In this document: in pieces, positions 1-64,000 of the stretch
Layout: every line of letters begins with the position of its first letter
How positions within the stretch are numbered: the stretch's first letter is position 1
Source of the DNA: an uncultured SAR86 cluster bacterium
Lineage (GTDB): Bacteria > Pseudomonadota > Gammaproteobacteria > Magnimaribacterales > Magnimaribacteraceae
Direction of reading: 5' to 3'
Assembly (NCBI GenBank): GCA_937773605.1
Contig: CALJVP010000002.1
Coordinates: forward strand, 1-64,000
DNA: 64,000 nt
Notes under the pieces: generated by a model
The model's input: only the letters and a program-made list of their open reading frames with translations
Database searches by the model: none
Told to the model about the DNA's origin: nothing
Position numbers and translations under genes: made by a program

Positions 1-661
1 CCATTTCTAAAGGCTCAAAAATATTCTTTTTAAAATACTCATCAAGCTTCATTCCTGATAAAACTTCAACCAGGTAACCCAGAACATCGGTGGAAACTGA
101 ATAATTCCATTCGTCTCCGGGTGAGAACTCCAATGGCAGTTCAGCAAGGATATTAACCATTTCTTCTAAAGTGTCGGCTTGCTGTAATTTTGTTTTACGG
201 TAAGCAGCATCAACGTTAGATTTGTACATAAAGTCATAAGTAAGACCTGACATGTGTGACAAGAGATCTCTGATTGTCATGTGTCTTTTAGGTCTAGAAG
301 TTAAAAAGTTTGGATAAACACCTGATTCATAAACTCTCAGGTTCTTCCAAGAAGGTATGTACCAGTGCACCGGATCATCCAGTCTAAATAAACTCTTTTC
401 AAATAATTGCATGATGGAGATGCTGGTGATCGCCTTAGTCATGGAGTAAATTCTAAATATGGCATCTTCTTGCATGGATTTATTATTCTCACGATCCATC
501 AGACCTAAAGAGTCCAAATAAGCCACCTCGCCTTTTCTTGCAACCAAGGTCAAAGTACCAACATACTTGCCATCCTTGACATAAGTTTCGTCTAAGTAAG
601 ACCTAATATTCTTTAAGACTTCTGAGTCTAAGCCTACAGATTCTGGGTTTACTGTTTTCAT
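1..661 (-). CDS. Serine hydrolase, beta-lactamase/class C family (3' end outside window)
   Basis: Reverse-strand translation from ATG at 661 (MKTVNPESVGLDSEVLKNIRSYLDE...) contains SMTK (SxxK) and ...GDEWNYSVSTDVLGYLVEVLSG, typical of the beta-lactamase-like serine hydrolase family. Open to the window edge. Confidence 0.85.
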   Translation of the reverse strand, partial: MKTVNPESVGLDSEVLKNIRSYLDETYVKDGKYVGTLTLVARKGEVAYLDSLGLMDRENNKSMQEDAIFRIYSMTKAITSISIMQLFEKSLFRLDDPVHWYIPSWKNLRVYESGVYPNFLTSRPKRHMTIRDLLSHMSGLTYDFMYKSNVDAAYRKTKLQQADTLEEMVNILAELPLEFSPGDEWNYSVSTDVLGYLVEVLSGMKLDEYFKKNIFEPLEM

Positions 662-794
662 TTTTATCCTCCTAGATAAAGTGAAAGATGATACTAAATT
701 TTTAATTAAAACCATGCAAGTTTCAGCAATAAAGTTTTCTCCTTACAAAAAAAAGATTATTATTGTTTTATCGATAGAAAATTAAGGAATCAAA

Positions 795-2501
795 ATGCAT
801 GACCTAGTTATAAGAAACGGAAAAATAGTTGATGGAAGTGGCAATGAATCATTCATGGGTGATATTGCAATTGATAAAGATCGTATAAGTAAAATAGGTC
901 TGGTTGAAGATCAAGGGGAAAAAGAAATTGATGCTAAAGGTCATCTTGTTACTCCTGGATGGGTTGATATACATACGCATTATGACGGGCAAGTCTGTTG
1001 GGATTCTTATTTAACCCCTTCTTGTTGGCATGGAGTTACTACAGTGGTGATGGGGAATTGTGGCGTTGGTTTTGCTCCTGTAAAGCCAGGAACAGAAGAA
1101 TTTCTTGTTCAACTCATGGAAGGAGTTGAAGATATTCCTGGAGTGGCACTAAATGAAGGAGTGAGTTGGGACTGGGAGAGCTTTCCACAATACCTTGATT
1201 CCATTGGAAAAAATAATTACGCCATGGATATCGGTGCAATGATTGGGCATGGACCAATTAGGTCATACGTCATGGGAATGGATAGATGCCAAGGCAAAGA
1301 AGAAGCATCTGATGGTGAGATAGCAGAAATGGCGGAGATCACCAAAGAGGCCATAGAAGCAGGAGCTCTTGGTTTCAGTACTTCAAGAACTTACCTACAT
1401 AGAGATAAATCTGGTGAGTACGTTCCTGGAACGGAAGCTAGCGCTAAAGAAATGAGAAAGATAGCGAATACTATCGCGGATCTAGGAAAAGGAACTTTGG
1501 AAATAGTTTCCGATTGGATGGATAAAGACGTTGAGCTGGACTGGATAAAAGAATTCGTAGAGGAATCTGATAGAACACTTACTTATGCACAAACAGGAGG
1601 TGACCCTTTTACAACTTGGAAATATTGTGAAGAAAATTTTTCTAAAGGTGTAAAAATTCGACCTCAATTCACCGGTAGACCAACTGGAATGTTGTTCAGC
1701 TTAGAATCAACCGTTCATCCTTTTATCGCACATCCTAGTTATGCAGAAATAGCTGATAAGTCATTAGAAGAAAAAGTGACTGCTATGAAAGACGAATCCT
1801 TCAAAGAGAGAATTCTTGCTGAGGAACCTGCTGTTGATAAGAATCATATGATCTACACCCTGATGACTGCATTTGATAAGCAATTCCCAATGGATCATAT
1901 TCCTAATTACGAGCCGCCACTTGAAGCTAGCATTGCGGGTATAGCAAAAAGCTCTAACAAACCTGTCATGGAAGTGTTGTATGAAGAACTGCTTAAAAAT
2001 GATGGTAAAACATTTGTTTGGGCCCCATTCGCACCCTACCCTGACCACAACCTGGATTTCTATAAAATGATTATGGAGTTTGAGAGCTCTGTAGCGGGTC
2101 TCAGTGATGGAGGCGCGCACTGCGGACTTATATGTGATGCCAGTATGCCGACTTGGAACATATCTCACTGGACTAAAGATAGAGTTAACGGAGAAAAAAT
2201 ACCGTTAGAGTTTCTTGTAAGAAAGCAAACCAAAGAGACTGCAGAAACTTTTGGTTTAATGGACAGAGGACAAATTAAAGAAGGCTACATGGCTGATATC
2301 AACATCATTGATCATGAGAATTTATGTGTTTATAAGCCGGAGATGGTGCATGATCTCCCTACCGGAAGCAGAAGGATCATCCAAAAAGCTGGTGGCTATA
2401 TTGCTACCATAAAAAGTGGCGTGGTGACTTTCAAAAATGATGAAGCCACAGGTGAATTACCAGGAACTTTAATCAGAGGTGAGCAAGCAGCACACGCTTA
2501 A
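795..2501 (+). CDS. N-acyl-D-amino-acid deacylase / D-aminoacylase-family amidohydrolase
   Basis: 568-aa ORF; VTPGWVDIHTHYDGQVCWD metal-binding motif, GNCGVGFAP, SDGGAHCGLICD, C-terminal ADINIID: amidohydrolase superfamily, D-aminoacylase type. Confidence 0.85.
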   Translation: MHDLVIRNGKIVDGSGNESFMGDIAIDKDRISKIGLVEDQGEKEIDAKGHLVTPGWVDIHTHYDGQVCWDSYLTPSCWHGVTTVVMGNCGVGFAPVKPGTEEFLVQLMEGVEDIPGVALNEGVSWDWESFPQYLDSIGKNNYAMDIGAMIGHGPIRSYVMGMDRCQGKEEASDGEIAEMAEITKEAIEAGALGFSTSRTYLHRDKSGEYVPGTEASAKEMRKIANTIADLGKGTLEIVSDWMDKDVELDWIKEFVEESDRTLTYAQTGGDPFTTWKYCEENFSKGVKIRPQFTGRPTGMLFSLESTVHPFIAHPSYAEIADKSLEEKVTAMKDESFKERILAEEPAVDKNHMIYTLMTAFDKQFPMDHIPNYEPPLEASIAGIAKSSNKPVMEVLYEELLKNDGKTFVWAPFAPYPDHNLDFYKMIMEFESSVAGLSDGGAHCGLICDASMPTWNISHWTKDRVNGEKIPLEFLVRKQTKETAETFGLMDRGQIKEGYMADINIIDHENLCVYKPEMVHDLPTGSRRIIQKAGGYIATIKSGVVTFKNDEATGELPGTLIRGEQAAHA

Positions 2502-2504
2502 ATC

Positions 2505-2987
2505 ATGTCCTTCACAACGCCTGATTTATCAGATGAAAATCCTGATGCCTTAGCACTTCTGCCTATTCTCAAGAACCTAGGCGGAAGAAAATCCTTTCAT
2601 GGTCAAATAGAAACTCTGAAATGCCCAGATGACAATTCTTTTGTAAAACAACTTTTAAACTCTGAAGGTAAAGAAAGAATTCTGATAGTGGATGCTAATG
2701 GAATTAATACAGTGGCTCTTTTAGGAGACATGATTGCCGAAGCTGGCGTAAAAAATAACTGGAGTGGTGTGGTTATCAACGGCTACATACGGGATGTTGA
2801 TATCATCAAAACACTAGATATTGGAGTTCAAGCATTGGGCACCATGCCTGTGAGAAGTGAAAAGAAAAACCAAGGTGAGCTTGGAATAGATGTATCTTTC
2901 GGCGGTCTAACTTTTAAATCAGGGGACTACGTTTACGCTGACAATAACGGCTTGTTGTTAAGTAAAGAAGAATTGAAGCTTCCTTAA
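2505..2987 (+). CDS. RraA family protein (RNase E inhibitor-like / HMG aldolase-like fold)
   Basis: 160-aa ORF with LLGDMIAEAGVKNNWSGVVINGYIRDVDIIKTLDIGVQALGTMPVRSEKK, the characteristic RraA family core. Confidence 0.85.
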   Translation: MSFTTPDLSDENPDALALLPILKNLGGRKSFHGQIETLKCPDDNSFVKQLLNSEGKERILIVDANGINTVALLGDMIAEAGVKNNWSGVVINGYIRDVDIIKTLDIGVQALGTMPVRSEKKNQGELGIDVSFGGLTFKSGDYVYADNNGLLLSKEELKLP

Positions 2988-4168
2988 ATAGATCTTAAGG
3001 CCTCTGTTATATCTCTTCTGGCAGCATTCCAAGCCGGGAACAATCCCCCTATCAAACCCACTATAAGAGCCAAGGTCATGCCTTGTTGAACGATTTCACC
3101 TGTAACTGCAAAAGCGAACGCTGTCTGCGTAAAGGAACCACCAGCCAAAGTGGAAACGGTGTATCCATTAAATAACCCATAAGCTATAGCCGCTCCAAGA
3201 AGTCCGCCTATAGTTGCTAAAATTAATGCCTCAATCATCAAAGACACAAGAACGGTAGAGCCATTAAATCCTAGCGCTCTTAAAGTACCAATTTCAACCA
3301 ATCGAGTAGAGACAGCGCTATACATGGTATTTAATGCAGCAAATACAGCCCCTATTGCCATGATATAGCCCACCACTTGTCCAAATATCTTTATCAGGTC
3401 TGAACCTGAAGCTTGGCTGTCGTAAAAATCTAATTCGGTCAAAACTTTTAACTCCAAACTTGGGTAATTTTCTATGTAGATACCTAAATCATCAAAACTT
3501 TCTTTGCTTTCTAATCTAACGATCGCACTTGAAACAGAGCCTTCTCGTCTAAATATATTTTGCGTTATGGGTAAATCAGCCCAAACTTCTGATTCATGGA
3601 CATCACCGCCAGTAGTAAAAATACCAACCACAGTGACGAAGCCGTCTCTTACTTTTATTTGGTCTCCTAGATCAACTCCTTCATATTGGTCATGAGCTCC
3701 TTTACCTATAATCACCTCGGCAGTTCCGGTGTTAAAATTTCTTCCGCTTATAATCTCTAACTCAGGTCTGATTGTAAAACTGGTCTGTTGAACTCCCCTA
3801 AACGGCAGGTTGGATGTCGACTCTGCTCCTTTCTTTTTCAAATCAATAATCGCATAAACTTCACCAGCGACAAGAGGGTCTCCGTTTTCTTCTTTGACTC
3901 CTGGTGAATTCAAAATGATGTCAACTTCCTGCATTCCAAGTCCACTACTAAGTTCTGAACTGGATCCATCCCTTAGAATTATCACCCTGTCTTCTTGTCC
4001 CGTATTGGATATTGTTGAATTAAGCCCTTCTCCCATGGCCAAAAGAGAAACCATCACTGCAACTGAGCCTGCGATACCTACAATAATGACAATAGAAGCA
4101 CCTGAGCGCTGAAGCACGCTTTGTAGGTTCATTTTTGTTATGGAGAAAACCTGTCTAATAAAACTCAT
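2984..4168 (-). CDS. ABC transporter permease, MacB/FtsX type
   Basis: 394 aa; N-terminal TM, MacB-like periplasmic domain, C-terminal TM bundle ending FPAWNAARRDITEALRSI. Confidence 0.88.
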   Translation of the reverse strand: MSFIRQVFSITKMNLQSVLQRSGASIVIIVGIAGSVAVMVSLLAMGEGLNSTISNTGQEDRVIILRDGSSSELSSGLGMQEVDIILNSPGVKEENGDPLVAGEVYAIIDLKKKGAESTSNLPFRGVQQTSFTIRPELEIISGRNFNTGTAEVIIGKGAHDQYEGVDLGDQIKVRDGFVTVVGIFTTGGDVHESEVWADLPITQNIFRREGSVSSAIVRLESKESFDDLGIYIENYPSLELKVLTELDFYDSQASGSDLIKIFGQVVGYIMAIGAVFAALNTMYSAVSTRLVEIGTLRALGFNGSTVLVSLMIEALILATIGGLLGAAIAYGLFNGYTVSTLAGGSFTQTAFAFAVTGEIVQQGMTLALIVGLIGGLFPAWNAARRDITEALRSI

Positions 4169-4169
4169 A

Positions 4170-5321
4170 TTAATTTTTCCTTAAAGCGTCTACTACGTTT
4201 AATCTCATGGCTGAATAAGCTGGAAATAATCCAGATACAGTAGCGGTTAACAAAGCCAATGCTATAGCGCTTAGAACTATAGAAAATGAAAACTCTATTT
4301 GTCCTGCAAATCCTAACGCAACTCCCGAAAAGAATGGAAACAAAGCAAAAGCCAACAAAACACCGATTGCGGCACCTATCAAACAAATCAGCACTGATTC
4401 CATCAAAACAAAAATCATAATCAACGCATCGGGATACCCGATTGATTTGAGCACACCTAATTCATTGGTTCTTTCTCTCACGGCTTGACTCATGGTGTTA
4501 GCTGTTAAAAGAAGGATGGTAAAAAATGAGGCTGCTAGAACTGAATTAATTATAAATCCAATATCCCCTACTTGTTCAGCAAACATTCTGCTAAATGCCT
4601 CTTCGGTTGATGTTTTTGTTTCATCAGGAGAATTAGCAAACAACCCATCTATATCCTTTGCTATTAACTCTGCTTGATTTGGATCACGAATTTTTACGGA
4701 AAATTGTCCTACCAATCCTTTCTCAAAAGCGCGAGATTCATCAAAATATTTCCAATTTATGTATGCTTCGTCTTGTGCTCCGCCGTTTGCATTTGTGAAC
4801 GTTCCGACTAAATCAAATTCCCAGTTATTACTGTTGTCATCCTTTACCCAAATGTCTCCGATAATAGGAATCCTGTCTCCAATTTCCCAACCGTATTTCT
4901 CAGCTGTATCAGCCCCAGCAATCATTCCTTGTATGTTTCTGGAAAAGGCTTCTTTTCCTCCTTCGCTAACAATGAATTCAGGAAATATATCGAAATAACT
5001 TTCAGGCACAGGCCACTTAGGGAAAAAATTAGCCCGATCAATATACGTTCCTCCGAACCATTGACGCCAGGCAACTGTTTCGACACCCTCGAGGGCTTCT
5101 ATCCTATTGGCGTAAGACATGGGCATGGCTTGCGTAAAAGAAAGCTTGGATGAAACAACGAGTCTGTCTTTGCCGGCGTAATCTACTTCACTTGTGAAGG
5201 CTACTGCTACCGATCTTCCTAAAGAGAATAATAAAAAAGCGGTGGCTATGGAAGCTATCGTCATAAACGTCCTGACCTTTTTTCGAGTCAATGCCGCTCT
5301 TACTATGGTCCAATATTTCAT
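4170..5321 (-). CDS. ABC transporter permease, MacB/FtsX type (second permease)
   Basis: C-terminal half of the 4170..6476 ORF; ATG at 5321 gives MKYWTIVRAALTRKKVRTFMTIASI..., a fresh FtsX-type N-terminus, ending FPAYSAMRLNVVDALRKN. 1152 nt. Confidence 0.85.
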   Translation of the reverse strand: MKYWTIVRAALTRKKVRTFMTIASIATAFLLFSLGRSVAVAFTSEVDYAGKDRLVVSSKLSFTQAMPMSYANRIEALEGVETVAWRQWFGGTYIDRANFFPKWPVPESYFDIFPEFIVSEGGKEAFSRNIQGMIAGADTAEKYGWEIGDRIPIIGDIWVKDDNSNNWEFDLVGTFTNANGGAQDEAYINWKYFDESRAFEKGLVGQFSVKIRDPNQAELIAKDIDGLFANSPDETKTSTEEAFSRMFAEQVGDIGFIINSVLAASFFTILLLTANTMSQAVRERTNELGVLKSIGYPDALIMIFVLMESVLICLIGAAIGVLLAFALFPFFSGVALGFAGQIEFSFSIVLSAIALALLTATVSGLFPAYSAMRLNVVDALRKN

Positions 5322-5323
5322 GA

Positions 5324-6476
5324 TTAACCTTCCCTCAAGGCATCTACTACCTTTAATCTTAATGCTTGATGTGCTGGGACTGCCGCAGCCATAAAGGCAA
5401 TGATTAGTGAAATCAAGAATGCTCCAAGAATGGTTGAGGTTCTTACAGAAAGTATGTCTCCTAACAATACCTCCGCTTGCTGCTTCTATTGCTGGGATTA
5501 AAATTATAGTGAAAAGTAAGCCTGATATAACGGCACAAAAACAGATAGTTATTGCCTCAAGAATAACTGAAAAGAAAATAGTCTTATCCTTATATCCTAA
5601 GCACTTCAAAACACCAATATCATTTGTTCTTTCTCTAATGGACTGTGCCATGGTATTTCCTGACACGAGTAAAATAGTAAAGAACACAGCCAACAGGATG
5701 GCATTGATTATTAACTCTATATCACCAATTTCACCTGCCATCTCGACTGCGATAGCAGATTCTGGACCAGACCTGGTTGCGTAAGAAGAGTTCATGTATC
5801 TTTCATCTATAATCTTACTAATGTCTGCCCCTAAAGATGCATCTGAAACCTTAGCCATAATCATACCAACAGTTCCTTTTTGATTTAATCTTGCTTCGTC
5901 AAAACTATCCCAATTGATAACAGCACCCATTTCATCGCCTTTGATTTGTTTAGCTGTGTAAAACCCTACAACTTGGAAAGACCAATCGTAAGACCCATCG
6001 GTGTTCATTGCATTTGATTTTATAGCTAAGATATCACCAATTTCTAAACCTTTGGTCTCAGCCATTAATTTTCCTACTATGGTTGCATTAGGATTGCTAT
6101 TCATTTCATTAAGAGCTTTTTCGTCAGTCTCAAAACGATCGTATATTTCAAAAAAGTTGGGGCTAACAGCATAGACCGTGCCATCCATCATACTTTCTAT
6201 CGAATCAGACATTAGAAAGTCCATGATCATGACTTGTTCCACTCCTTCAATCTCTTCAACAAAAGAAACATGAGAATAAGGTAGTTTTCCTAACATATTG
6301 TATCTTGGCATTACCATGATATTTTCTGCACTCAAACCTTCCACACCTTGTGTGAAAACTGCTCCAAATGTATTTAATGTTCCATAAAGCCAAAAGGCGA
6401 TGAACATCGACATGATGGTGAGAAAAGTTCTGAGCCTTTTCCTGACCAGACCTATCCTAATAAGGGTCCAATACAT
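5324..6476 (-). pseudogene. ABC transporter permease, MacB/FtsX type (first permease), frame-broken near the 3' end
   Basis: N-terminal part MYWTLIRIGLVRKRLRTFLTIMSM... is in the ORF-track frame. From about 5450-5485 the conserved C-terminus (LGDILSVRTSTILGAFLISLIIAFMAAAVPAHQALRLKVVDALREG*) lies in another frame and stops at 5324. Length 1153 nt = 3n+1, so one extra base. Could be a sequence error. Confidence 0.8.
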
Positions 6477-7150
6477 TAGTTAGTTAGCTTTCCTTTATCT
6501 AGATGCAGGGTTCTTTTAGCAGATTCAGCTGCCACCGGATCGTGAGTTACCATAAGAATGGTTTTGCCGTGTTCTCTGTTGAGTATTTGAAGAAGGTCTA
6601 AAATCTCTGTGGCTGTGTTCCTGTCTAAATCTCCCGTTGGCTCATCGCAAACCAATATATCGGGGTCTGAGACTAACGCTCTTGCTATAGCAACTCTTTG
6701 CTGTTGTCCTCCGGAAAGTTCATTTGGCTTGTGACTTCCCCTGTCTGACAAACCAACCACATTTAAGGCCGTTGAAACGTGTTCCTTTCTTTGCGAGCCG
6801 GAAAGATTCGTTAACAGAAGAGGTATTTCAACGTTTTTATTTGCTGTTAGGACAGGCAATAGGTTATAAAATTGGAATATAAAACCCACATTATTAGCTC
6901 TCCAATCACTCAAAGAAGAGGCATTCATCGTCTCTAAATGCTGTTCGTTTATTACTATCTCTCCGGAAGTTGGTGTATCCAAGCCTCCAATTAGGTTCAG
7001 TAAAGTAGACTTACCGGATCCTGACGGACCCATTAATGCCAAGAAATCACCTTGTTGAACTTCCAAGCTTAAATCATCTAAAACCACTAAAGTTTCCTCT
7101 CCTCTTTTGTACGTTTTATTGACTGAATTAACTGCTATGAGACTGCTCAT
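6476..7150 (-). CDS. ABC transporter ATP-binding protein, LolD/MacB type
   Basis: Walker A GPSGSGKST, signature LSGGQQQRVAIARAL, Walker B ILVCDEPTGDLD. Confidence 0.95.
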   Translation of the reverse strand: MSSLIAVNSVNKTYKRGEETLVVLDDLSLEVQQGDFLALMGPSGSGKSTLLNLIGGLDTPTSGEIVINEQHLETMNASSLSDWRANNVGFIFQFYNLLPVLTANKNVEIPLLLTNLSGSQRKEHVSTALNVVGLSDRGSHKPNELSGGQQQRVAIARALVSDPDILVCDEPTGDLDRNTATEILDLLQILNREHGKTILMVTHDPVAAESAKRTLHLDKGKLTN

Positions 7151-7161
7151 TTTTTCCCTCT

Positions 7162-8307
7162 TTAATTTATTGTTACTTTTTGATTATTTTCTAATTCGTA
7201 GTCAAATCTAGCTACGACTTTGGAACCTGTTGCTAAGCCAGAAGTGACTCTGGCGTAATTATTTGTTTCTTCGGCAACCACCACTTCACTGAGTTTTAAC
7301 TTACCATTCTCAACTATTAGTACATAGTTTGTGTTGTTTATTTCACCTACAGCATTCAAGGGAACCATAACTCCCTCTTTCTTGGCTTGTTTTTCTACTT
7401 TTTCTACCTTCCTCAAGAAAGAAACTCTCGCACCCATATCAGGTAAAACTCTTTCATCTTTTTCCAATAAACCTATTCTTACTTTTACGGTTGCTTTGTT
7501 TCTATCTGCAGTAGGAATAATGGCAATTACGTTCGCAGGTATATCCCATTTTGGGTACGCATTTAGATTTGCAACCGCAGGCTGACCGGCAACAACTCTA
7601 TTGATAAAAGCTTCATTTACGTCCACTTCAACTTCAAGAGAATCCATATCGACAATCGTGCATATTCCTGATCTAGTGAAACCGCCTCCCGCTGAAACAG
7701 GCGAAACCATCTCTCCTGGTTGCGCGGCTTTATAAACCACGACACCACCAAAAGGAGCCCTTACCTGCATGTCAGACACAAATTGTTTTCTAACCGTGTA
7801 GAGCGCTTCAAGTGAGTCCATACTGGCTCTGGCAGCATCCAAGGATGCTTGACTGGCTAATTGGCCTTCAATCAGTTCATATGTTCTATCAAAAACTCTT
7901 TTTGCTTCTTTAAACTGAGCTTCTGCGTAATTCATTTCAGCAACGTAAGTGCTGTCATCCAATTGTGCTAATATTTGACCTTCTTTAACCACGTCACCCT
8001 CTTCAATAAAGACTTTCAAAACTTTTCCAGTAATCTTAGAGGAGACGGTAGCCTGTCTTCTTGCTGTTACGTAACCGGAAGCATCAAGAATACTTGAGGC
8101 GGAGGTGTCATTTTGGTTAATTTCTTTAACCGTAAAAGTGGTAACTTCCACTGGTTCTTCTGAGGTAAAAAATAACCACCCAAAGACTATTGCGACTGAA
8201 ATGGCTCCTAATATTCCATACCTAACAAGAGGAGTCATAGGTTCCTCAGAAGGAGGAGCTGTTCGATCAATCTTAAGATTGTTCAGAAGGTCTTTTTTAT
8301 CACTCAT
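7162..8307 (-). CDS. Periplasmic adaptor (HlyD/MacA-like membrane fusion) subunit
   Basis: N-terminal TM; ASGYVTARRQATVSSKITGKVLKVFIEEGDVVKEGQILAQLDDSTY lipoyl-like domain; coiled coil; C-terminal barrel domains. Confidence 0.9.
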   Translation of the reverse strand: MSDKKDLLNNLKIDRTAPPSEEPMTPLVRYGILGAISVAIVFGWLFFTSEEPVEVTTFTVKEINQNDTSASSILDASGYVTARRQATVSSKITGKVLKVFIEEGDVVKEGQILAQLDDSTYVAEMNYAEAQFKEAKRVFDRTYELIEGQLASQASLDAARASMDSLEALYTVRKQFVSDMQVRAPFGGVVVYKAAQPGEMVSPVSAGGGFTRSGICTIVDMDSLEVEVDVNEAFINRVVAGQPAVANLNAYPKWDIPANVIAIIPTADRNKATVKVRIGLLEKDERVLPDMGARVSFLRKVEKVEKQAKKEGVMVPLNAVGEINNTNYVLIVENGKLKLSEVVVAEETNNYARVTSGLATGSKVVARFDYELENNQKVTIN

Positions 8308-8419
8308 TATCTGATTTGGCTGTATTTTATATGTAACGTAAACTTAACATTATACACTAGAGAAATAAAAATTATGCTCAGTGGTTGTCTTTTATAATGT
8401 TTCATTTTAATAAATCTCT

Positions 8420-9076
8420 CTAGGTATTTTTTATGCCCTGATCAATGATCAAGGCCAGAGTCTTAACAAAGTCGTCAGTATGTATTTGTTGTCCTGGCAA
8501 GTCAAAGGCCATATCAGGAAGATATCCAATGGCAAGAGTGGCAAGGTTAATAGTATTGGTCATAGTTTTCTTATCATGAGCGTTTAGATTATGTGTTAAT
8601 GGACTGATCAGTTTGTTAATTATGTATTCATTAATTTTTTCATCATGATCTTTTAAAATCTTTGTGTCGATCTCTTCTATCAAGGTAACAAAATCTTGAC
8701 GTCTTGAGAGAAGGGCTCTATTGAGTGGTGACGTTAGAGCAAAATTAAACATGACTTCAAGAAATGCTCTGAGCCTTTTTTCTTGCGGTAAACTCTCAAT
8801 AATTTGTAACTGTGGTAAAAGTTCTAGATCTTCGGCAAGCAGACAACTGAGGAATAGTTCTTTTTTGTTTTCGAAGTGTAGGTAAATGGTTCCTTTTCCG
8901 ATACCAGCGCCTATGGCAATTTCTGCAATGTTGGCTTTGCGGTAACCAAACCGTACAAAATGGTCTGTTGCAACTTTTATGAGTGTTTTTTGAACCGAAT
9001 AGTTTGGGGAATCTGCCTGGTCTATGGATTTTCCTAAGCCCGTTGGATCAAAGAGCTCAGCTAATGTGCTAGTCAT
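8420..9076 (-). CDS. TetR/AcrR family transcriptional regulator
   Basis: HTH region TDHFVRFGYRKANIAEIAIGAGIGKGTIYLHFENKKELF is typical of the TetR N-terminus. Confidence 0.92.
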   Translation of the reverse strand: MTSTLAELFDPTGLGKSIDQADSPNYSVQKTLIKVATDHFVRFGYRKANIAEIAIGAGIGKGTIYLHFENKKELFLSCLLAEDLELLPQLQIIESLPQEKRLRAFLEVMFNFALTSPLNRALLSRRQDFVTLIEEIDTKILKDHDEKINEYIINKLISPLTHNLNAHDKKTMTNTINLATLAIGYLPDMAFDLPGQQIHTDDFVKTLALIIDQGIKNT

Positions 9077-9110
9077 ATGACCAATATATCATATATGGTC
9101 ATATAGTCAT
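9074..9110. promoter_or_regulatory. Putative TetR autoregulatory operator (inverted repeat)
   Basis: atatgacca (9075-9083) and tggtcatat (9096-9104) form a perfect 9-bp inverted repeat with a 12-bp AT-rich spacer, overlapping the TetR start codon. Confidence 0.6.
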
Positions 9111-9165
9111 AATATTTTTGGTTTAGGAATTAAGTGGGTTGTTTGGTGGTTTATTAGGAGCAAGA

Positions 9166-10203
9166 TTACATTGAACTTATCCAGCTTCCTATTAGTTCTA
9201 TCGCTTCAGAATGGCTCAAAGCCCTTCCAGATTCAGGCATCATGACCCCAGGATCAGTAGAAATCATTCTGTGCAAAAGAATAGACTCTTCTGGCTTTCC
9301 AGGAACTATAGAATATTTTAAACCTCCACTTCCGCGGCCTGTCGCCACTGGTTTTTTGTAGAATCCCAAATGCTTTTCTCTTGACTCAGAAAAATTTAAA
9401 TACAAGCCCGTTGAATTAGCTGCACCCGCAGGAGCGTGACAGTGCCCGCAATTTATATCCAAATACGATCGGGCCCTATCATCTAAAGAGTAGCTTTCAT
9501 CTTGCCAGTCGACCGGCGAGATAAGATCTTCAGGGTAGTTATGAATAATTTCTTGTTGCAGCCATTTCGTAAGCTGGTTAACAGAACCATCTTCGTAATG
9601 ATAAATCTTATTTAAATTTCTTGCTTTTGGACCAATTGGCGTTATTTCATCATTGGTAGCATGACACTCTTTGCATTGATTTTTATTAGGAACCCTATAC
9701 CTGACGCTCCTCTGCTCACCGTCTTGATCAATCCAAGAAGTGTTAATGGTTTTACCAGCTATTTTCATTGTTGCTTCTGTTTGCTCTTTATTCCACGCAT
9801 AGGACACTGCCTCCCATCCGGATTCTTTTCTCAAAAGAACCCTTGTTTCCATCATATTCTTTCCTTTATCTAACGACCTTTCATCAATAGGATAATAAAA
9901 AGTTTTTATGAGAGCAGAGCCGACTGGGAAATTAAAGACCCAGTCTTCTTCATAAGCAGCTTTTCTTCCATCGGGTACATAAACCCAACGTTGTTTGTAA
10001 GAATAGTCTGAAAATAAAGTAGAGATTAATTCGTAAGGGAGCACTCCATTTGAAGGATCTTGGGCTTTGTTATCATCAAAAAAAGCGAATTCACTTAGTG
10101 TCTTGGGAAATTTATCGGCAAGAATAACAGAATCATTAACACCGTAAATTTGATGACTAATAAATAGAAATATAAAAACTATAAAAGCTCTTAAACCTGC
10201 CAT
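9166..10203 (-). CDS. Exported diheme c-type cytochrome-like protein (SO_2930 / HNE_0200-like conserved family)
   Basis: Signal peptide; two heme-c motifs CKECH and CGHCH; C-terminal MMPESGRALSHSEAIELIGSWI. Adjacent to a beta-helix gene as in the known two-gene pair. Confidence 0.75.
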   Translation of the reverse strand: MAGLRAFIVFIFLFISHQIYGVNDSVILADKFPKTLSEFAFFDDNKAQDPSNGVLPYELISTLFSDYSYKQRWVYVPDGRKAAYEEDWVFNFPVGSALIKTFYYPIDERSLDKGKNMMETRVLLRKESGWEAVSYAWNKEQTEATMKIAGKTINTSWIDQDGEQRSVRYRVPNKNQCKECHATNDEITPIGPKARNLNKIYHYEDGSVNQLTKWLQQEIIHNYPEDLISPVDWQDESYSLDDRARSYLDINCGHCHAPAGAANSTGLYLNFSESREKHLGFYKKPVATGRGSGGLKYSIVPGKPEESILLHRMISTDPGVMMPESGRALSHSEAIELIGSWISSM

Positions 10204-10207
10204 GGAT

Positions 10208-11434
10208 TTATATCCCCTCTATTGAAACTGCTTTTAAAGGCTTAATCTCTCCTCGGAAACTATCGTAATCGGTATTAACCGGATCCATGCCAATCATGTA
10301 CTTAATTGGGCTGATGGTTAAAAAAGAAGCATTACCATTATCTCCTAAAATAACTTTTTCATTATCAGGCTGTCCAAGCAGCATTTGACTCATGGGTAAA
10401 ACGCCGTCCCAGAAAATATCTGGCATATTTCCTCCGGACAATTCAAACAGCATTGCCGATAATTCACCTGTCTCAAGATCAGGATCAAAACCACTCTTCC
10501 CAAAACGGTTATCATGAACTTGGATGGACTTTGGATGAGGGTAATAGTCTTCATCCTCCGTGTCATAACCGTAAGTTACTATCGCGAGGTTCACCGTTCC
10601 ATTGCCACCGATATCATTGTCAAAAACCTCTACATCGGAATTTGCTTGAATAATCACTCCGGTCCCTCTTGGCACCTCTCCGACTATATTCCCTTCAGGA
10701 GCAAAATTATCCGTGTCATTATCTATGCTCTTATTTCTAAATACTCGAACGTGATGACCGCCTTGTTGGGGCAGATCCGGTAAATCAAAAACAAGAATTC
10801 CTGCTGTATTGTGAGAAGCCAAATTATCATATACGTCAGCGTAATAAGAATTTTCAATCTCTATACCTGCTACGTTGTATTGGGCTGTGCTGTTTCTAAC
10901 AATAATATTTTTTGATTGACCTACGTAAATGCCTGCATCAGAAGCTCCGATTGCTACGCATCCATCTATAAGGACATCACTGGACTCAACTGGATAAAAA
11001 CCATACGCTCCGTTTGAACTTTTGGGCCCGCCTGTCCATTCAGTTTTAACATTAATCATATAAATGCCTTTGGCGCCTATCACCTTGATAGCGTCTCCTT
11101 TAGCGTCTTCTACTGAAAAACCTTTTAAAGTCACTTTATTTGAAGTAACGAGTAATCCTTGAGCTCCAGAGGCTTGTTTAGAAAAGTTAAGGATCGTCTC
11201 GTTCATCCCAGCTCCTTCTATGATTACATTATCTACGTCGAGAGAAAGGCCATCTTCAAAATAATAAGTCCCTTTGCTTAGTCTTAAGGTGTCCCCGGGA
11301 TTAATAACGATAAGAGCTTCTTGTAATTCCTCCTGAGAGTTCAAAGAAGGCTCTAAAGATATTTCTTCAGTGGATAAATTTTGTATTACGGCAAGGGAAA
11401 AAAACAAAATAAATTTTATATAAATTTTATGCAT
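10208..11434 (-). CDS. Exported parallel beta-helix repeat protein
   Basis: Signal peptide; right-handed beta-helix periodicity (VTLKGFSVEDAKGDAIKVIGAKGIYMINVKTEW... DVLIDGCVAIGASDAGIYVGQSKNIIVRNSTAQYNVAGIEIENSYYADVYDNLASHNTAGILVF). Confidence 0.82.
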   Translation of the reverse strand: MHKIYIKFILFFSLAVIQNLSTEEISLEPSLNSQEELQEALIVINPGDTLRLSKGTYYFEDGLSLDVDNVIIEGAGMNETILNFSKQASGAQGLLVTSNKVTLKGFSVEDAKGDAIKVIGAKGIYMINVKTEWTGGPKSSNGAYGFYPVESSDVLIDGCVAIGASDAGIYVGQSKNIIVRNSTAQYNVAGIEIENSYYADVYDNLASHNTAGILVFDLPDLPQQGGHHVRVFRNKSIDNDTDNFAPEGNIVGEVPRGTGVIIQANSDVEVFDNDIGGNGTVNLAIVTYGYDTEDEDYYPHPKSIQVHDNRFGKSGFDPDLETGELSAMLFELSGGNMPDIFWDGVLPMSQMLLGQPDNEKVILGDNGNASFLTISPIKYMIGMDPVNTDYDSFRGEIKPLKAVSIEGI

Positions 11435-11480
11435 CTAACTCTCCTAAACTGATAAAGTTGTCTGAAAACCGAAAAAAGAA

Positions 11481-12023
11481 ATGTCATTTGAGAATATTAT
11501 ACTTATTTTACAAACCGTAGGTCCTTTTACTGTGCTGGTAACAGTTTATTTTTTGGTTACTGAATTAAAAGAACAAAACAGAGTTGCCAGGGCTCACGCG
11601 AGACAAAACATTGCGGACAGCCATCAACGTCTCACTCTCGCCGGTCTTGAAGAGATCATCATTCGTATTAAAGTAAAATTAAGAGCCGGTGAAGATTTAA
11701 CACCTGAAGAAGAAACAGCCTATCTGACTCACTTTACTGCTATTTTAAGAGGCAGACAGAGCCAACATTATCAATACTCACTTGGGATGCTTGATCAATC
11801 AGAGTGGGATGCCATGCTCTCTTCGTTTAAAACGTTGCTAGGGGATGAAAGAAACTTAAGGATCTGGTCTTGGGTTGCGCCTACTTTTCCCGCCGATTTC
11901 GTCAAACTAGTACAAAATGAAATAGGAGAAACTCCTGCTGAAGAAAACCCATCTGAAGAAATAGATATAGAAGAAGAAGCCACCCTTGAGGAAGATCCTG
12001 AAGAAGAAACGATAAAAAATTAA
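11481..12023 (+). CDS. Hypothetical protein with N-terminal TM segment and acidic C-terminus
   Basis: ORF with hydrophobic N-terminus and highly acidic tail EENPSEEIDIEEEATLEEDPEEE; no confident family. Confidence 0.6.
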   Translation: MSFENIILILQTVGPFTVLVTVYFLVTELKEQNRVARAHARQNIADSHQRLTLAGLEEIIIRIKVKLRAGEDLTPEEETAYLTHFTAILRGRQSQHYQYSLGMLDQSEWDAMLSSFKTLLGDERNLRIWSWVAPTFPADFVKLVQNEIGETPAEENPSEEIDIEEEATLEEDPEEETIKN

Positions 12024-12038
12024 ATATAAAATTTACCA

Positions 12039-13148
12039 ATGGAATTAGAGACTCTACAAAAAGAACAACATTTAGATTACCTTTTCAAATCTTTACAACA
12101 CCATCCAAGTCCTTATCTAATTTATGATTTACAAGGAAATATAAAGTGGGCTAATTTAGCTGCAGAATTTATCTTCAGACTTGAAGACTTAAAAGAATTA
12201 TCAATTATCAAACTAGATGTGGCCTCATTACAAAGCTCTAATTCTACCGACTCTATAGCAAGATCTTACACAACACCCATAGAAGTTAGATTAAGAAAAA
12301 TAGAGTTTTTTATAAGAACCAGAGTGCATGTAATTCCAGTTTCGGACTCAGATAACTTCCTTTTAATCGAAATACTTTGCAATTCACGATCTGGACTAGA
12401 AGCTATACAACAGACTATAGCTTGCATTGAATTTGACAGAATTGATTTGGCCTATCAGAAGCAATTTAATCTTGAGACAGGTGAGATAACTGGGGTCGAA
12501 GCTCTATTAAGAATGAGAGATGAATTTGGACAAATAATACCTAATGATCTGATTATTCCGCAAATTGAAGGTGAGAGTCTTTTTTCTTTAATTGTCCTAT
12601 CCTCATTAAATAAGTTATCAGAATTCTTTAAGATTAAAGATCAGCTTGGGCTAAAAGACATAACCGTATACCTTAATGTTTCTGCCCACACTGTTATGCA
12701 CCCTGAGTTTGGAGACATATTTGCTAACTACGCTGATTCAATGAACTTTAAAGAGGATGAATTTGGACTCGAGGTTACTGAAACAGCTGAATTAAGTAAT
12801 ACCGAAGATGCAGCAAAATCCTTACAAAAATTAAAGGATAAAGGTGTAAAAATTGCCCTTGATGATTTTGGTGCAGGGTATTCTTCTTTAAGATACATAA
12901 AAGATCTTCCTGTGGATGTAGTTAAATTAGATAAACATTTTACTAACGGTCTCGACGATCCAACGACCTCTAAATTAATTGGTTTTGTTGTAGAAGTATG
13001 CAAAGCACTGTCTCTTGAAATGATCGGCGAGGGAATAGAAACTGAAGAACAAAAAAAGACTATGTTGGAAATAGGATGCGGGATAGGCCAAGGCTACTTA
13101 ATGCATAGGCCTGAATTTATTGAAACCATGTTAACTAAGGATAGCTAA
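12039..13148 (+). CDS. EAL-domain protein (putative c-di-GMP phosphodiesterase) with PAS-like N-terminus
   Basis: VEALLRM (ExLxR), LNVSAHT, EVTETAEL, DDFGAGYSSLRYIKDLPVDVVKLDKHF, GEGIET: canonical EAL motifs retained. Confidence 0.9.
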   Translation: MELETLQKEQHLDYLFKSLQHHPSPYLIYDLQGNIKWANLAAEFIFRLEDLKELSIIKLDVASLQSSNSTDSIARSYTTPIEVRLRKIEFFIRTRVHVIPVSDSDNFLLIEILCNSRSGLEAIQQTIACIEFDRIDLAYQKQFNLETGEITGVEALLRMRDEFGQIIPNDLIIPQIEGESLFSLIVLSSLNKLSEFFKIKDQLGLKDITVYLNVSAHTVMHPEFGDIFANYADSMNFKEDEFGLEVTETAELSNTEDAAKSLQKLKDKGVKIALDDFGAGYSSLRYIKDLPVDVVKLDKHFTNGLDDPTTSKLIGFVVEVCKALSLEMIGEGIETEEQKKTMLEIGCGIGQGYLMHRPEFIETMLTKDS

Positions 13149-14611
13149 TGGAAAAAGTAGTAAAACCACAAGCTTCGAAAGGTGCTGAAGAGATTCTTTT
13201 AACGCAAATTAAACAGGAGTTCACTACCCCTGCTGACGCCATTTCTGAGTACCTAGAACTTGTTGAAAAGAACATAGAAGAATCTGAAATAGAAATAGAA
13301 GATGAAATAGAACAAATTAAATCAGGATGCATTCGATTAATCGATCAATATGAGGAAGCGTTTGTTTTAAACACAGGACCAAATGCCACTCAAGAAAAGA
13401 AAACACCAGAAGAGTATTCTGAACTCAGGCACAACCTACGAACTCCTCTAAATGCCATTATTGGTTATAGTGAAATCTTAATAGAGGACATGGAAGATGA
13501 TCTCAATGAGCAATCTTTGTCTGACTTACAAACTATTATTGATCTTTCCAGAGAGATAGAAAAAGCCATAGAAAGTTTTGTTGATTATATACGAGGAGAC
13601 TCTTCTCAATTTAACGAAGGTAAAAATTCACAACTAGAGTCAGCAGAAGCTTTATTTAAATCCCTAGGAGACATAGATTACTCGATAGAGTTAGATGAAA
13701 CTCTGGTTGGTGCAGATATTTTAATTGTGGATGACAATGTTACTAACTGCGAAGTACTGGAAAGAAGGTTATCACTGCAAGGTCTCAAATGCCGAACTGC
13801 CTATGACGGGACTACTGCATTGACTGAAGTTGAAAATAAAGCTCCAGATTTAATTCTTTTAGATGTAATACTCCCAGACATCAATGGACTAGAACTGCTA
13901 AAAACCTTCAGAGAAAATCATACAAGTGATGCGATGCCTATCATCATGGTTTCAGCTTTTAACGATGTTGATGGAATAGCAAAATGCATCCAATTGGGCG
14001 CACAAGACTACCTTCCTAAGCCACTTAATGGAACAATATTGTTAGCAAAAGTAGTGTCTTCATTAGAAAGAAAATTCTTTAGAGAAAGAGAGAAAGAACT
14101 TGTAAATAAACTTCACATTCAAGCCACCACGGATCAGCTAACAGGCATTTCCAATAGAAGGGTCGTCTTTGAAAGACTCGAAGAGTCTTTTGATATGCTC
14201 CAATCTGGTCAAATAAAAGACTTTTCTGTTGTCATGATGGACATTGATCATTTTAAGAATGTTAATGATACATACGGACACTCAGGCGGGGATGCGGTCT
14301 TAATAACCATGGCGAAAACCTTAGACGAAATTATTACTGAACCCAATATACTTGGTAGGATCGGAGGGGAAGAATTCTTAGCAGTGATAATAAATGAAGA
14401 AGGTGAAGACATGTCGGCATATTGTGATAAATTACAGGAAGCAATTTGTTCAAATACTGTTGAATATGAAGAACATAAGATCAAAATTACCAGCAGTGGA
14501 GGCGTTGCTAATAGTGCTGAGTCTGAAAATGCTTCGGACTTGATAAATAAAGCAGATGAAAGACTTTATGATGCAAAGAAAGCTGGTAGAAATAAATTTA
14601 TTTTAGACTAG
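13148..14611 (+). CDS. HisKA-like / receiver / GGDEF protein (putative diguanylate cyclase) lacking a HATPase domain
   Basis: ELRHNLRTPLNAIIGYSEIL (HisKA H-box), DILIVDDNVTN...LILLDVILPDINGLELL...PKPLNG (REC), GRIGGEEFLAVI (GGEEF). Confidence 0.88.
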   Translation: MEKVVKPQASKGAEEILLTQIKQEFTTPADAISEYLELVEKNIEESEIEIEDEIEQIKSGCIRLIDQYEEAFVLNTGPNATQEKKTPEEYSELRHNLRTPLNAIIGYSEILIEDMEDDLNEQSLSDLQTIIDLSREIEKAIESFVDYIRGDSSQFNEGKNSQLESAEALFKSLGDIDYSIELDETLVGADILIVDDNVTNCEVLERRLSLQGLKCRTAYDGTTALTEVENKAPDLILLDVILPDINGLELLKTFRENHTSDAMPIIMVSAFNDVDGIAKCIQLGAQDYLPKPLNGTILLAKVVSSLERKFFREREKELVNKLHIQATTDQLTGISNRRVVFERLEESFDMLQSGQIKDFSVVMMDIDHFKNVNDTYGHSGGDAVLITMAKTLDEIITEPNILGRIGGEEFLAVIINEEGEDMSAYCDKLQEAICSNTVEYEEHKIKITSSGGVANSAESENASDLINKADERLYDAKKAGRNKFILD

Positions 14612-14629
14612 ATAACAAGGAGGCTGACA

Positions 14630-14992
14630 ATGGCAAAAATACTTTATGTTGAAGACAATGAAATGAACAGAGACATGCTCTCTAGAAGATTGCAAAGAAG
14701 AGATCATGAAATTCTTTTGGCTTTTGATGGCAAAGAAGGTTTGGAGATGATGAAATCTGAAAAACCCGAGATTGTGTTAATGGATATGGGCCTGCCTGTT
14801 ATGGATGGCTGGGAAGCCACTACTACAGCTAAAGCAGATCCAGAAATTCAACACATACCAATCATAGCCTTAACAGCTCATGCCCTTGAATCTGATAGAG
14901 TTAAAGCACTGGATAGCGGGGCCGATGATTTTGATACAAAGCCGGTAGACTTTAAAAGATTATTAGGAAAAATTGAAAGTTTGCTTGGTTAA
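14630..14992 (+). CDS. Single-domain response regulator (CheY/DivK-like)
   Basis: 120 aa REC domain: ILYVEDNEMNRDML...IVLMDMGLPVMDGWEAT...ALTAHA...DTKPVDF. Confidence 0.92.
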   Translation: MAKILYVEDNEMNRDMLSRRLQRRDHEILLAFDGKEGLEMMKSEKPEIVLMDMGLPVMDGWEATTTAKADPEIQHIPIIALTAHALESDRVKALDSGADDFDTKPVDFKRLLGKIESLLG

Positions 14993-17979
14993 GAAGTAGC
15001 TTCTTGATAAATATTTTTTACTATTGCTGATAACTCGTCCATAGACACGTCATCTTTTCTTACCATTCCAGCTACATTTTTATCTAACAGGTCCTTTTGA
15101 ACATCCGTTAAATCTTTTCCAGAATACACCAGAACCGGTGCCCTCTCTTCAGCCTTATAATCTGCCATGTAGGCTTCTAAAAACTCAAATCCATCCATTC
15201 TTGGCATTTCTAGATCCAAGACTATTAAAGAAGGTTTGGTTTTAAGTTTATCTAAGCCATCCTTTCCATCTTTAGCGGTCTCTGCCTTCCAACCTGCATC
15301 GATCAGCATTCTGGAAAGAAGGTCTCTAACGTCTGCATCATCATCGATTACAAGAACAGACTGTTCATCGGAAGAATTACCCATCAAACGAGTAACGGTG
15401 TCTAAAAATAAACTACGATCTATCGGTTTTGTCAGATAATCATCCGCACCTAGAGATTCTGCAAGAACGTCTTGAGAAAGTTGACTGACCATTACAACAG
15501 GCATATCAGATAATTCTGGATCAGATTTACATTCCTTTAATATTGACCATCCGTCTCTTCCAGGCATAAGGACGTCTAGAAGCAGCAATCTTGGCTTCAT
15601 TTCTCTGACAATTTGCATTCCCTTTTCACTATCCGTTGCCCCTACCAGTGTTAGACCAATTTTAGATAATGTCCTTCTAATGAGGTCATGCATCGGTACA
15701 TCATCATCTATGAGTACAACAACTTTTTCACTTTCTTCTAATTTTTCGATAGCATTCCCTTCTTCTATCTCGTCATAATCTTGCGGGCATTCTCTAGGAA
15801 TGTACAAAGTAAAAACCGAACCTTCTCCTAATACACTGGTTACTAAGACATCCCCACCCATCATTTCTGCTAATTTCTTAGTAATTGGCAGGCCTAAACC
15901 CGTTCCTCCGTGCTTAGCGGAAGTTGATCTTTCTGCTTGCTCGTATTCTCTAAATACTTTGCTTAATCCTTCTTCAGACATTCCTTCACCGGTATCGGAA
16001 ACAGCAAACCTCACCATTTCTATTTCATCTTGCATAAAAGTATCAACATCAAGCGTTATGGTTCCATTAGAGCAAAACTTAAATCCATTGCTCAGGAAGT
16101 TTGTAAGACATTGTCGTATCTTAGTTTCGTCTTGATTCATGGCCCCTAGAGGATCTTGAAGGTTAACTTTAAAACCATTATCGTTTGGTGAAGCCAGAGG
16201 CCCAACGACATCTTTGATGGTATCAACCATGTTTTCTATATCAAAGCTGGTTAAATAGAGCTCCATTCTTCCTGCTTCTATCTTAGAAATATCAAGAATG
16301 TTGTTGATTAAAGATAACAAATGACTTCCTGCTGAAGTGATCTTTTTTAGATCAGGCAAAAGATCATCGTAACCAAGGTCTTCGCAATCTTCTGCAAGCA
16401 TTTCGCCGTAACCCAGAATTGCATTAAGAGGTGTTCTTAATTCATGACTCATGTTTGCAAAGAATCTAGTTTTCTCTGCGTTTGCTTCATTTGCTTCATC
16501 TCGTGAGGTTTCCATTTCACTTGTTCTGGCGGTTATAAGAGCTCCAACTTCGTCAGACATTCTTGAAAATGCTAATGACATAAGTTCTACTGAAGCTTCT
16601 TCATTTCCTTCTTTATCTCCAGTTTTGGCAAGCTCAGACATTTTCGCAATGTCCTCTAGAATTAATTTTTGTGCATTACCTTCTAGTTGGTCTGCCAAGA
16701 AAGACATTTTCTCGATTATCACCCTGTCTCTTTCTTTTCTTCTTTTTGCCTGTTCTTTTCTTATATCCTCCATCTCGAGAAGATGTCCTCTGTAACTATG
16801 CAAAGCCGTTGAAAGGTGCCCTACTTCATCATCTTCGGATGCAAAGATACCTCTTCTAGTTGGCATCTTTTGAGTATGATCACCTTCAGTTAACCCTTCC
16901 AAGACTTCTATTGCTTTAGTGATACCGCCAAAAGTCACGTACGTTACGTATGCTGTCAAACCTAGTATGGTCAACAGCACTAAGACAATAACAAGATAAC
17001 TTCTATTTAATACCGTAGAAGCCTCTTGCATCGAAAGTCTTTCATCTTTAAAAATAAAAAGTTGAGCTAGATCTGCGGATAAATAAGAGCTAAGAGGTAA
17101 AAGAGTAATGGAAGCACCCAAGTCAAAATCTTTAGCACTGTACCTGCTGCCTTGTTCTGTATTTAATTGGTTTGCTTTTGAGACCATACCGGAATAATCA
17201 GCAATGCCATAACGAGCTTCTTCAGATAAATCATCAGAAGAATAATCTTCATCCAATGAAATTAAACCTTCTGGGGTTTGAATGCCCATTCTTACTTCAA
17301 ATTCATCCTCAAAGAGTTCAATAGCTTTTCTTATATCAGCTCCTAAGACTATTAAAGCAACTGTCTTTTGATCGATCTTTATTGGAAAAGAATAGGTTTG
17401 GTTCAAAGTTGCCGTTTGTTCATTATTTGAGTCTAGAATTTTTAAAGTGGATTGCTTGGGCCTTCCAGATATATCTTTCAAATAAGAATCTAAATAAGAA
17501 AAAAATTCAGGTCTTGCTTTTGGGCTGCAAGGATCTATACCAAGCAAGTCAAAGGCACTACCGCAATATATTCTTTCACCTGTTGGGAAATAAGCCATGG
17601 CAAAACTGAGGTTGCCTTCATCAAGATCATCTTCAAAAATGAACTCTATTAAATACTGAAGGTCGCCTAAAGTTCTATTTTCAATAGCATTGAAGATGGG
17701 GTTGTAATAAGCGCCATCTGAGTCAACTTCTTCATTTAATGTCTCTTCATCAGGATCCCAGAAATTTCCCTTGTCACCTGTTCCTGGCAACCACTTACTC
17801 ATGTCCTCATAGGTACTGTTGTAAGTCTGGTACCAAGCGGACTCATAGAGTATGACTAAAGACTCATTGGCAGCATCATCCTTGATGTCGTCTCTGGTTT
17901 GAGTAGAAAAGAAGAAAACGATGGCCATTAAAACATAGCCAACTACTACAAATAGTATAAGTTGAAGTCTTATAGACAT
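14989..17979 (-). CDS. Hybrid sensor histidine kinase (periplasmic sensor, HAMP, HisKA, HATPase, two REC domains)
   Basis: 996 aa; two TMs flanking a periplasmic domain; FFANMSHELRTPLNAILGYGEML (H-box); ATPase boxes DTGEGMSEEGLSKVF and GGTGLGLPITKKLAEMMGGD; two REC domains (VLIDDDVPMHD..., VLVIDDDADVRD...). Confidence 0.93.
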   Translation of the reverse strand: MSIRLQLILFVVVGYVLMAIVFFFSTQTRDDIKDDAANESLVILYESAWYQTYNSTYEDMSKWLPGTGDKGNFWDPDEETLNEEVDSDGAYYNPIFNAIENRTLGDLQYLIEFIFEDDLDEGNLSFAMAYFPTGERIYCGSAFDLLGIDPCSPKARPEFFSYLDSYLKDISGRPKQSTLKILDSNNEQTATLNQTYSFPIKIDQKTVALIVLGADIRKAIELFEDEFEVRMGIQTPEGLISLDEDYSSDDLSEEARYGIADYSGMVSKANQLNTEQGSRYSAKDFDLGASITLLPLSSYLSADLAQLFIFKDERLSMQEASTVLNRSYLVIVLVLLTILGLTAYVTYVTFGGITKAIEVLEGLTEGDHTQKMPTRRGIFASEDDEVGHLSTALHSYRGHLLEMEDIRKEQAKRRKERDRVIIEKMSFLADQLEGNAQKLILEDIAKMSELAKTGDKEGNEEASVELMSLAFSRMSDEVGALITARTSEMETSRDEANEANAEKTRFFANMSHELRTPLNAILGYGEMLAEDCEDLGYDDLLPDLKKITSAGSHLLSLINNILDISKIEAGRMELYLTSFDIENMVDTIKDVVGPLASPNDNGFKVNLQDPLGAMNQDETKIRQCLTNFLSNGFKFCSNGTITLDVDTFMQDEIEMVRFAVSDTGEGMSEEGLSKVFREYEQAERSTSAKHGGTGLGLPITKKLAEMMGGDVLVTSVLGEGSVFTLYIPRECPQDYDEIEEGNAIEKLEESEKVVVLIDDDVPMHDLIRRTLSKIGLTLVGATDSEKGMQIVREMKPRLLLLDVLMPGRDGWSILKECKSDPELSDMPVVMVSQLSQDVLAESLGADDYLTKPIDRSLFLDTVTRLMGNSSDEQSVLVIDDDADVRDLLSRMLIDAGWKAETAKDGKDGLDKLKTKPSLIVLDLEMPRMDGFEFLEAYMADYKAEERAPVLVYSGKDLTDVQKDLLDKNVAGMVRKDDVSMDELSAIVKNIYQEATS

Positions 17980-18028
17980 GTCGTTTCTACTGGGGTTTAG
18001 TAAGAATTAATTCTTACTTTCTAAAATA

Positions 18029-18427
18029 TTAGTCTGCAAATGCAAAACTAAGTTTTACTTTAACGTTATTTACTTTAACAGACTGACCTTGATGAGTTGG
18101 TGCTTCATAAACCCATTTTCTGATAGCTTTTATAGCCGCTCTTTCAAAAGTTCCTTGAGGTACAGCTTCTACCACATAAGGATCCAGAACCGCTCCGTCA
18201 GTGTCTACATCAAATTCAACAATTACGTAACCTTCAGTTCCCATGCGTAACGCTTTTCTAGGAAAAGTAGGTTGTTTTGCATAGTTTCTGTTAATTTCTA
18301 TTTCTGTTTCACTTTCTCCAACATAACCCTTATCTGCAGATGTGACGTTCATTGCAAAAAGAGAGGCCATAACAGCAGTTAAAAACATCCCTATACCTGC
18401 TTTCTTAAGCTCTTTCATAATCTTCAT
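18029..18427 (-). CDS. TonB C-terminal-domain protein
   Basis: Signal peptide-like N-terminus then PTFPRKALRMGTEGYVIVEFDVDTDGAVLDPYVVEAVPQGTFERAAIKAIRKWVYEAP, a TonB C-terminal domain. Confidence 0.85.
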   Translation of the reverse strand: MKIMKELKKAGIGMFLTAVMASLFAMNVTSADKGYVGESETEIEINRNYAKQPTFPRKALRMGTEGYVIVEFDVDTDGAVLDPYVVEAVPQGTFERAAIKAIRKWVYEAPTHQGQSVKVNNVKVKLSFAFAD

Positions 18428-18488
18428 TTTGCTTACTCCTTTAGTAAAAAGAAGTTATTATACACTCCTAATTCATTAAAAAAAATTC

Positions 18489-18911
18489 ATGTCAAAATCT
18501 AAAAAAATAAAGCATTACCTTGCGGGTCAAAGATATTGGGAAGTTTTTGTTGTTCCTCATGATGAAACTGTTGGTCATGCTTGTGAAATAATGGAAAAAA
18601 ATCGAATTGGCGCTCTGATAGTTGTCGATAACAAGACTGATATTGAACACAGTCATGTCATAGGAATAATCACTGAGAGAGACATTGTTAAAACAATTGC
18701 TCACCACATGCATGAAATTGAAGATAAGAAAGTAGAAGAGATTATGTCCAATAAACTTATAAGCACTACTCCAGAAACTACAACTGATGATGCGATTAAA
18801 TTAATGGTGGAAAATCAAATAAGACATCTTGCGGTTATGGATGACGAAAGATTAGTCGGTGTAATATCAATGAGAGATATTTTTTATTCCGTAAACTATC
18901 TCAGTAATTAG
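18489..18911 (+). CDS. CBS domain-containing protein
   Basis: Two CBS repeats: ACEIMEKNRIGALIVVDNKT...GIITERDIV; VEEIMSNKLISTTPETTTDDAIKLMVENQIRHLAVMDDERLVGVISMRDI. Confidence 0.92.
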   Translation: MSKSKKIKHYLAGQRYWEVFVVPHDETVGHACEIMEKNRIGALIVVDNKTDIEHSHVIGIITERDIVKTIAHHMHEIEDKKVEEIMSNKLISTTPETTTDDAIKLMVENQIRHLAVMDDERLVGVISMRDIFYSVNYLSN

Positions 18912-18930
18912 AAATTTAAAGACAAAACCC

Positions 18931-19866
18931 TTGAGCCATAGTCACTTTCTTGCTCCTTTGATCAAATTACTAAGAAATACTGCATTAATAGCATTCTTAA
19001 TTATTTCTATAGACCTCTCAGCGGAAACAAAAGTTGTGGTGCTGGGTTCTGGAACTCCCAATCCCGATCCAAACAGAGGCGGTTCTGCTTATGCTGTTTT
19101 AGTTAATGATCAAGCCTATTTGGTTGATTTTGGTCCAGGTATAGTAAGAAGTGCCTCTTCTTTATCACCAACTTGGGGAGGAGAATTTGAGGAACTAGAA
19201 GTAGAAAACTTGGAGTATGCTTTTTTAACTCACATACATTCAGATCACTCTGCTGGTCTAAGTGACCTAATATTGACTCCTTGGGTCCTAGGAAGGGAAA
19301 GGCCCCTTAAGCTATTTGGACCGCCTCAATTAGCTAAAATGGCTAAAAACATTCAGATTGCTTATGAAGACGACATTAATTATAGAATTAATGGCTCTCA
19401 GCCTTCCAATCCAGAAGGTTATAAAACTGTGTTTAAGGCAAATAAAGAAGGTATTATTTTTAAAGATTCAAACGTGACGGTCCGAGCTTTTCGAGTTAAC
19501 CACGGTGAGTTAATTGATTCCTATGGGTACAGTTTCATTACTGATGACAAAAAAGTCGTTTTTTCTGGTGATACCGCCATCAGTGATGTATTAATTGAAG
19601 AAGCAAAAGGCGCTGATATTCTAGTCCACGAAGTTTTTTCAGAAGAAGGTTTTCAGAGAAAAACTGAAGATTGGAAAACTTACCACAAGGCGCATCACAC
19701 TTCTTCGTTGGAAGTTGGTTTGATTGCCAATATGGTGAAACCTAAGAAATTAGTCCTCTCACATATACTCTTTTGGGGGGCTTCTAAAGAATCAATTCTA
19801 GAAGATGTAAAGCTGAACTTTAAAGGAGAAACGATTCTTGCAGAGGATCGGATGGTGATTAACTAA
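18931..19866 (+). CDS. Exported MBL-fold metallo-hydrolase (RNase Z-like arylsulfatase/lactonase group)
   Basis: TTG start; hydrophobic N-terminus; LGSGTPNPDPNRGGSAY, FLTHIHSDHSAGLSDL, FSGDTAIS, LVLSHI motifs. Confidence 0.87.
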   Translation: MSHSHFLAPLIKLLRNTALIAFLIISIDLSAETKVVVLGSGTPNPDPNRGGSAYAVLVNDQAYLVDFGPGIVRSASSLSPTWGGEFEELEVENLEYAFLTHIHSDHSAGLSDLILTPWVLGRERPLKLFGPPQLAKMAKNIQIAYEDDINYRINGSQPSNPEGYKTVFKANKEGIIFKDSNVTVRAFRVNHGELIDSYGYSFITDDKKVVFSGDTAISDVLIEEAKGADILVHEVFSEEGFQRKTEDWKTYHKAHHTSSLEVGLIANMVKPKKLVLSHILFWGASKESILEDVKLNFKGETILAEDRMVIN

Positions 19867-19938
19867 TAAAAAGAAATGGGAGCAACTTTGCAGCGAACTC
19901 CCTTAGATCCTTTAGAGACAAATAACCTTTCTGAACAG

Positions 19939-20853
19939 TTACTGAGTTTTCTCTTGTATTAATTTAAATACTTTCATTGATTGATCTCCGCCCTGGTAAC
20001 AAAGCTCTGCATCTGTCATGTCAGAAATCTGATCCCAATTAGCTTCAATATTCTCAGCTGTCATGTCTTCTCCGGTTCCCAGATAGACACCTTTAGTTTC
20101 ATGCACCATAACTCTGGTAAAGACGCCAGCACCTGCAGCTATAATGACGCCTGTCGGGGCATCTTCAGAAACCATGTACGTTACTGCTGGAGTTACAAAC
20201 TCGGGTTTAATCTGCTCTATGACCTCACCAGGCATTAAACTTTCGGTCATTCTTGTTCCTGCCAAAGGCGCTAAAGAATTGCATTTAATATTGTATTTTG
20301 CACCTTCAAGTTTAAGCGTATTCATCAACCCAACTACGCCCATTTTTGCAGCACCGTAATTTGTTTGACCAAAATTCCCGTATAGGCCACTGGAAGATGA
20401 CGTCATAACAATCCTGCCGTAGTTTTGCTCTTTCATAATTTCCCAAACTGCTTTAGTGCAATTCACACTTCCCATCAAGTGAACTTCTAAGACCATTCTG
20501 AAATCTTCATCTTCAACTTTAGTGAAACTCTTATCACGTAAAATGCCGGCATTGTTAATGAGAATATCTATTCGGCCGTACTTATCCATCACTTCTTTAA
20601 CCATCTCAGCTACCTGGTCTCTATCAGTGACACTAGCGCCATTAGCCATTGCTTGGCCGCCTGCTGCTTTAATTTCTTCCACAACGGTTTCAGCTGCAGA
20701 TAATGAACCGTCACTTGATCCATCAACATTACCGCCAAGATCATTAACAACTACTTTAGCCCCTCTTCTGGCTAAATCTAAAGCGTGACACCTTCCAAGC
20801 CCTCCTCCTGCTCCAGTAACAATAGCAACTCGATCCTCAAAATTTATAGACAT
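19939..20853 (-). CDS. SDR family oxidoreductase (3-hydroxyacyl-CoA dehydrogenase / MFE-2-like)
   Basis: VAIVTGAGGGLGRCHALDLARRGAKVVVNDLGG, NNAGILRDKSF, YGAAKMGVVGLMNTLKLEGAKYNIKCNSLAP. Confidence 0.9.
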   Translation of the reverse strand: MSINFEDRVAIVTGAGGGLGRCHALDLARRGAKVVVNDLGGNVDGSSDGSLSAAETVVEEIKAAGGQAMANGASVTDRDQVAEMVKEVMDKYGRIDILINNAGILRDKSFTKVEDEDFRMVLEVHLMGSVNCTKAVWEIMKEQNYGRIVMTSSSSGLYGNFGQTNYGAAKMGVVGLMNTLKLEGAKYNIKCNSLAPLAGTRMTESLMPGEVIEQIKPEFVTPAVTYMVSEDAPTGVIIAAGAGVFTRVMVHETKGVYLGTGEDMTAENIEANWDQISDMTDAELCYQGGDQSMKVFKLIQEKTQ

Positions 20854-20894
20854 ACGATCTCCTTCGATTTTTAAAGTGGTGATTTTACAGCAAC

Positions 20895-22040
20895 CTAGTT
20901 TCTTTGTGAAAAGGCTTTTTGTATTCTTGCAATAGAATCTTCAAGTACAGACCTAGGACAGCCAAAGTTCAGTCTGACGTAATCCTTATTTCCAAACCAT
21001 TCTCCGTCATGAACGCCAACCTTTGCTTGTTGAATCATAAACTCAGAGGGAGATAAAAGTTTCGCTTCTCTGCAATCAATCCAAGCCAAATAACTAGCCT
21101 CTGGACCTGTCAAAGACAAACCTTCGACTTCATTTATTCCTTCTATTAGGATTTGCTTATTTTTTTTAAGGTATTCAATTAGCGCTTTATGCCATTCTCC
21201 TCCGTTTAAATACGCTGCTTCAGTAGCCACAAAAGACAAAGAACTTATATGGGCAACAATACCTCTCATGCATCTTCTAAAATGCGCCCTTAGTTCAGGA
21301 TTAGGAACTACAGCAGCTGCAATTGGCAGACCTGCAAGGTTAAAAGTTTTACAGGGGCCAAGTAAAGTTACAGAGTTTTCTCTGGCGTAATCATTAATTG
21401 TTGCCGTATGAATGTGCTTTACTTTTTCATCTAATAATAAATCACAGTGTATTTCATCGGAACATATCCCAACGCCATGTTTTGCACAGACATTAACTAA
21501 TCGTTCTATTTCCTCATGAGAAAATACGGTTCCACCCGGATTATGTGGATTACAAAAATAGAACATTTTAATATCAGAAGACATCAAAGCCTCAATTGAA
21601 TCAAAATCTAATTCAATTCGACCACCCACATCTTTCATGACCGTTTTAACCATGCCCCTTTCCATATTACTTGGCGCAAAAGTAAAAGGTCTATAAATAG
21701 GAGACGGGGTCATGACCATATCACCAGGATTTAAGAAGGTACGAGCAGAGACATTCAGTCCAACAACGGCACCAGGAATCCAAGTTACCCACTCAGGGTC
21801 TATGTCCCATCCAGTGACCTCTAACCTATCTCTTAAAATTTCTGCGAGATGCGAAGGCCTGTCGGTGTAACCAAAAACTCCTTGATCTATTCTTTCATGA
21901 AGAGGATTTAGTATTTCTGGTGGACAAGAGAAGTCCATGTCTGCGACCCACATAGGTATAATTTCTGGGTCATCAAACTTTAACCATTTAGTACTGTGAG
22001 TTTGCTTGCGCTCTATTATTTCATCAAAGTTGTAGCTCAT
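20895..22040 (-). CDS. MalY/PatB-type PLP-dependent aminotransferase / C-S lyase
   Basis: KWLKFDDPEIIPMWVADMDFSCPPEI, FCNPHNPGGTVFSHEE, SDEIHCDLLLD, GPCKTFNLAGLPIAAAVVPN. Confidence 0.9.
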   Translation of the reverse strand: MSYNFDEIIERKQTHSTKWLKFDDPEIIPMWVADMDFSCPPEILNPLHERIDQGVFGYTDRPSHLAEILRDRLEVTGWDIDPEWVTWIPGAVVGLNVSARTFLNPGDMVMTPSPIYRPFTFAPSNMERGMVKTVMKDVGGRIELDFDSIEALMSSDIKMFYFCNPHNPGGTVFSHEEIERLVNVCAKHGVGICSDEIHCDLLLDEKVKHIHTATINDYARENSVTLLGPCKTFNLAGLPIAAAVVPNPELRAHFRRCMRGIVAHISSLSFVATEAAYLNGGEWHKALIEYLKKNKQILIEGINEVEGLSLTGPEASYLAWIDCREAKLLSPSEFMIQQAKVGVHDGEWFGNKDYVRLNFGCPRSVLEDSIARIQKAFSQRN

Positions 22041-22127
22041 TTTCTTTTATTCTTTGCGGGTCAACTATTGCCCCTAAAGATAGCAATCGTTAGACTTCCC
22101 GCCTATTAAAAATTAATACAACTCATT

Positions 22128-23684
22128 ATGACAGAAGTTTCCTATTCTAATGTAAATGACAATACACCCGTCCTTGTTGGCTGTGCTCAACATCTTGATA
22201 AAAATGGGGTGGACGGATTAAATTTTTTAGAAATCTTAGAGATTGCGGGAAAAAAAGCCATTGCTGATTGCGAAGCTAAAAAGCCTTTAAATGAAGAATT
22301 AGATAATGTTACGGTCATCCGTTTTGTTGCGGACACGCCAAATAGAGATTCAGCAACAACCAGCATGTGGGGATACCCCAACATGCCAAAGAGTTTGGCC
22401 AATAGTCTGGGATCTAAAGCGAGTAGCTTAATGTACACAACCACCGGCGGTAACTCTCCGCAACTAGCTTTGAATGAAGTGGCGAAGAGAATTCAGTCTG
22501 GAGATATTGATTGTTCATTAATTGCTGGTGGAGAAGCTCTAGATACATTTGTAAAAAGGATTAAATTAGGAATAGACACTGATTGGTCAGACAATCCTGG
22601 AGGTGAACCAGAAATAATAGGAAGTGCTAAAGATGGAGCCAATAACCATGAGAAGCTTCATGGTCTTTTTGATCCTTCCAGTGTCTATCCTCTTTTTGCT
22701 AATGCATTAAGAGCAAAAGATGGAACCTCACCTGCTAAACACATGCATGAAGTTGGTGAATTATTTTCTCAATTCTCTAGAGTTGCCTCAGAAAACGAAC
22801 ATGCTTGGTTTCCAATACACAGGACAGCCGAAGAAATATCCGAAGTGAAACCAGAAAATAGGATTATTGGTTTCCCCTACACTAAATACATGAATTCCAT
22901 TATGAGAGTCAATCAGTCCAGTGCTCTGGTAGTGGTATCTGCTAAAAAAGCTAGAGAAATGGAGATACCGGAATCAAAATGGGTGTTTATGCACGCTGGA
23001 GCTTGCCTAAACGAAATATTCCATTTGTCCGATAGAGTGAATTACCATTCTTCTCCGGCAATCAAATCTTGTACGGATGCTATTTTCAACTTATCTGGCA
23101 CAACTCAAGAAGAAATGGATTTTTTAGACATATACTCTTGTTTTCCTTCTGCAGTTCAAATTGCTATCAACGAATTAGGAATCCAGGCCGACGACCCCAG
23201 GGATCTAACATTGACAGGGGGGCTGCCGTACTTCGGAGGTCCTGGGAATGCTTATGTCCTAAGCTCCATGGCTTCGATGGTAAAAAAATTAAGGGAAAAT
23301 CCTGGTAAATTTGGTTTAGTCACCGCTAACGGCTGGTATCTAACAAAACATGGTGCAGGGATATTTTCTACTAAACCATTTGAAGGAGAATGGGATCAAG
23401 TCGTCGATACAAGTAAAATGCAAGAAGAAATAAATAATATGGATAGACCGGCTTTTACAGAAACTCCAGAAGGCGAGGCTGTTGTGGAAACCTACACTGT
23501 TGTTCATTCAAGGGAAGGACCTAGTAAGGCAATAGTAATTGGACGATTAGATGATGGAACTCGCTTCATTTCTAATACAGAAAAGGATGAGATTACCTTG
23601 AATAAGATGATGCAAGAAGAGATGCTGGGCGCAAAAGGCTCTGTTTCTTTTAACGGTAAGAAGAATATATTTAAACCCAATTAA
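22128..23684 (+). CDS. Thiolase-like protein (annotated acetyl-CoA acetyltransferase in homologs)
   Basis: Thiolase-fold features (LDIYSCFPSAVQIAINELG, LTLTGGLPYFGGPGNAYVLSSMASMV) with an additional C-terminal beta-rich domain. Canonical nucleophile Cys region reads MYTTTGGNSPQ. Confidence 0.82.
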   Translation: MTEVSYSNVNDNTPVLVGCAQHLDKNGVDGLNFLEILEIAGKKAIADCEAKKPLNEELDNVTVIRFVADTPNRDSATTSMWGYPNMPKSLANSLGSKASSLMYTTTGGNSPQLALNEVAKRIQSGDIDCSLIAGGEALDTFVKRIKLGIDTDWSDNPGGEPEIIGSAKDGANNHEKLHGLFDPSSVYPLFANALRAKDGTSPAKHMHEVGELFSQFSRVASENEHAWFPIHRTAEEISEVKPENRIIGFPYTKYMNSIMRVNQSSALVVVSAKKAREMEIPESKWVFMHAGACLNEIFHLSDRVNYHSSPAIKSCTDAIFNLSGTTQEEMDFLDIYSCFPSAVQIAINELGIQADDPRDLTLTGGLPYFGGPGNAYVLSSMASMVKKLRENPGKFGLVTANGWYLTKHGAGIFSTKPFEGEWDQVVDTSKMQEEINNMDRPAFTETPEGEAVVETYTVVHSREGPSKAIVIGRLDDGTRFISNTEKDEITLNKMMQEEMLGAKGSVSFNGKKNIFKPN

Positions 23685-23696
23685 ACGGAGAAAAAA

Positions 23697-24695
23697 ATGA
23701 AAGAAATTAACGTAGCAGTAACAGGCGGAGCGGGACAGATAGCTTATTCTCTTCTGCCCAGATTAATCAGTGGAGAAACTTTTGGAGAAGATACAAAAGT
23801 GAATCTTCGTTTGGTGGAGATCCCTCAAGTAGTGGATAAGCTTGAAGGCACCATAATGGAATTAATAGACTGCGGTTTTAGGCAAACAGGTGAGCTAACC
23901 GCAACTTCAGATATAAAAGAAGGCGTCAAAGACGCGGATTGGATATTGTTGGTGGGCAGCATACCAAGAGGCATAGTTGTAGATGGTAAGAAAATTGAAG
24001 AAAGAAGCGATTTACTTAAGATTAACGGAGGTATATTCACAGCACAAGGTTCTGCAATTGGTGAATTTGCAAAATCAAATGCAAAGATATTGGTTGTTGG
24101 TAACCCAGCAAACACAAATGCTCTTATCGGGAAAAATCAAGCCAATAATCCTGGTCAGCAATGGTTTGCAATGACAGCACTTGATGCAAATAGAGCTAAA
24201 GCTCAGCTAGCTAAAAAAGCCGGAGTTGAAATCTCGGCAGTAACTAACATGGCTATATGGGGAAACCACAGCCCAACAATGTACCCTGATCCTAACAATG
24301 CTCTGATTAACGGTGTGAGTGCAGCAGAAGTCATTAATGATAAAGACTGGATAGAGAATGATTACCTTCCTCTCGTGCAACAAAGAGGCAAGGCAGTTAT
24401 TGATGCCAGAGGAGCTTCTTCGGCAGCTTCAGCAGCAAATGCTGCAATCGACACAGTCAAGGCAGTAGAAAGTCCAACTGCTGAAGGTGACTGCTTTAGT
24501 GCCGCCATAGCTAGTGATGGTAGTTACGGAGTGCCTGAGGGTCTAATCTTTGGCTATCCTCTTAAGACAAACTCTGATAGTTCTATAGAAATAATCCAAG
24601 GCATTGAAATAAATAATTTTGCGCAAGAAAAAATTGATGTGACAACTAAAGAGCTGCTTGAAGAAAAAGAAGCAGTCAAAGATTTACTGAGCTAA
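23697..24695 (+). CDS. mdh: Malate dehydrogenase
   Basis: VAVTGGAGQIAYSLLPRLISGE, VGNPANTNALI, MTALDANRAKAQLA, WGNHSPTMYPD: cytosolic-type MDH signature. Confidence 0.95.
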   Translation: MKEINVAVTGGAGQIAYSLLPRLISGETFGEDTKVNLRLVEIPQVVDKLEGTIMELIDCGFRQTGELTATSDIKEGVKDADWILLVGSIPRGIVVDGKKIEERSDLLKINGGIFTAQGSAIGEFAKSNAKILVVGNPANTNALIGKNQANNPGQQWFAMTALDANRAKAQLAKKAGVEISAVTNMAIWGNHSPTMYPDPNNALINGVSAAEVINDKDWIENDYLPLVQQRGKAVIDARGASSAASAANAAIDTVKAVESPTAEGDCFSAAIASDGSYGVPEGLIFGYPLKTNSDSSIEIIQGIEINNFAQEKIDVTTKELLEEKEAVKDLLS

Positions 24696-24696
24696 C

Positions 24697-26184
24697 TCAG
24701 TCTTTAGATTTTAACTGCGGGAACAAAAGAACATCTCGGATAGATGGAGCTCCTGTGAGCAACATAACCAGCCTGTCTATCCCTATCCCAACGCCAGCGC
24801 ATGGCGGTAAACCATATTCTAAAGCCTCTACATAATCAGCATCATATTCCATGGCCTCTTCATCACCAGATGCTTTTTGTTCAACTTGAGCTTTAAATCT
24901 ATCAGCCTGATCCTCAGGGTCATTTAATTCTGAGAAGCCATTGGCTATCTCTTTTCCGCCAATAAATAATTCAAAACGATCTACAAAATCTGGGTCATCA
25001 TCAGAAATCCTAGAAAGTGGTGATATCTCTTTGGGGTAACCTGTTATGAAAGTCGGTTGATCAAGGCTTTCTTCAACCTCTGCTTCAAAGAGTTCAAAAA
25101 GTAATCTCCCCTCAGAAAGGTCTTTGTAATCTTCTAAATGTGATTTTTTTGCTAAAGATTCGAGGACTTCTCTCTTCCTTAAGTCTTCTTCTTTCACAGA
25201 CAGTTTCTCTGCAACAGCACCAATAAGAGTTAACCTTTTAAATGGCTTACTGAAATCGTACTTATGGTCATTTGTCTCTACAACTGAGCTGCCAAGAACT
25301 CTTTCAGTGACCGATTTAAAAAGTGATTCTATAAAAATCATCTGATCCTCAAAATCGGCATAAGCCGTATAGTATTCAAGCATAGTAAATTCAGGATTAT
25401 GCTTAGTGGAAAGCCCTTCATTCCTAAAATTTCTATTTATCTCAAAAACTTTTTCTAAGCCTCCAACAACCAATCTCTTTAAATACAGCTCAGGAGCAAT
25501 CCTGAGGTAGAGATCCATATCTAAGGCATTGTGATGAGTTGTGAAAGGTTTAGCTGCCGCCCCTCCAAGCACTGAATGCATCATAGGAGTTTCTACTTCC
25601 AAATAATCTTGTTCTCCAAAAAAAGAACGAATCTCACCAATAATTTGACTCCTTAGCTTGAACACCTTCAAACTGTCTTCGTTTGTTAGCAAATCAAGAT
25701 AGCGCTTTCTGTATCTTTGTTCTGTATCCACGAGTCCTGCATGTTTTTCTGGCAATGGGCGTAAAGACTTTGTGAGCAACCTAACTGAATCGGCGTGTAT
25801 GGTTAATTCACCAGTCTTAGTCTTGAAAAGCTTGCCTGAAATACCTGCTATATCTCCTAAGTCCCAAGTTTTAAAATTTTCATATTGACCTTCAGGTAAA
25901 TCATTGGATCTGAGATAAGCTTGAATCTGACCATCCATGTCTTGAAGGGTTATAAAGCTCGCTTTGCCCATAATTCTTTGCAGCATAATCCTGCCTGCTA
26001 CAGAAACATGTTTGGGGTTTGCTTCAAATGTTTCGTTGTCAAACTCGCCGTATTGAGCATGAAGAGCTTCGGACAAAGAATCCCTTCGGAAATCATTAGG
26101 GTATGCATTTCCTTCTGATCTAAGCTCTGCAAGCTTAGTCTTTCTTTGCAATATTAAATCGTTTTCTGTTATTTTTTCTGACAT
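24697..26184 (-). CDS. lysS: Lysyl-tRNA synthetase, class II
   Basis: GRIMLQRIMGKASFITLQD, RYLDLL, FRNEGLSTKHNPEFTMLEYYTAYAD, GVGIGIDRLVMLLTGAPSIRDVLLFPQL. Confidence 0.97.
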   Translation of the reverse strand: MSEKITENDLILQRKTKLAELRSEGNAYPNDFRRDSLSEALHAQYGEFDNETFEANPKHVSVAGRIMLQRIMGKASFITLQDMDGQIQAYLRSNDLPEGQYENFKTWDLGDIAGISGKLFKTKTGELTIHADSVRLLTKSLRPLPEKHAGLVDTEQRYRKRYLDLLTNEDSLKVFKLRSQIIGEIRSFFGEQDYLEVETPMMHSVLGGAAAKPFTTHHNALDMDLYLRIAPELYLKRLVVGGLEKVFEINRNFRNEGLSTKHNPEFTMLEYYTAYADFEDQMIFIESLFKSVTERVLGSSVVETNDHKYDFSKPFKRLTLIGAVAEKLSVKEEDLRKREVLESLAKKSHLEDYKDLSEGRLLFELFEAEVEESLDQPTFITGYPKEISPLSRISDDDPDFVDRFELFIGGKEIANGFSELNDPEDQADRFKAQVEQKASGDEEAMEYDADYVEALEYGLPPCAGVGIGIDRLVMLLTGAPSIRDVLLFPQLKSKD

Positions 26185-26199
26185 GAGTTGCTATTTTAA

Positions 26200-27298
26200 C
26201 TAAACATTTGCTTTTAAGCTCGCTTCAATGAATTCATCTATGTTTCCATCTAAGACGGCCGTGCAATTTGATGTCTCTATACCTGTTCTTAAATCTTTTA
26301 TCCTTGAAGAATCTAAGACATATGATCTTATCTGACTTCCCCAACCAATATCAGCTTTTGAATCTTCTAAGCTTTGTTTTTCTTGGTTAAGTTTTTGTAT
26401 TTCAATTTCATGCAATTTAGCTCTTAACTGCTTCATGGCCTTATCTCTATTCTTATGTTGCGATCGATCCGATTGACACTGGACTACAACTCCCGTGGGT
26501 TCATGAGTAATCCGAATAGCCGAGTCCGTTTTATTAACGTGCTGACCACCTGCTCCGCTGGCCCTGTAAGTGTCTACTCTTAAGTCAGAAGGATTTATTT
26601 CTATTTCTACCGTTTCATCAATCTCAGAGGAAACAAAAATAGATGCGAAAGAAGTGTGTCTTCTGCTGCCTGAGTCAAAAGGAGACTTTCTGACCAACCT
26701 GTGCACGCCCGTCTCTGTTCTTAACCAACCGTAAGCATATTCTCCTTCGTATCGAATGGTTGCGCTTTTTATGCCTGCCACTTCTCCGTGAGAGACCTCA
26801 ACCAGTTCTGTTTGGAAACCTTTAGACTCACCCCATTTAAGATACATTCGCATTAGCATTTCAGCCCAATCTTGAGCTTCAGTGCCTCCTGAACCTGATT
26901 GGATTTCTAAATAAGCATTATTAGGATCCATTTTATTAGAAAACATTCTTCTAAACTCTAGTTGATAGAGGGAATTCTCGTTATTCGCTACGTCAATCGA
27001 AATTTCTTCCATGGAGTCATTGTCCTGCTCTTCAATGGCCATTTCTATCAGCTCAGAAGCATCTTGAATAGACAAACTTAAGTCATCAAAGATAGTTAAA
27101 GATTTTTCAATACCAACACGCTCTTTATTTAATTCTTGAGCTTTCTTTGGGTCATCCCAGACGTTTGGGTCGCTCAGTAATTGAACCAGAGATTCTATGC
27201 GTATTTTCTTTTGATCAACGTCAAAGGTACCCCCTAAGATCTTTAATCCGATCCTGATGATCTTTTAACGTTTCCTTTAAAGTTGTTACTTCTATCAT
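26200..27298 (-). CDS. prfB: Peptide chain release factor 2 with programmed +1 frameshift
   Basis: Zero-frame ORF from ATG at 27298 ([25 protein letters not shown]) ends at TGA (27223-27221) in AGGGGGTACCTTTGAC. +1 frame continues ([14 protein letters not shown]...) into the ORF at 26200..27075 with [26 protein letters not shown]. Confidence 0.96.
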
Positions 27299-27301
27299 TC
27301 T

Positions 27302-28693
27302 CTATTTTAAATTCATTCTCACGTAATCTTTTACCACTTTAAGATTATCAGGTAAGACAGTGAAGACTTCCTCTCTTTCTTTTGTTGGTTTTAATTGAGA
27401 TGGTTCTTTGACTTGATGATCCGGTAAGGCACTTTTCATGGCATCAATAAATTTAGCTGGGTGAGCCGTTGCCATTGTAACTATTGTTTCTTCTTTTTGA
27501 GCCAGCGTATTTGCTGCTCTTATTCCAGTAGCAGTATGAGGATCCAACAAATAATTATGATTAGAGAAAGTTTCTTTAATTTGATCAGTAATCTGTTCGT
27601 CGTTACTGGCTAAACTGGGAAAGATTCCTTGGATTTCAGGCCACCTATCTTTTGGTATTTGAATTGATTTTTTCTTAAATGTATTCATCGCATCTAAAAG
27701 TAAATCAGGATCATCGTTATAAAGGTTGTAAAGTAATCTCTCAAAATTGCTTGCGACCGATATGTCCATGCTTGGTGCTAAAGTTTGATTTACGTTATTC
27801 TTTTCGTAGAGATTATTGGAAAATAATTTATGCAGCACATCATTGCTGTTAGTGGCAACTAATAACCTATCTATAGGCAGACCAATCTGTTTGGCTGTCC
27901 AGCCAGCATATGCATGTCCAAAATTTCCTGAAGGAATGGAAAAAGACAGGCTCGATGCAGTATCTTTTAATTTTAAATAAGACCAAAAAAAATAGACTGA
28001 CTGTGTCATGCATCGAGTCCAATTAATTGAATTAGCTGCTATGAGACGAGTACCTTCTTTATTCATTGAACCATCTAAGAACATGTCTTTAACCATCGCC
28101 TGACAACCGTCGAAATCAGTTTCTACTGCCAAAGCATGGACGTTCTCCGCTTGGGATGTTGTCATTTGACGTCGCTGTACTTCTGTTACCCGTCCATGAG
28201 GGTAAAGTATAAAAACGTCTACATTTGAATACCTTGCACAAGCTGAAATAGCTGCAGCTCCAGTATCTCCAGAAGTTGCTCCCAATACCGCTATCCTTTT
28301 TCCTTGTTTTTGAGAAAAATAATCTAATAAAGCCCCTAAAAGCTGCATAGCTAGATCTTTAAAAGCAAGCGTAGGACCATGAAAGAGTTCCAGTACCCAT
28401 TTATCTTTTTCCAACTCCACAAGACTAACGACATCTTCCTTATCAAAAATTTTGTAGGTCTCTTCAACAAGTTTAGAAAAATCTGACTTACTAATTTCTC
28501 CTTCGACAAAAGGGAAAAGAATTTTTGAAGCTAATTCGTGGTATTTCAGGCCTTCCATTGCATTTATTTGCTCTAAAGTCATTGAGGGGAAATGCTCAGG
28601 CATATAGAGTCCACCGTCAGGAGCCAAACCTCCTAATAGGACTTCAGAAAACGGGACTTCATCTGAAGACCCCCTTGTACTTTTATATAACAT
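27302..28693 (-). CDS. thrC: Threonine synthase
   Basis: GGLAPDGGLYMPE, ELFHGPTLAFKDLAMQLLG, LGATSGDTGAAA, SGNFGHAYAG. Confidence 0.95.
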   Translation of the reverse strand: MLYKSTRGSSDEVPFSEVLLGGLAPDGGLYMPEHFPSMTLEQINAMEGLKYHELASKILFPFVEGEISKSDFSKLVEETYKIFDKEDVVSLVELEKDKWVLELFHGPTLAFKDLAMQLLGALLDYFSQKQGKRIAVLGATSGDTGAAAISACARYSNVDVFILYPHGRVTEVQRRQMTTSQAENVHALAVETDFDGCQAMVKDMFLDGSMNKEGTRLIAANSINWTRCMTQSVYFFWSYLKLKDTASSLSFSIPSGNFGHAYAGWTAKQIGLPIDRLLVATNSNDVLHKLFSNNLYEKNNVNQTLAPSMDISVASNFERLLYNLYNDDPDLLLDAMNTFKKKSIQIPKDRWPEIQGIFPSLASNDEQITDQIKETFSNHNYLLDPHTATGIRAANTLAQKEETIVTMATAHPAKFIDAMKSALPDHQVKEPSQLKPTKEREEVFTVLPDNLKVVKDYVRMNLK

Positions 28694-29982
28694 TACTTTA
28701 TCTTAGTGTAGATTCTGAATTGCTTTAAGCAATTTGCTACTTCTTCCATTTGGTTCAATTCTTCTAACAATTTATCAACAACTTGGTTTGACACTGAACC
28801 GGATAAAATAATGACTGGAACCTCTTCTGTTTGGCCGGTGTTCTTATCTTTTGTTTCATGCTGAATAAGTGCTTCAATGCTAATATTCTGATCAGCAAAG
28901 ACAGCAGATATTTTTGCTATTACGCCAGGCTCATTTCTTACCATTAATCTAAAATACCTAGGAGCTTTCATTGTGCTTTCTGAGACTAAAACATTTTCTG
29001 TCTTCACAGTTGGTTCTACTTGCCATCCACCCTTTGCTAAATCAACAAGATCTGCAACAACCGCAGATGCAGTAGGTTCAGGTCCAGCTCCAGGACCGTA
29101 GTAAACGGTTGATCCAATCCCCTTTGCGTAGATCTCTAATGCATTCATTTGCTGACCTACCTGAGAAAGTATGACTTCATGAGGAACTAAAGTTGGATAA
29201 GCACTTACAAAAACAGTCTGATCAACTAATCTTCCGAAAGCTATGTGCTTTATGCTGTAACCAAGCTCTTCTGCATAACGTAAATCCTCAACATCTACCT
29301 TATCAATGCCTTCATAATTGACCGCTTGAAAGTTGAATGGCACATGAAATGCTAACGCAGCAAGAATTGATGCTTTCTGAGCTGCATCTGTTCCATCAAT
29401 ATCCATTGCAGGATCAGCTTCAGCAAGGCCTAATTCCTGCGCTTTTAAAAGTGCCTGAGAAAACTCAGTTTTCTCAACATTCATTTCAGTAAGAATGTAA
29501 TTACTTGTGCCGTTAAGAATACCAGCAAACCATTCAACCTTATTTGCCACCAAACCTTCCCTAAGAGCTTTAATAACTGGCGTTCCTCCTGCTACCGAAG
29601 CTTCAAAACCAATTTGCACATTATTTTGTTTAGCAAGCTTAAATATCTCATCTCCTTCGACAGCTAAAAGAGCTTTATTAGCAGTCACAACCTGTTTCCC
29701 ATTCTTAATGGCAGTCCTTACAAGTTCTCCAGCAAAATCAGTTCCACCTATCAATTCTACAAATATATCAACATCCGGATTGTTCGCCACATCAATCAAA
29801 TTAGTCGTTACGTCGATATCATCATAAGGAATAGCCGAACGGCCTTTCCTGGCCCCCACTTGGATCAGTTCAAAAGAAAACCCACCTTGTTGCTCTAATA
29901 AATCAGAAGATTCCTTAAGGAGCTTGAGGACAGCCCCACCGACATTGCCAACGCCACAGAGACCAACTCTTAAAGTTTTCAT
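28693..29982 (-). CDS. hom: Homoserine dehydrogenase
   Basis: VGLCGVGNVGGAVLKLL, VTANKALLA, GILNGTSNYILTEM, GLAEADPAMDIDGTDAAQKASILA, C-terminal ACT domain. Confidence 0.96.
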   Translation of the reverse strand: MKTLRVGLCGVGNVGGAVLKLLKESSDLLEQQGGFSFELIQVGARKGRSAIPYDDIDVTTNLIDVANNPDVDIFVELIGGTDFAGELVRTAIKNGKQVVTANKALLAVEGDEIFKLAKQNNVQIGFEASVAGGTPVIKALREGLVANKVEWFAGILNGTSNYILTEMNVEKTEFSQALLKAQELGLAEADPAMDIDGTDAAQKASILAALAFHVPFNFQAVNYEGIDKVDVEDLRYAEELGYSIKHIAFGRLVDQTVFVSAYPTLVPHEVILSQVGQQMNALEIYAKGIGSTVYYGPGAGPEPTASAVVADLVDLAKGGWQVEPTVKTENVLVSESTMKAPRYFRLMVRNEPGVIAKISAVFADQNISIEALIQHETKDKNTGQTEEVPVIILSGSVSNQVVDKLLEELNQMEEVANCLKQFRIYTKIK

Positions 29983-29988
29983 ATTTAA

Positions 29989-31188
29989 TTATCTTATTGC
30001 TTGAATTTTACTGGCATCAGCAAGAAAACGTTTTATGTTTCTCACGGCCTGCCTTGTACGATGTTCATTCTCTATTAAAGAGAACCGAACATACCCTTCA
30101 CCATACTCTCCAAAACCGATACCTGGAGAAACAGCTACCTGAGCTTCAGCTAAAAGTTTTTTACTGAATTCGAGAGAACCTAAGGATCGTAGAGTACTTG
30201 GGATCTTTGCCCACAAGAACATAGTTGCCTTTGGACTTTCAACTTTCCAACCTGCATTATTAAGACCGTTAACCAATACGTCTCTTCGGGATTGGTACAT
30301 TGATCTTATCTTTTCGACATTCTCATCTCCTTCGTCCAAGGCCTTTATGGCAGCAACTTGAATTGGGGTAAAAAGCCCATAATCGAAATATGATTTTATC
30401 CTAGCCAGAGCTGCTAACAGGTCTTTATTTCCACAACAAAAACCTACACGCCAACCAGGCATATTATAACTTTTTGAAAGTGTAAAGAATTCTACTGCAA
30501 CGTCTTTTGCTCCTTTTACCTGAAGAATAGATGGGGCTTTATAACCATCAAAACAAATGTCTGCGTAAGCTAAATCCTGTACAACCCAGATTTCATGTTC
30601 TTTAGCAAATTTTACTATCTTTTCAAAAAATTCTATATCGACACATTCCGTAGATGGATTACCTGGAAAATTTAAAACCAACATCTTTGGTTTAGGAAAA
30701 GAATTTTTTACTGCATTTTCTAGTTCAGAAAAGAAATCAATATCCTCTCCTATGGGCACATGTCTTATATCTGCTCCAGCTATAACAAATCCATAAGGGT
30801 GAATTGGATATGAAGGGTTGGGCACTAGAACCGCATCCCCTTTGTCCAAAGTTGCTAAAGCTAAATGGCCTAAACCTTCTTTAGAACCCATTGTTACTAC
30901 TGCCTCGGTATCAGGATCTAACGTTACAGAATAATTCCTCTCATACCAATCGCAAATTGATTTACGTAATCTAGGAATACCTTTAGATTGAGAATATCTA
31001 TGCGTAGACGCTTTGAGTACTGATTCTCTAAGTTTTTCTACTATATTATCTGGTGTAGGTTGATCTGGATTCCCCATACCAAAATCAATAATGTCTTCTC
31101 CTGCTTGTCTAGCAGCTGCCTTAAGTGTGCCTATTTCATCAAATACATAAGGTGGAAGTTGATTAACTCTGGGAAAATTTGTGTCCAT
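29989..31188 (-). CDS. AlaC-like class I/II aminotransferase
   Basis: IIDFGMGNPDQPTPDNIVEKL, NPSYPIHPYGFVIAG, NFPGNPSTECVD, FFTLSKSYNMPGWRVGFC. Confidence 0.9.
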   Translation of the reverse strand: MDTNFPRVNQLPPYVFDEIGTLKAAARQAGEDIIDFGMGNPDQPTPDNIVEKLRESVLKASTHRYSQSKGIPRLRKSICDWYERNYSVTLDPDTEAVVTMGSKEGLGHLALATLDKGDAVLVPNPSYPIHPYGFVIAGADIRHVPIGEDIDFFSELENAVKNSFPKPKMLVLNFPGNPSTECVDIEFFEKIVKFAKEHEIWVVQDLAYADICFDGYKAPSILQVKGAKDVAVEFFTLSKSYNMPGWRVGFCCGNKDLLAALARIKSYFDYGLFTPIQVAAIKALDEGDENVEKIRSMYQSRRDVLVNGLNNAGWKVESPKATMFLWAKIPSTLRSLGSLEFSKKLLAEAQVAVSPGIGFGEYGEGYVRFSLIENEHRTRQAVRNIKRFLADASKIQAIR

Positions 31189-31198
31189 ATGCCTAATT

Positions 31199-31957
31199 CT
31201 AGCTCTTAGAAGTCAGTTGGTTAAGTAAATCTTCAGGTGGCAGATACCCAGGGATTAGCTTTCCTTCTTCGGTAATAATTGATGGCGTTCCTTGAATGCC
31301 GATAGAAGAACCTAATTTATAATGTTTTTCTACGGGGTTATCAGCACACATATTATTTTTAATTTCATCTCCCAGCTTTAATGTAGTTAAAGATTCATGA
31401 GGTCTTGATGAACACCATGCAGAAGCTATCTTTCTATAAGACTCAGATTCAAGACCTGCCCTTGGAAAAGCTAAATATTTAACTCTGATACCTAAATTAA
31501 GATAGTCAGCCATCTGGCCATGGAACTGCCTGCAGTAACCACAATCCACGTCAGTAAAGACATAGACAGTATGTTTAGTTAATTCTGGTTCAAAAGTGAT
31601 AAATTCTTGTTCATCCAATTCTTTTAATAAACTGATCCTTTGATAATTCCTTCTGGCATCAGATTTATTAACCAAACCCTGTTTGGTTATTTTATAAATA
31701 TCTCCTGATATAAGATACTCTCCGTCATCGGACACATAAAGAGGCTCAATTCCTTCAAAATTAACTTCAAAGTAGCCATCAATGTCTGTTTCACTAACAG
31801 AAAGTAATTTAATAGAATCGGGTAACATTTCTTCAAGTTTAGATTTAACTCCTTCTATAGAGTCAGATTTTTGTTCTCCACTTTCCAGGTCTGAGCTACA
31901 CCCTGTGGATGCTAGCCAACCCAAAAATACGATAATTTTAATAAATTTATATGTCAT
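31199..31957 (-). CDS. dsbC: DsbC-like thiol:disulfide interchange lipoprotein
   Basis: Lipobox-like ASTGCSS; VYVFTDVDCGYCRQFHGQM (CGYC active site); GTPSIITEEGKLIPGYLPPEDL. Confidence 0.9.
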   Translation of the reverse strand: MTYKFIKIIVFLGWLASTGCSSDLESGEQKSDSIEGVKSKLEEMLPDSIKLLSVSETDIDGYFEVNFEGIEPLYVSDDGEYLISGDIYKITKQGLVNKSDARRNYQRISLLKELDEQEFITFEPELTKHTVYVFTDVDCGYCRQFHGQMADYLNLGIRVKYLAFPRAGLESESYRKIASAWCSSRPHESLTTLKLGDEIKNNMCADNPVEKHYKLGSSIGIQGTPSIITEEGKLIPGYLPPEDLLNQLTSKS

Positions 31958-31960
31958 TTT

Positions 31961-32869
31961 TTATCCTCTGGGATGGTGTTCAGTATGAATCTCTTTCATT
32001 CTATGTCTTGCTACTTCTGTGTAAATTTGGGTAGTAGAAAGGCTAGTATGCCCTAATAGCAATTGAACTGTTCGTAAATCTGCTCCATGATTAAGCAAAT
32101 GTGTAGCAAAAGCATGCCTAAGAGTATGGGGTGATAATGTCTTATCTACACCAGATTGGATGGCGTATTCTTTGATTCTGTACCAAAAAGTTTGCCTAGT
32201 CATCGACTTTCCTCTTTTGCTAAGAAATAAAGCAGAATCTCTATTATCTTTCTTACAAAGTAGATCTCTTCCCTCTTCTAAATATTTGTTTAACCACTTT
32301 AGTGCCTCTTCGCCTAAAGGAACTAGTCGCTCTTTTTCTCCCTTACCCATAACCCTCACAATACCTTGTCTGGTGTTGAGGCTAAGCAAGTCCAAGCTTA
32401 TAAGCTCTGAAACCCTAAGCCCACATGCATAAAGCAACTCAAGCATTGCCCTGTCTCTTAAACCTATTGGACTGGTTGTATCGGGAGTTTTTATTAACAA
32501 TTCAACATCCTCTTCAGAAAGAACCTTTGGGAGAGAATGTCCTAATTTTGGACTATCTATTTTAGCAGTTGGATTTTCTTGAAGATTATATTCATTAGTT
32601 AAATAATTATAAAAAGCTCTTAAACTAGAGAGGGCTCTAGCCGTTGATCTACTGCTGTAACCTTCTTTAAGACGAAAAGAAAGATAATCTAATAAATCTG
32701 CTTTAGTAGCTGATTTTATAGATGTTTCGCCAAGCCATTTATTAAAAGAAGTAAGATCCTGTCTATAAGCGCTTAACGTATTTGTGCTTAGGCCTTTTTC
32801 AAGCCATATTAAATCGATAAAGTTATCAATTAATAATGATGAATTATCTGATGCGCTGGCCATATGCAT
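31961..32869 (-). CDS. xerD: Tyrosine recombinase XerD
   Basis: LLYACGLRVSELISL, HTLRHAFATHLLNHGADLRTVQLLLGHTSLSTTQIYTEVARHRMKEIHTEHHPRG; chromosomal dsbC-xerD context. Confidence 0.93.
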   Translation of the reverse strand: MHMASASDNSSLLIDNFIDLIWLEKGLSTNTLSAYRQDLTSFNKWLGETSIKSATKADLLDYLSFRLKEGYSSRSTARALSSLRAFYNYLTNEYNLQENPTAKIDSPKLGHSLPKVLSEEDVELLIKTPDTTSPIGLRDRAMLELLYACGLRVSELISLDLLSLNTRQGIVRVMGKGEKERLVPLGEEALKWLNKYLEEGRDLLCKKDNRDSALFLSKRGKSMTRQTFWYRIKEYAIQSGVDKTLSPHTLRHAFATHLLNHGADLRTVQLLLGHTSLSTTQIYTEVARHRMKEIHTEHHPRG

Positions 32870-32888
32870 AGAGCAGCGAAGACTTTTA

Positions 32889-33242
32889 CTAACTCAGTTT
32901 TTCTTTTATTCTTGCTGAACGTCCTGTTCTTTCTCGAAGATAGAATAACTTAGCTTGTCTAACTGCGCCTCTTCTTTTAACTGTAATACTACCAATTATT
33001 GGACTATGCGTTTGAAAAGTTCTTTCCACACCAACGCCATTAGAAATTTTCCTTACAATAAAGGCAGAGCCTAAATCTCTTTTCTTAACAGCAAGCACTA
33101 CACCTTCAAACGGCTGAAGTCTTTCTTTAGAGCCTTCTACAACTCTAACTTGTACGACAACAGTGTCACCTGGAGAGAAATCTGGAATATCATCTCTTAA
33201 TTGTGGCTTTTCTACACTTTGTATATATTTATTTTTACTCAC
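32889..33242 (-). CDS. rplS: 50S ribosomal protein L19
   Basis: [61 protein letters not shown]. Confidence 0.97.
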
Positions 33243-33286
33243 TTAAAACCTTGCTGTTATGTAATGAAGGTGCGCATTCTATCAGA

Positions 33287-34024
33287 TTAACTATTTTCTT
33301 CACTCTTAATTTCACTAATAAGAACTTTTTCTTGATTCGTTAAGACCTTCTTCTTCAAGAGGTCAGGTCTTAGTTTAAAAGTTCTTCTTAAAGATTCTTT
33401 TAATCTCCATTTAGCTATTTCTGAATGATTTCCTCCTAGTAGTACATCAGGAACTTCACCAAACTCATTTGAATCTGGCCTTGTGTATTGAGGAAATTCT
33501 AGCAAACCATCGCTGAAGCTATCTTGACTAGCTGAATCAGGGTCTCCTAAAACACCTTTTTCCAATCTGCATACAGCATCAATTACCAACAAAGCGGGTA
33601 TTTCTCCTCCACTGACTACAAAATCACCTACAGAGCATATTTCATCAACTTCACTTTCTATAACTCGCTCATCGATACCTTCATATCTTCCTGACAATAA
33701 AATAATTTTCCTGTGTTGAAGGAATTCTTCTGCTCTTTTCTGATTAAATTTTTGACCTTGAGGAGACAAATAAACAACATGACTTGAATTGGATGATTGT
33801 TTTGCTTTTTTTATAGCTTTTATCAAAGGTTCTGATTCCATCACCATCCCGGGACCACCACCGTATGGCTTATCATCAACTCTCCCAGTCTTATTATTAG
33901 TGAAGTCCCTTGGATTCCAAGTTTTTAAAGTTAACTGATTTTCTTTCATCGCCCTCCCTGTAATCCCATGATCTAAGGCATCTTTAATTAGGTCAGGGAA
34001 AAGGGTTACAACATCAAATCTCAT
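33287..34024 (-). CDS. trmD: tRNA (guanine-N1)-methyltransferase
   Basis: MRFDVVTLFPDLIKDALDHGITGRA, DDKPYGGGPGMVM, LLSGRYEGIDERV, SVGDFVVSGGEIPAL. Start trimmed to the internal ATG at 34024 from homology. Confidence 0.95.
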   Translation of the reverse strand: MRFDVVTLFPDLIKDALDHGITGRAMKENQLTLKTWNPRDFTNNKTGRVDDKPYGGGPGMVMESEPLIKAIKKAKQSSNSSHVVYLSPQGQKFNQKRAEEFLQHRKIILLSGRYEGIDERVIESEVDEICSVGDFVVSGGEIPALLVIDAVCRLEKGVLGDPDSASQDSFSDGLLEFPQYTRPDSNEFGEVPDVLLGGNHSEIAKWRLKESLRRTFKLRPDLLKKKVLTNQEKVLISEIKSEENS

Positions 34025-34025
34025 A

Positions 34026-34544
34026 TCAATAATCTTTTGGCCAAACAACGATAATTTGTCCTTCTTCTATTTCAATACTTTCTATAATCTTTGGTCTTAA
34101 ATAGGGGATCAATCTTTCCTTATCATCTATACTTTCTTTAGAAGGCTTAACAACTAGAACGTCATTGGCTCCGGTTGGCATAATATAATCAACTAAACCT
34201 AGAATGTCGTCTTGTTTATTTTTTACCATAAGGTTCTCTAATTGGTAAAAATAAGCCTCTCCATTATCTAATTTGGGCAGTTGATCTTCTTGAATATAAA
34301 TCTCTTTATCTCTTAAAGTTTCTGCAGAATTTCTAGTATTAATTCCTGAAATATGGATAGTAACTCTATCTTTAAGTTCAGCTATTTTATCCACCTTGCC
34401 TAACGAAGAGTCTTCAGAATAAATCTGAGAGAAATTTAAGAGTGATTTAGGATCATCCCCGTAATATCTAATATATAGAAAACCTTTCAAGCCGTGCGGC
34501 TTGCCTAACTTCCCTAATATAATTTTTCGGTCAGAGGACCGCAT
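34026..34544 (-). CDS. rimM: 16S rRNA processing protein RimM
   Basis: LGKLGKPHGLKGFLYIRYYGD, YFYQLENLMV, GANDVLVVKP, LIPYLRPKII; position in rpsP-rimM-trmD-rplS. Confidence 0.94.
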   Translation of the reverse strand: MRSSDRKIILGKLGKPHGLKGFLYIRYYGDDPKSLLNFSQIYSEDSSLGKVDKIAELKDRVTIHISGINTRNSAETLRDKEIYIQEDQLPKLDNGEAYFYQLENLMVKNKQDDILGLVDYIMPTGANDVLVVKPSKESIDDKERLIPYLRPKIIESIEIEEGQIIVVWPKDY

Positions 34545-34558
34545 GTTTATTTAACTAG

Positions 34559-35379
34559 TTATTCTTTAGCAGGAGTTTTATTTTCTTCTGCTTCTTCGGC
34601 TGGAGCTTCCTGCTGCTGCTTCCTCGGCTGGAGCTTCCTCGGCTGGAGCTTCTGCTGCTTCTTCTGCTGGAGCTTCCTCGGCTGGAGCTTCTGCTGCTTC
34701 TTCGGCTGGAGCTTCCTCGGCTGGAGCTTCTGCTGCTTCTTCGGCTGGAGCTTCCTCGGCTGGAGCTTCTGCTGCTTCTTCTGCTGGAGCTTCCTCGGCT
34801 GGAGCTTCTGCTGCTTCTTCTGCTGGAGCTTCTGCTGCTTCTGGCTGCTTCCTCGGCTGGAGCTTCTGCTGCTTCTTCTGCTGGAGCTTCCTCGGCTGGA
34901 GCTTCTGCTGCTTCTTCTGCTGGAGCTTCCTCGGCTGGAGCTTCTGCTGCTGCTTCCTCGGCTGGAGCTTCTTCGGCTGGAGCTTCTGCTGCTTCTTCTG
35001 CTGGAGCTTCCTCGGCTGGAGCTTCTGCTGCTTCTTCGGCTGGAGCTTCCTCAACTACTTTTAAAGCAGCTTTATCAGAAAGTTTCTTTAAACGTTTAGC
35101 TTCTTTCAATGCATGTCTTTTTTCTGTTTGTTCTGGTGTTTCTGCATTTCTTTTGAGTAAAGTAGTCACTCTATCGCTTAATTGCGCACCTTGTGAAATC
35201 CAATAATCCACCCTTTCTTGGTCAACTTCTAAACGAACCTCTTGACCAGAAGCTATTGGATTAAAGTATCCGACCTTCTCTATAAACCTTCCATCTCTAG
35301 GTTTACGAGAATCTGCGACACGTATATGAAAGAAAGGTCTCTTTTTGACCCCTGCTCGAGCTAAACGAATAGTTAACAT
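34559..35379 (-). CDS. rpsP: 30S ribosomal protein S16 with a repetitive Ala/Glu/Pro C-terminal extension (frame-broken twice within the repeats)
   Basis: S16 core [43 protein letters not shown]... then EAPAEEA-type repeats. ORF-track frame ends at 34555; the original tail [16 protein letters not shown] is in another frame, with stop at 34559. Confidence 0.88.
34590..35052 (-). repeat. Tandem repeat array, ~39-bp unit (13 aa, [13 protein letters not shown]-like) inside rpsP
   Basis: + strand units ggagcttcctcggct + ggagcttctgctgcttcttctgct (15+24 bp) repeated with minor variants. Confidence 0.95.
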
Positions 35380-35570
35380 TTAATAAAATTTCCCTCTTAT
35401 ATTAGAAAAGGCGCACATTCTAAGGTATAAAAAGCTGCTTTCAACAAAAATATTTACTTCTTTCCATTTTTATCGCTGAGATCAATGAGTTATAATGAAT
35501 AATAATTTATATATTTATAAAACTTCTTGTATATTCTGATCATCACCAAAGCTCATCAAGCTCTTTCTAA

Positions 35571-36851
35571 TTGAACGAAATACCACTTTGGATACTAGTA
35601 AGCACTATTGTCTTACTTGTACTTATGTCAGCTTTTTTTTCTAGTTCTGAGACTAGCATGATGGCTATAAACCGCTATCGCTTAAAGCATCTTGTCAAAA
35701 CAAGAAATAAGTCAGCGAGAAGAGTATCCAAATTGCTCCAAAGAACGGACAGGCTATTAGGATTAATCTTAATAGGCAATAACTTTACTCACACTCTCGC
35801 AACAGCCATAGCAACAGTAATCGCTATTAGGATATGGGACGATAATGCTGTTTTGGCAGTAACAGTCTTCATGACTATAGTAATGATAATATTTGCTGAA
35901 GTGATGCCTAAAACAATAGCAGCTCTGAGGCCAGAAAGTATTGCTTTTCCTGCTTCGTATATCTTAAAACCTTTATCAAAGCTATTCAGTCCGTTAGTAA
36001 CTTTAGTAAGTCTTGTTTCAAATAATGTTACTAAATTAATTGGTATAGACTTAGAAGAGCCTGCTAATGAAGATCTTAAACCAGAAGAGCTTAGGACACT
36101 CCTAGAAACTTCCGGTGTACCAGAACATCAACAAAAAATGTTAATTGGAATACTTGAAATGGACTATCTTTCAGTAAATGATGTAATGGTACCTAGAAAC
36201 AAGATCACAGGAATTGATCTTGATGATCCACTTGAAGTTATTCTAAAAGACTTGCAAGAAACTGAATTTACTTACATTCCTTTCTTTAAAGACTCAATAG
36301 ACAATGTTATCGGTTTTCTAACTGTAAATCGTAAAGCAGATTTCTTTAGTGGAGGTACTATAGACCTAGAAAGTCTTCTTAATGAATTAGAGGAACCGGT
36401 ATTTATCCCTGAAAATACACCTTTAAACAAACAATTAGCCACCTTTCAATCTGTTGATACCCGAGTAGGTTTAATCGTAGATGAATATGGAGATATAGAA
36501 GGTCTTATTACATTAAGAGATATTCTTGAAGTAATAATTGGTGAGATTGCTTCAGGTTCAATAGAAAAAATGGATATCATGCCTCAAACAGACGGCTCCT
36601 ATATGATAGAAGGCAATGTAATGCTAAGAGAAATAAATTCTAGAATTAATTGGAATCTACCTACTGATGGCCCTAAAACACTTAGCGGACTGATTCTTGA
36701 AACTGTCCAGTCTATTCCTGAAAAGAATGTAGGTATATCAATAGAAGGCTACAGGTTTGAAACAGTACTTATAAAAGATAATGTGGTTAAAATAGCAAAA
36801 GTAGAAAAAATTGAAGTAGATACTGAAGATGAAGAATTAGATGAGGGATAA
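35571..36851 (+). CDS. CNNM/CorC-HlyC family membrane protein (DUF21 + CBS)
   Basis: TTG start; SAFFSSSETSMMAINRYRLKHLV, LLGLILIGNNFTHTLATAIAT, CBS pair, GLIVDEYGDIEGLITLRDILEVIIGEI. Confidence 0.92.
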   Translation: MNEIPLWILVSTIVLLVLMSAFFSSSETSMMAINRYRLKHLVKTRNKSARRVSKLLQRTDRLLGLILIGNNFTHTLATAIATVIAIRIWDDNAVLAVTVFMTIVMIIFAEVMPKTIAALRPESIAFPASYILKPLSKLFSPLVTLVSLVSNNVTKLIGIDLEEPANEDLKPEELRTLLETSGVPEHQQKMLIGILEMDYLSVNDVMVPRNKITGIDLDDPLEVILKDLQETEFTYIPFFKDSIDNVIGFLTVNRKADFFSGGTIDLESLLNELEEPVFIPENTPLNKQLATFQSVDTRVGLIVDEYGDIEGLITLRDILEVIIGEIASGSIEKMDIMPQTDGSYMIEGNVMLREINSRINWNLPTDGPKTLSGLILETVQSIPEKNVGISIEGYRFETVLIKDNVVKIAKVEKIEVDTEDEELDEG

Positions 36852-36853
36852 AG

Positions 36854-37990
36854 ATGTTTGAAGAATTTTTTGAATTAGTTGTAGAAACTTGGCAAATGGG
36901 CATAAGAGGTGTTGGTTTGAATGACCTCATTATTTGCTTCGTTATAATAATAGGCTCCTTGGTTGCTAGAACTTTACTTAATACCATAGCCATAGATAGG
37001 ATAGCTAAATTAGCAGATCGAACAGAATCAGAATTTGATGATGAAATAGTTGAATCTCTGAGAACCCCTTTTGGAGTTATACCTATAGCTTTTGGTTTTT
37101 ACTTAATTACGGCTTATTTACCACTGACAGGTTCATTAGATCTCATTGCAACAAACCTTGTTAAAACAATAGTCATTTATACTATTTTTAGTGCTCTTGC
37201 TAATATTACAAAACCTCTGTTCTCTTTATTAGGAGACAGTACCTGGATGACTCCAGCTATGAGTTTATGGCTGAGCAGAGTTTCAGGAGTAATAATCTGG
37301 ATAGTTGGCATAACAATGATGCTGGATGTCTGGGGAATAGAAATTGGTCCAATCATAGCTGGCTTAGGACTATTTTCTGTAGCTGTTGCCTTGGGTGCTC
37401 AAGATATGTTCAAAAATATTATTGCGGGCATCTTTATTATTAGTGAAAAAAGATTCCAACCTGGTGACAGAATTAGAATAGGTGATGGACTTCATGGATT
37501 TGTAGAGAGTATTGGCTTCCGTTCAACTCAGGTCAGACTCTTTGATAGCTCTCCCGTTTTTGTACCAAATACCGATCTGTCTGATGCTCAGGTGATTAAT
37601 CATCAAAACATGAACTATAGAAGAATAAGCTGGACTATAAATGTTTTATACAGCACAAAGGCAGAGCAGCTAAGAAAGATATGTGACCAAATTACAGACT
37701 ACTTAAACACAAGTGATGATTTTATGATTAATCCAGGCCAAGAGAACTTTGCTAAAGTCTCGGAATTGGGTTCTAGTTCAATTGATATAACAATTCTTTG
37801 CTACCTAGAGGTCATAGGCTATACAGAATTCTCTCAAGTAAAACAGGACTTAATTCTGAAAATCATGGAAATAGTCTCAGATAATGGATCTGATTTTGCT
37901 TTTCCAAGCAGGTCCATCTACATTGAACAATCAAGATGCATAAAAAAAGGGAGCTTATGCTCCCTTTTTTTCAAGCTTTCTTATTTATAA
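36854..37990 (+). CDS. Mechanosensitive ion channel, MscS family
   Basis: GLGLFSVAVALGAQDMFKNIIAGIFIISEKRFQPGDRIRIGDGLHGFVESIGFRSTQVRLFDSSPVFVPNTDLSDAQVINH. Confidence 0.92.
   Translation: MFEEFFELVVETWQMGIRGVGLNDLIICFVIIIGSLVARTLLNTIAIDRIAKLADRTESEFDDEIVESLRTPFGVIPIAFGFYLITAYLPLTGSLDLIATNLVKTIVIYTIFSALANITKPLFSLLGDSTWMTPAMSLWLSRVSGVIIWIVGITMMLDVWGIEIGPIIAGLGLFSVAVALGAQDMFKNIIAGIFIISEKRFQPGDRIRIGDGLHGFVESIGFRSTQVRLFDSSPVFVPNTDLSDAQVINHQNMNYRRISWTINVLYSTKAEQLRKICDQITDYLNTSDDFMINPGQENFAKVSELGSSSIDITILCYLEVIGYTEFSQVKQDLILKIMEIVSDNGSDFAFPSRSIYIEQSRCIKKGSLCSLFFKLSYL
37942..37971. terminator. Intrinsic (bidirectional) terminator
   Basis: aaaaaaa-gggagc-ttat-gctccc-ttttttt: perfect 6-bp stem, 4-nt loop, A/T tracts on both sides. 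Confidence 0.85.
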
Positions 37991-38093
37991 ATAGTAAACC
38001 ACGCTTGATAAACCGACACAAAGTGACAAAGCTAGAAATTATTACACCTCTAACAGAAGCTATAGCTGGTAACATATTTTCCCCAAATAGCAT

Positions 38094-38631
38094 TCATGCT
38101 TGTATAGCAAATATAATTGCAAGACCAACTAAAAGACCTGTCCCAGTCATTTCAAGGTTTGCTCCGAGCACTTGTCCTGAGGCAGGATAATGTGCAGAAG
38201 CAACCATAAAGTAAAGCATCCCTACTGAGAAAAGAGTATTAGTTCTAGAAGCCAAGCCTGCTTTAGGACCTGCCACTGCAGCATCGCCCTCTTTAAGACC
38301 TATGACTATTTTCTGATTAGGCCAAATGATTCCCCAAACGTTTAGCATCATTAATGTTCCCATTGTCGCCCCTAAGATGATTTCCTAAGTAATCTTTACT
38401 GAAATGTAATGCAAAAGAGCCAAACCGGTTAAGAAAGTTAAGAAAGCAGCCCATCTAAACCACCATAGAGCTCTGGTAGCTAACTTTGCTACAGCATCTT
38501 TTCTTGCATCTGCTTCTGCTTCTTTAAAATATTCTCGTTTGAATAAAATTAAAATAATACAATAAACCAATCCAAGTTATTCCAACTAGAATATGACCGA
38601 ATCTAAATAACATATTGAATAAATCTTCCAT
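38094..38631 (-). pseudogene. Disrupted Urate_ox_N / PuuD-like membrane protein
   Basis: From ATG at 38631: MEDLFNMLFRFGHILVGITWIGLLYYFNFIQT then a frameshift near 38535 to EYFKEAEADARKDAVAKLATRALWWFRWAAFLTFLTGLALLHYISVKIT, an in-frame TAG at 38385-38387, then EIILGATMGTLMMLNVWGIIWPNQK...ASRTNTLFSVGMLYFMVASAHYP. Confidence 0.8.
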
Positions 38632-38700
38632 ACACCCTCCCGTTTAAGTTTTTATAATACCTAAATAACAAAAACTTATAAATTATTTCTTTCAGACAAG

Positions 38701-38730
38701 AAAAAAGCCCCGAAGGGCTTTGTTCTTTTT
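38701..38730 (-). terminator. Intrinsic terminator downstream of groEL
   Basis: Reverse-strand hairpin agccc-ttcg-gggct followed by a T tract (aaaaaagccccgaagggctt on the + strand). Confidence 0.8.
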
Positions 38731-40395
<1,665 letters not shown>

Positions 40396-40403
40396 TTATT
40401 ATT

Positions 40404-40697
40404 TTATTTATCAATTACGCCAAGAATATCTTGTTCATTTAGAACAACAAGTTCATCGCCATCTACCTTTACAGTGTTACTTCCTGCGTATTGACCGAAG
40501 ACAACTAAATCGCCTTCTTTAACTGCTACAGCCTGTAATTCACCATTTTCTAAACTTTTACCAGGTCCGACTGCAAGAACCTCACCTTGTGAAGGTTTTT
40601 CTGCTGCCGATCCAGGAAGAACTATTCCACCTTCAGTGGTTTGCTCTTCATCAGTGCGCTTTACTAAAACGCGATCTCCCAATGGTCTAAATTTCAT
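40404..40697 (-). CDS. groES: Co-chaperonin GroES
   Basis: [47 protein letters not shown]; start trimmed to the ATG at 40697. Confidence 0.98.
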
Positions 40698-40857
40698 CCG
40701 GTTATCTCCAATATTTATTAATCCAATTAACACTTAAGTTAAAAAGGTTGGTCATTCTAGTTCAGAATTTTCTGAGGTCAATGAGCAATCTCTAAAACCT
40801 GTTAACTTTTACTAATTTTGGGCTTAATCAATAAAATTCAACCCCTTCTTAGAAAAA

Positions 40858-41283
40858 TTACTTATCTTTATCAAACTCACCTTCAATCCAATCTTTCTTT
40901 GCCTCACCTTTTCTTTCATTTACTACCTCAAAAGGGCTAAGATTGTTTAAAAACAACTTTAATAAAATTCTTCTTGTAAAAGGTACAAGACATAAAAAAC
41001 CAAAGATATCTGTTATAAAGCCTGGCGTTAGCAGCAAAGCGCCTCCTATAGCAAGAAATATACCAGTTATTATTTCTTCGGCGGGAAGTTGAGCCATCCC
41101 AAGTTTATTTTTAGCATTCATTAAGGTTCTAAAACCTTGAACTCTCAATAAAGCAACACCGATTAATGCAGTTAATAAAACCAACAGGACTGTGTTAAGG
41201 GCGCCGAGATTACCACCAACCTTTATCAAGACATACATCTCTAATATAGGTAAAACTATAAAAGTGGGTAATAAATATCTCAT
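40858..41283 (-). CDS. fxsA: FxsA family membrane protein
   Basis: MRYLLPTFIVLPILEMYVLIKVGGNLGALNTVLLVLLTALIGVALLRVQG...LLLTPGFITDIFGFLCLVPFTR. Confidence 0.88.
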   Translation of the reverse strand: MRYLLPTFIVLPILEMYVLIKVGGNLGALNTVLLVLLTALIGVALLRVQGFRTLMNAKNKLGMAQLPAEEIITGIFLAIGGALLLTPGFITDIFGFLCLVPFTRRILLKLFLNNLSPFEVVNERKGEAKKDWIEGEFDKDK

Positions 41284-41612
41284 ACCTTTATTCTTGGGAT
41301 GAAAACAAAATAAACAAGCATTCCTAATAAATCTGCAAGAAAATCAAATAGCTCTGCGGACCTGTAAGGTAAATTATACTGAACTATCTCAATTCCCAAG
41401 GCAAATAAAAATAAGCATGAGATGAGACCAAAATGCACCTCTAAAGGTCTCGTGGTAGATAGGTCTAAAAAAAACATTAGAATAAAAAAGGCCAAGAAGT
41501 GAACCACCTTATCCAAATAAGGGACATCACTGCCTCCTGAAGAAGGTATAAATGCCAAATAACTGATTAATAGAACTAACGTTATGAAAATAGTTCTGTA
41601 TAAATTAATCAC
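41280..41612 (-). CDS. VanZ-like family membrane protein
   Basis: LDKVVHFLAFFILMFFLDLS...FALGIEIVQYNLPYRSAELFDFLADLLGMLVYF. Confidence 0.8.
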   Translation of the reverse strand: MINLYRTIFITLVLLISYLAFIPSSGGSDVPYLDKVVHFLAFFILMFFLDLSTTRPLEVHFGLISCLFLFALGIEIVQYNLPYRSAELFDFLADLLGMLVYFVFIPRIKV

Positions 41613-42843
41613 GTTGAAAACTTTCTCTAGAGTAGTAAAGCAGCAAAATTATGCAAGGCAGGGTTAAAAAAGAAGTTATTACGAAGAAAATCATCCATCC
41701 GTAATCATTGCCGTATAAATTCTTAAAATAATCAGCAATCAGTCCAGAGAACCCGCTGAAGACCTTTCCAGGAAGCATCATAAATGAGGTTAATAAGGCA
41801 TATTGCACAGCGGTGTATTTTTTTGAAACTAAACTAGTTAAGAAGGTAATGTTAGCGGTACCAACAACACCTGCTGCCAAACTATCAAGCCCCACTACGA
41901 AGCCTAAAAGAGTTAGGTCTTTTTCTAAAATTGCCACTGAAGAAAAAGATAAATTTGTGAGCATGACCAGAAAAGCTCCAATTATAAGAGTTGTTTTTAC
42001 ACCAACTTTCTTTACAAGAAGTCCACCTAAGAAGAACCCTATTATAGAAGCCACCACTGCCACTATTTTGACTATGTAGCCTATTTCCTTGAGTGTATAT
42101 CCGCTATCCAAGTAAAAGGGACTGGCCATAGGCCCCATTACAATATCCGTTAACCTGTAAGTGGCAATAATCATAAGAAGCAAAGAGGACATATAAATAC
42201 CAAATCTAGATACGAAGTCTCTTAGTGGTTCTATGAATGAACTCTTGAAAGTTAACCTTTCTAATTTCTTATTTAAAACTTCTGGACAAATGGATGCGCC
42301 AATTACCCCTATCATCATGAAGACTGCCATCAACTGATAAGTCAATCTCCACCCGTAGTCAGCGGCAAATATTAAAGCAAAAGAACTTGCTACTAAGATG
42401 GCCATCCTGTAGCCAAATTGATAGCTGGCAGCTAAATTTCCTTGCTCACTTAATTCAGCCACTTCTATTCTAAAAGCATCAATTGCTATGTCTTGTATTG
42501 AACCTGCAAAGGCAACTAAGAATGCAAAAAAAGCAAAAAGGTATAAATCTTCTATAGGGTCTGTAATTGATATCAGAAAAAGACTAATTACAATTATAGA
42601 TTGCATTAGATAGATCCAACTTTTTCTTGAACCCATTTTGTTTAGTACTGGAATTGAAAAGTTATCCACTATTGGCGCCCAAAGGAATTTAAGAGAATAA
42701 GTAAGAACTATCCAAGCAAAGAAGCCTATAAGGGTTAATTCAATTCCAATGTCCCTCAGCCAAACTCCAAGAGTTGAAAAAATTAAAATGTAAGGCAGTC
42801 CCGATGAAAACCCTAAGCTGCCAAGCGAAACATTCTTCAGCAT
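41605..42843 (-). CDS. MFS transporter, AmpG-like muropeptide permease
   Basis: GFSSGLPYILIFSTLGVWLRDIGI, FLWAPIVDNFSIP, GSIQDIAIDAFRIEV. Confidence 0.87.
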   Translation of the reverse strand: MLKNVSLGSLGFSSGLPYILIFSTLGVWLRDIGIELTLIGFFAWIVLTYSLKFLWAPIVDNFSIPVLNKMGSRKSWIYLMQSIIVISLFLISITDPIEDLYLFAFFAFLVAFAGSIQDIAIDAFRIEVAELSEQGNLAASYQFGYRMAILVASSFALIFAADYGWRLTYQLMAVFMMIGVIGASICPEVLNKKLERLTFKSSFIEPLRDFVSRFGIYMSSLLLMIIATYRLTDIVMGPMASPFYLDSGYTLKEIGYIVKIVAVVASIIGFFLGGLLVKKVGVKTTLIIGAFLVMLTNLSFSSVAILEKDLTLLGFVVGLDSLAAGVVGTANITFLTSLVSKKYTAVQYALLTSFMMLPGKVFSGFSGLIADYFKNLYGNDYGWMIFFVITSFLTLPCIILLLYYSRESFQRD

Positions 42844-42857
42844 ATAAAAATCAATTA

Positions 42858-43340
42858 CTAATCTCTGAAGTTTATAAACTGAAGTGGCATATCGTAATTT
42901 TGATCCTTAACAATTTGAATAACTTGTTGTAACTCATCTCTTTTTTTTCCTGAGATCCTAACACTATCACCTTGAATGGCTGCCTGAACTTTAATTTTAG
43001 ATTGCTTGACCAGAGAAGTAATTTTTTTTGCCAACTCTTTATCAATTCCTTGCCTTAATGTTATTGATTGACGAGCCACACCAGTTGCTATTTCTATCTC
43101 TCCTGCTTTAAGAGTCTTTATATCAATTCCTCTTTTAGTTATAGATTCGTTTAATATCGGTAACATTTGGTGAATCTGAAATTCTTCTTTGGCAGTTAGC
43201 AATATATCTTCATCCTCCATTTTAAATTCAGCACCAGTGCCTTTAAAATCAAAACGGTTTTGCAACACTCTATTCGCCTGATCCACTGCATTGGTTACTT
43301 CGTGAGAATCTAGTTCAGATTTAATATCAAAAGAAGCCAT
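42858..43340 (-). CDS. yajQ: YajQ family nucleotide-binding protein
   Basis: MASFDIKSELDSHEVTNAVDQANRVLQNRFDFKGTGAEFKMEDEDILLTAKEEFQ...VRISGKKRDELQQVI. Confidence 0.95.
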   Translation of the reverse strand: MASFDIKSELDSHEVTNAVDQANRVLQNRFDFKGTGAEFKMEDEDILLTAKEEFQIHQMLPILNESITKRGIDIKTLKAGEIEIATGVARQSITLRQGIDKELAKKITSLVKQSKIKVQAAIQGDSVRISGKKRDELQQVIQIVKDQNYDMPLQFINFRD

Positions 43341-43436
43341 AATTTTTTCCTTTTACTTATTTTAAGCCACCTTTAGTTTAGGCATTAATTGAAAACTAAA
43401 GAAGTTTTTTAATTATATACTTGTATCATTACATTT

Positions 43437-43592
43437 GTGGTGCCAAAAGGAATTTTGGTTAAACGGGAAACTGGTTTAAATCCAGTGCTGCCCTCGCAAC
43501 GGTAAATAGAAGAGCTTTTAACATATGTCACTGTGAAAACGGGAAGGCGTTGAAAGTTATAAAAACTTCTTAAGCCCGGATACCGGCCTCAT
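43437..43592 (+). ncRNA. Cobalamin (AdoCbl-class) riboswitch
   Basis: GTGGTGCC..., AAACGGGAAACTGGTTTAAATCCAGTGCTGCCCTCGCAACGGTAA (B12-box core), 3' AAGCCCGGATACCGGCC; immediately upstream of a BtuB-like TonB receptor. Confidence 0.95.
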
Positions 43593-43627
43593 AAAATATA
43601 ATTTTAATAATTACGAAGGGTGATTTT

Positions 43628-45424
43628 ATGAATAAAATAAACGTAGGTTTATTAATCTTTTTCTGTTCCTCTTTTATCTACTCTAATGAAGATGAAAGTC
43701 AGTTTGATGAAGTTATTACTGTCGCTTCAAAGTTACCAAAGGAAAATTATAAAATTCCTGCAACGGTGGATATTGTTTCTAAAGAAGACATAGAGATCTA
43801 CCAGCCATCAAGTGTGCTGGGTTTTCTTAGGAATAACTTAGCAATTGATTCAAGTAGTAATGGAGGTCCTGGTCAACTGGCCTCATTCTTTCTTAGAGGA
43901 TCTAATAGCAACCAAAGTATAGTCAAAATTAATGGCGTTAAGATAAACCCATCAACGGCTGGAGGGGCTTCTGTCTATAATCTTGATACCAATCTAATTT
44001 CTAAAATTGAAATCGGCTCAGGCCCTTTCTCTTCTATCCATGGCTCACAAGCTATCGGTGGGATTGTAAGTATTTCAACTAAAGAAAAGACTCTTCAAGA
44101 CTCTGTGTCAGTGGGATTGGGTGTTGGTCCAGATAATTACCATAAAGAATATCTGCGAGGAAATCTAGTGAAGGAGAATGCTTCCGTAAACCTAATTGCC
44201 GTTAACAGCAAAACAACAGGGTTTCCCGTCTTAAGTGATTCAACCCTCAATAGAGGCTATAAAAATCATAGTATTGCCGGAGACATTAGCTATGGCTATA
44301 AAAGTTTAGACACCTCCCTTTCATTATGGTCTTCAAAGGGGACAACAGAATATTTAGTATTTGGCAGTCCTGTTTCACAGGATTACAAAAATGAAGCTTT
44401 TGCTGTTGATCTTAAGTTCATAACTGAACAAGACTATTACATCTTGGCTAATATCAATTCATCGGAAGATCTAATTAACCAAAACAATGAGAATTACTTG
44501 GGTGTTCTTGATCTTACGCAAACGCAAAGGCAATCTTATGAACTGCTAGTTCATAAAAAAATAAAGAATCTTTTTTCTTATTCAATTGGTCTCGAATCAG
44601 AAAGTGAGGATGTTAATTATTCAAGTTATGGATCGGCTTTCAGGAAAGATCTGAATACTGAATCTTATTTTGGAACTTTTGAATGGGGAAAAAACCAAAG
44701 TTCTTGGATTGCTTCTGCAAGGGAGTCAGACCATGACCTTTACGGTAATCAGTCCTCTTGGAATTTGGGGTTTTTACATCAACTGACTGGACCGTGGTCT
44801 CTTTACTTAAATTCTGGTTCTGCTTTTAGATCTCCCAATAGCGCTGAGCTCTATGGTTTTGGTTCTAACGAGAAACTTCTTCCTGAGGTATCTAAAAGTC
44901 AAGAATTAAGCCTTAGCCGAGTTAAAAAGAACACCGCTTTGAAATTCGTTGTATTCAAATCAAATACCTCAAATCTAATCAACTTTGATTATAGAGATTA
45001 TGTTTTAAAGAATATTGAAGAGGCATCAAATTCTGGAATTGAAGTCAGATACAAATGGATTAATAATCTTGTAAGTGGAAGTTTCATATTGAGAAAGCAA
45101 AATCCTCAGGATCAAAATTACAATCAGTTACTAAGGAGATCTAAACTCTCATCCAGCTTAAATCTAAGTAAAAACATTTCTGGCTATGAATTTAGTTTCA
45201 ATGTGTCAGCTTTTGATAGAAGAAAAGATTTCGGTGGGGTAAGTCTTCCTGGCTATGCTTTAATTAATGTTGCTTCTAAAAAGAATTTTACTGAAAATAT
45301 TAGTCTTTCAGCAAGAATTGAAAACCTAACCGGCAAAGATTATTTTACAGCCGCTACAGGAAATGGCTATTATCTTAATCAGAACAGGTCATTGTGGCTG
45401 AAAGTTGCATATAATTTGAGGTAA
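43628..45424 (+). CDS. btuB: TonB-dependent vitamin B12 receptor (BtuB-like)
   Basis: Signal peptide; plug domain FLRNNLAIDSSSNGGPGQLASFFLRGSNSNQSIVKINGVKINPST...SSIHGSQAIGGIVSI; C-terminal beta strand; cobalamin riboswitch upstream. Confidence 0.92.
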   Translation: MNKINVGLLIFFCSSFIYSNEDESQFDEVITVASKLPKENYKIPATVDIVSKEDIEIYQPSSVLGFLRNNLAIDSSSNGGPGQLASFFLRGSNSNQSIVKINGVKINPSTAGGASVYNLDTNLISKIEIGSGPFSSIHGSQAIGGIVSISTKEKTLQDSVSVGLGVGPDNYHKEYLRGNLVKENASVNLIAVNSKTTGFPVLSDSTLNRGYKNHSIAGDISYGYKSLDTSLSLWSSKGTTEYLVFGSPVSQDYKNEAFAVDLKFITEQDYYILANINSSEDLINQNNENYLGVLDLTQTQRQSYELLVHKKIKNLFSYSIGLESESEDVNYSSYGSAFRKDLNTESYFGTFEWGKNQSSWIASARESDHDLYGNQSSWNLGFLHQLTGPWSLYLNSGSAFRSPNSAELYGFGSNEKLLPEVSKSQELSLSRVKKNTALKFVVFKSNTSNLINFDYRDYVLKNIEEASNSGIEVRYKWINNLVSGSFILRKQNPQDQNYNQLLRRSKLSSSLNLSKNISGYEFSFNVSAFDRRKDFGGVSLPGYALINVASKKNFTENISLSARIENLTGKDYFTAATGNGYYLNQNRSLWLKVAYNLR

Positions 45425-45427
45425 ATT

Positions 45428-45970
45428 TTGGCTAAGAGAATAACAAAAGTAACTACAAAGACAGGAGATGACGGCACAACTGGAATGGCTGATGGTTCTC
45501 GTCTCTCTAAATCGAGCGAGCTGATAAGTGCTATTGGTGAAATAGATGAGCTTAATTCATGGATAGGTCTTTTAGCATCGTCTTCAAATTTACGAAAAGA
45601 AAAAGTATTGTTAAGAAAAATACAGAATGACCTTTTTGATATTGGTGGTTGTTTAGCTATGAGATCTAAAAATGGACTTCAAGAGGGAAAAATAGAATGG
45701 CTTGAAGAAAAGGTTAATGAACTAAATAGAGAATTACCTTCGTTAGATAATTTTATCCTTCCAGGAGGCCATAAAGATTCATCTAAAACTCAAATTATTA
45801 GAGCTGTATGCAGAAGATCAGAAAGAGCCCTGGTATTAGCCAGTAAGACAGAAACAATAAATATTAATTGCGTAATCTACATTAACAGGCTTTCTGATTT
45901 TCTTTTTGTTCTAGCTAGAAAAATCAATATTGACTCTGGAGAAGAAGAAATACTTTGGAAACAAACCTAA
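45428..45970 (+). CDS. Cob(I)alamin adenosyltransferase, PduO type
   Basis: TTG start; TKTGDDGTTGMADGSRLSKSSELISAIGEIDELNSWIG, VCRRSERALVLAS, INRLSDFLFVLAR. Confidence 0.93.
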   Translation: MAKRITKVTTKTGDDGTTGMADGSRLSKSSELISAIGEIDELNSWIGLLASSSNLRKEKVLLRKIQNDLFDIGGCLAMRSKNGLQEGKIEWLEEKVNELNRELPSLDNFILPGGHKDSSKTQIIRAVCRRSERALVLASKTETININCVIYINRLSDFLFVLARKINIDSGEEEILWKQT

Positions 45971-46518
45971 GAAACTAAGCTAGATCTGAATCTAGACCAA
46001 TCAAAAGACTCCCCAGGATCTGTTTTCCTGTCTGGTGCTATATCAGAATGACCAACGATGTTATCTAAAGTTATTTCTGGATAAGCCTTCATTAAGGAAA
46101 GCGTTACGTCTTTTAGGCTTTCATACTGCTTGGTCGTGTAATCAATGGAATCCGTTCCTTCCATTTCTATTCCTATAGAAAAATCATTGCAGTTTTCTTG
46201 CCCCTGATAATGTGAAATACCTGCATGCCATGCATTTTTATTAAAAGGAACAAACTGAGTGACCTTGCCTCTTCTATCAATTAGTAAATGACTGGATACT
46301 TTTAGATCTTTTATGCCTTCAAAATATTCATCAGCAGATACTTCAAGTTTATTCTGAAAAAAATTGATTATATGAGATCCTCCAAAGCGACCGGGAGGTA
46401 AGCTAATATTATGAATCACCATAAGCATCACTTGAACGCCGGGCGGTCTTGCAGAGCAATTGGGTGATTCCCTAAAGTCTGCCGAAGTAATTAAATGATT
46501 TGTTATTTCAGGCAACAC
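45967..46518 (-). CDS. ampD: N-acetylmuramoyl-L-alanine amidase AmpD
   Basis: NCSARPPGVQVMLMVIHNISLPPGRFGG, SSHLLIDRRGKVTQFVPFNKNAWHAG, NDFSIGIEMEGTD, IVGHSDIAPDRKTDPGESFDW. Confidence 0.94.
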   Translation of the reverse strand: MLPEITNHLITSADFRESPNCSARPPGVQVMLMVIHNISLPPGRFGGSHIINFFQNKLEVSADEYFEGIKDLKVSSHLLIDRRGKVTQFVPFNKNAWHAGISHYQGQENCNDFSIGIEMEGTDSIDYTTKQYESLKDVTLSLMKAYPEITLDNIVGHSDIAPDRKTDPGESFDWSRFRSSLVS

Positions 46519-46521
46519 CCA

Positions 46522-47211
46522 CTACCTATTGTAATTTCTTTCTTTTTGCATGATGAAAGGCTTGCCCTCCTTCTTATGGCGCTTCTTGTTGTTCTTCATG
46601 AACTCTTTGATTTCTCTTCGTTCTATAGCTCCATTAGAATTAGAATCCATTCTAGAAAAAGTTTCTTTTGCAGGAGCTAGAAATTCGTTTATTGTGATAT
46701 TTTCATTTCCGTCTGAATTCAAATTTTGAAATGAATGATCTTTTGCAACTTTTGGAGCAATGTCTTTAGCAACAGATAGTTCTTTTACATCAATATTTTG
46801 ATCTTGGTTTACGTCTAATTTTAAGAATATTTTTTCTGCAACCAACCTCTCGTCCTCGCTTGTACCAAATTTAGACATTCTTCTAGATCTTGGCTGTTTA
46901 TTTGCCCCAGAGATGAATTCTTTCTTGGATACTTTCTCATCATCATTTATATCTAAAAAGCTAAAGCGGCCGCTTTTTTTGTTCCTTGGTGGTCTTAATT
47001 TCTTTAAAGAAAATTCAGAATAAGTAAGCACTCCATTTGAATCTGAGTCCATATTTTTAAAAATCTTTAGTGGTTTATGGCTGTATTCTTTAAAACTAAT
47101 AGCTCTATTTCCATCTCTATCCATTTTCTTCAAGTCCATCAGTCTTTCTCTAGGATCTGACGTAATTAAAAATGAAGTTAAGATAAGTATTGATGTTAAT
47201 AAGTATTTCAT
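46522..47211 (-). CDS. Exported EF-hand repeat protein
   Basis: Signal peptide; several EF-hand loops: DRDGNRAISFKEY, DSDSNGVLTYSEF, DINDDEKVSKKEF, DVNQDQNIDVKEL, NSDGNENITINEF, DSNSNGAIERREI. Confidence 0.88.
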   Translation of the reverse strand: MKYLLTSILILTSFLITSDPRERLMDLKKMDRDGNRAISFKEYSHKPLKIFKNMDSDSNGVLTYSEFSLKKLRPPRNKKSGRFSFLDINDDEKVSKKEFISGANKQPRSRRMSKFGTSEDERLVAEKIFLKLDVNQDQNIDVKELSVAKDIAPKVAKDHSFQNLNSDGNENITINEFLAPAKETFSRMDSNSNGAIERREIKEFMKNNKKRHKKEGKPFIMQKERNYNR

Positions 47212-47293
47212 TGATTTATCCTCGTTGTATACAGCTAAGACTTACCTAACTTATAAAAGTTCAAAATATAATGCAAGGAAACTACAGCGACAC

Positions 47294-48235
47294 TTAACTA
47301 GTTCTTAAACCTTTTGGTAATCTAAAAGAAATCCCCTCATCTGCCCTTTCCTTTTCACCATAAAGCGAGCAGCTATATTTGTCTTGCAATAACGCGACCA
47401 ACTCTCTAACCAGGTGCTCGGGTGCAGAAGCCCCAGAAGTGATGCCTATTACTGACCTTCCTTCAAGCCATTTATGGTCTAAATCTTCCAAAGAGTCTAT
47501 AAGATATGAATCAACACCGCCGCGCTCTGCTATCTCTCTCAATCTATTTGAATTAGAGCTATTAACTGAACCAATCACTAAAACAAGATCACACTCTAAT
47601 GCTAGTTGTTTAACGGAATCTTGTCTGTTTTGCGTTGCATAGCAAATATCATTTGTTTTGGGGCCATGAATTTCAGGAAATCTTGTCTTCAAAGAATCCA
47701 TTATTGCTTGAGTGTCATCAATAGATAAAGTTGTTTGAGTGACGTAAGCCAGATTCGTGGGATCATCTATTTTCAACTCGCTAACGTCTTCAACGCTTTC
47801 CACTAAATAAATTGATCCTCCAAAACTATCATCAAACTGACCCATCGTACCTTCTACTTCCGGATGATTTTGATGACCTATCAATATGCATTCATATCCG
47901 AGTTTGGAATATTTGATAACCTCTGCATGTACTTTGCTTACTAATGGACAAGTAGCATCATAAATTTCAAGATGTTTTTCTTTTGAATCCTTTTGAACCA
48001 CCTTAGACACACCATGGGCGCTGTAGATCACAGTCTCGCCTGCAGGTACTTCTTCTATCTCTTCAACAAAAATAGCCCCTAAAGACTTGAGTTCATTAAC
48101 TACTGTTTTGTTATGAACAACTTCATGCTTTACGTATACGGGAGAGCCTTTCTGCTCCAGAACTTTCCTAACTATCTCTATGGCTCGGTCTACACCTGCA
48201 CAAAATCCTCGAGTATTTGCTAGTCTAATTTGCAT
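47294..48235 (-). CDS. ispH: 4-hydroxy-3-methylbut-2-enyl diphosphate reductase
   Basis: [61 protein letters not shown]. Confidence 0.97.
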
Positions 48236-48710
48236 TTGCTTTTTTATTATCTCCTATAAAAATAATATATATCAAATATAACGTAACTCCGATTGTTATA
48301 TAGCTGTCCGCGAAATTAAAAACATAAAAAGAGTAGTTTTGATAAAATACATGAATAAAATCAACTACATAACCTAAAAATACTCTATCTATAAGATTTC
48401 CTGCTCCTCCACAAAAGATAAGAACCAGGGCTAGAGATTCATAAGAGTTTAAATTCTTTTCCGTTAATATTATTTTAGCCAGATAAAATAATATTAGCGC
48501 TACGAGGGAAGAAATAAACCATCTTCCCCAAGGTCCGTAATCATCAAACAGGCTGAAGGCGATTCCGGTATTAAAAATTAAAGTTAGGTCTAAAAAAGGC
48601 AATAAAGGAAGGGAAGCTCCTTCATCTAAGGCTGAAGTAATTAAGATTTTACTAAGTTGATCTAAACCTACTAAAATAAAAAAAATTAGTGAAATCCTTG
48701 AAAAATTCAT
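48225..48710 (-). CDS. lspA: Lipoprotein signal peptidase
   Basis: [56 protein letters not shown]. Confidence 0.95.
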
Positions 48711-48712
48711 AA

Positions 48713-51514
48713 TTAAGCAAAGAGCCTAACCTCGCCATCTCCTTCTATATTATCAACGCATCTTTCACAAAGGGTTGGGTGATTGGATATTTCGCCAACT
48801 TCCTCTCTGCTATGCCAACAACGTTCACACTTATCATGCTTAGTTTTCTTGACCGCAACCCTAAGTCCTTCCAGTTCAGTTGAGTCGCCCTTTTCTTCAA
48901 AATCATAGACTTGCGCATCAGAAGTGATGAAAACAAACCTCAATTCATCAGAGAATTTATTCAATATGGTTTTGACTTCAGCCGAACAAAATAAATCTAT
49001 ATCAGCTTCCAAGGCCGAACCAATAACTTCTTTATTTCTTGATGCTTCAAGTACTTTATTAACTTCAGCGCGGATTAGAAGAACTTCGTTCCATTCTTCG
49101 TCGGTTATAGTCATTTCTTCTTTTGAATCACTCCATTCATCAAACCATTCCAAAAGGTGCACAGATGGTGAGCCAGGTTTGTGCAACTGCCAAGCTTCTT
49201 CGGCAGTAAAACTTAATACAGGAGAGATCCATCTAAGCAAGGCCTCTAGAATAAAATACAATGCGGTTTGACAAGAGCGTCTGGCTTCAGAGTCTTTCTT
49301 GCTCGTGTAAAGTCTGTCTTTCAAGATATCTAAATAAAACCCGCCTAACTCATTTGCACAAAAATTATGAATCTTCTTAAAAGCCTGATGAAACTGATAT
49401 TTATCAAAATCATTCATCACTTCAATTTGCAAACTTTTTGTTTTTTTAATCATCCACTTGTCGAGTTGAGTCATTCTTTCAATCTCTACAGCGTCTGATT
49501 CATAATCAAAATCATTAATGTTACCTAGGAGGAACCTAATAGTATTTCTGATCCTACGATAAGAATCGGATGATCTCTTAAGAATTTCATCCGATACGAC
49601 CATTTCATTTCTGTAATCGGTTGAAGCTATCCATGATCGTAAAACATCAGCCCCCATGGAGTCCCATACTTTTTGGGGAGAAATAACATTACCGATAGAT
49701 TTAGACATTTTTTTACCATCAGCATCAACAACAAAACCATGAGTTAAAACTGATTTATATGGAGGAACATCATTTAAAGCAATGCTTGTCAGGAGAGAAG
49801 ACTGAAACCAACCTCGGTGTTGATCTGAACCTTCTAAATAAAGATCAGCAGGAAATTGCATCTCAGAGTCATTTAACACACATGCATGAGTAACGCCTGA
49901 ATCAAACCATACGTCCAATGAGTCACTAATTTTATCGTATTGATCGGCTTCATTAACTAAAGATGAACAATCCAAATTATGCCAAGCATCTATGCCTTTT
50001 TCTTCAACGAGGTTCGCCACTTCTTCAATAAGGCGACTTGTTTCTGGGTGTAACTGGCCGGTGTCTTTATGAACCAACAATGGAATAGGAACGCCCCAAG
50101 ATCTCTGCCTGGAAATACACCAATCCGGTCTGTTCTCTAACATACTTGCCATGCGAGATTTTCCCCATTCAGGCTCCCAATTAACATTTTCTATTGATTC
50201 TTTTGCCGTCTTTAGTAAATCATTATTTGTCATCCCAATGAACCATTGAGGTGTGGCTCGGAACATTAGTGGAGACTTGTGCCTCCAACAGTGAGGATAA
50301 CTGTGCTCATATTGTGCATCAGCAAGCAGAGCCCCATTTTCTTTTAGTACTTCTATTATCTTTTCATTGGATTTAAAAACAAACATGCCGGAAACATGCT
50401 CTACTTCTTCCATAAAGGTTCCATTACTTTTAACTGGACTAAGTACCTCTAGGCCGTTCTCAAGTGCAACACCATAATCTTCTAAACCGTGCCCTGGTGC
50501 AGTATGAACAATACCCGTTCCAGCTTCGGTAGTAACGTGATCACCTGTAATAATTAAAGAGCTCCTCTCTAAATAAGGATGCTTAGCATTTAAACCCTTC
50601 AGGTCTTGACCTAAACAAGTGCCTTTGATTTTATGGTTGGAAATGCCAAGACGTTCTAAAGTTTGTTCTATTAGATCTTTAGCTACAACATAGTTGGCTA
50701 TCTTTGAATTCATCTCAAACTCAACTAAACAATATTCAAAGTTTTTGTTAACTGTTAAAGCCAGGTTTCCAGGCAACGTCCAAGGGGTTGTTGTCCAGCT
50801 TGCGACAAAACAATCATCTTTTACATTCGTTCCAAAGGCCTTGTTGATTAGTTCATTTTCAATAGGAAAGGTGAAATCTATAGAATGCGAAATCTTGTCT
50901 TTGTACTCAACTTCAGCTTCGGCTAAAGCCGATGCACAATCAACACACCAATGAACTGGCTTTTCTCCCCGCTCTATAAAACCTTTATTAATTATAGAGC
51001 CCAATGACCTGATGATGTTAGCTTCAAAACTAAAGTCCATGGTAACGTAAGGCTTGTCCCAGTTACCAAAAATACCCAACCTTTTGAAATCCTTTTTTTG
51101 TATATCAATCTGACTATTTGCATATTTCCTGCAGGCATCCCTAAACTCTTCTGCCGTTACCTTTTGACCAACTTTTCCTATTTTCTTTTCTACATTTAAT
51201 TCGATGGGTAAGCCGTGACAATCCCAACCCGGTGTGTAAGGAACATCTTTTCCATTTAAGATTTGAGATTTAATAACAATATCTTTCAATACTTTATTAA
51301 CGGAATGTCCTATATGTATCTCACCATTTGCGTAAGGAGGCCCGTCGTGCAAAATAAATTTTTCACGTCCTTTTCTGGAATCACGGATTTGCTTATTTAA
51401 ATCTATGCTTTCCCAATAATCCAACATTTTAGGTTCACGGTTGGGTAGGTTGGCCTTCATAGCCAACTCTGTTTTAGGAAGGTTTAAAGTGTCTTTATAG
51501 TCAGTCATAATCAA
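48713..51514 (-). CDS. ileS: Isoleucyl-tRNA synthetase
   Basis: HDGPPYANGEIHIGH, TPGWDCHGLPIE, KMSKSIGN, C-terminal zinc motif CERCWHSREEVG...LCERCVDNI. Confidence 0.98.
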   Translation of the reverse strand: MIMTDYKDTLNLPKTELAMKANLPNREPKMLDYWESIDLNKQIRDSRKGREKFILHDGPPYANGEIHIGHSVNKVLKDIVIKSQILNGKDVPYTPGWDCHGLPIELNVEKKIGKVGQKVTAEEFRDACRKYANSQIDIQKKDFKRLGIFGNWDKPYVTMDFSFEANIIRSLGSIINKGFIERGEKPVHWCVDCASALAEAEVEYKDKISHSIDFTFPIENELINKAFGTNVKDDCFVASWTTTPWTLPGNLALTVNKNFEYCLVEFEMNSKIANYVVAKDLIEQTLERLGISNHKIKGTCLGQDLKGLNAKHPYLERSSLIITGDHVTTEAGTGIVHTAPGHGLEDYGVALENGLEVLSPVKSNGTFMEEVEHVSGMFVFKSNEKIIEVLKENGALLADAQYEHSYPHCWRHKSPLMFRATPQWFIGMTNNDLLKTAKESIENVNWEPEWGKSRMASMLENRPDWCISRQRSWGVPIPLLVHKDTGQLHPETSRLIEEVANLVEEKGIDAWHNLDCSSLVNEADQYDKISDSLDVWFDSGVTHACVLNDSEMQFPADLYLEGSDQHRGWFQSSLLTSIALNDVPPYKSVLTHGFVVDADGKKMSKSIGNVISPQKVWDSMGADVLRSWIASTDYRNEMVVSDEILKRSSDSYRRIRNTIRFLLGNINDFDYESDAVEIERMTQLDKWMIKKTKSLQIEVMNDFDKYQFHQAFKKIHNFCANELGGFYLDILKDRLYTSKKDSEARRSCQTALYFILEALLRWISPVLSFTAEEAWQLHKPGSPSVHLLEWFDEWSDSKEEMTITDEEWNEVLLIRAEVNKVLEASRNKEVIGSALEADIDLFCSAEVKTILNKFSDELRFVFITSDAQVYDFEEKGDSTELEGLRVAVKKTKHDKCERCWHSREEVGEISNHPTLCERCVDNIEGDGEVRLFA

Positions 51515-51525
51515 TTTTGGGCACT

Positions 51526-52473
51526 TTAACTGAAATAAGCTTTTGCTGTTGAAATATCTTTAAAAATTTGTTCTTTTAAGGCATCCAAACCGTCAAATTT
51601 TCTTTCATCCCTTACTTTCTCACAGAATTCAACAGTCAGTCTTTTGGAATAGATATTCTCTGAGAATTCTAAAAGGTGCACCTCCAATACTGGATGTTCG
51701 CCGCCCACTGTTGGCCTGGTTCCCATATTAGCAATACCTCCATACTCCTTACCCTCCAAAATCACTTTAACAATATAAACTCCTGCCAAAGGTAATTTAT
51801 TCTTTGGTAGCCATAAATTAGCTGTAGGGACCCCAAGCAGGGTGCCTAGCTGCTGCCCATAAACAACCTTACCGGTGTAAGTGTAGGGTCTTCCTAATAG
51901 CCTCTTGGCCTCTTCAAAATTATTTTTTGAGAGCGCCTCTCTGATCCTTGTACTGCTAACCCTGGTTCCGTCTATCAAAAATGTTTCTGTACTTTCAACA
52001 GCTATGTTATTTCTTTTGCCCCATTCTTTTAGGAGTTCAAAGTCCCCTTCTCTGTTTGCACCGAACCTAAAGTCATCCCCTATTACTAATTTTTTTATTC
52101 CTAATTGAAGAAGTATTTGATTCATGAAGCCTTCGGGTGTCATGGACTTCAGTTGAGAATTAAATTTTAGAAAGAAACCGTAATCCACTTCAAGGTCCTT
52201 TAATTTTAAAACTTTCTCAGACCAAGGAAAAAGTCTGGGTGGCTTTGAAGATTCTTTCCCAAGAACTTCAGCAAAAAACTCTTTAGCGTGGGGCTCTGTA
52301 AAAATAACCATCTTCGACCAATTATTTTTAAAGGCTTCTTCTTTCATCCTTTTGATAATCTCTTGATGACCCAAATGCAAACCGTCAAAATTTCCAATGG
52401 TTGCTATCGATGCTGCCTTTGGGTGTCGAGATCTGAAAAGATCTATGTTTTGTCTTCCTCTAATTAAGTACAT
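51526..52473 (-). CDS. ribF: Bifunctional riboflavin kinase / FAD synthetase
   Basis: ASIATIGNFDGLHLGHQEIIKRM, VSSTRIREAL, GRPYTYTGKVVYGQQLG, GVPTANLWLP; start trimmed to the ATG at 52473. Confidence 0.95.
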   Translation of the reverse strand: MYLIRGRQNIDLFRSRHPKAASIATIGNFDGLHLGHQEIIKRMKEEAFKNNWSKMVIFTEPHAKEFFAEVLGKESSKPPRLFPWSEKVLKLKDLEVDYGFFLKFNSQLKSMTPEGFMNQILLQLGIKKLVIGDDFRFGANREGDFELLKEWGKRNNIAVESTETFLIDGTRVSSTRIREALSKNNFEEAKRLLGRPYTYTGKVVYGQQLGTLLGVPTANLWLPKNKLPLAGVYIVKVILEGKEYGGIANMGTRPTVGGEHPVLEVHLLEFSENIYSKRLTVEFCEKVRDERKFDGLDALKEQIFKDISTAKAYFS

Positions 52474-52475
52474 AA

Positions 52476-54050
52476 TTAATTTGTTAAATCCTTTAAGCGT
52501 ATACCTGAAGCCCAAAGAGTCATGAAATATGCTGCAATGCTTGCAGCTAAGATAGCTAATAATCTTATGAAACGCTCTACTTCATAAGAATTTCTCCACA
52601 CTTCAATATCTACATTAATAAGACCAACTGTGAGGTATAGGATCAAAGAAGCGCAAATTAATCTAACAGAGAATAAGAACCATCCCTTTTCAAAACTGTA
52701 TATTTTTTCTTTTCTTAAAAGATAAAGCAAAGCAATGATAGTGAAGAAGGCAGATATAGAACTAGCTAAAGCCAAACCAACGTGGTTATAACCCAGATGA
52801 AACCCTAACAACCAAGCCAGAAAACCATTTAAAACCATCGAGAACAATGCCACATAAACCGGTTTCTTTGGCTGCTGTCTTGCAAAAAACCCTGGAGTTA
52901 ATACTTTGATTAGCATGAAAGCAAGCAACCCCATGGAAAGAGCAATCAGACTTAAAGAGGCATTTTTTGAGTCTATAGCAGTGAATTCTCCTCTTTCAAA
53001 GAGTGTAATGATTATTGGCTCTGCAAGCATAATCAGTCCAATGACGGCCGGCATACCGACTAAGAGTATTAATCTTATAGACCAATCCAAAGTCTTGGAA
53101 AATGCATCCCTACTGCCGGTGCTGTGCAAAGCAGATAGCTTTGGGAGAATAACCGTTCCTATGGCGATAGCAAATATTCCTAAAGGGAGTTGCATTAGTC
53201 GATCCGATACGTACAGCCAGCTTGGACTGCCGGTAGGAAGAAGAGATGCAAGTACAGTGTCAACCAACATGTTGAGCTGACTGACTCCTCCTGCGATTAT
53301 TCCAGGAACCATTAAATACATCACCCTTTTAACCCCGGGGTGCTTAAGATTTAGTCGGAATCTGGGCAAGAGACCTAATTTTATCAATGGCCAGATTTGT
53401 ATGACTACTTGAATGCATCCTGCAGCAAAAACTCCCCAAGCTATTGCATAAATAGGTACTTCTTGTGTCGGGGCAATCCATATTGCTACCACCACTAAAG
53501 TAAGGTTGTAAAATAATGGGGTTAAGGCAGGCAGAGAGAATCGTTCATAAGTGTTCATTATCGATCCAGATAATGCGACTAATGAGACGAAGAATAAGTA
53601 AGGAAAGGTAATTTGCAGTATATCTATTGCCAGAGTTTTCTTTAATGGCTCCAAATAGAAACCAGGAGCAAAAACCATAACAAAGATTGGTGCTGCCAAA
53701 AAAGCTATGGTTGTAACAATTAATAAAACCACGCTCAAAGAAGCAAAGGTGTGATTAATTAAGTCCTTAACTTCTGATTCTGATTTTTGTTGTTTGTATT
53801 CAGAGAGAATAGGCACGAAAGCTTGATTAAAGGCGCCCTCTGCAAAGAGTCTTCTGAAGACACTCGGTATCTTCATTACAACTACAAAAGCATCTAATGC
53901 AACTCCCGCTCCTAAAAGGCCTGTAAGAACAATATCTCTTACCAGGCCTAAAAGTCTAGAAAGAAAGGTCCAGAAACTAACAAGACTACTGCTTATTAGT
54001 AGCTTAATTGATTTTTTTGGGGGAACGATTTTATTACTGCTTGAGTTCAG
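52476..54050 (-). CDS. murJ: Lipid II flippase MurJ (probable non-ATG start)
   Basis: ORF-track start (53876) falls inside the conserved N-terminus. Upstream in frame: [73 protein letters not shown]. No ATG/GTG/TTG before 53876; CTG at 54050. Confidence 0.88.
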
Positions 54051-54454
54051 CCTTCATCCTCTTCGTTATCATCAGAAGGTTTTAAATCTAAAGATACTGA
54101 ATTTATACAGTACCTCAAACCTGTGGGCTGAGGTCCATCTGGAAATACATGACCTAAATGAGCTTCGCATTCTCTGCAGTGAACTTCCGTTCGCATCATT
54201 CCTGCAGAAACATCTTCCTCTGTATCAACACTGGATGCTGAGGACGGCTCCCAGAAACTTGGCCAGCCTGATCCGGAATCGTACTTAGTTTCAGAGCTAA
54301 AGAGCTCGATATCACAAACTACACAATGATAAGTTCCTGGCGTTTTTACTCCATCATATTTGCCGCTAAAGGCAGGCTCAGTCCCTTGATTCTGAGTTAC
54401 GTAGTATTCTTCAGGCGTTAGTTTAGTTTTTAAATCTTCTTTTTTATCATTCAT
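54047..54454 (-). CDS. msrB: Peptide-methionine (R)-S-oxide reductase MsrB
   Basis: [56 protein letters not shown]...[33 protein letters not shown]. Confidence 0.97.
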
Positions 54455-54457
54455 TTT

Positions 54458-55384
54458 TTATGCACTCACTGCTTTTAATAATACTTTTTTATACGAAGTC
54501 TCTAAACACATCTTATCTTCATAGCCGTTTTCTATCATCATGGAATGTGCTTTAGGAAGATTGTACCAAGGGCATCGAGTAAATAGGTGGTGCTCTAAAT
54601 GATAATTTACATTATGAGGAACCATTAAAAATCTTGTCAAAACTGTTGATTTAGTCGTCCTAGTATTGTCAAAGTCATTATTTCCAGGGGTAACGGCGTG
54701 TTCAGATATGTTTCTAATTCTTATTATTAAACTGTAATAAGTAAATGAAGGAAGCCACCATAACAATAAAAACAATGACCAGTGCATCGTTGTAGAGATA
54801 AGAACAAAAATAATTAAATTAGAAATTAAAAAGCCATGAAGCTTATTAGAAGTTTTTGATATTTTATTAAATACATTGTCCCCTTTTGTTCTAAAAATAG
54901 AGCTTAAAGATCCCCAATAACGCTTTACTCCTGTGATACCTGTCAAATCTCTAAAAACTTTTCTGATAAAACTTCTTTTAGTAATAGGAAACGGGGAGCT
55001 CAAAACTAGATCGGGGTCATCGTCAGTCTCTGTATGCCTATGATGCTTAAGATGATATGGCCTATAAACTCTATTATCTTGGAAAATAGGATAAGCACAA
55101 AACCACTGACCAGCCCAATCATTCACTTTATTATTTGCAAATAGAAGATTGTGAGCGGCATCATGTGCTAAAACAGCTAAAGCAAATTGTCTGCTTCCTA
55201 TGATCACTAAAGCCACTAAAAAAGTTATAACATTTGGGTAAAAGAAAAAGAGGGCCATAGCTGCAGACATTTGCAGCCAGTTAGAGCTTATGGACAAGAC
55301 ATTCCTCCAATCCTGCTTCTCTTTTATTTCCTCGTATTGCTCTTTAGAAATAACCTCTAAAGGCTTAACGCTACTTGTTGCCAT
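54458..55384 (-). CDS. Fatty acid desaturase family protein
   Basis: Histidine boxes HDAAHN, HLKHHRHTETDDDPD, NVNYHLEHHLF. Confidence 0.9.
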   Translation of the reverse strand: MATSSVKPLEVISKEQYEEIKEKQDWRNVLSISSNWLQMSAAMALFFFYPNVITFLVALVIIGSRQFALAVLAHDAAHNLLFANNKVNDWAGQWFCAYPIFQDNRVYRPYHLKHHRHTETDDDPDLVLSSPFPITKRSFIRKVFRDLTGITGVKRYWGSLSSIFRTKGDNVFNKISKTSNKLHGFLISNLIIFVLISTTMHWSLFLLLWWLPSFTYYSLIIRIRNISEHAVTPGNNDFDNTRTTKSTVLTRFLMVPHNVNYHLEHHLFTRCPWYNLPKAHSMMIENGYEDKMCLETSYKKVLLKAVSA

Positions 55385-55420
55385 ATATTGATTATAGCTA
55401 AGCTTTCAACAGATGAAAAT

Positions 55421-56776
55421 TTAATCAACAAAAGGGATACTTATACTGTCTTTAATTCTTGCCTGTTTAAAGACTGGAAGAGGTTCTTCTGATCTAATCT
55501 GCTCCAACCATATAACTCCATCATAAGGTTTACTATTTCCTCTGGTACCAACAAAGTCTGTATCGCCATCCTCATCTATATCAAGAGGTATCCATTTATC
55601 ATACATGCCTCTTTTTCTTCTTAGGACATTGTTTTTTTTCCAGCCTAATTTAGTGTTTTCAAACCAAGCCACACTACCGAGAGCCTGATTTTCTGAAGAT
55701 TCATCATCTTTATCTCTACTGCCACGACTGTAAGATCCTACAAAAGCATCAAAATCACCGTCAGAATCAATATCAGCCAAAGAAACACTAACTAATTGAT
55801 CAGGTTTTATACTTCCTATGACATCCATATCCCATGACATACTGGGATCTTTGGGTTGATAAAGGACTATTAGGTAATATGGCCACACTGTACTTACAAT
55901 ATCTAATCGACCATCTTGATTAAGGTCTTGATAATCCATATTAAACCCCGTTAACCATGATCCAGAAGGAAGATTCTGAGATAAATTTATTTCACGTTCT
56001 TTAAAATTTAATTCACCTAAGTTTTCCATCCAAAGAATTCTTGCTTCTCCTCGTGAACCAATTACAACATCCATATCTCCATCTTTATCTAAATCAACAG
56101 GCTGAGAATTAATGGGTATTTTTACTTTAGTAAGAACCACCTCTTCCCACTCGTTTCCATTTATAGGATTCTGAGGTAATTTATAAAAAGAAACATTATT
56201 TAAAGGTGAGTCGGATCCAGAAGCATTTTCTCCTCCCTTGTTGGCAGTAACTACTTCAACCCTTCCGTCACCATCCAGATCCGAAAAGAAAACTCTAATA
56301 AAAGAGCCTCTATTCAATGTAGATTTAGGAACCGTCCTTTCCCATCTCACTGAACGGTGATTTTTACCAGGATTTTGAAAATAAATTAAATGCGCTAACT
56401 CACAAGCCACTACTATATCTAACCAACCATCTCCATCAGCATCAGCTACGTCAACATCTTCAGCAGAAGGCGCTTCTGAACCTGAAGCTAAAGTTGTGGA
56501 AGTCCACTCTAAAGGATCCTGACTTCCCCAAGCTATCCTTACATAACCTTCAGGAACCCCGTATTCAGTATCCAATTCATGAACAGAAACAATGTCCAGA
56601 TGCCCATCCTTATCTAAGTCTGCCATGACCAAACCATCGCTTCCGGCTAAATCAGGAGGTCCTACAGAAGAGTCATCTATAATATGCTCTTTCCAAGATA
56701 TATTAGTTTGAGCACTGGAATAACTTATGAATAATCCAGTCAGGGTAAATAATATTATTTTTGAATATATTGCCAT
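55421..56776 (-). CDS. Exported FG-GAP/VCBS repeat protein
   Basis: Signal peptide; repeats such as DLDKDGHLDIVSV, DADGDGWLDIVVA, DLDGDGRVEVVTA, DLDKDGDMDVVIG, DLNQDGRLDIVST, DIDSDGDFDAFVG, DIDEDGDTDFVGT. Confidence 0.9.
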   Translation of the reverse strand: MAIYSKIILFTLTGLFISYSSAQTNISWKEHIIDDSSVGPPDLAGSDGLVMADLDKDGHLDIVSVHELDTEYGVPEGYVRIAWGSQDPLEWTSTTLASGSEAPSAEDVDVADADGDGWLDIVVACELAHLIYFQNPGKNHRSVRWERTVPKSTLNRGSFIRVFFSDLDGDGRVEVVTANKGGENASGSDSPLNNVSFYKLPQNPINGNEWEEVVLTKVKIPINSQPVDLDKDGDMDVVIGSRGEARILWMENLGELNFKEREINLSQNLPSGSWLTGFNMDYQDLNQDGRLDIVSTVWPYYLIVLYQPKDPSMSWDMDVIGSIKPDQLVSVSLADIDSDGDFDAFVGSYSRGSRDKDDESSENQALGSVAWFENTKLGWKKNNVLRRKRGMYDKWIPLDIDEDGDTDFVGTRGNSKPYDGVIWLEQIRSEEPLPVFKQARIKDSISIPFVD

Positions 56777-57768
56777 AAGTTATTTGTAAAATTTGGATCA
56801 TTAGGGAAAGAACCCAGCCTAACTACTATCATCTCTTCACTTGGAACGATAGCTAGAACCCTGCCTCCCAAGCCCAAAGCGAGTATAGTTTCTTCAGGAA
56901 CTTCTGAGAATAAATTACCTGATGAAATATTTTTTTCCCACGTCATATGGGTTTTAGAATTATTGAGCCACCATAGATATCCATAGGCCTCATTCATATT
57001 TTGTGATTTTGAAAAAGTGTCATCAAAAAAATCTATATCCCAGATTAAATGATTGGTTCCAACTTCTCCGCCATTTAGAATAAATTCACCAAACTTTAAT
57101 AAGTCTTTTGCTGTAGTGATCAAACCATATTTCGCAGAATCTTTAGAAAATCCACCAAAACCTTTTTTCCTTTCCTTCCAAAAGGTCTCTTTCATTTCTA
57201 ATTCATCAAAAAGCCACTGAGATGAAAGTTCATTAATTTGAAGGCCAGAGGTTTTTTCTAGAACATAAATTAACTGGCTGTATGCCCTGCTGTTGTAGAG
57301 CCATTTTGATCCGGGTTGAGCATCGTATTTAAAATCAATATCAAGACCAGAAGTCATTGTGAGTAAATTCCTTATCGTAATCAGATTCTCTTTTTCTTGT
57401 GTTAGCAAAGTCCATTTTCCAATATAAGATGTAACCGATTTATTAATATCTAATAATCCTTTTTGTTGAGCTATTCCTATTAAGATCGAAACAAAACTTT
57501 TTTGAATTGAAGCTACATCCTCTTGACTTCTGTTTTCAATAAACCCGTGTCTGAGTAAATTAAAAAACATTAAACTTTGTGGCTTCAATTTCTTTTGAAC
57601 TTCAAATTCTTCTTCAAGTAAAATTTCTCCTTTCTCTGATACCAAGAAGCTCGATGTATTATTTTGAATAAGATATTCAAACAACCTTGATTCTCCTGCA
57701 TTATTGGAAAATACAGAAGAAGAACTAATAAATAGGAATGTTAATAAAAAGATTTTTCTAATGCTCAT
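56755..57768 (-). CDS. Exported serine hydrolase, beta-lactamase-like
   Basis: Signal peptide; SIQKSFVSILIGIAQQKGLLDINKSVTSYI (SxxK), LLTMTSGLD, YNSRAYSQLIYVLEKTSGL. Confidence 0.85.
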   Translation of the reverse strand: MSIRKIFLLTFLFISSSSVFSNNAGESRLFEYLIQNNTSSFLVSEKGEILLEEEFEVQKKLKPQSLMFFNLLRHGFIENRSQEDVASIQKSFVSILIGIAQQKGLLDINKSVTSYIGKWTLLTQEKENLITIRNLLTMTSGLDIDFKYDAQPGSKWLYNSRAYSQLIYVLEKTSGLQINELSSQWLFDELEMKETFWKERKKGFGGFSKDSAKYGLITTAKDLLKFGEFILNGGEVGTNHLIWDIDFFDDTFSKSQNMNEAYGYLWWLNNSKTHMTWEKNISSGNLFSEVPEETILALGLGGRVLAIVPSEEMIVVRLGSFPNDPNFTNNLWQYIQK

Positions 57769-57800
57769 TATGTAAAGAATGTTATCAGAACAATATAGAT

Positions 57801-57830
57801 AAAAAAAACGGCCACTAAGTGACCGTTTTT
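57801..57830 (-). terminator. Intrinsic terminator downstream of the three-paralog operon
   Basis: acggccac-taa-gtgaccgt stem (one G-U on the minus-strand RNA) with A/T tracts. Confidence 0.72.
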
Positions 57831-57843
57831 CATATTAAATACA

Positions 57844-58605
57844 TTAATTGATAATCGCTTTAATATTATTCACAGAATAAACCCTTGGTGGCTGACAATC
57901 AGCTATAGTTTCAGGATAAGAACCATCTACTAAGCTCTGCAACCTAGCATCTCTATAGTTTCCATATTCCGTCATTGAGTTGAAACCCATATTTACATAA
58001 AAATCATTCGTTTCTTCAAGGGAAGACCCTCCAGCACCCCACCATCTCCAAACTCCACCGGTATGACCTAAGCCATCTAAGAATTCATTCCAAGTTTCAT
58101 CATTCTCTCTTATATCGGAAAGGCTTTTCCCAGATTTAAAAGAACAGCTGTGAAATGCCCAATAATTGTCATCACCTTCTTCAAAATCAGCTTTACTTTC
58201 TCTTACCTCGAAGATATCCCATTGGCTCCAAGAAGCACAGTTCACAATATTCTGCCATTTAGTAAATACTTTAGAAGCGTTTGCTGAAAACCAATCAGTC
58301 ACTTCTCCCATTGCATTGTTATCTGGAGTGAATCCAACCCAAAATAAGTCATACCCTCCATCTGTTGAGGCATATAACTGAGGGGTAACTATATTTCCCT
58401 CGTAAGGTGCCGGATAAGATTGAGCCATTTTATACCAATCTTTTCTTACCATATTAAGGGCGTCGTCTAAATCTTTACCTTCGTTGAAATTGCATTGCAA
58501 TACTTCCCCAGTATAAGTTTTGTATGCTTCTTCATCATGACCATCTGCAAAACTAAGATTTGAAATGGCAACAATGATTGCTATATAAATTATTTTAAGT
58601 TTCAT
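57844..58605 (-). CDS. Exported protein of unknown function, paralog A
   Basis: Signal peptide MKLKIIYIAIIVAISNLSFADG; CNFNEGKDLDD..., CSFKSGKSLSD..., ...DCQPPRVYSVNNIKAI; related to the next two genes. Confidence 0.75.
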   Translation of the reverse strand: MKLKIIYIAIIVAISNLSFADGHDEEAYKTYTGEVLQCNFNEGKDLDDALNMVRKDWYKMAQSYPAPYEGNIVTPQLYASTDGGYDLFWVGFTPDNNAMGEVTDWFSANASKVFTKWQNIVNCASWSQWDIFEVRESKADFEEGDDNYWAFHSCSFKSGKSLSDIRENDETWNEFLDGLGHTGGVWRWWGAGGSSLEETNDFYVNMGFNSMTEYGNYRDARLQSLVDGSYPETIADCQPPRVYSVNNIKAIIN

Positions 58606-58625
58606 TTTATTCTCCTTCATAAAAA

Positions 58626-59387
58626 TTATTGTGCTTGAATTGCTCTTACTGCATCAGCTATGAAAACTTCTCTGTTTTTGCAAGTCATTAAATCTCCATA
58701 AATTTCTTGAGAAACCTGATTTCCTCCACCATTAACAGCCTGGTCAGCTCCTTTGCCCCAAGCCACCATGCTTTCTGCTGATTGAACCCATAACAAGTCA
58801 GCATCAAATCTAGAAGGCACTCCTGAACCAGGGTACCACCTACTTATTCCTCCAGTAGAGTCCCCTGTATCCATAAAGGCATTGAGTTTCTTGTCTGCAG
58901 CAAGTAATTTTTCTGGAGTCGCTCCCTCACTTAAAGTACACCATTGCATTGTTACAACTGCATCTCCTAGCTCAGCGGAAGGTCTTACAATCTCTAATCC
59001 CCAATTAGAATGGTCATAGCAGGTAGTGATTTTATCGAATTCTGCTTGTAACTTTTGCCCTTTAGAAGAGGCCATAGTTTCTGCTCCCTTCATAAGATCT
59101 TCCCATGTTGGGGCTACACCTATCCAATAGGCATCTGCCTTCTGATCTTCACTATAAAAATAAGGAGTGAAAACCCAAGCGTTATAAGCTACTCCTGTTT
59201 CATCTACATAATCATTCCATTTTTCAGTGGCTTTCATAAAATCACCCAAGTCTTTTCCTGAATTGTAGTTACATGCAAAGCCTTCTAAAGGTAAATATGT
59301 AGGCGCTTCTATGTGGCCATCAGCAATAGCAGTAAAAGAAAGCCAAGTTGTAATAGAAATTACTATTATTTTATTTATTTTTTTCAT
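58626..59387 (-). CDS. Exported protein of unknown function, paralog B
   Basis: Signal peptide MKKINKIIVISITTWLSFTAIADGH; CNYNSGKDLGDFMKATEKWNDYVD, CTLSEGATPEKLLAADKKLNAFMD, MTCKNREVFIADAVRAIQ. Confidence 0.75.
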   Translation of the reverse strand: MKKINKIIVISITTWLSFTAIADGHIEAPTYLPLEGFACNYNSGKDLGDFMKATEKWNDYVDETGVAYNAWVFTPYFYSEDQKADAYWIGVAPTWEDLMKGAETMASSKGQKLQAEFDKITTCYDHSNWGLEIVRPSAELGDAVVTMQWCTLSEGATPEKLLAADKKLNAFMDTGDSTGGISRWYPGSGVPSRFDADLLWVQSAESMVAWGKGADQAVNGGGNQVSQEIYGDLMTCKNREVFIADAVRAIQAQ

Positions 59388-59407
59388 TATATTTCCTGAA
59401 TTAAAAA

Positions 59408-60169
59408 CTAATTTTGTGTTTTTCCACCAACGTACTCTATGGCATAAACTCTTGGAGTATCACATTCCCTGAGTTCATCAAGGTCGGTAGGCCCAGGATT
59501 ACCAGAGAGAAAGTTATCTGGAGTTACTCCCCACTCTTTTAAAGTTGAATGAGCGTAAACTTCGAGGTAGTCGTATGCTTGTTCAATTCCAGAACCAGCT
59601 CCCATAAACCAATAATAAATACCGCTATCAACATTAATACTATCCAAATACTGATTTTGTTTTGCGTTAGCAGCAGCAAAATCTGCTTGAGAAGCACCCT
59701 CTTTATTAGTACAACCACTGATAGTTAAATATCCATCAGGTGTCTGGTTCTTTGGCTGTCTAACAGTAAAGGAGTATACGGCGGCATGATTAGGACAAGG
59801 ATTAGCTGCGTCAAATTCAGCAGCTAATTTTGTTCCTTTAGCAGCCCATTCATCTTGAGCTTGACCAAGTGAAGTGAAGTCTTCTGTAACACCCAGCCAA
59901 AAAAGATCATAAGGAAAATCTGATTTCCTTTGATAATAAGGGGTCATTAGATATCCAGCATAAGGAACAGTATAATTTTTATCTGCCCATTTATCCCATT
60001 TTGCAGCAACTTTTCTGGTGTCATTTAAATCTTTGTTATCAGAAAAATTACATTGGTAAATTTCAAGAGCAGCATCTTGAGGGGCTTCCATGTGGTTGTC
60101 AGCAAAAACGGTTAAAGAAAAAAGAAAGGAAAAGATGGCAACTGAAGTTGCTTTAAAAATTTGATTCAT
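59408..60169 (-). CDS. Exported protein of unknown function, paralog C
   Basis: Start trimmed to MNQIFKATSVAIFSFLFSLTVFADNH; CNFSDNKDLNDTRKVAAKWDKWAD, CTNKEGASQADFAAANAKQNQYLD, ECDTPRVYAIEYV. Confidence 0.75.
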   Translation of the reverse strand: MNQIFKATSVAIFSFLFSLTVFADNHMEAPQDAALEIYQCNFSDNKDLNDTRKVAAKWDKWADKNYTVPYAGYLMTPYYQRKSDFPYDLFWLGVTEDFTSLGQAQDEWAAKGTKLAAEFDAANPCPNHAAVYSFTVRQPKNQTPDGYLTISGCTNKEGASQADFAAANAKQNQYLDSINVDSGIYYWFMGAGSGIEQAYDYLEVYAHSTLKEWGVTPDNFLSGNPGPTDLDELRECDTPRVYAIEYVGGKTQN

Positions 60170-60329
60170 AGGTCTCTCCATGGTTAATATTAAATCATCC
60201 TGGAAAAACAAAGAAAATTTCAGCAACGTATCCCCATAGTGACTCCATTCTATAGGTTCAACCAGACTTCTAGTCTCTCAAATAAAGACTATAGTGCAAG
60301 AACTTTATTAAGGAAAAGCAGCTAAGATT

Positions 60330-61004
60330 CTAGTTCTTTTTTGTTGGTAAAAGAATACTTCTGAGCCAGCCTAAGATTGAATTATCTGCCAAATCGATTC
60401 TATCGAGATGGTCATACAAGTCATCTAATGCTTGAGGATCTTTGAATAAATCGATTCTAGTAAAAGCTTCTTCGTTAGGATCAAGCTCTTTAATTATTTT
60501 TGCAGGATTTCCGCCCACTATGACATTCTTCGGCACGTCTTTAACAACAACAGCTCCTGCTGCGACAATGCTATTCTCTCCAATGGTCACACCTTTGCCT
60601 ACAACCGCCCTATCTCCTATCCATACGTTATTCTTTAGCTCTATTGGTTTGGTTGTTCCAACTGGTGCTGCGCGATTATAAATACCATGCCAATCAGCAT
60701 CAGAAACATAGGCACTGTTTGCAAACATACAGCCATCACCGATGGTAATCTTTGTAGCTGCTGCAATCCTAACTCCAGGAGTTAATAAACAGTAATCTCC
60801 TATTTCAATAACTCCATCAAATTCTCCCAAGTTCCAAGTTGTTAAATGGATATTGTTATCAGAAGAAGCTACAAAAGTCGGACATTTTCCTACATTAACT
60901 CTGCTGCCAAAGACATCTATGTATCTGGCCCCCATAACCACGGGGCCCTCTCCTAAGCTCTCAAATTGAGGAGCTACGTAAAGATCAACGTAAAGTCTAA
61001 CCAA
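60330..61004 (-). CDS. Left-handed beta-helix acyltransferase
   Basis: Hexapeptide repeats: IEIGDYCLLTPGVRIAAATKITIGDGCMFANSAYVSDADWHG...NNVWIGDRAVVGKGVTIGENSIVAAGAVVVKDVPKNVIVGGNPAKII. Confidence 0.88.
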   Translation of the reverse strand: MVRLYVDLYVAPQFESLGEGPVVMGARYIDVFGSRVNVGKCPTFVASSDNNIHLTTWNLGEFDGVIEIGDYCLLTPGVRIAAATKITIGDGCMFANSAYVSDADWHGIYNRAAPVGTTKPIELKNNVWIGDRAVVGKGVTIGENSIVAAGAVVVKDVPKNVIVGGNPAKIIKELDPNEEAFTRIDLFKDPQALDDLYDHLDRIDLADNSILGWLRSILLPTKKN

Positions 61005-61080
61005 TCTTGCTGTTAGTTTTTTAAGCCAATATGGTCTGTTATCTCTTCTGATAATTTCTCTCGTTTACTTATAAGATGAC

Positions 61081-62490
61081 ATGATAAGATACGCGCCCTC
61101 AATGGAACAGCCAATAACACAAGAAAATATTTCTAGTACCGCGAGGGCAAGGCAAGAAGCTAGGAAGTTTCTGGCGTTAGCTGCACCGATGTTCTTTACT
61201 CAACTGGCTTTACAATTAATTCAAGTTAATTCGGTCATACAAAGTGGTAATTATTCTACTGATGTTCAAGCGGGCATCATGTTAGCTGGAAACCTTTGGT
61301 TTCCCGTCATGGTAGGAATTGGAGGTGTATTATTTTTCATCACTCCCATGATAGCCCAACTCTTTGGGGCAAATAAAAATGAAGAAATAGGGCCATTGGT
61401 CAGACAAGGAGTTTGGCTTGCGATGCCTATAGTTTTTGTAGGGATGTTAATTCTATCTCAAGCTCATTTAATCTTAACTTTGGCAAAAGTAGATCCTGAA
61501 ATTATAAAACACTCTAAAGAATACCTAAGTTACTTCATATTTGCTTTACCGGCCATATTATTAAGCCAACCCCTAAGGTCTCTTTGCGAAGGAACCACCA
61601 GACCCCTTCCTGTAACTTTCCTAAATATATTGATGCTTATAATCGCAATAATCGGTAACTATACTTTTATTTATGGTAATTTTGGATTTCCTGAGATGGG
61701 GGCAAGAGGAGCGGGGCTATCAGCAGTTATTGGTACGTGGACTTCGTTTATTCTCTTAATTTTTTATCTCAAAATAAGGCAAGAGTTTGAGCCTACAAAA
61801 TTATTTTCTAAATTTGACCTTCCTAATTTTCGTATTCTAAAAGAAATACTAAAAGGCGGCATTCCTGTTGGTTTAGGAAATTTTATAGAACTAAGTATGT
61901 TTAGTGGAGCTGGCATCATACTTGGCAGATTTGGCAGTGAAGTAATAGCAGCAAACGGAATTGCACTGACCATTGGAGGCTTATTCTTTATGGTCCCGAT
62001 GTCCATTGCAAACGCTGCCGCTGTAAGAGTGGGAAATAATGTTGGAGCAAATAATATGATAGGAGCTAAATACAGTTCTTATTTTTCACTTCGTTTAGCA
62101 ATTCTTTGTGCATTAATCGCGAGTCTGATAATAATTCTAAATGCTGAGTCAATGGCAAGAATATTAAACAACAACCCTGAAGTTATATCTTTAGCGGTAA
62201 TACTTTTATCCTTTGCAGCATTTTTCCAAGTTGCAGATGGATTGGCAATGGGAGCTATCGGAGCCTTAAGAGGTTATAAAGATACCTTTGGTCCTATGAA
62301 AATTATGGCTATCTCGTATTGGGGTGTTGGATTGCCTGTTGGTGTAGTACTTTCAATCACAGATATAATTGTAGAACCCATGGGGGCGGTCGGAATGTGG
62401 ACAGGCATCTGTTGTGGCTTAATAGTTGCGGCCACATTAATGGTTCGTAGAGTAAGAAAAATTACCAACCAATTTATAAATGATCAATAA
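61081..62490 (+). CDS. MATE family efflux transporter (NorM-like)
   Basis: ALAAPMFFTQLALQLIQVNSVIQSG, two homologous TM halves, GALRGYKDT, PVGLGNFIELSMF. Confidence 0.92.
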   Translation: MIRYAPSMEQPITQENISSTARARQEARKFLALAAPMFFTQLALQLIQVNSVIQSGNYSTDVQAGIMLAGNLWFPVMVGIGGVLFFITPMIAQLFGANKNEEIGPLVRQGVWLAMPIVFVGMLILSQAHLILTLAKVDPEIIKHSKEYLSYFIFALPAILLSQPLRSLCEGTTRPLPVTFLNILMLIIAIIGNYTFIYGNFGFPEMGARGAGLSAVIGTWTSFILLIFYLKIRQEFEPTKLFSKFDLPNFRILKEILKGGIPVGLGNFIELSMFSGAGIILGRFGSEVIAANGIALTIGGLFFMVPMSIANAAAVRVGNNVGANNMIGAKYSSYFSLRLAILCALIASLIIILNAESMARILNNNPEVISLAVILLSFAAFFQVADGLAMGAIGALRGYKDTFGPMKIMAISYWGVGLPVGVVLSITDIIVEPMGAVGMWTGICCGLIVAATLMVRRVRKITNQFINDQ

Positions 62491-62734
62491 ATTAGATGCT
62501 AAAGGCTTAATCTGTCCTGAGCCAATTATGTTGCTTCATAAGGCCATAAAAGAAGCCAAGCATGGTGATAGAATAGAAGTCTTTGCTACTGATCCAACCA
62601 CTGAAAGAGATATAGAAAAGTTTTGTAATTTTCTAGGTCACTTACTTTTAGAGAAAAAAATAGAAGATAAAGAATTTTATTATCTTGTTGAGAAGAGAGA
62701 TAAGAATATAATTGAAACCAATTTGGAGAATTAA
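62480..62734 (+). CDS. tusA: TusA-like sulfurtransferase
   Basis: LDAKGLICPEPIMLLHKAIKEAKHGDRIEVFATDPTTERDIEKFCNFLGHLLL (CPxP motif). Confidence 0.9.
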   Translation: MINKLDAKGLICPEPIMLLHKAIKEAKHGDRIEVFATDPTTERDIEKFCNFLGHLLLEKKIEDKEFYYLVEKRDKNIIETNLEN

Positions 62735-63760
62735 ATGACTACATACACTAATCAACAATGGCTTTTAGATAAACGTCCTAGCGGCATGCCTACGGATGAT
62801 TGCTGGAAACTCAATGAAGAGGAAGTTCCTGAATTAAAAGAAGGCGAGCTTTTGATTAAAGTTCTTTACTTATCCATAGATCCTTACATGAGAGGCAGGA
62901 TGAATGACGGAGAATCCTATGCCGCCCCTGCAGCTATAGGAGAACCTATGACAGGAGAAAGCGTAGGTGTTGTAGTTGAAAGTAAATCTGATAAATTCAT
63001 AAAAGGCGACTACCTATGTACACATCAAGGATGGCAGAGCTACATAGTAGCAAATGAAAAAGATCCTCAATTGTTTAAAGCTGACCCATCTATCGTTCCT
63101 TTGTCGACCTATCTTGGTACTGTGGGTATGCCAGGAAGAACGGCATACTTTGGCTTGCTTAGAGTTGGGCTTCCTAAATCAGGAGAGACTATTGTAGTGT
63201 CTGCTGCTTCTGGAGCAGTGGGAACTGTGGTTGGGCAAATGGGTAAAATCTTAGGATGCAGAGTGGTTGGGGTAGCAGGCGGAGAAGTGAAATGCTCTTA
63301 CGTTAAAGATGAGTTAGGATTTGATGATTGCATTGACTACAAAGCAGGGAATTTAGAAGAAGACTTGAAGAACGCTTGCCCTGATGGCATTGATATTTAT
63401 TTTGAAAATGTTGGCGGACCGGTTAGTAAGGCTGTAGCTAAACTCTTGAATCCTGGTTCCAGAGTTCCTATTTGTGGATTTATATCTGCTTATAACTCTG
63501 AAGACATGACTCAAGAAGAAACTCCTTTCCATGTATTTGGAGCTCTAGATCCTGCTCCTGAGCACAGATTCTTTGTTGTCACCGAGTGGTTTAAAGAATG
63601 GAGAAGTGCAACAGATGAATTGTCTCAATGGATTTCAGAGGGGAAAATTAAATACAGAGAAACAGTCACTGATGGTTTCGAGAATGCCCCACAAGGTTTG
63701 CGTGACGTTTTAACTGGTAAGAATTTTGGAAAGCAAGTTATAAAGGTAGCTGAAGAATAA
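62735..63760 (+). CDS. NADP-dependent oxidoreductase, MDR superfamily (CurA/LTB4DH-like)
   Basis: LSIDPYMRGRMND, GMPGRTAYFGLLRVGLPKSGETIVVSAASGAVGTVVGQMGKILGCRVVGVAGG, DIYFENVGGPVSKAV. Confidence 0.94.
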   Translation: MTTYTNQQWLLDKRPSGMPTDDCWKLNEEEVPELKEGELLIKVLYLSIDPYMRGRMNDGESYAAPAAIGEPMTGESVGVVVESKSDKFIKGDYLCTHQGWQSYIVANEKDPQLFKADPSIVPLSTYLGTVGMPGRTAYFGLLRVGLPKSGETIVVSAASGAVGTVVGQMGKILGCRVVGVAGGEVKCSYVKDELGFDDCIDYKAGNLEEDLKNACPDGIDIYFENVGGPVSKAVAKLLNPGSRVPICGFISAYNSEDMTQEETPFHVFGALDPAPEHRFFVVTEWFKEWRSATDELSQWISEGKIKYRETVTDGFENAPQGLRDVLTGKNFGKQVIKVAEE

Positions 63761-63761
63761 G

Positions 63762-64000
63762 CTAGTTACCTTCCCATTTGAACTCATTCTTTTCTTCGAT
63801 ACTATTATCTGAATCTAGTAGTGCTCTCATTGCTTTTGCTGCATCGTTGGATCTCATGGTTACATCAAAGGCTTTTTGTTCCATCATAAGCCCCTCCTCT
63901 AAAGACACATCAAGACCGTGATGAATTATCTTTTTAACTTGTCTTAAGGCAATCGGTGCTCGCGAAGCTAAATCCGAACAGTACGATACAAGCTCTTCAT
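63762..64000 (-). CDS. Enoyl-CoA hydratase/isomerase family protein (C-terminal part)
   Basis: Reverse-strand frame open from the window edge: EELVSYCSDLASRAPIALRQVKKIIHHGLDVSLEEGLMMEQKAFDVTMRSNDAAKAMRALLDSDNSIEEKNEFKWEGN*, a crotonase C-terminus. Confidence 0.82.
   Translation of the reverse strand, partial: EELVSYCSDLASRAPIALRQVKKIIHHGLDVSLEEGLMMEQKAFDVTMRSNDAAKAMRALLDSDNSIEEKNEFKWEGN

Follow-up and report, generated by a model that had tools for sequence, protein, structure and literature searches.

A tandem array of predicted exported two-module alpha+beta barrel proteins in a SAR86 cluster bacterium

Results and Discussion

Three consecutive genes for predicted exported proteins

The 64-kb stretch of DNA analysed here (hereafter, the window; GC content 37.8%) is part of contig C2 of a draft genome of 1.30 Mb in 20 contigs. 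Its minus strand carries three consecutive genes, here called A, B and C, transcribed in the order C, B, A and separated by gaps of 20 nt:

60330..61004, minus strand: hexapeptide acetyltransferase (PF00132); fixed upstream border of a variable block
59408..60169, minus strand: gene C, first in the putative operon; 253 aa, predicted signal peptide ending VFA before DNH, two predicted ferredoxin-like modules, four Cys
58626..59387, minus strand: gene B; 253 aa, predicted signal peptide ending AIA before DGH, tandem beta-alpha-beta-beta-alpha-beta in the AlphaFold model, four Cys, C-module without His
57844..58605, minus strand: gene A; 253 aa, predicted signal peptide ending SFA before DGH, elements in the same order in the second AlphaFold model, four Cys
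57803..57831, minus strand: intrinsic terminator after gene A; 13-pair stem and T-run
56755..57768, minus strand: serine hydrolase with a signal peptide (Beta-lactamase family, PF00144); often, not always, adjoins the array
55421..56776, minus strand: FG-GAP repeat protein (PF13517); often, not always, adjoins the array
54458..55384, minus strand: fatty acid desaturase (PF00487); fixed limit of the variable block on the downstream side

An earlier reading of the window, made from the sequence alone, had placed three tandem minus-strand genes for secreted proteins of about 250 residues at this site, and they are indeed there, each product having 253 residues and a predicted signal peptide. The right end then given for the array, 60226, has to be corrected, as it rests on an upstream TTG; gene C is better begun at the ATG at 60169, which has GGAG upstream, and with this start all three proteins are of 253 residues. 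The terminator that the same reading had assigned to the array was recovered at 57803-57831 (-16.7 kcal/mol, z -6.1, with none of 200 shuffles as good), and the serine hydrolase gene starts beyond it. A promoter scan gave no more than was obtained with shuffled sequences. Genes C, B and A are probably co-transcribed as an operon.

The proteins are paralogs built from a duplicated module

The products of A, B and C are mutually 26-30% identical over about 230-250 residues, with BLAST E values of 1e-17 to 1e-35, and are true paralogs, in line with the sequence-only reading. That reading had also seen two copies of one module in each protein and had called for a comparison of the profiles of the two halves. 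Pairwise BLAST of half against half is weak, the best cross-half match (6e-6) being between the N-terminal half of B and the C-terminal half of A. Profiles of the N- and C-terminal halves built from 78 homologs, however, match over 107 columns with Prob 99.0 and E 3e-18, against Prob 1.0 in the reversed control. Moreover, the same genome encodes single-module paralogs of 129 and 125 aa, with signal peptides, at G000:C6:8382-8714 (L004, L056) and at G000:C1:93768-93911 (L005, L057), and a profile made from six single-module members aligns with each of the two half-profiles (Prob 99.4 and 98.6). Since the half-profiles match each other and the single-module paralogs match both, the unit of the family is, on the profile evidence, a module of about 105 aa, and each 253-aa protein is its fused duplicate. 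The single-module gene at G000:C1:93768 is followed by an alpha/beta hydrolase-like gene.

Scans against Pfam, NCBIfam, PADLOC and PHROG gave chance-level matches only; the sequence-only reading had likewise recognised no family. A literature search found no paper on this family.

Predicted fold and relation to 2PGC

AlphaFold was run on the three window proteins and the relative at locus L035, so that each alignment comprised four sequences; the first job yielded only one good model out of five. Models of moderate confidence were obtained for B (pTM 0.67) and A (pTM 0.63), with a mean pLDDT of 67-68, and in both the order of elements is beta-alpha-beta-beta-alpha-beta, twice, a repeated rather than a single fold. 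In Foldseek searches of the PDB, both models had 2PGC as their first or second match (E 6e-8 and 7e-9, with a TM of 0.75 by target length), ahead of putative chlorite dismutase, HemQ and monooxygenase barrels; the matches of both models were mostly tandem alpha+beta barrels and extended over the whole length. The proteins are thus predicted to be tandem ferredoxin-like chains of the dimeric alpha+beta barrel type, as had been guessed from the sequence.

The structure 2PGC was among five that were determined for novel families of the Global Ocean Sampling data (PMC2557142), and it has no assigned function. It derives from a marine metagenome (jcvi_pep_1096685590403, Joint Center for Structural Genomics), has about 206 aa and is likewise a two-module single-chain barrel of ocean origin; being itself without an assigned function, it lends none to the window family. 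It is 11-14% identical to the window proteins and has no sequence match to the window family itself: neither gene C nor the family profile, when used as a sequence query against the PDB, returned a match. In agreement with the structural search, 2PGC is the top PDB match by sequence for a sister subfamily with members in these arrays (E 0.013, over 146 residues), and this subfamily matches the window family in a profile comparison with Prob 94.8. The fusion of two ferredoxin-like modules in one chain is shared with known fused barrels; unlike these, the window proteins are predicted to be exported and to have their Cys paired within each module, occur in tandem arrays and have no Pfam match. 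By its predicted fold, the family is a new one within a known fold superfamily and not a new kind of system.

Cysteines and other conserved residues

There are exactly four Cys in each protein, a pair in each module (A, 38/123/154/237; B, 39/123/150/236; C, 40/125/153/236), and four Cys are found in 56 of the 78 homologs, which bears out their conservation as noted earlier. In the model of B, Cys39 ends beta1 and Cys123 begins beta4, and Cys150 and Cys236 are placed in the same way in the second module; beta1 and beta4 are neighbouring strands in the ferredoxin-like fold. Because the residues lie on neighbouring strands and the same four Cys occur in all three proteins, each module probably contains one disulfide, from the end of beta1 to the start of beta4. 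The sequence-only reading had both modules begin with Cys and a GK-L-D-like motif; Cys and the GK-L-D/W motifs were found in the N-modules, and for these the description stands. Likewise, its conserved Trp holds for two positions in the N-half, and less strongly, at one position, in the C-half. Gly, Pro, Asp and Trp residues are conserved in the family, possibly for structural reasons, and no conserved catalytic set that would point to one reaction was found in it.

Distribution, synteny and selection

With gene C as the query, homologs were found in 42 of the order's 61 genomes, a count that includes the own genome, and the family profile gave at least one match in each of 12 genomes that were re-tested. 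Among 274 genomes of the class there was, order members aside, one clear case (G226, L077), and a search of 399 genomes of the phylum returned no family member beyond the own genome. A single search of genome contigs added one relative, L035, in a MAG titled uncultured Gammaproteobacteria. The family is rare outside the order.

Genomes of the same family have the array between the hexapeptide acetyltransferase and fatty acid desaturase genes; MsrB, MurJ, RibF, IleS and LspA come further along, the last four being identified by sequence. It comprises one to five double-module members, often three to five in a row, and in some genomes includes sister subfamilies. A phylogeny of 67 proteins places A with the last members of other arrays, B with first or second members and C with proteins of G017 and G009, the gene C orthologs being 69-70% identical in the former and 56% in the latter; array positions are thus orthologous, and this across genera. 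Array members are under purifying selection: dN/dS is about 0.07 in one and 0.035 in the other of two close, unsaturated pairs (synonymous sites are near saturation in other pairs).

The array forms a variable block, whereas the backbone around it is syntenic. G001, a member of the same genus with a 92% identical acetyltransferase, lacks the entire block, and its acetyltransferase and desaturase genes lie 127 bp apart on one contig; the site is also empty in G003, and in G004 and G008 it is occupied by other genes. Loss of the block in these four genomes is the simpler reading. In G008, a 51-aa relic of a family member lies beside the acetyltransferase gene (L094:12655-12810), and acyl-CoA synthetase-like and other genes replace the array.

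The array had been put forward as an undescribed secreted system. A secreted multi-gene system was considered and rejected: the neighbours are ordinary conserved genes, and the serine hydrolase and FG-GAP genes alone go with some of the arrays, both being missing beside others. There is no sign of a multi-part system, and the predicted fold is that of a known superfamily with a solved relative.

Proposed function and its alternatives

We propose that the array encodes exported small-molecule-binding barrels. Each protein would be exported by Sec, lose its signal peptide and fold in the periplasm or outside the cell; its two diverged ferredoxin-like modules would pack into a single-chain version of the dimeric alpha+beta barrel, each stapled by a disulfide from the end of beta1 to the start of beta4. 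The three paralogs would be old, separately conserved members of the family, maintained together in an operon at a single site of the chromosome, and each would bind small organic molecules in the barrel or in the cleft of a module, perhaps with cofactor-free chemistry, and be tuned to a different ligand. Taken as a whole, we give this reading a probability of about one half. A binding role is proposed because most solved members of the superfamily are barrels that bind small molecules or transform them, the site being the barrel itself or the cleft of a module (PMC4835899, PMC7611857). The genes neighbouring the array indicate no pathway. A streamlined genome of 1.3 Mb spends several genes on this family and its array positions have long been kept, so that they must be of benefit. 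Neither Pfam nor NCBIfam names the family, and 2PGC, the solved structure closest to it, has been without a function since 2007. The conserved features of the family (two modules, four Cys and an Asp-X-His start) make simple biochemical tests possible.

The proteins could instead be structural or chaperone-like components of the envelope, with no small-molecule function. No catalytic residues can be named, and the conserved Gly, Pro, Asp and Trp could be structural; the fold, however, is common to many ligand-binding proteins, and diverged paralogs side by side fit ligand specialisation better. We consider such a role unlikely.

A second alternative starts from the predicted mature N-termini. 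An ATCUN site, formed by the free amine, two backbone amides and a His at position 3, binds Cu(II) or Ni(II), NH2-X-X-H being an established site for Cu and Ni (PMC12509749, PMC7701195). Cleavage after Ala would give mature starts of DGH, DGH and DNH in A, B and C, and the ADGH and ADNH ends of the signal peptides, listed in the sequence-only reading without interpretation, are present. The proteins might then be exported Cu/Ni-binding proteins, with the barrel as a scaffold or as a metal partner. Columns 1 to 3 of the mature part of the family alignment have D in 45, D in 41 and H in 38 of 61 filled rows, and the next columns are poorly conserved. His at +3 occurs in 37 of 83 family members with predicted signal peptides (34 with Asp at +1) as opposed to 7 of 79 other proteins with such a prediction (6 with Asp); for the Asp-X-His counts, in which the rows are related, Fisher p is about 5e-7. 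In the own genome, the coding pattern has 13 matches, and only those in the three array genes fall at the end of a signal peptide. The cleavage site, however, is predicted by a simple rule only, and several orthologs lack the His (SDDE in G031, SDDT in G027 and ADDD in G030). Moreover, Asp-Asp-His after Ala also begins the predicted mature form of secreted proteins of unrelated kinds, cupin-like and SnoaL-like, that occur in another family of the order, and may be an export-signal habit of the lineage. Metal binding by the array proteins is a real but minority reading, and we hold it to be unlikely. The fuller version, a repertoire of exported disulfide-stapled barrels in which Asp-X-His captures Cu or Ni and the barrel takes a different ligand in each paralog, appears more doubtful still; if true, it would make the proteins a new class of extracellular scavengers of metals or metal-ligand complexes.

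Two further alternatives fare worse. The tandem, secreted, copy-number-variable and patchily present genes recall an antagonism or defence array (toxin, immunity or decoy) diversified by selection; strong purifying selection, position-specific orthology across genera, the lack of any PADLOC or PHROG match and a site without partner genes or secretion apparatus make this improbable. Periplasmic heme or porphyrin proteins, such as chlorite dismutase, coproheme decarboxylase (HemQ), DyP or IsdG/OxdA, share the overall two-module fold of the array models and form the largest group among the Foldseek matches to both, but in these proteins a helix provides the axial His (PMC4835899, PMC7611857), in alpha2 or alpha4 by the IsdG/OxdA rule (PMC4835899). 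Since no such His is conserved here (leaving aside the mature N-terminus, the best His column reaches 17 of 78, and the C-module of B has no His), membership in these groups was rejected. Their TM-scores are also below that of 2PGC, and a heme role is very improbable.

Other secreted proteins

Another distant homolog of the family profile (E 1.3e-7; a 276-aa frame) lies in the own genome at G000:C1:60529-61014. Diverged secreted two-module subfamilies, with no Pfam match, occur in or beside arrays or elsewhere in the order (L016:2244-2969, L040:8751-9452, L046:10504-11253 and L060:5152-8922). Small secreted SnoaL-like or cupin-like proteins with an Asp-Asp-His start, which are unrelated to the barrels, are encoded next to or near members of the barrel family in another family of the order, at L067:10399-11264, L068:9831-10735 and L075:14494-15885.
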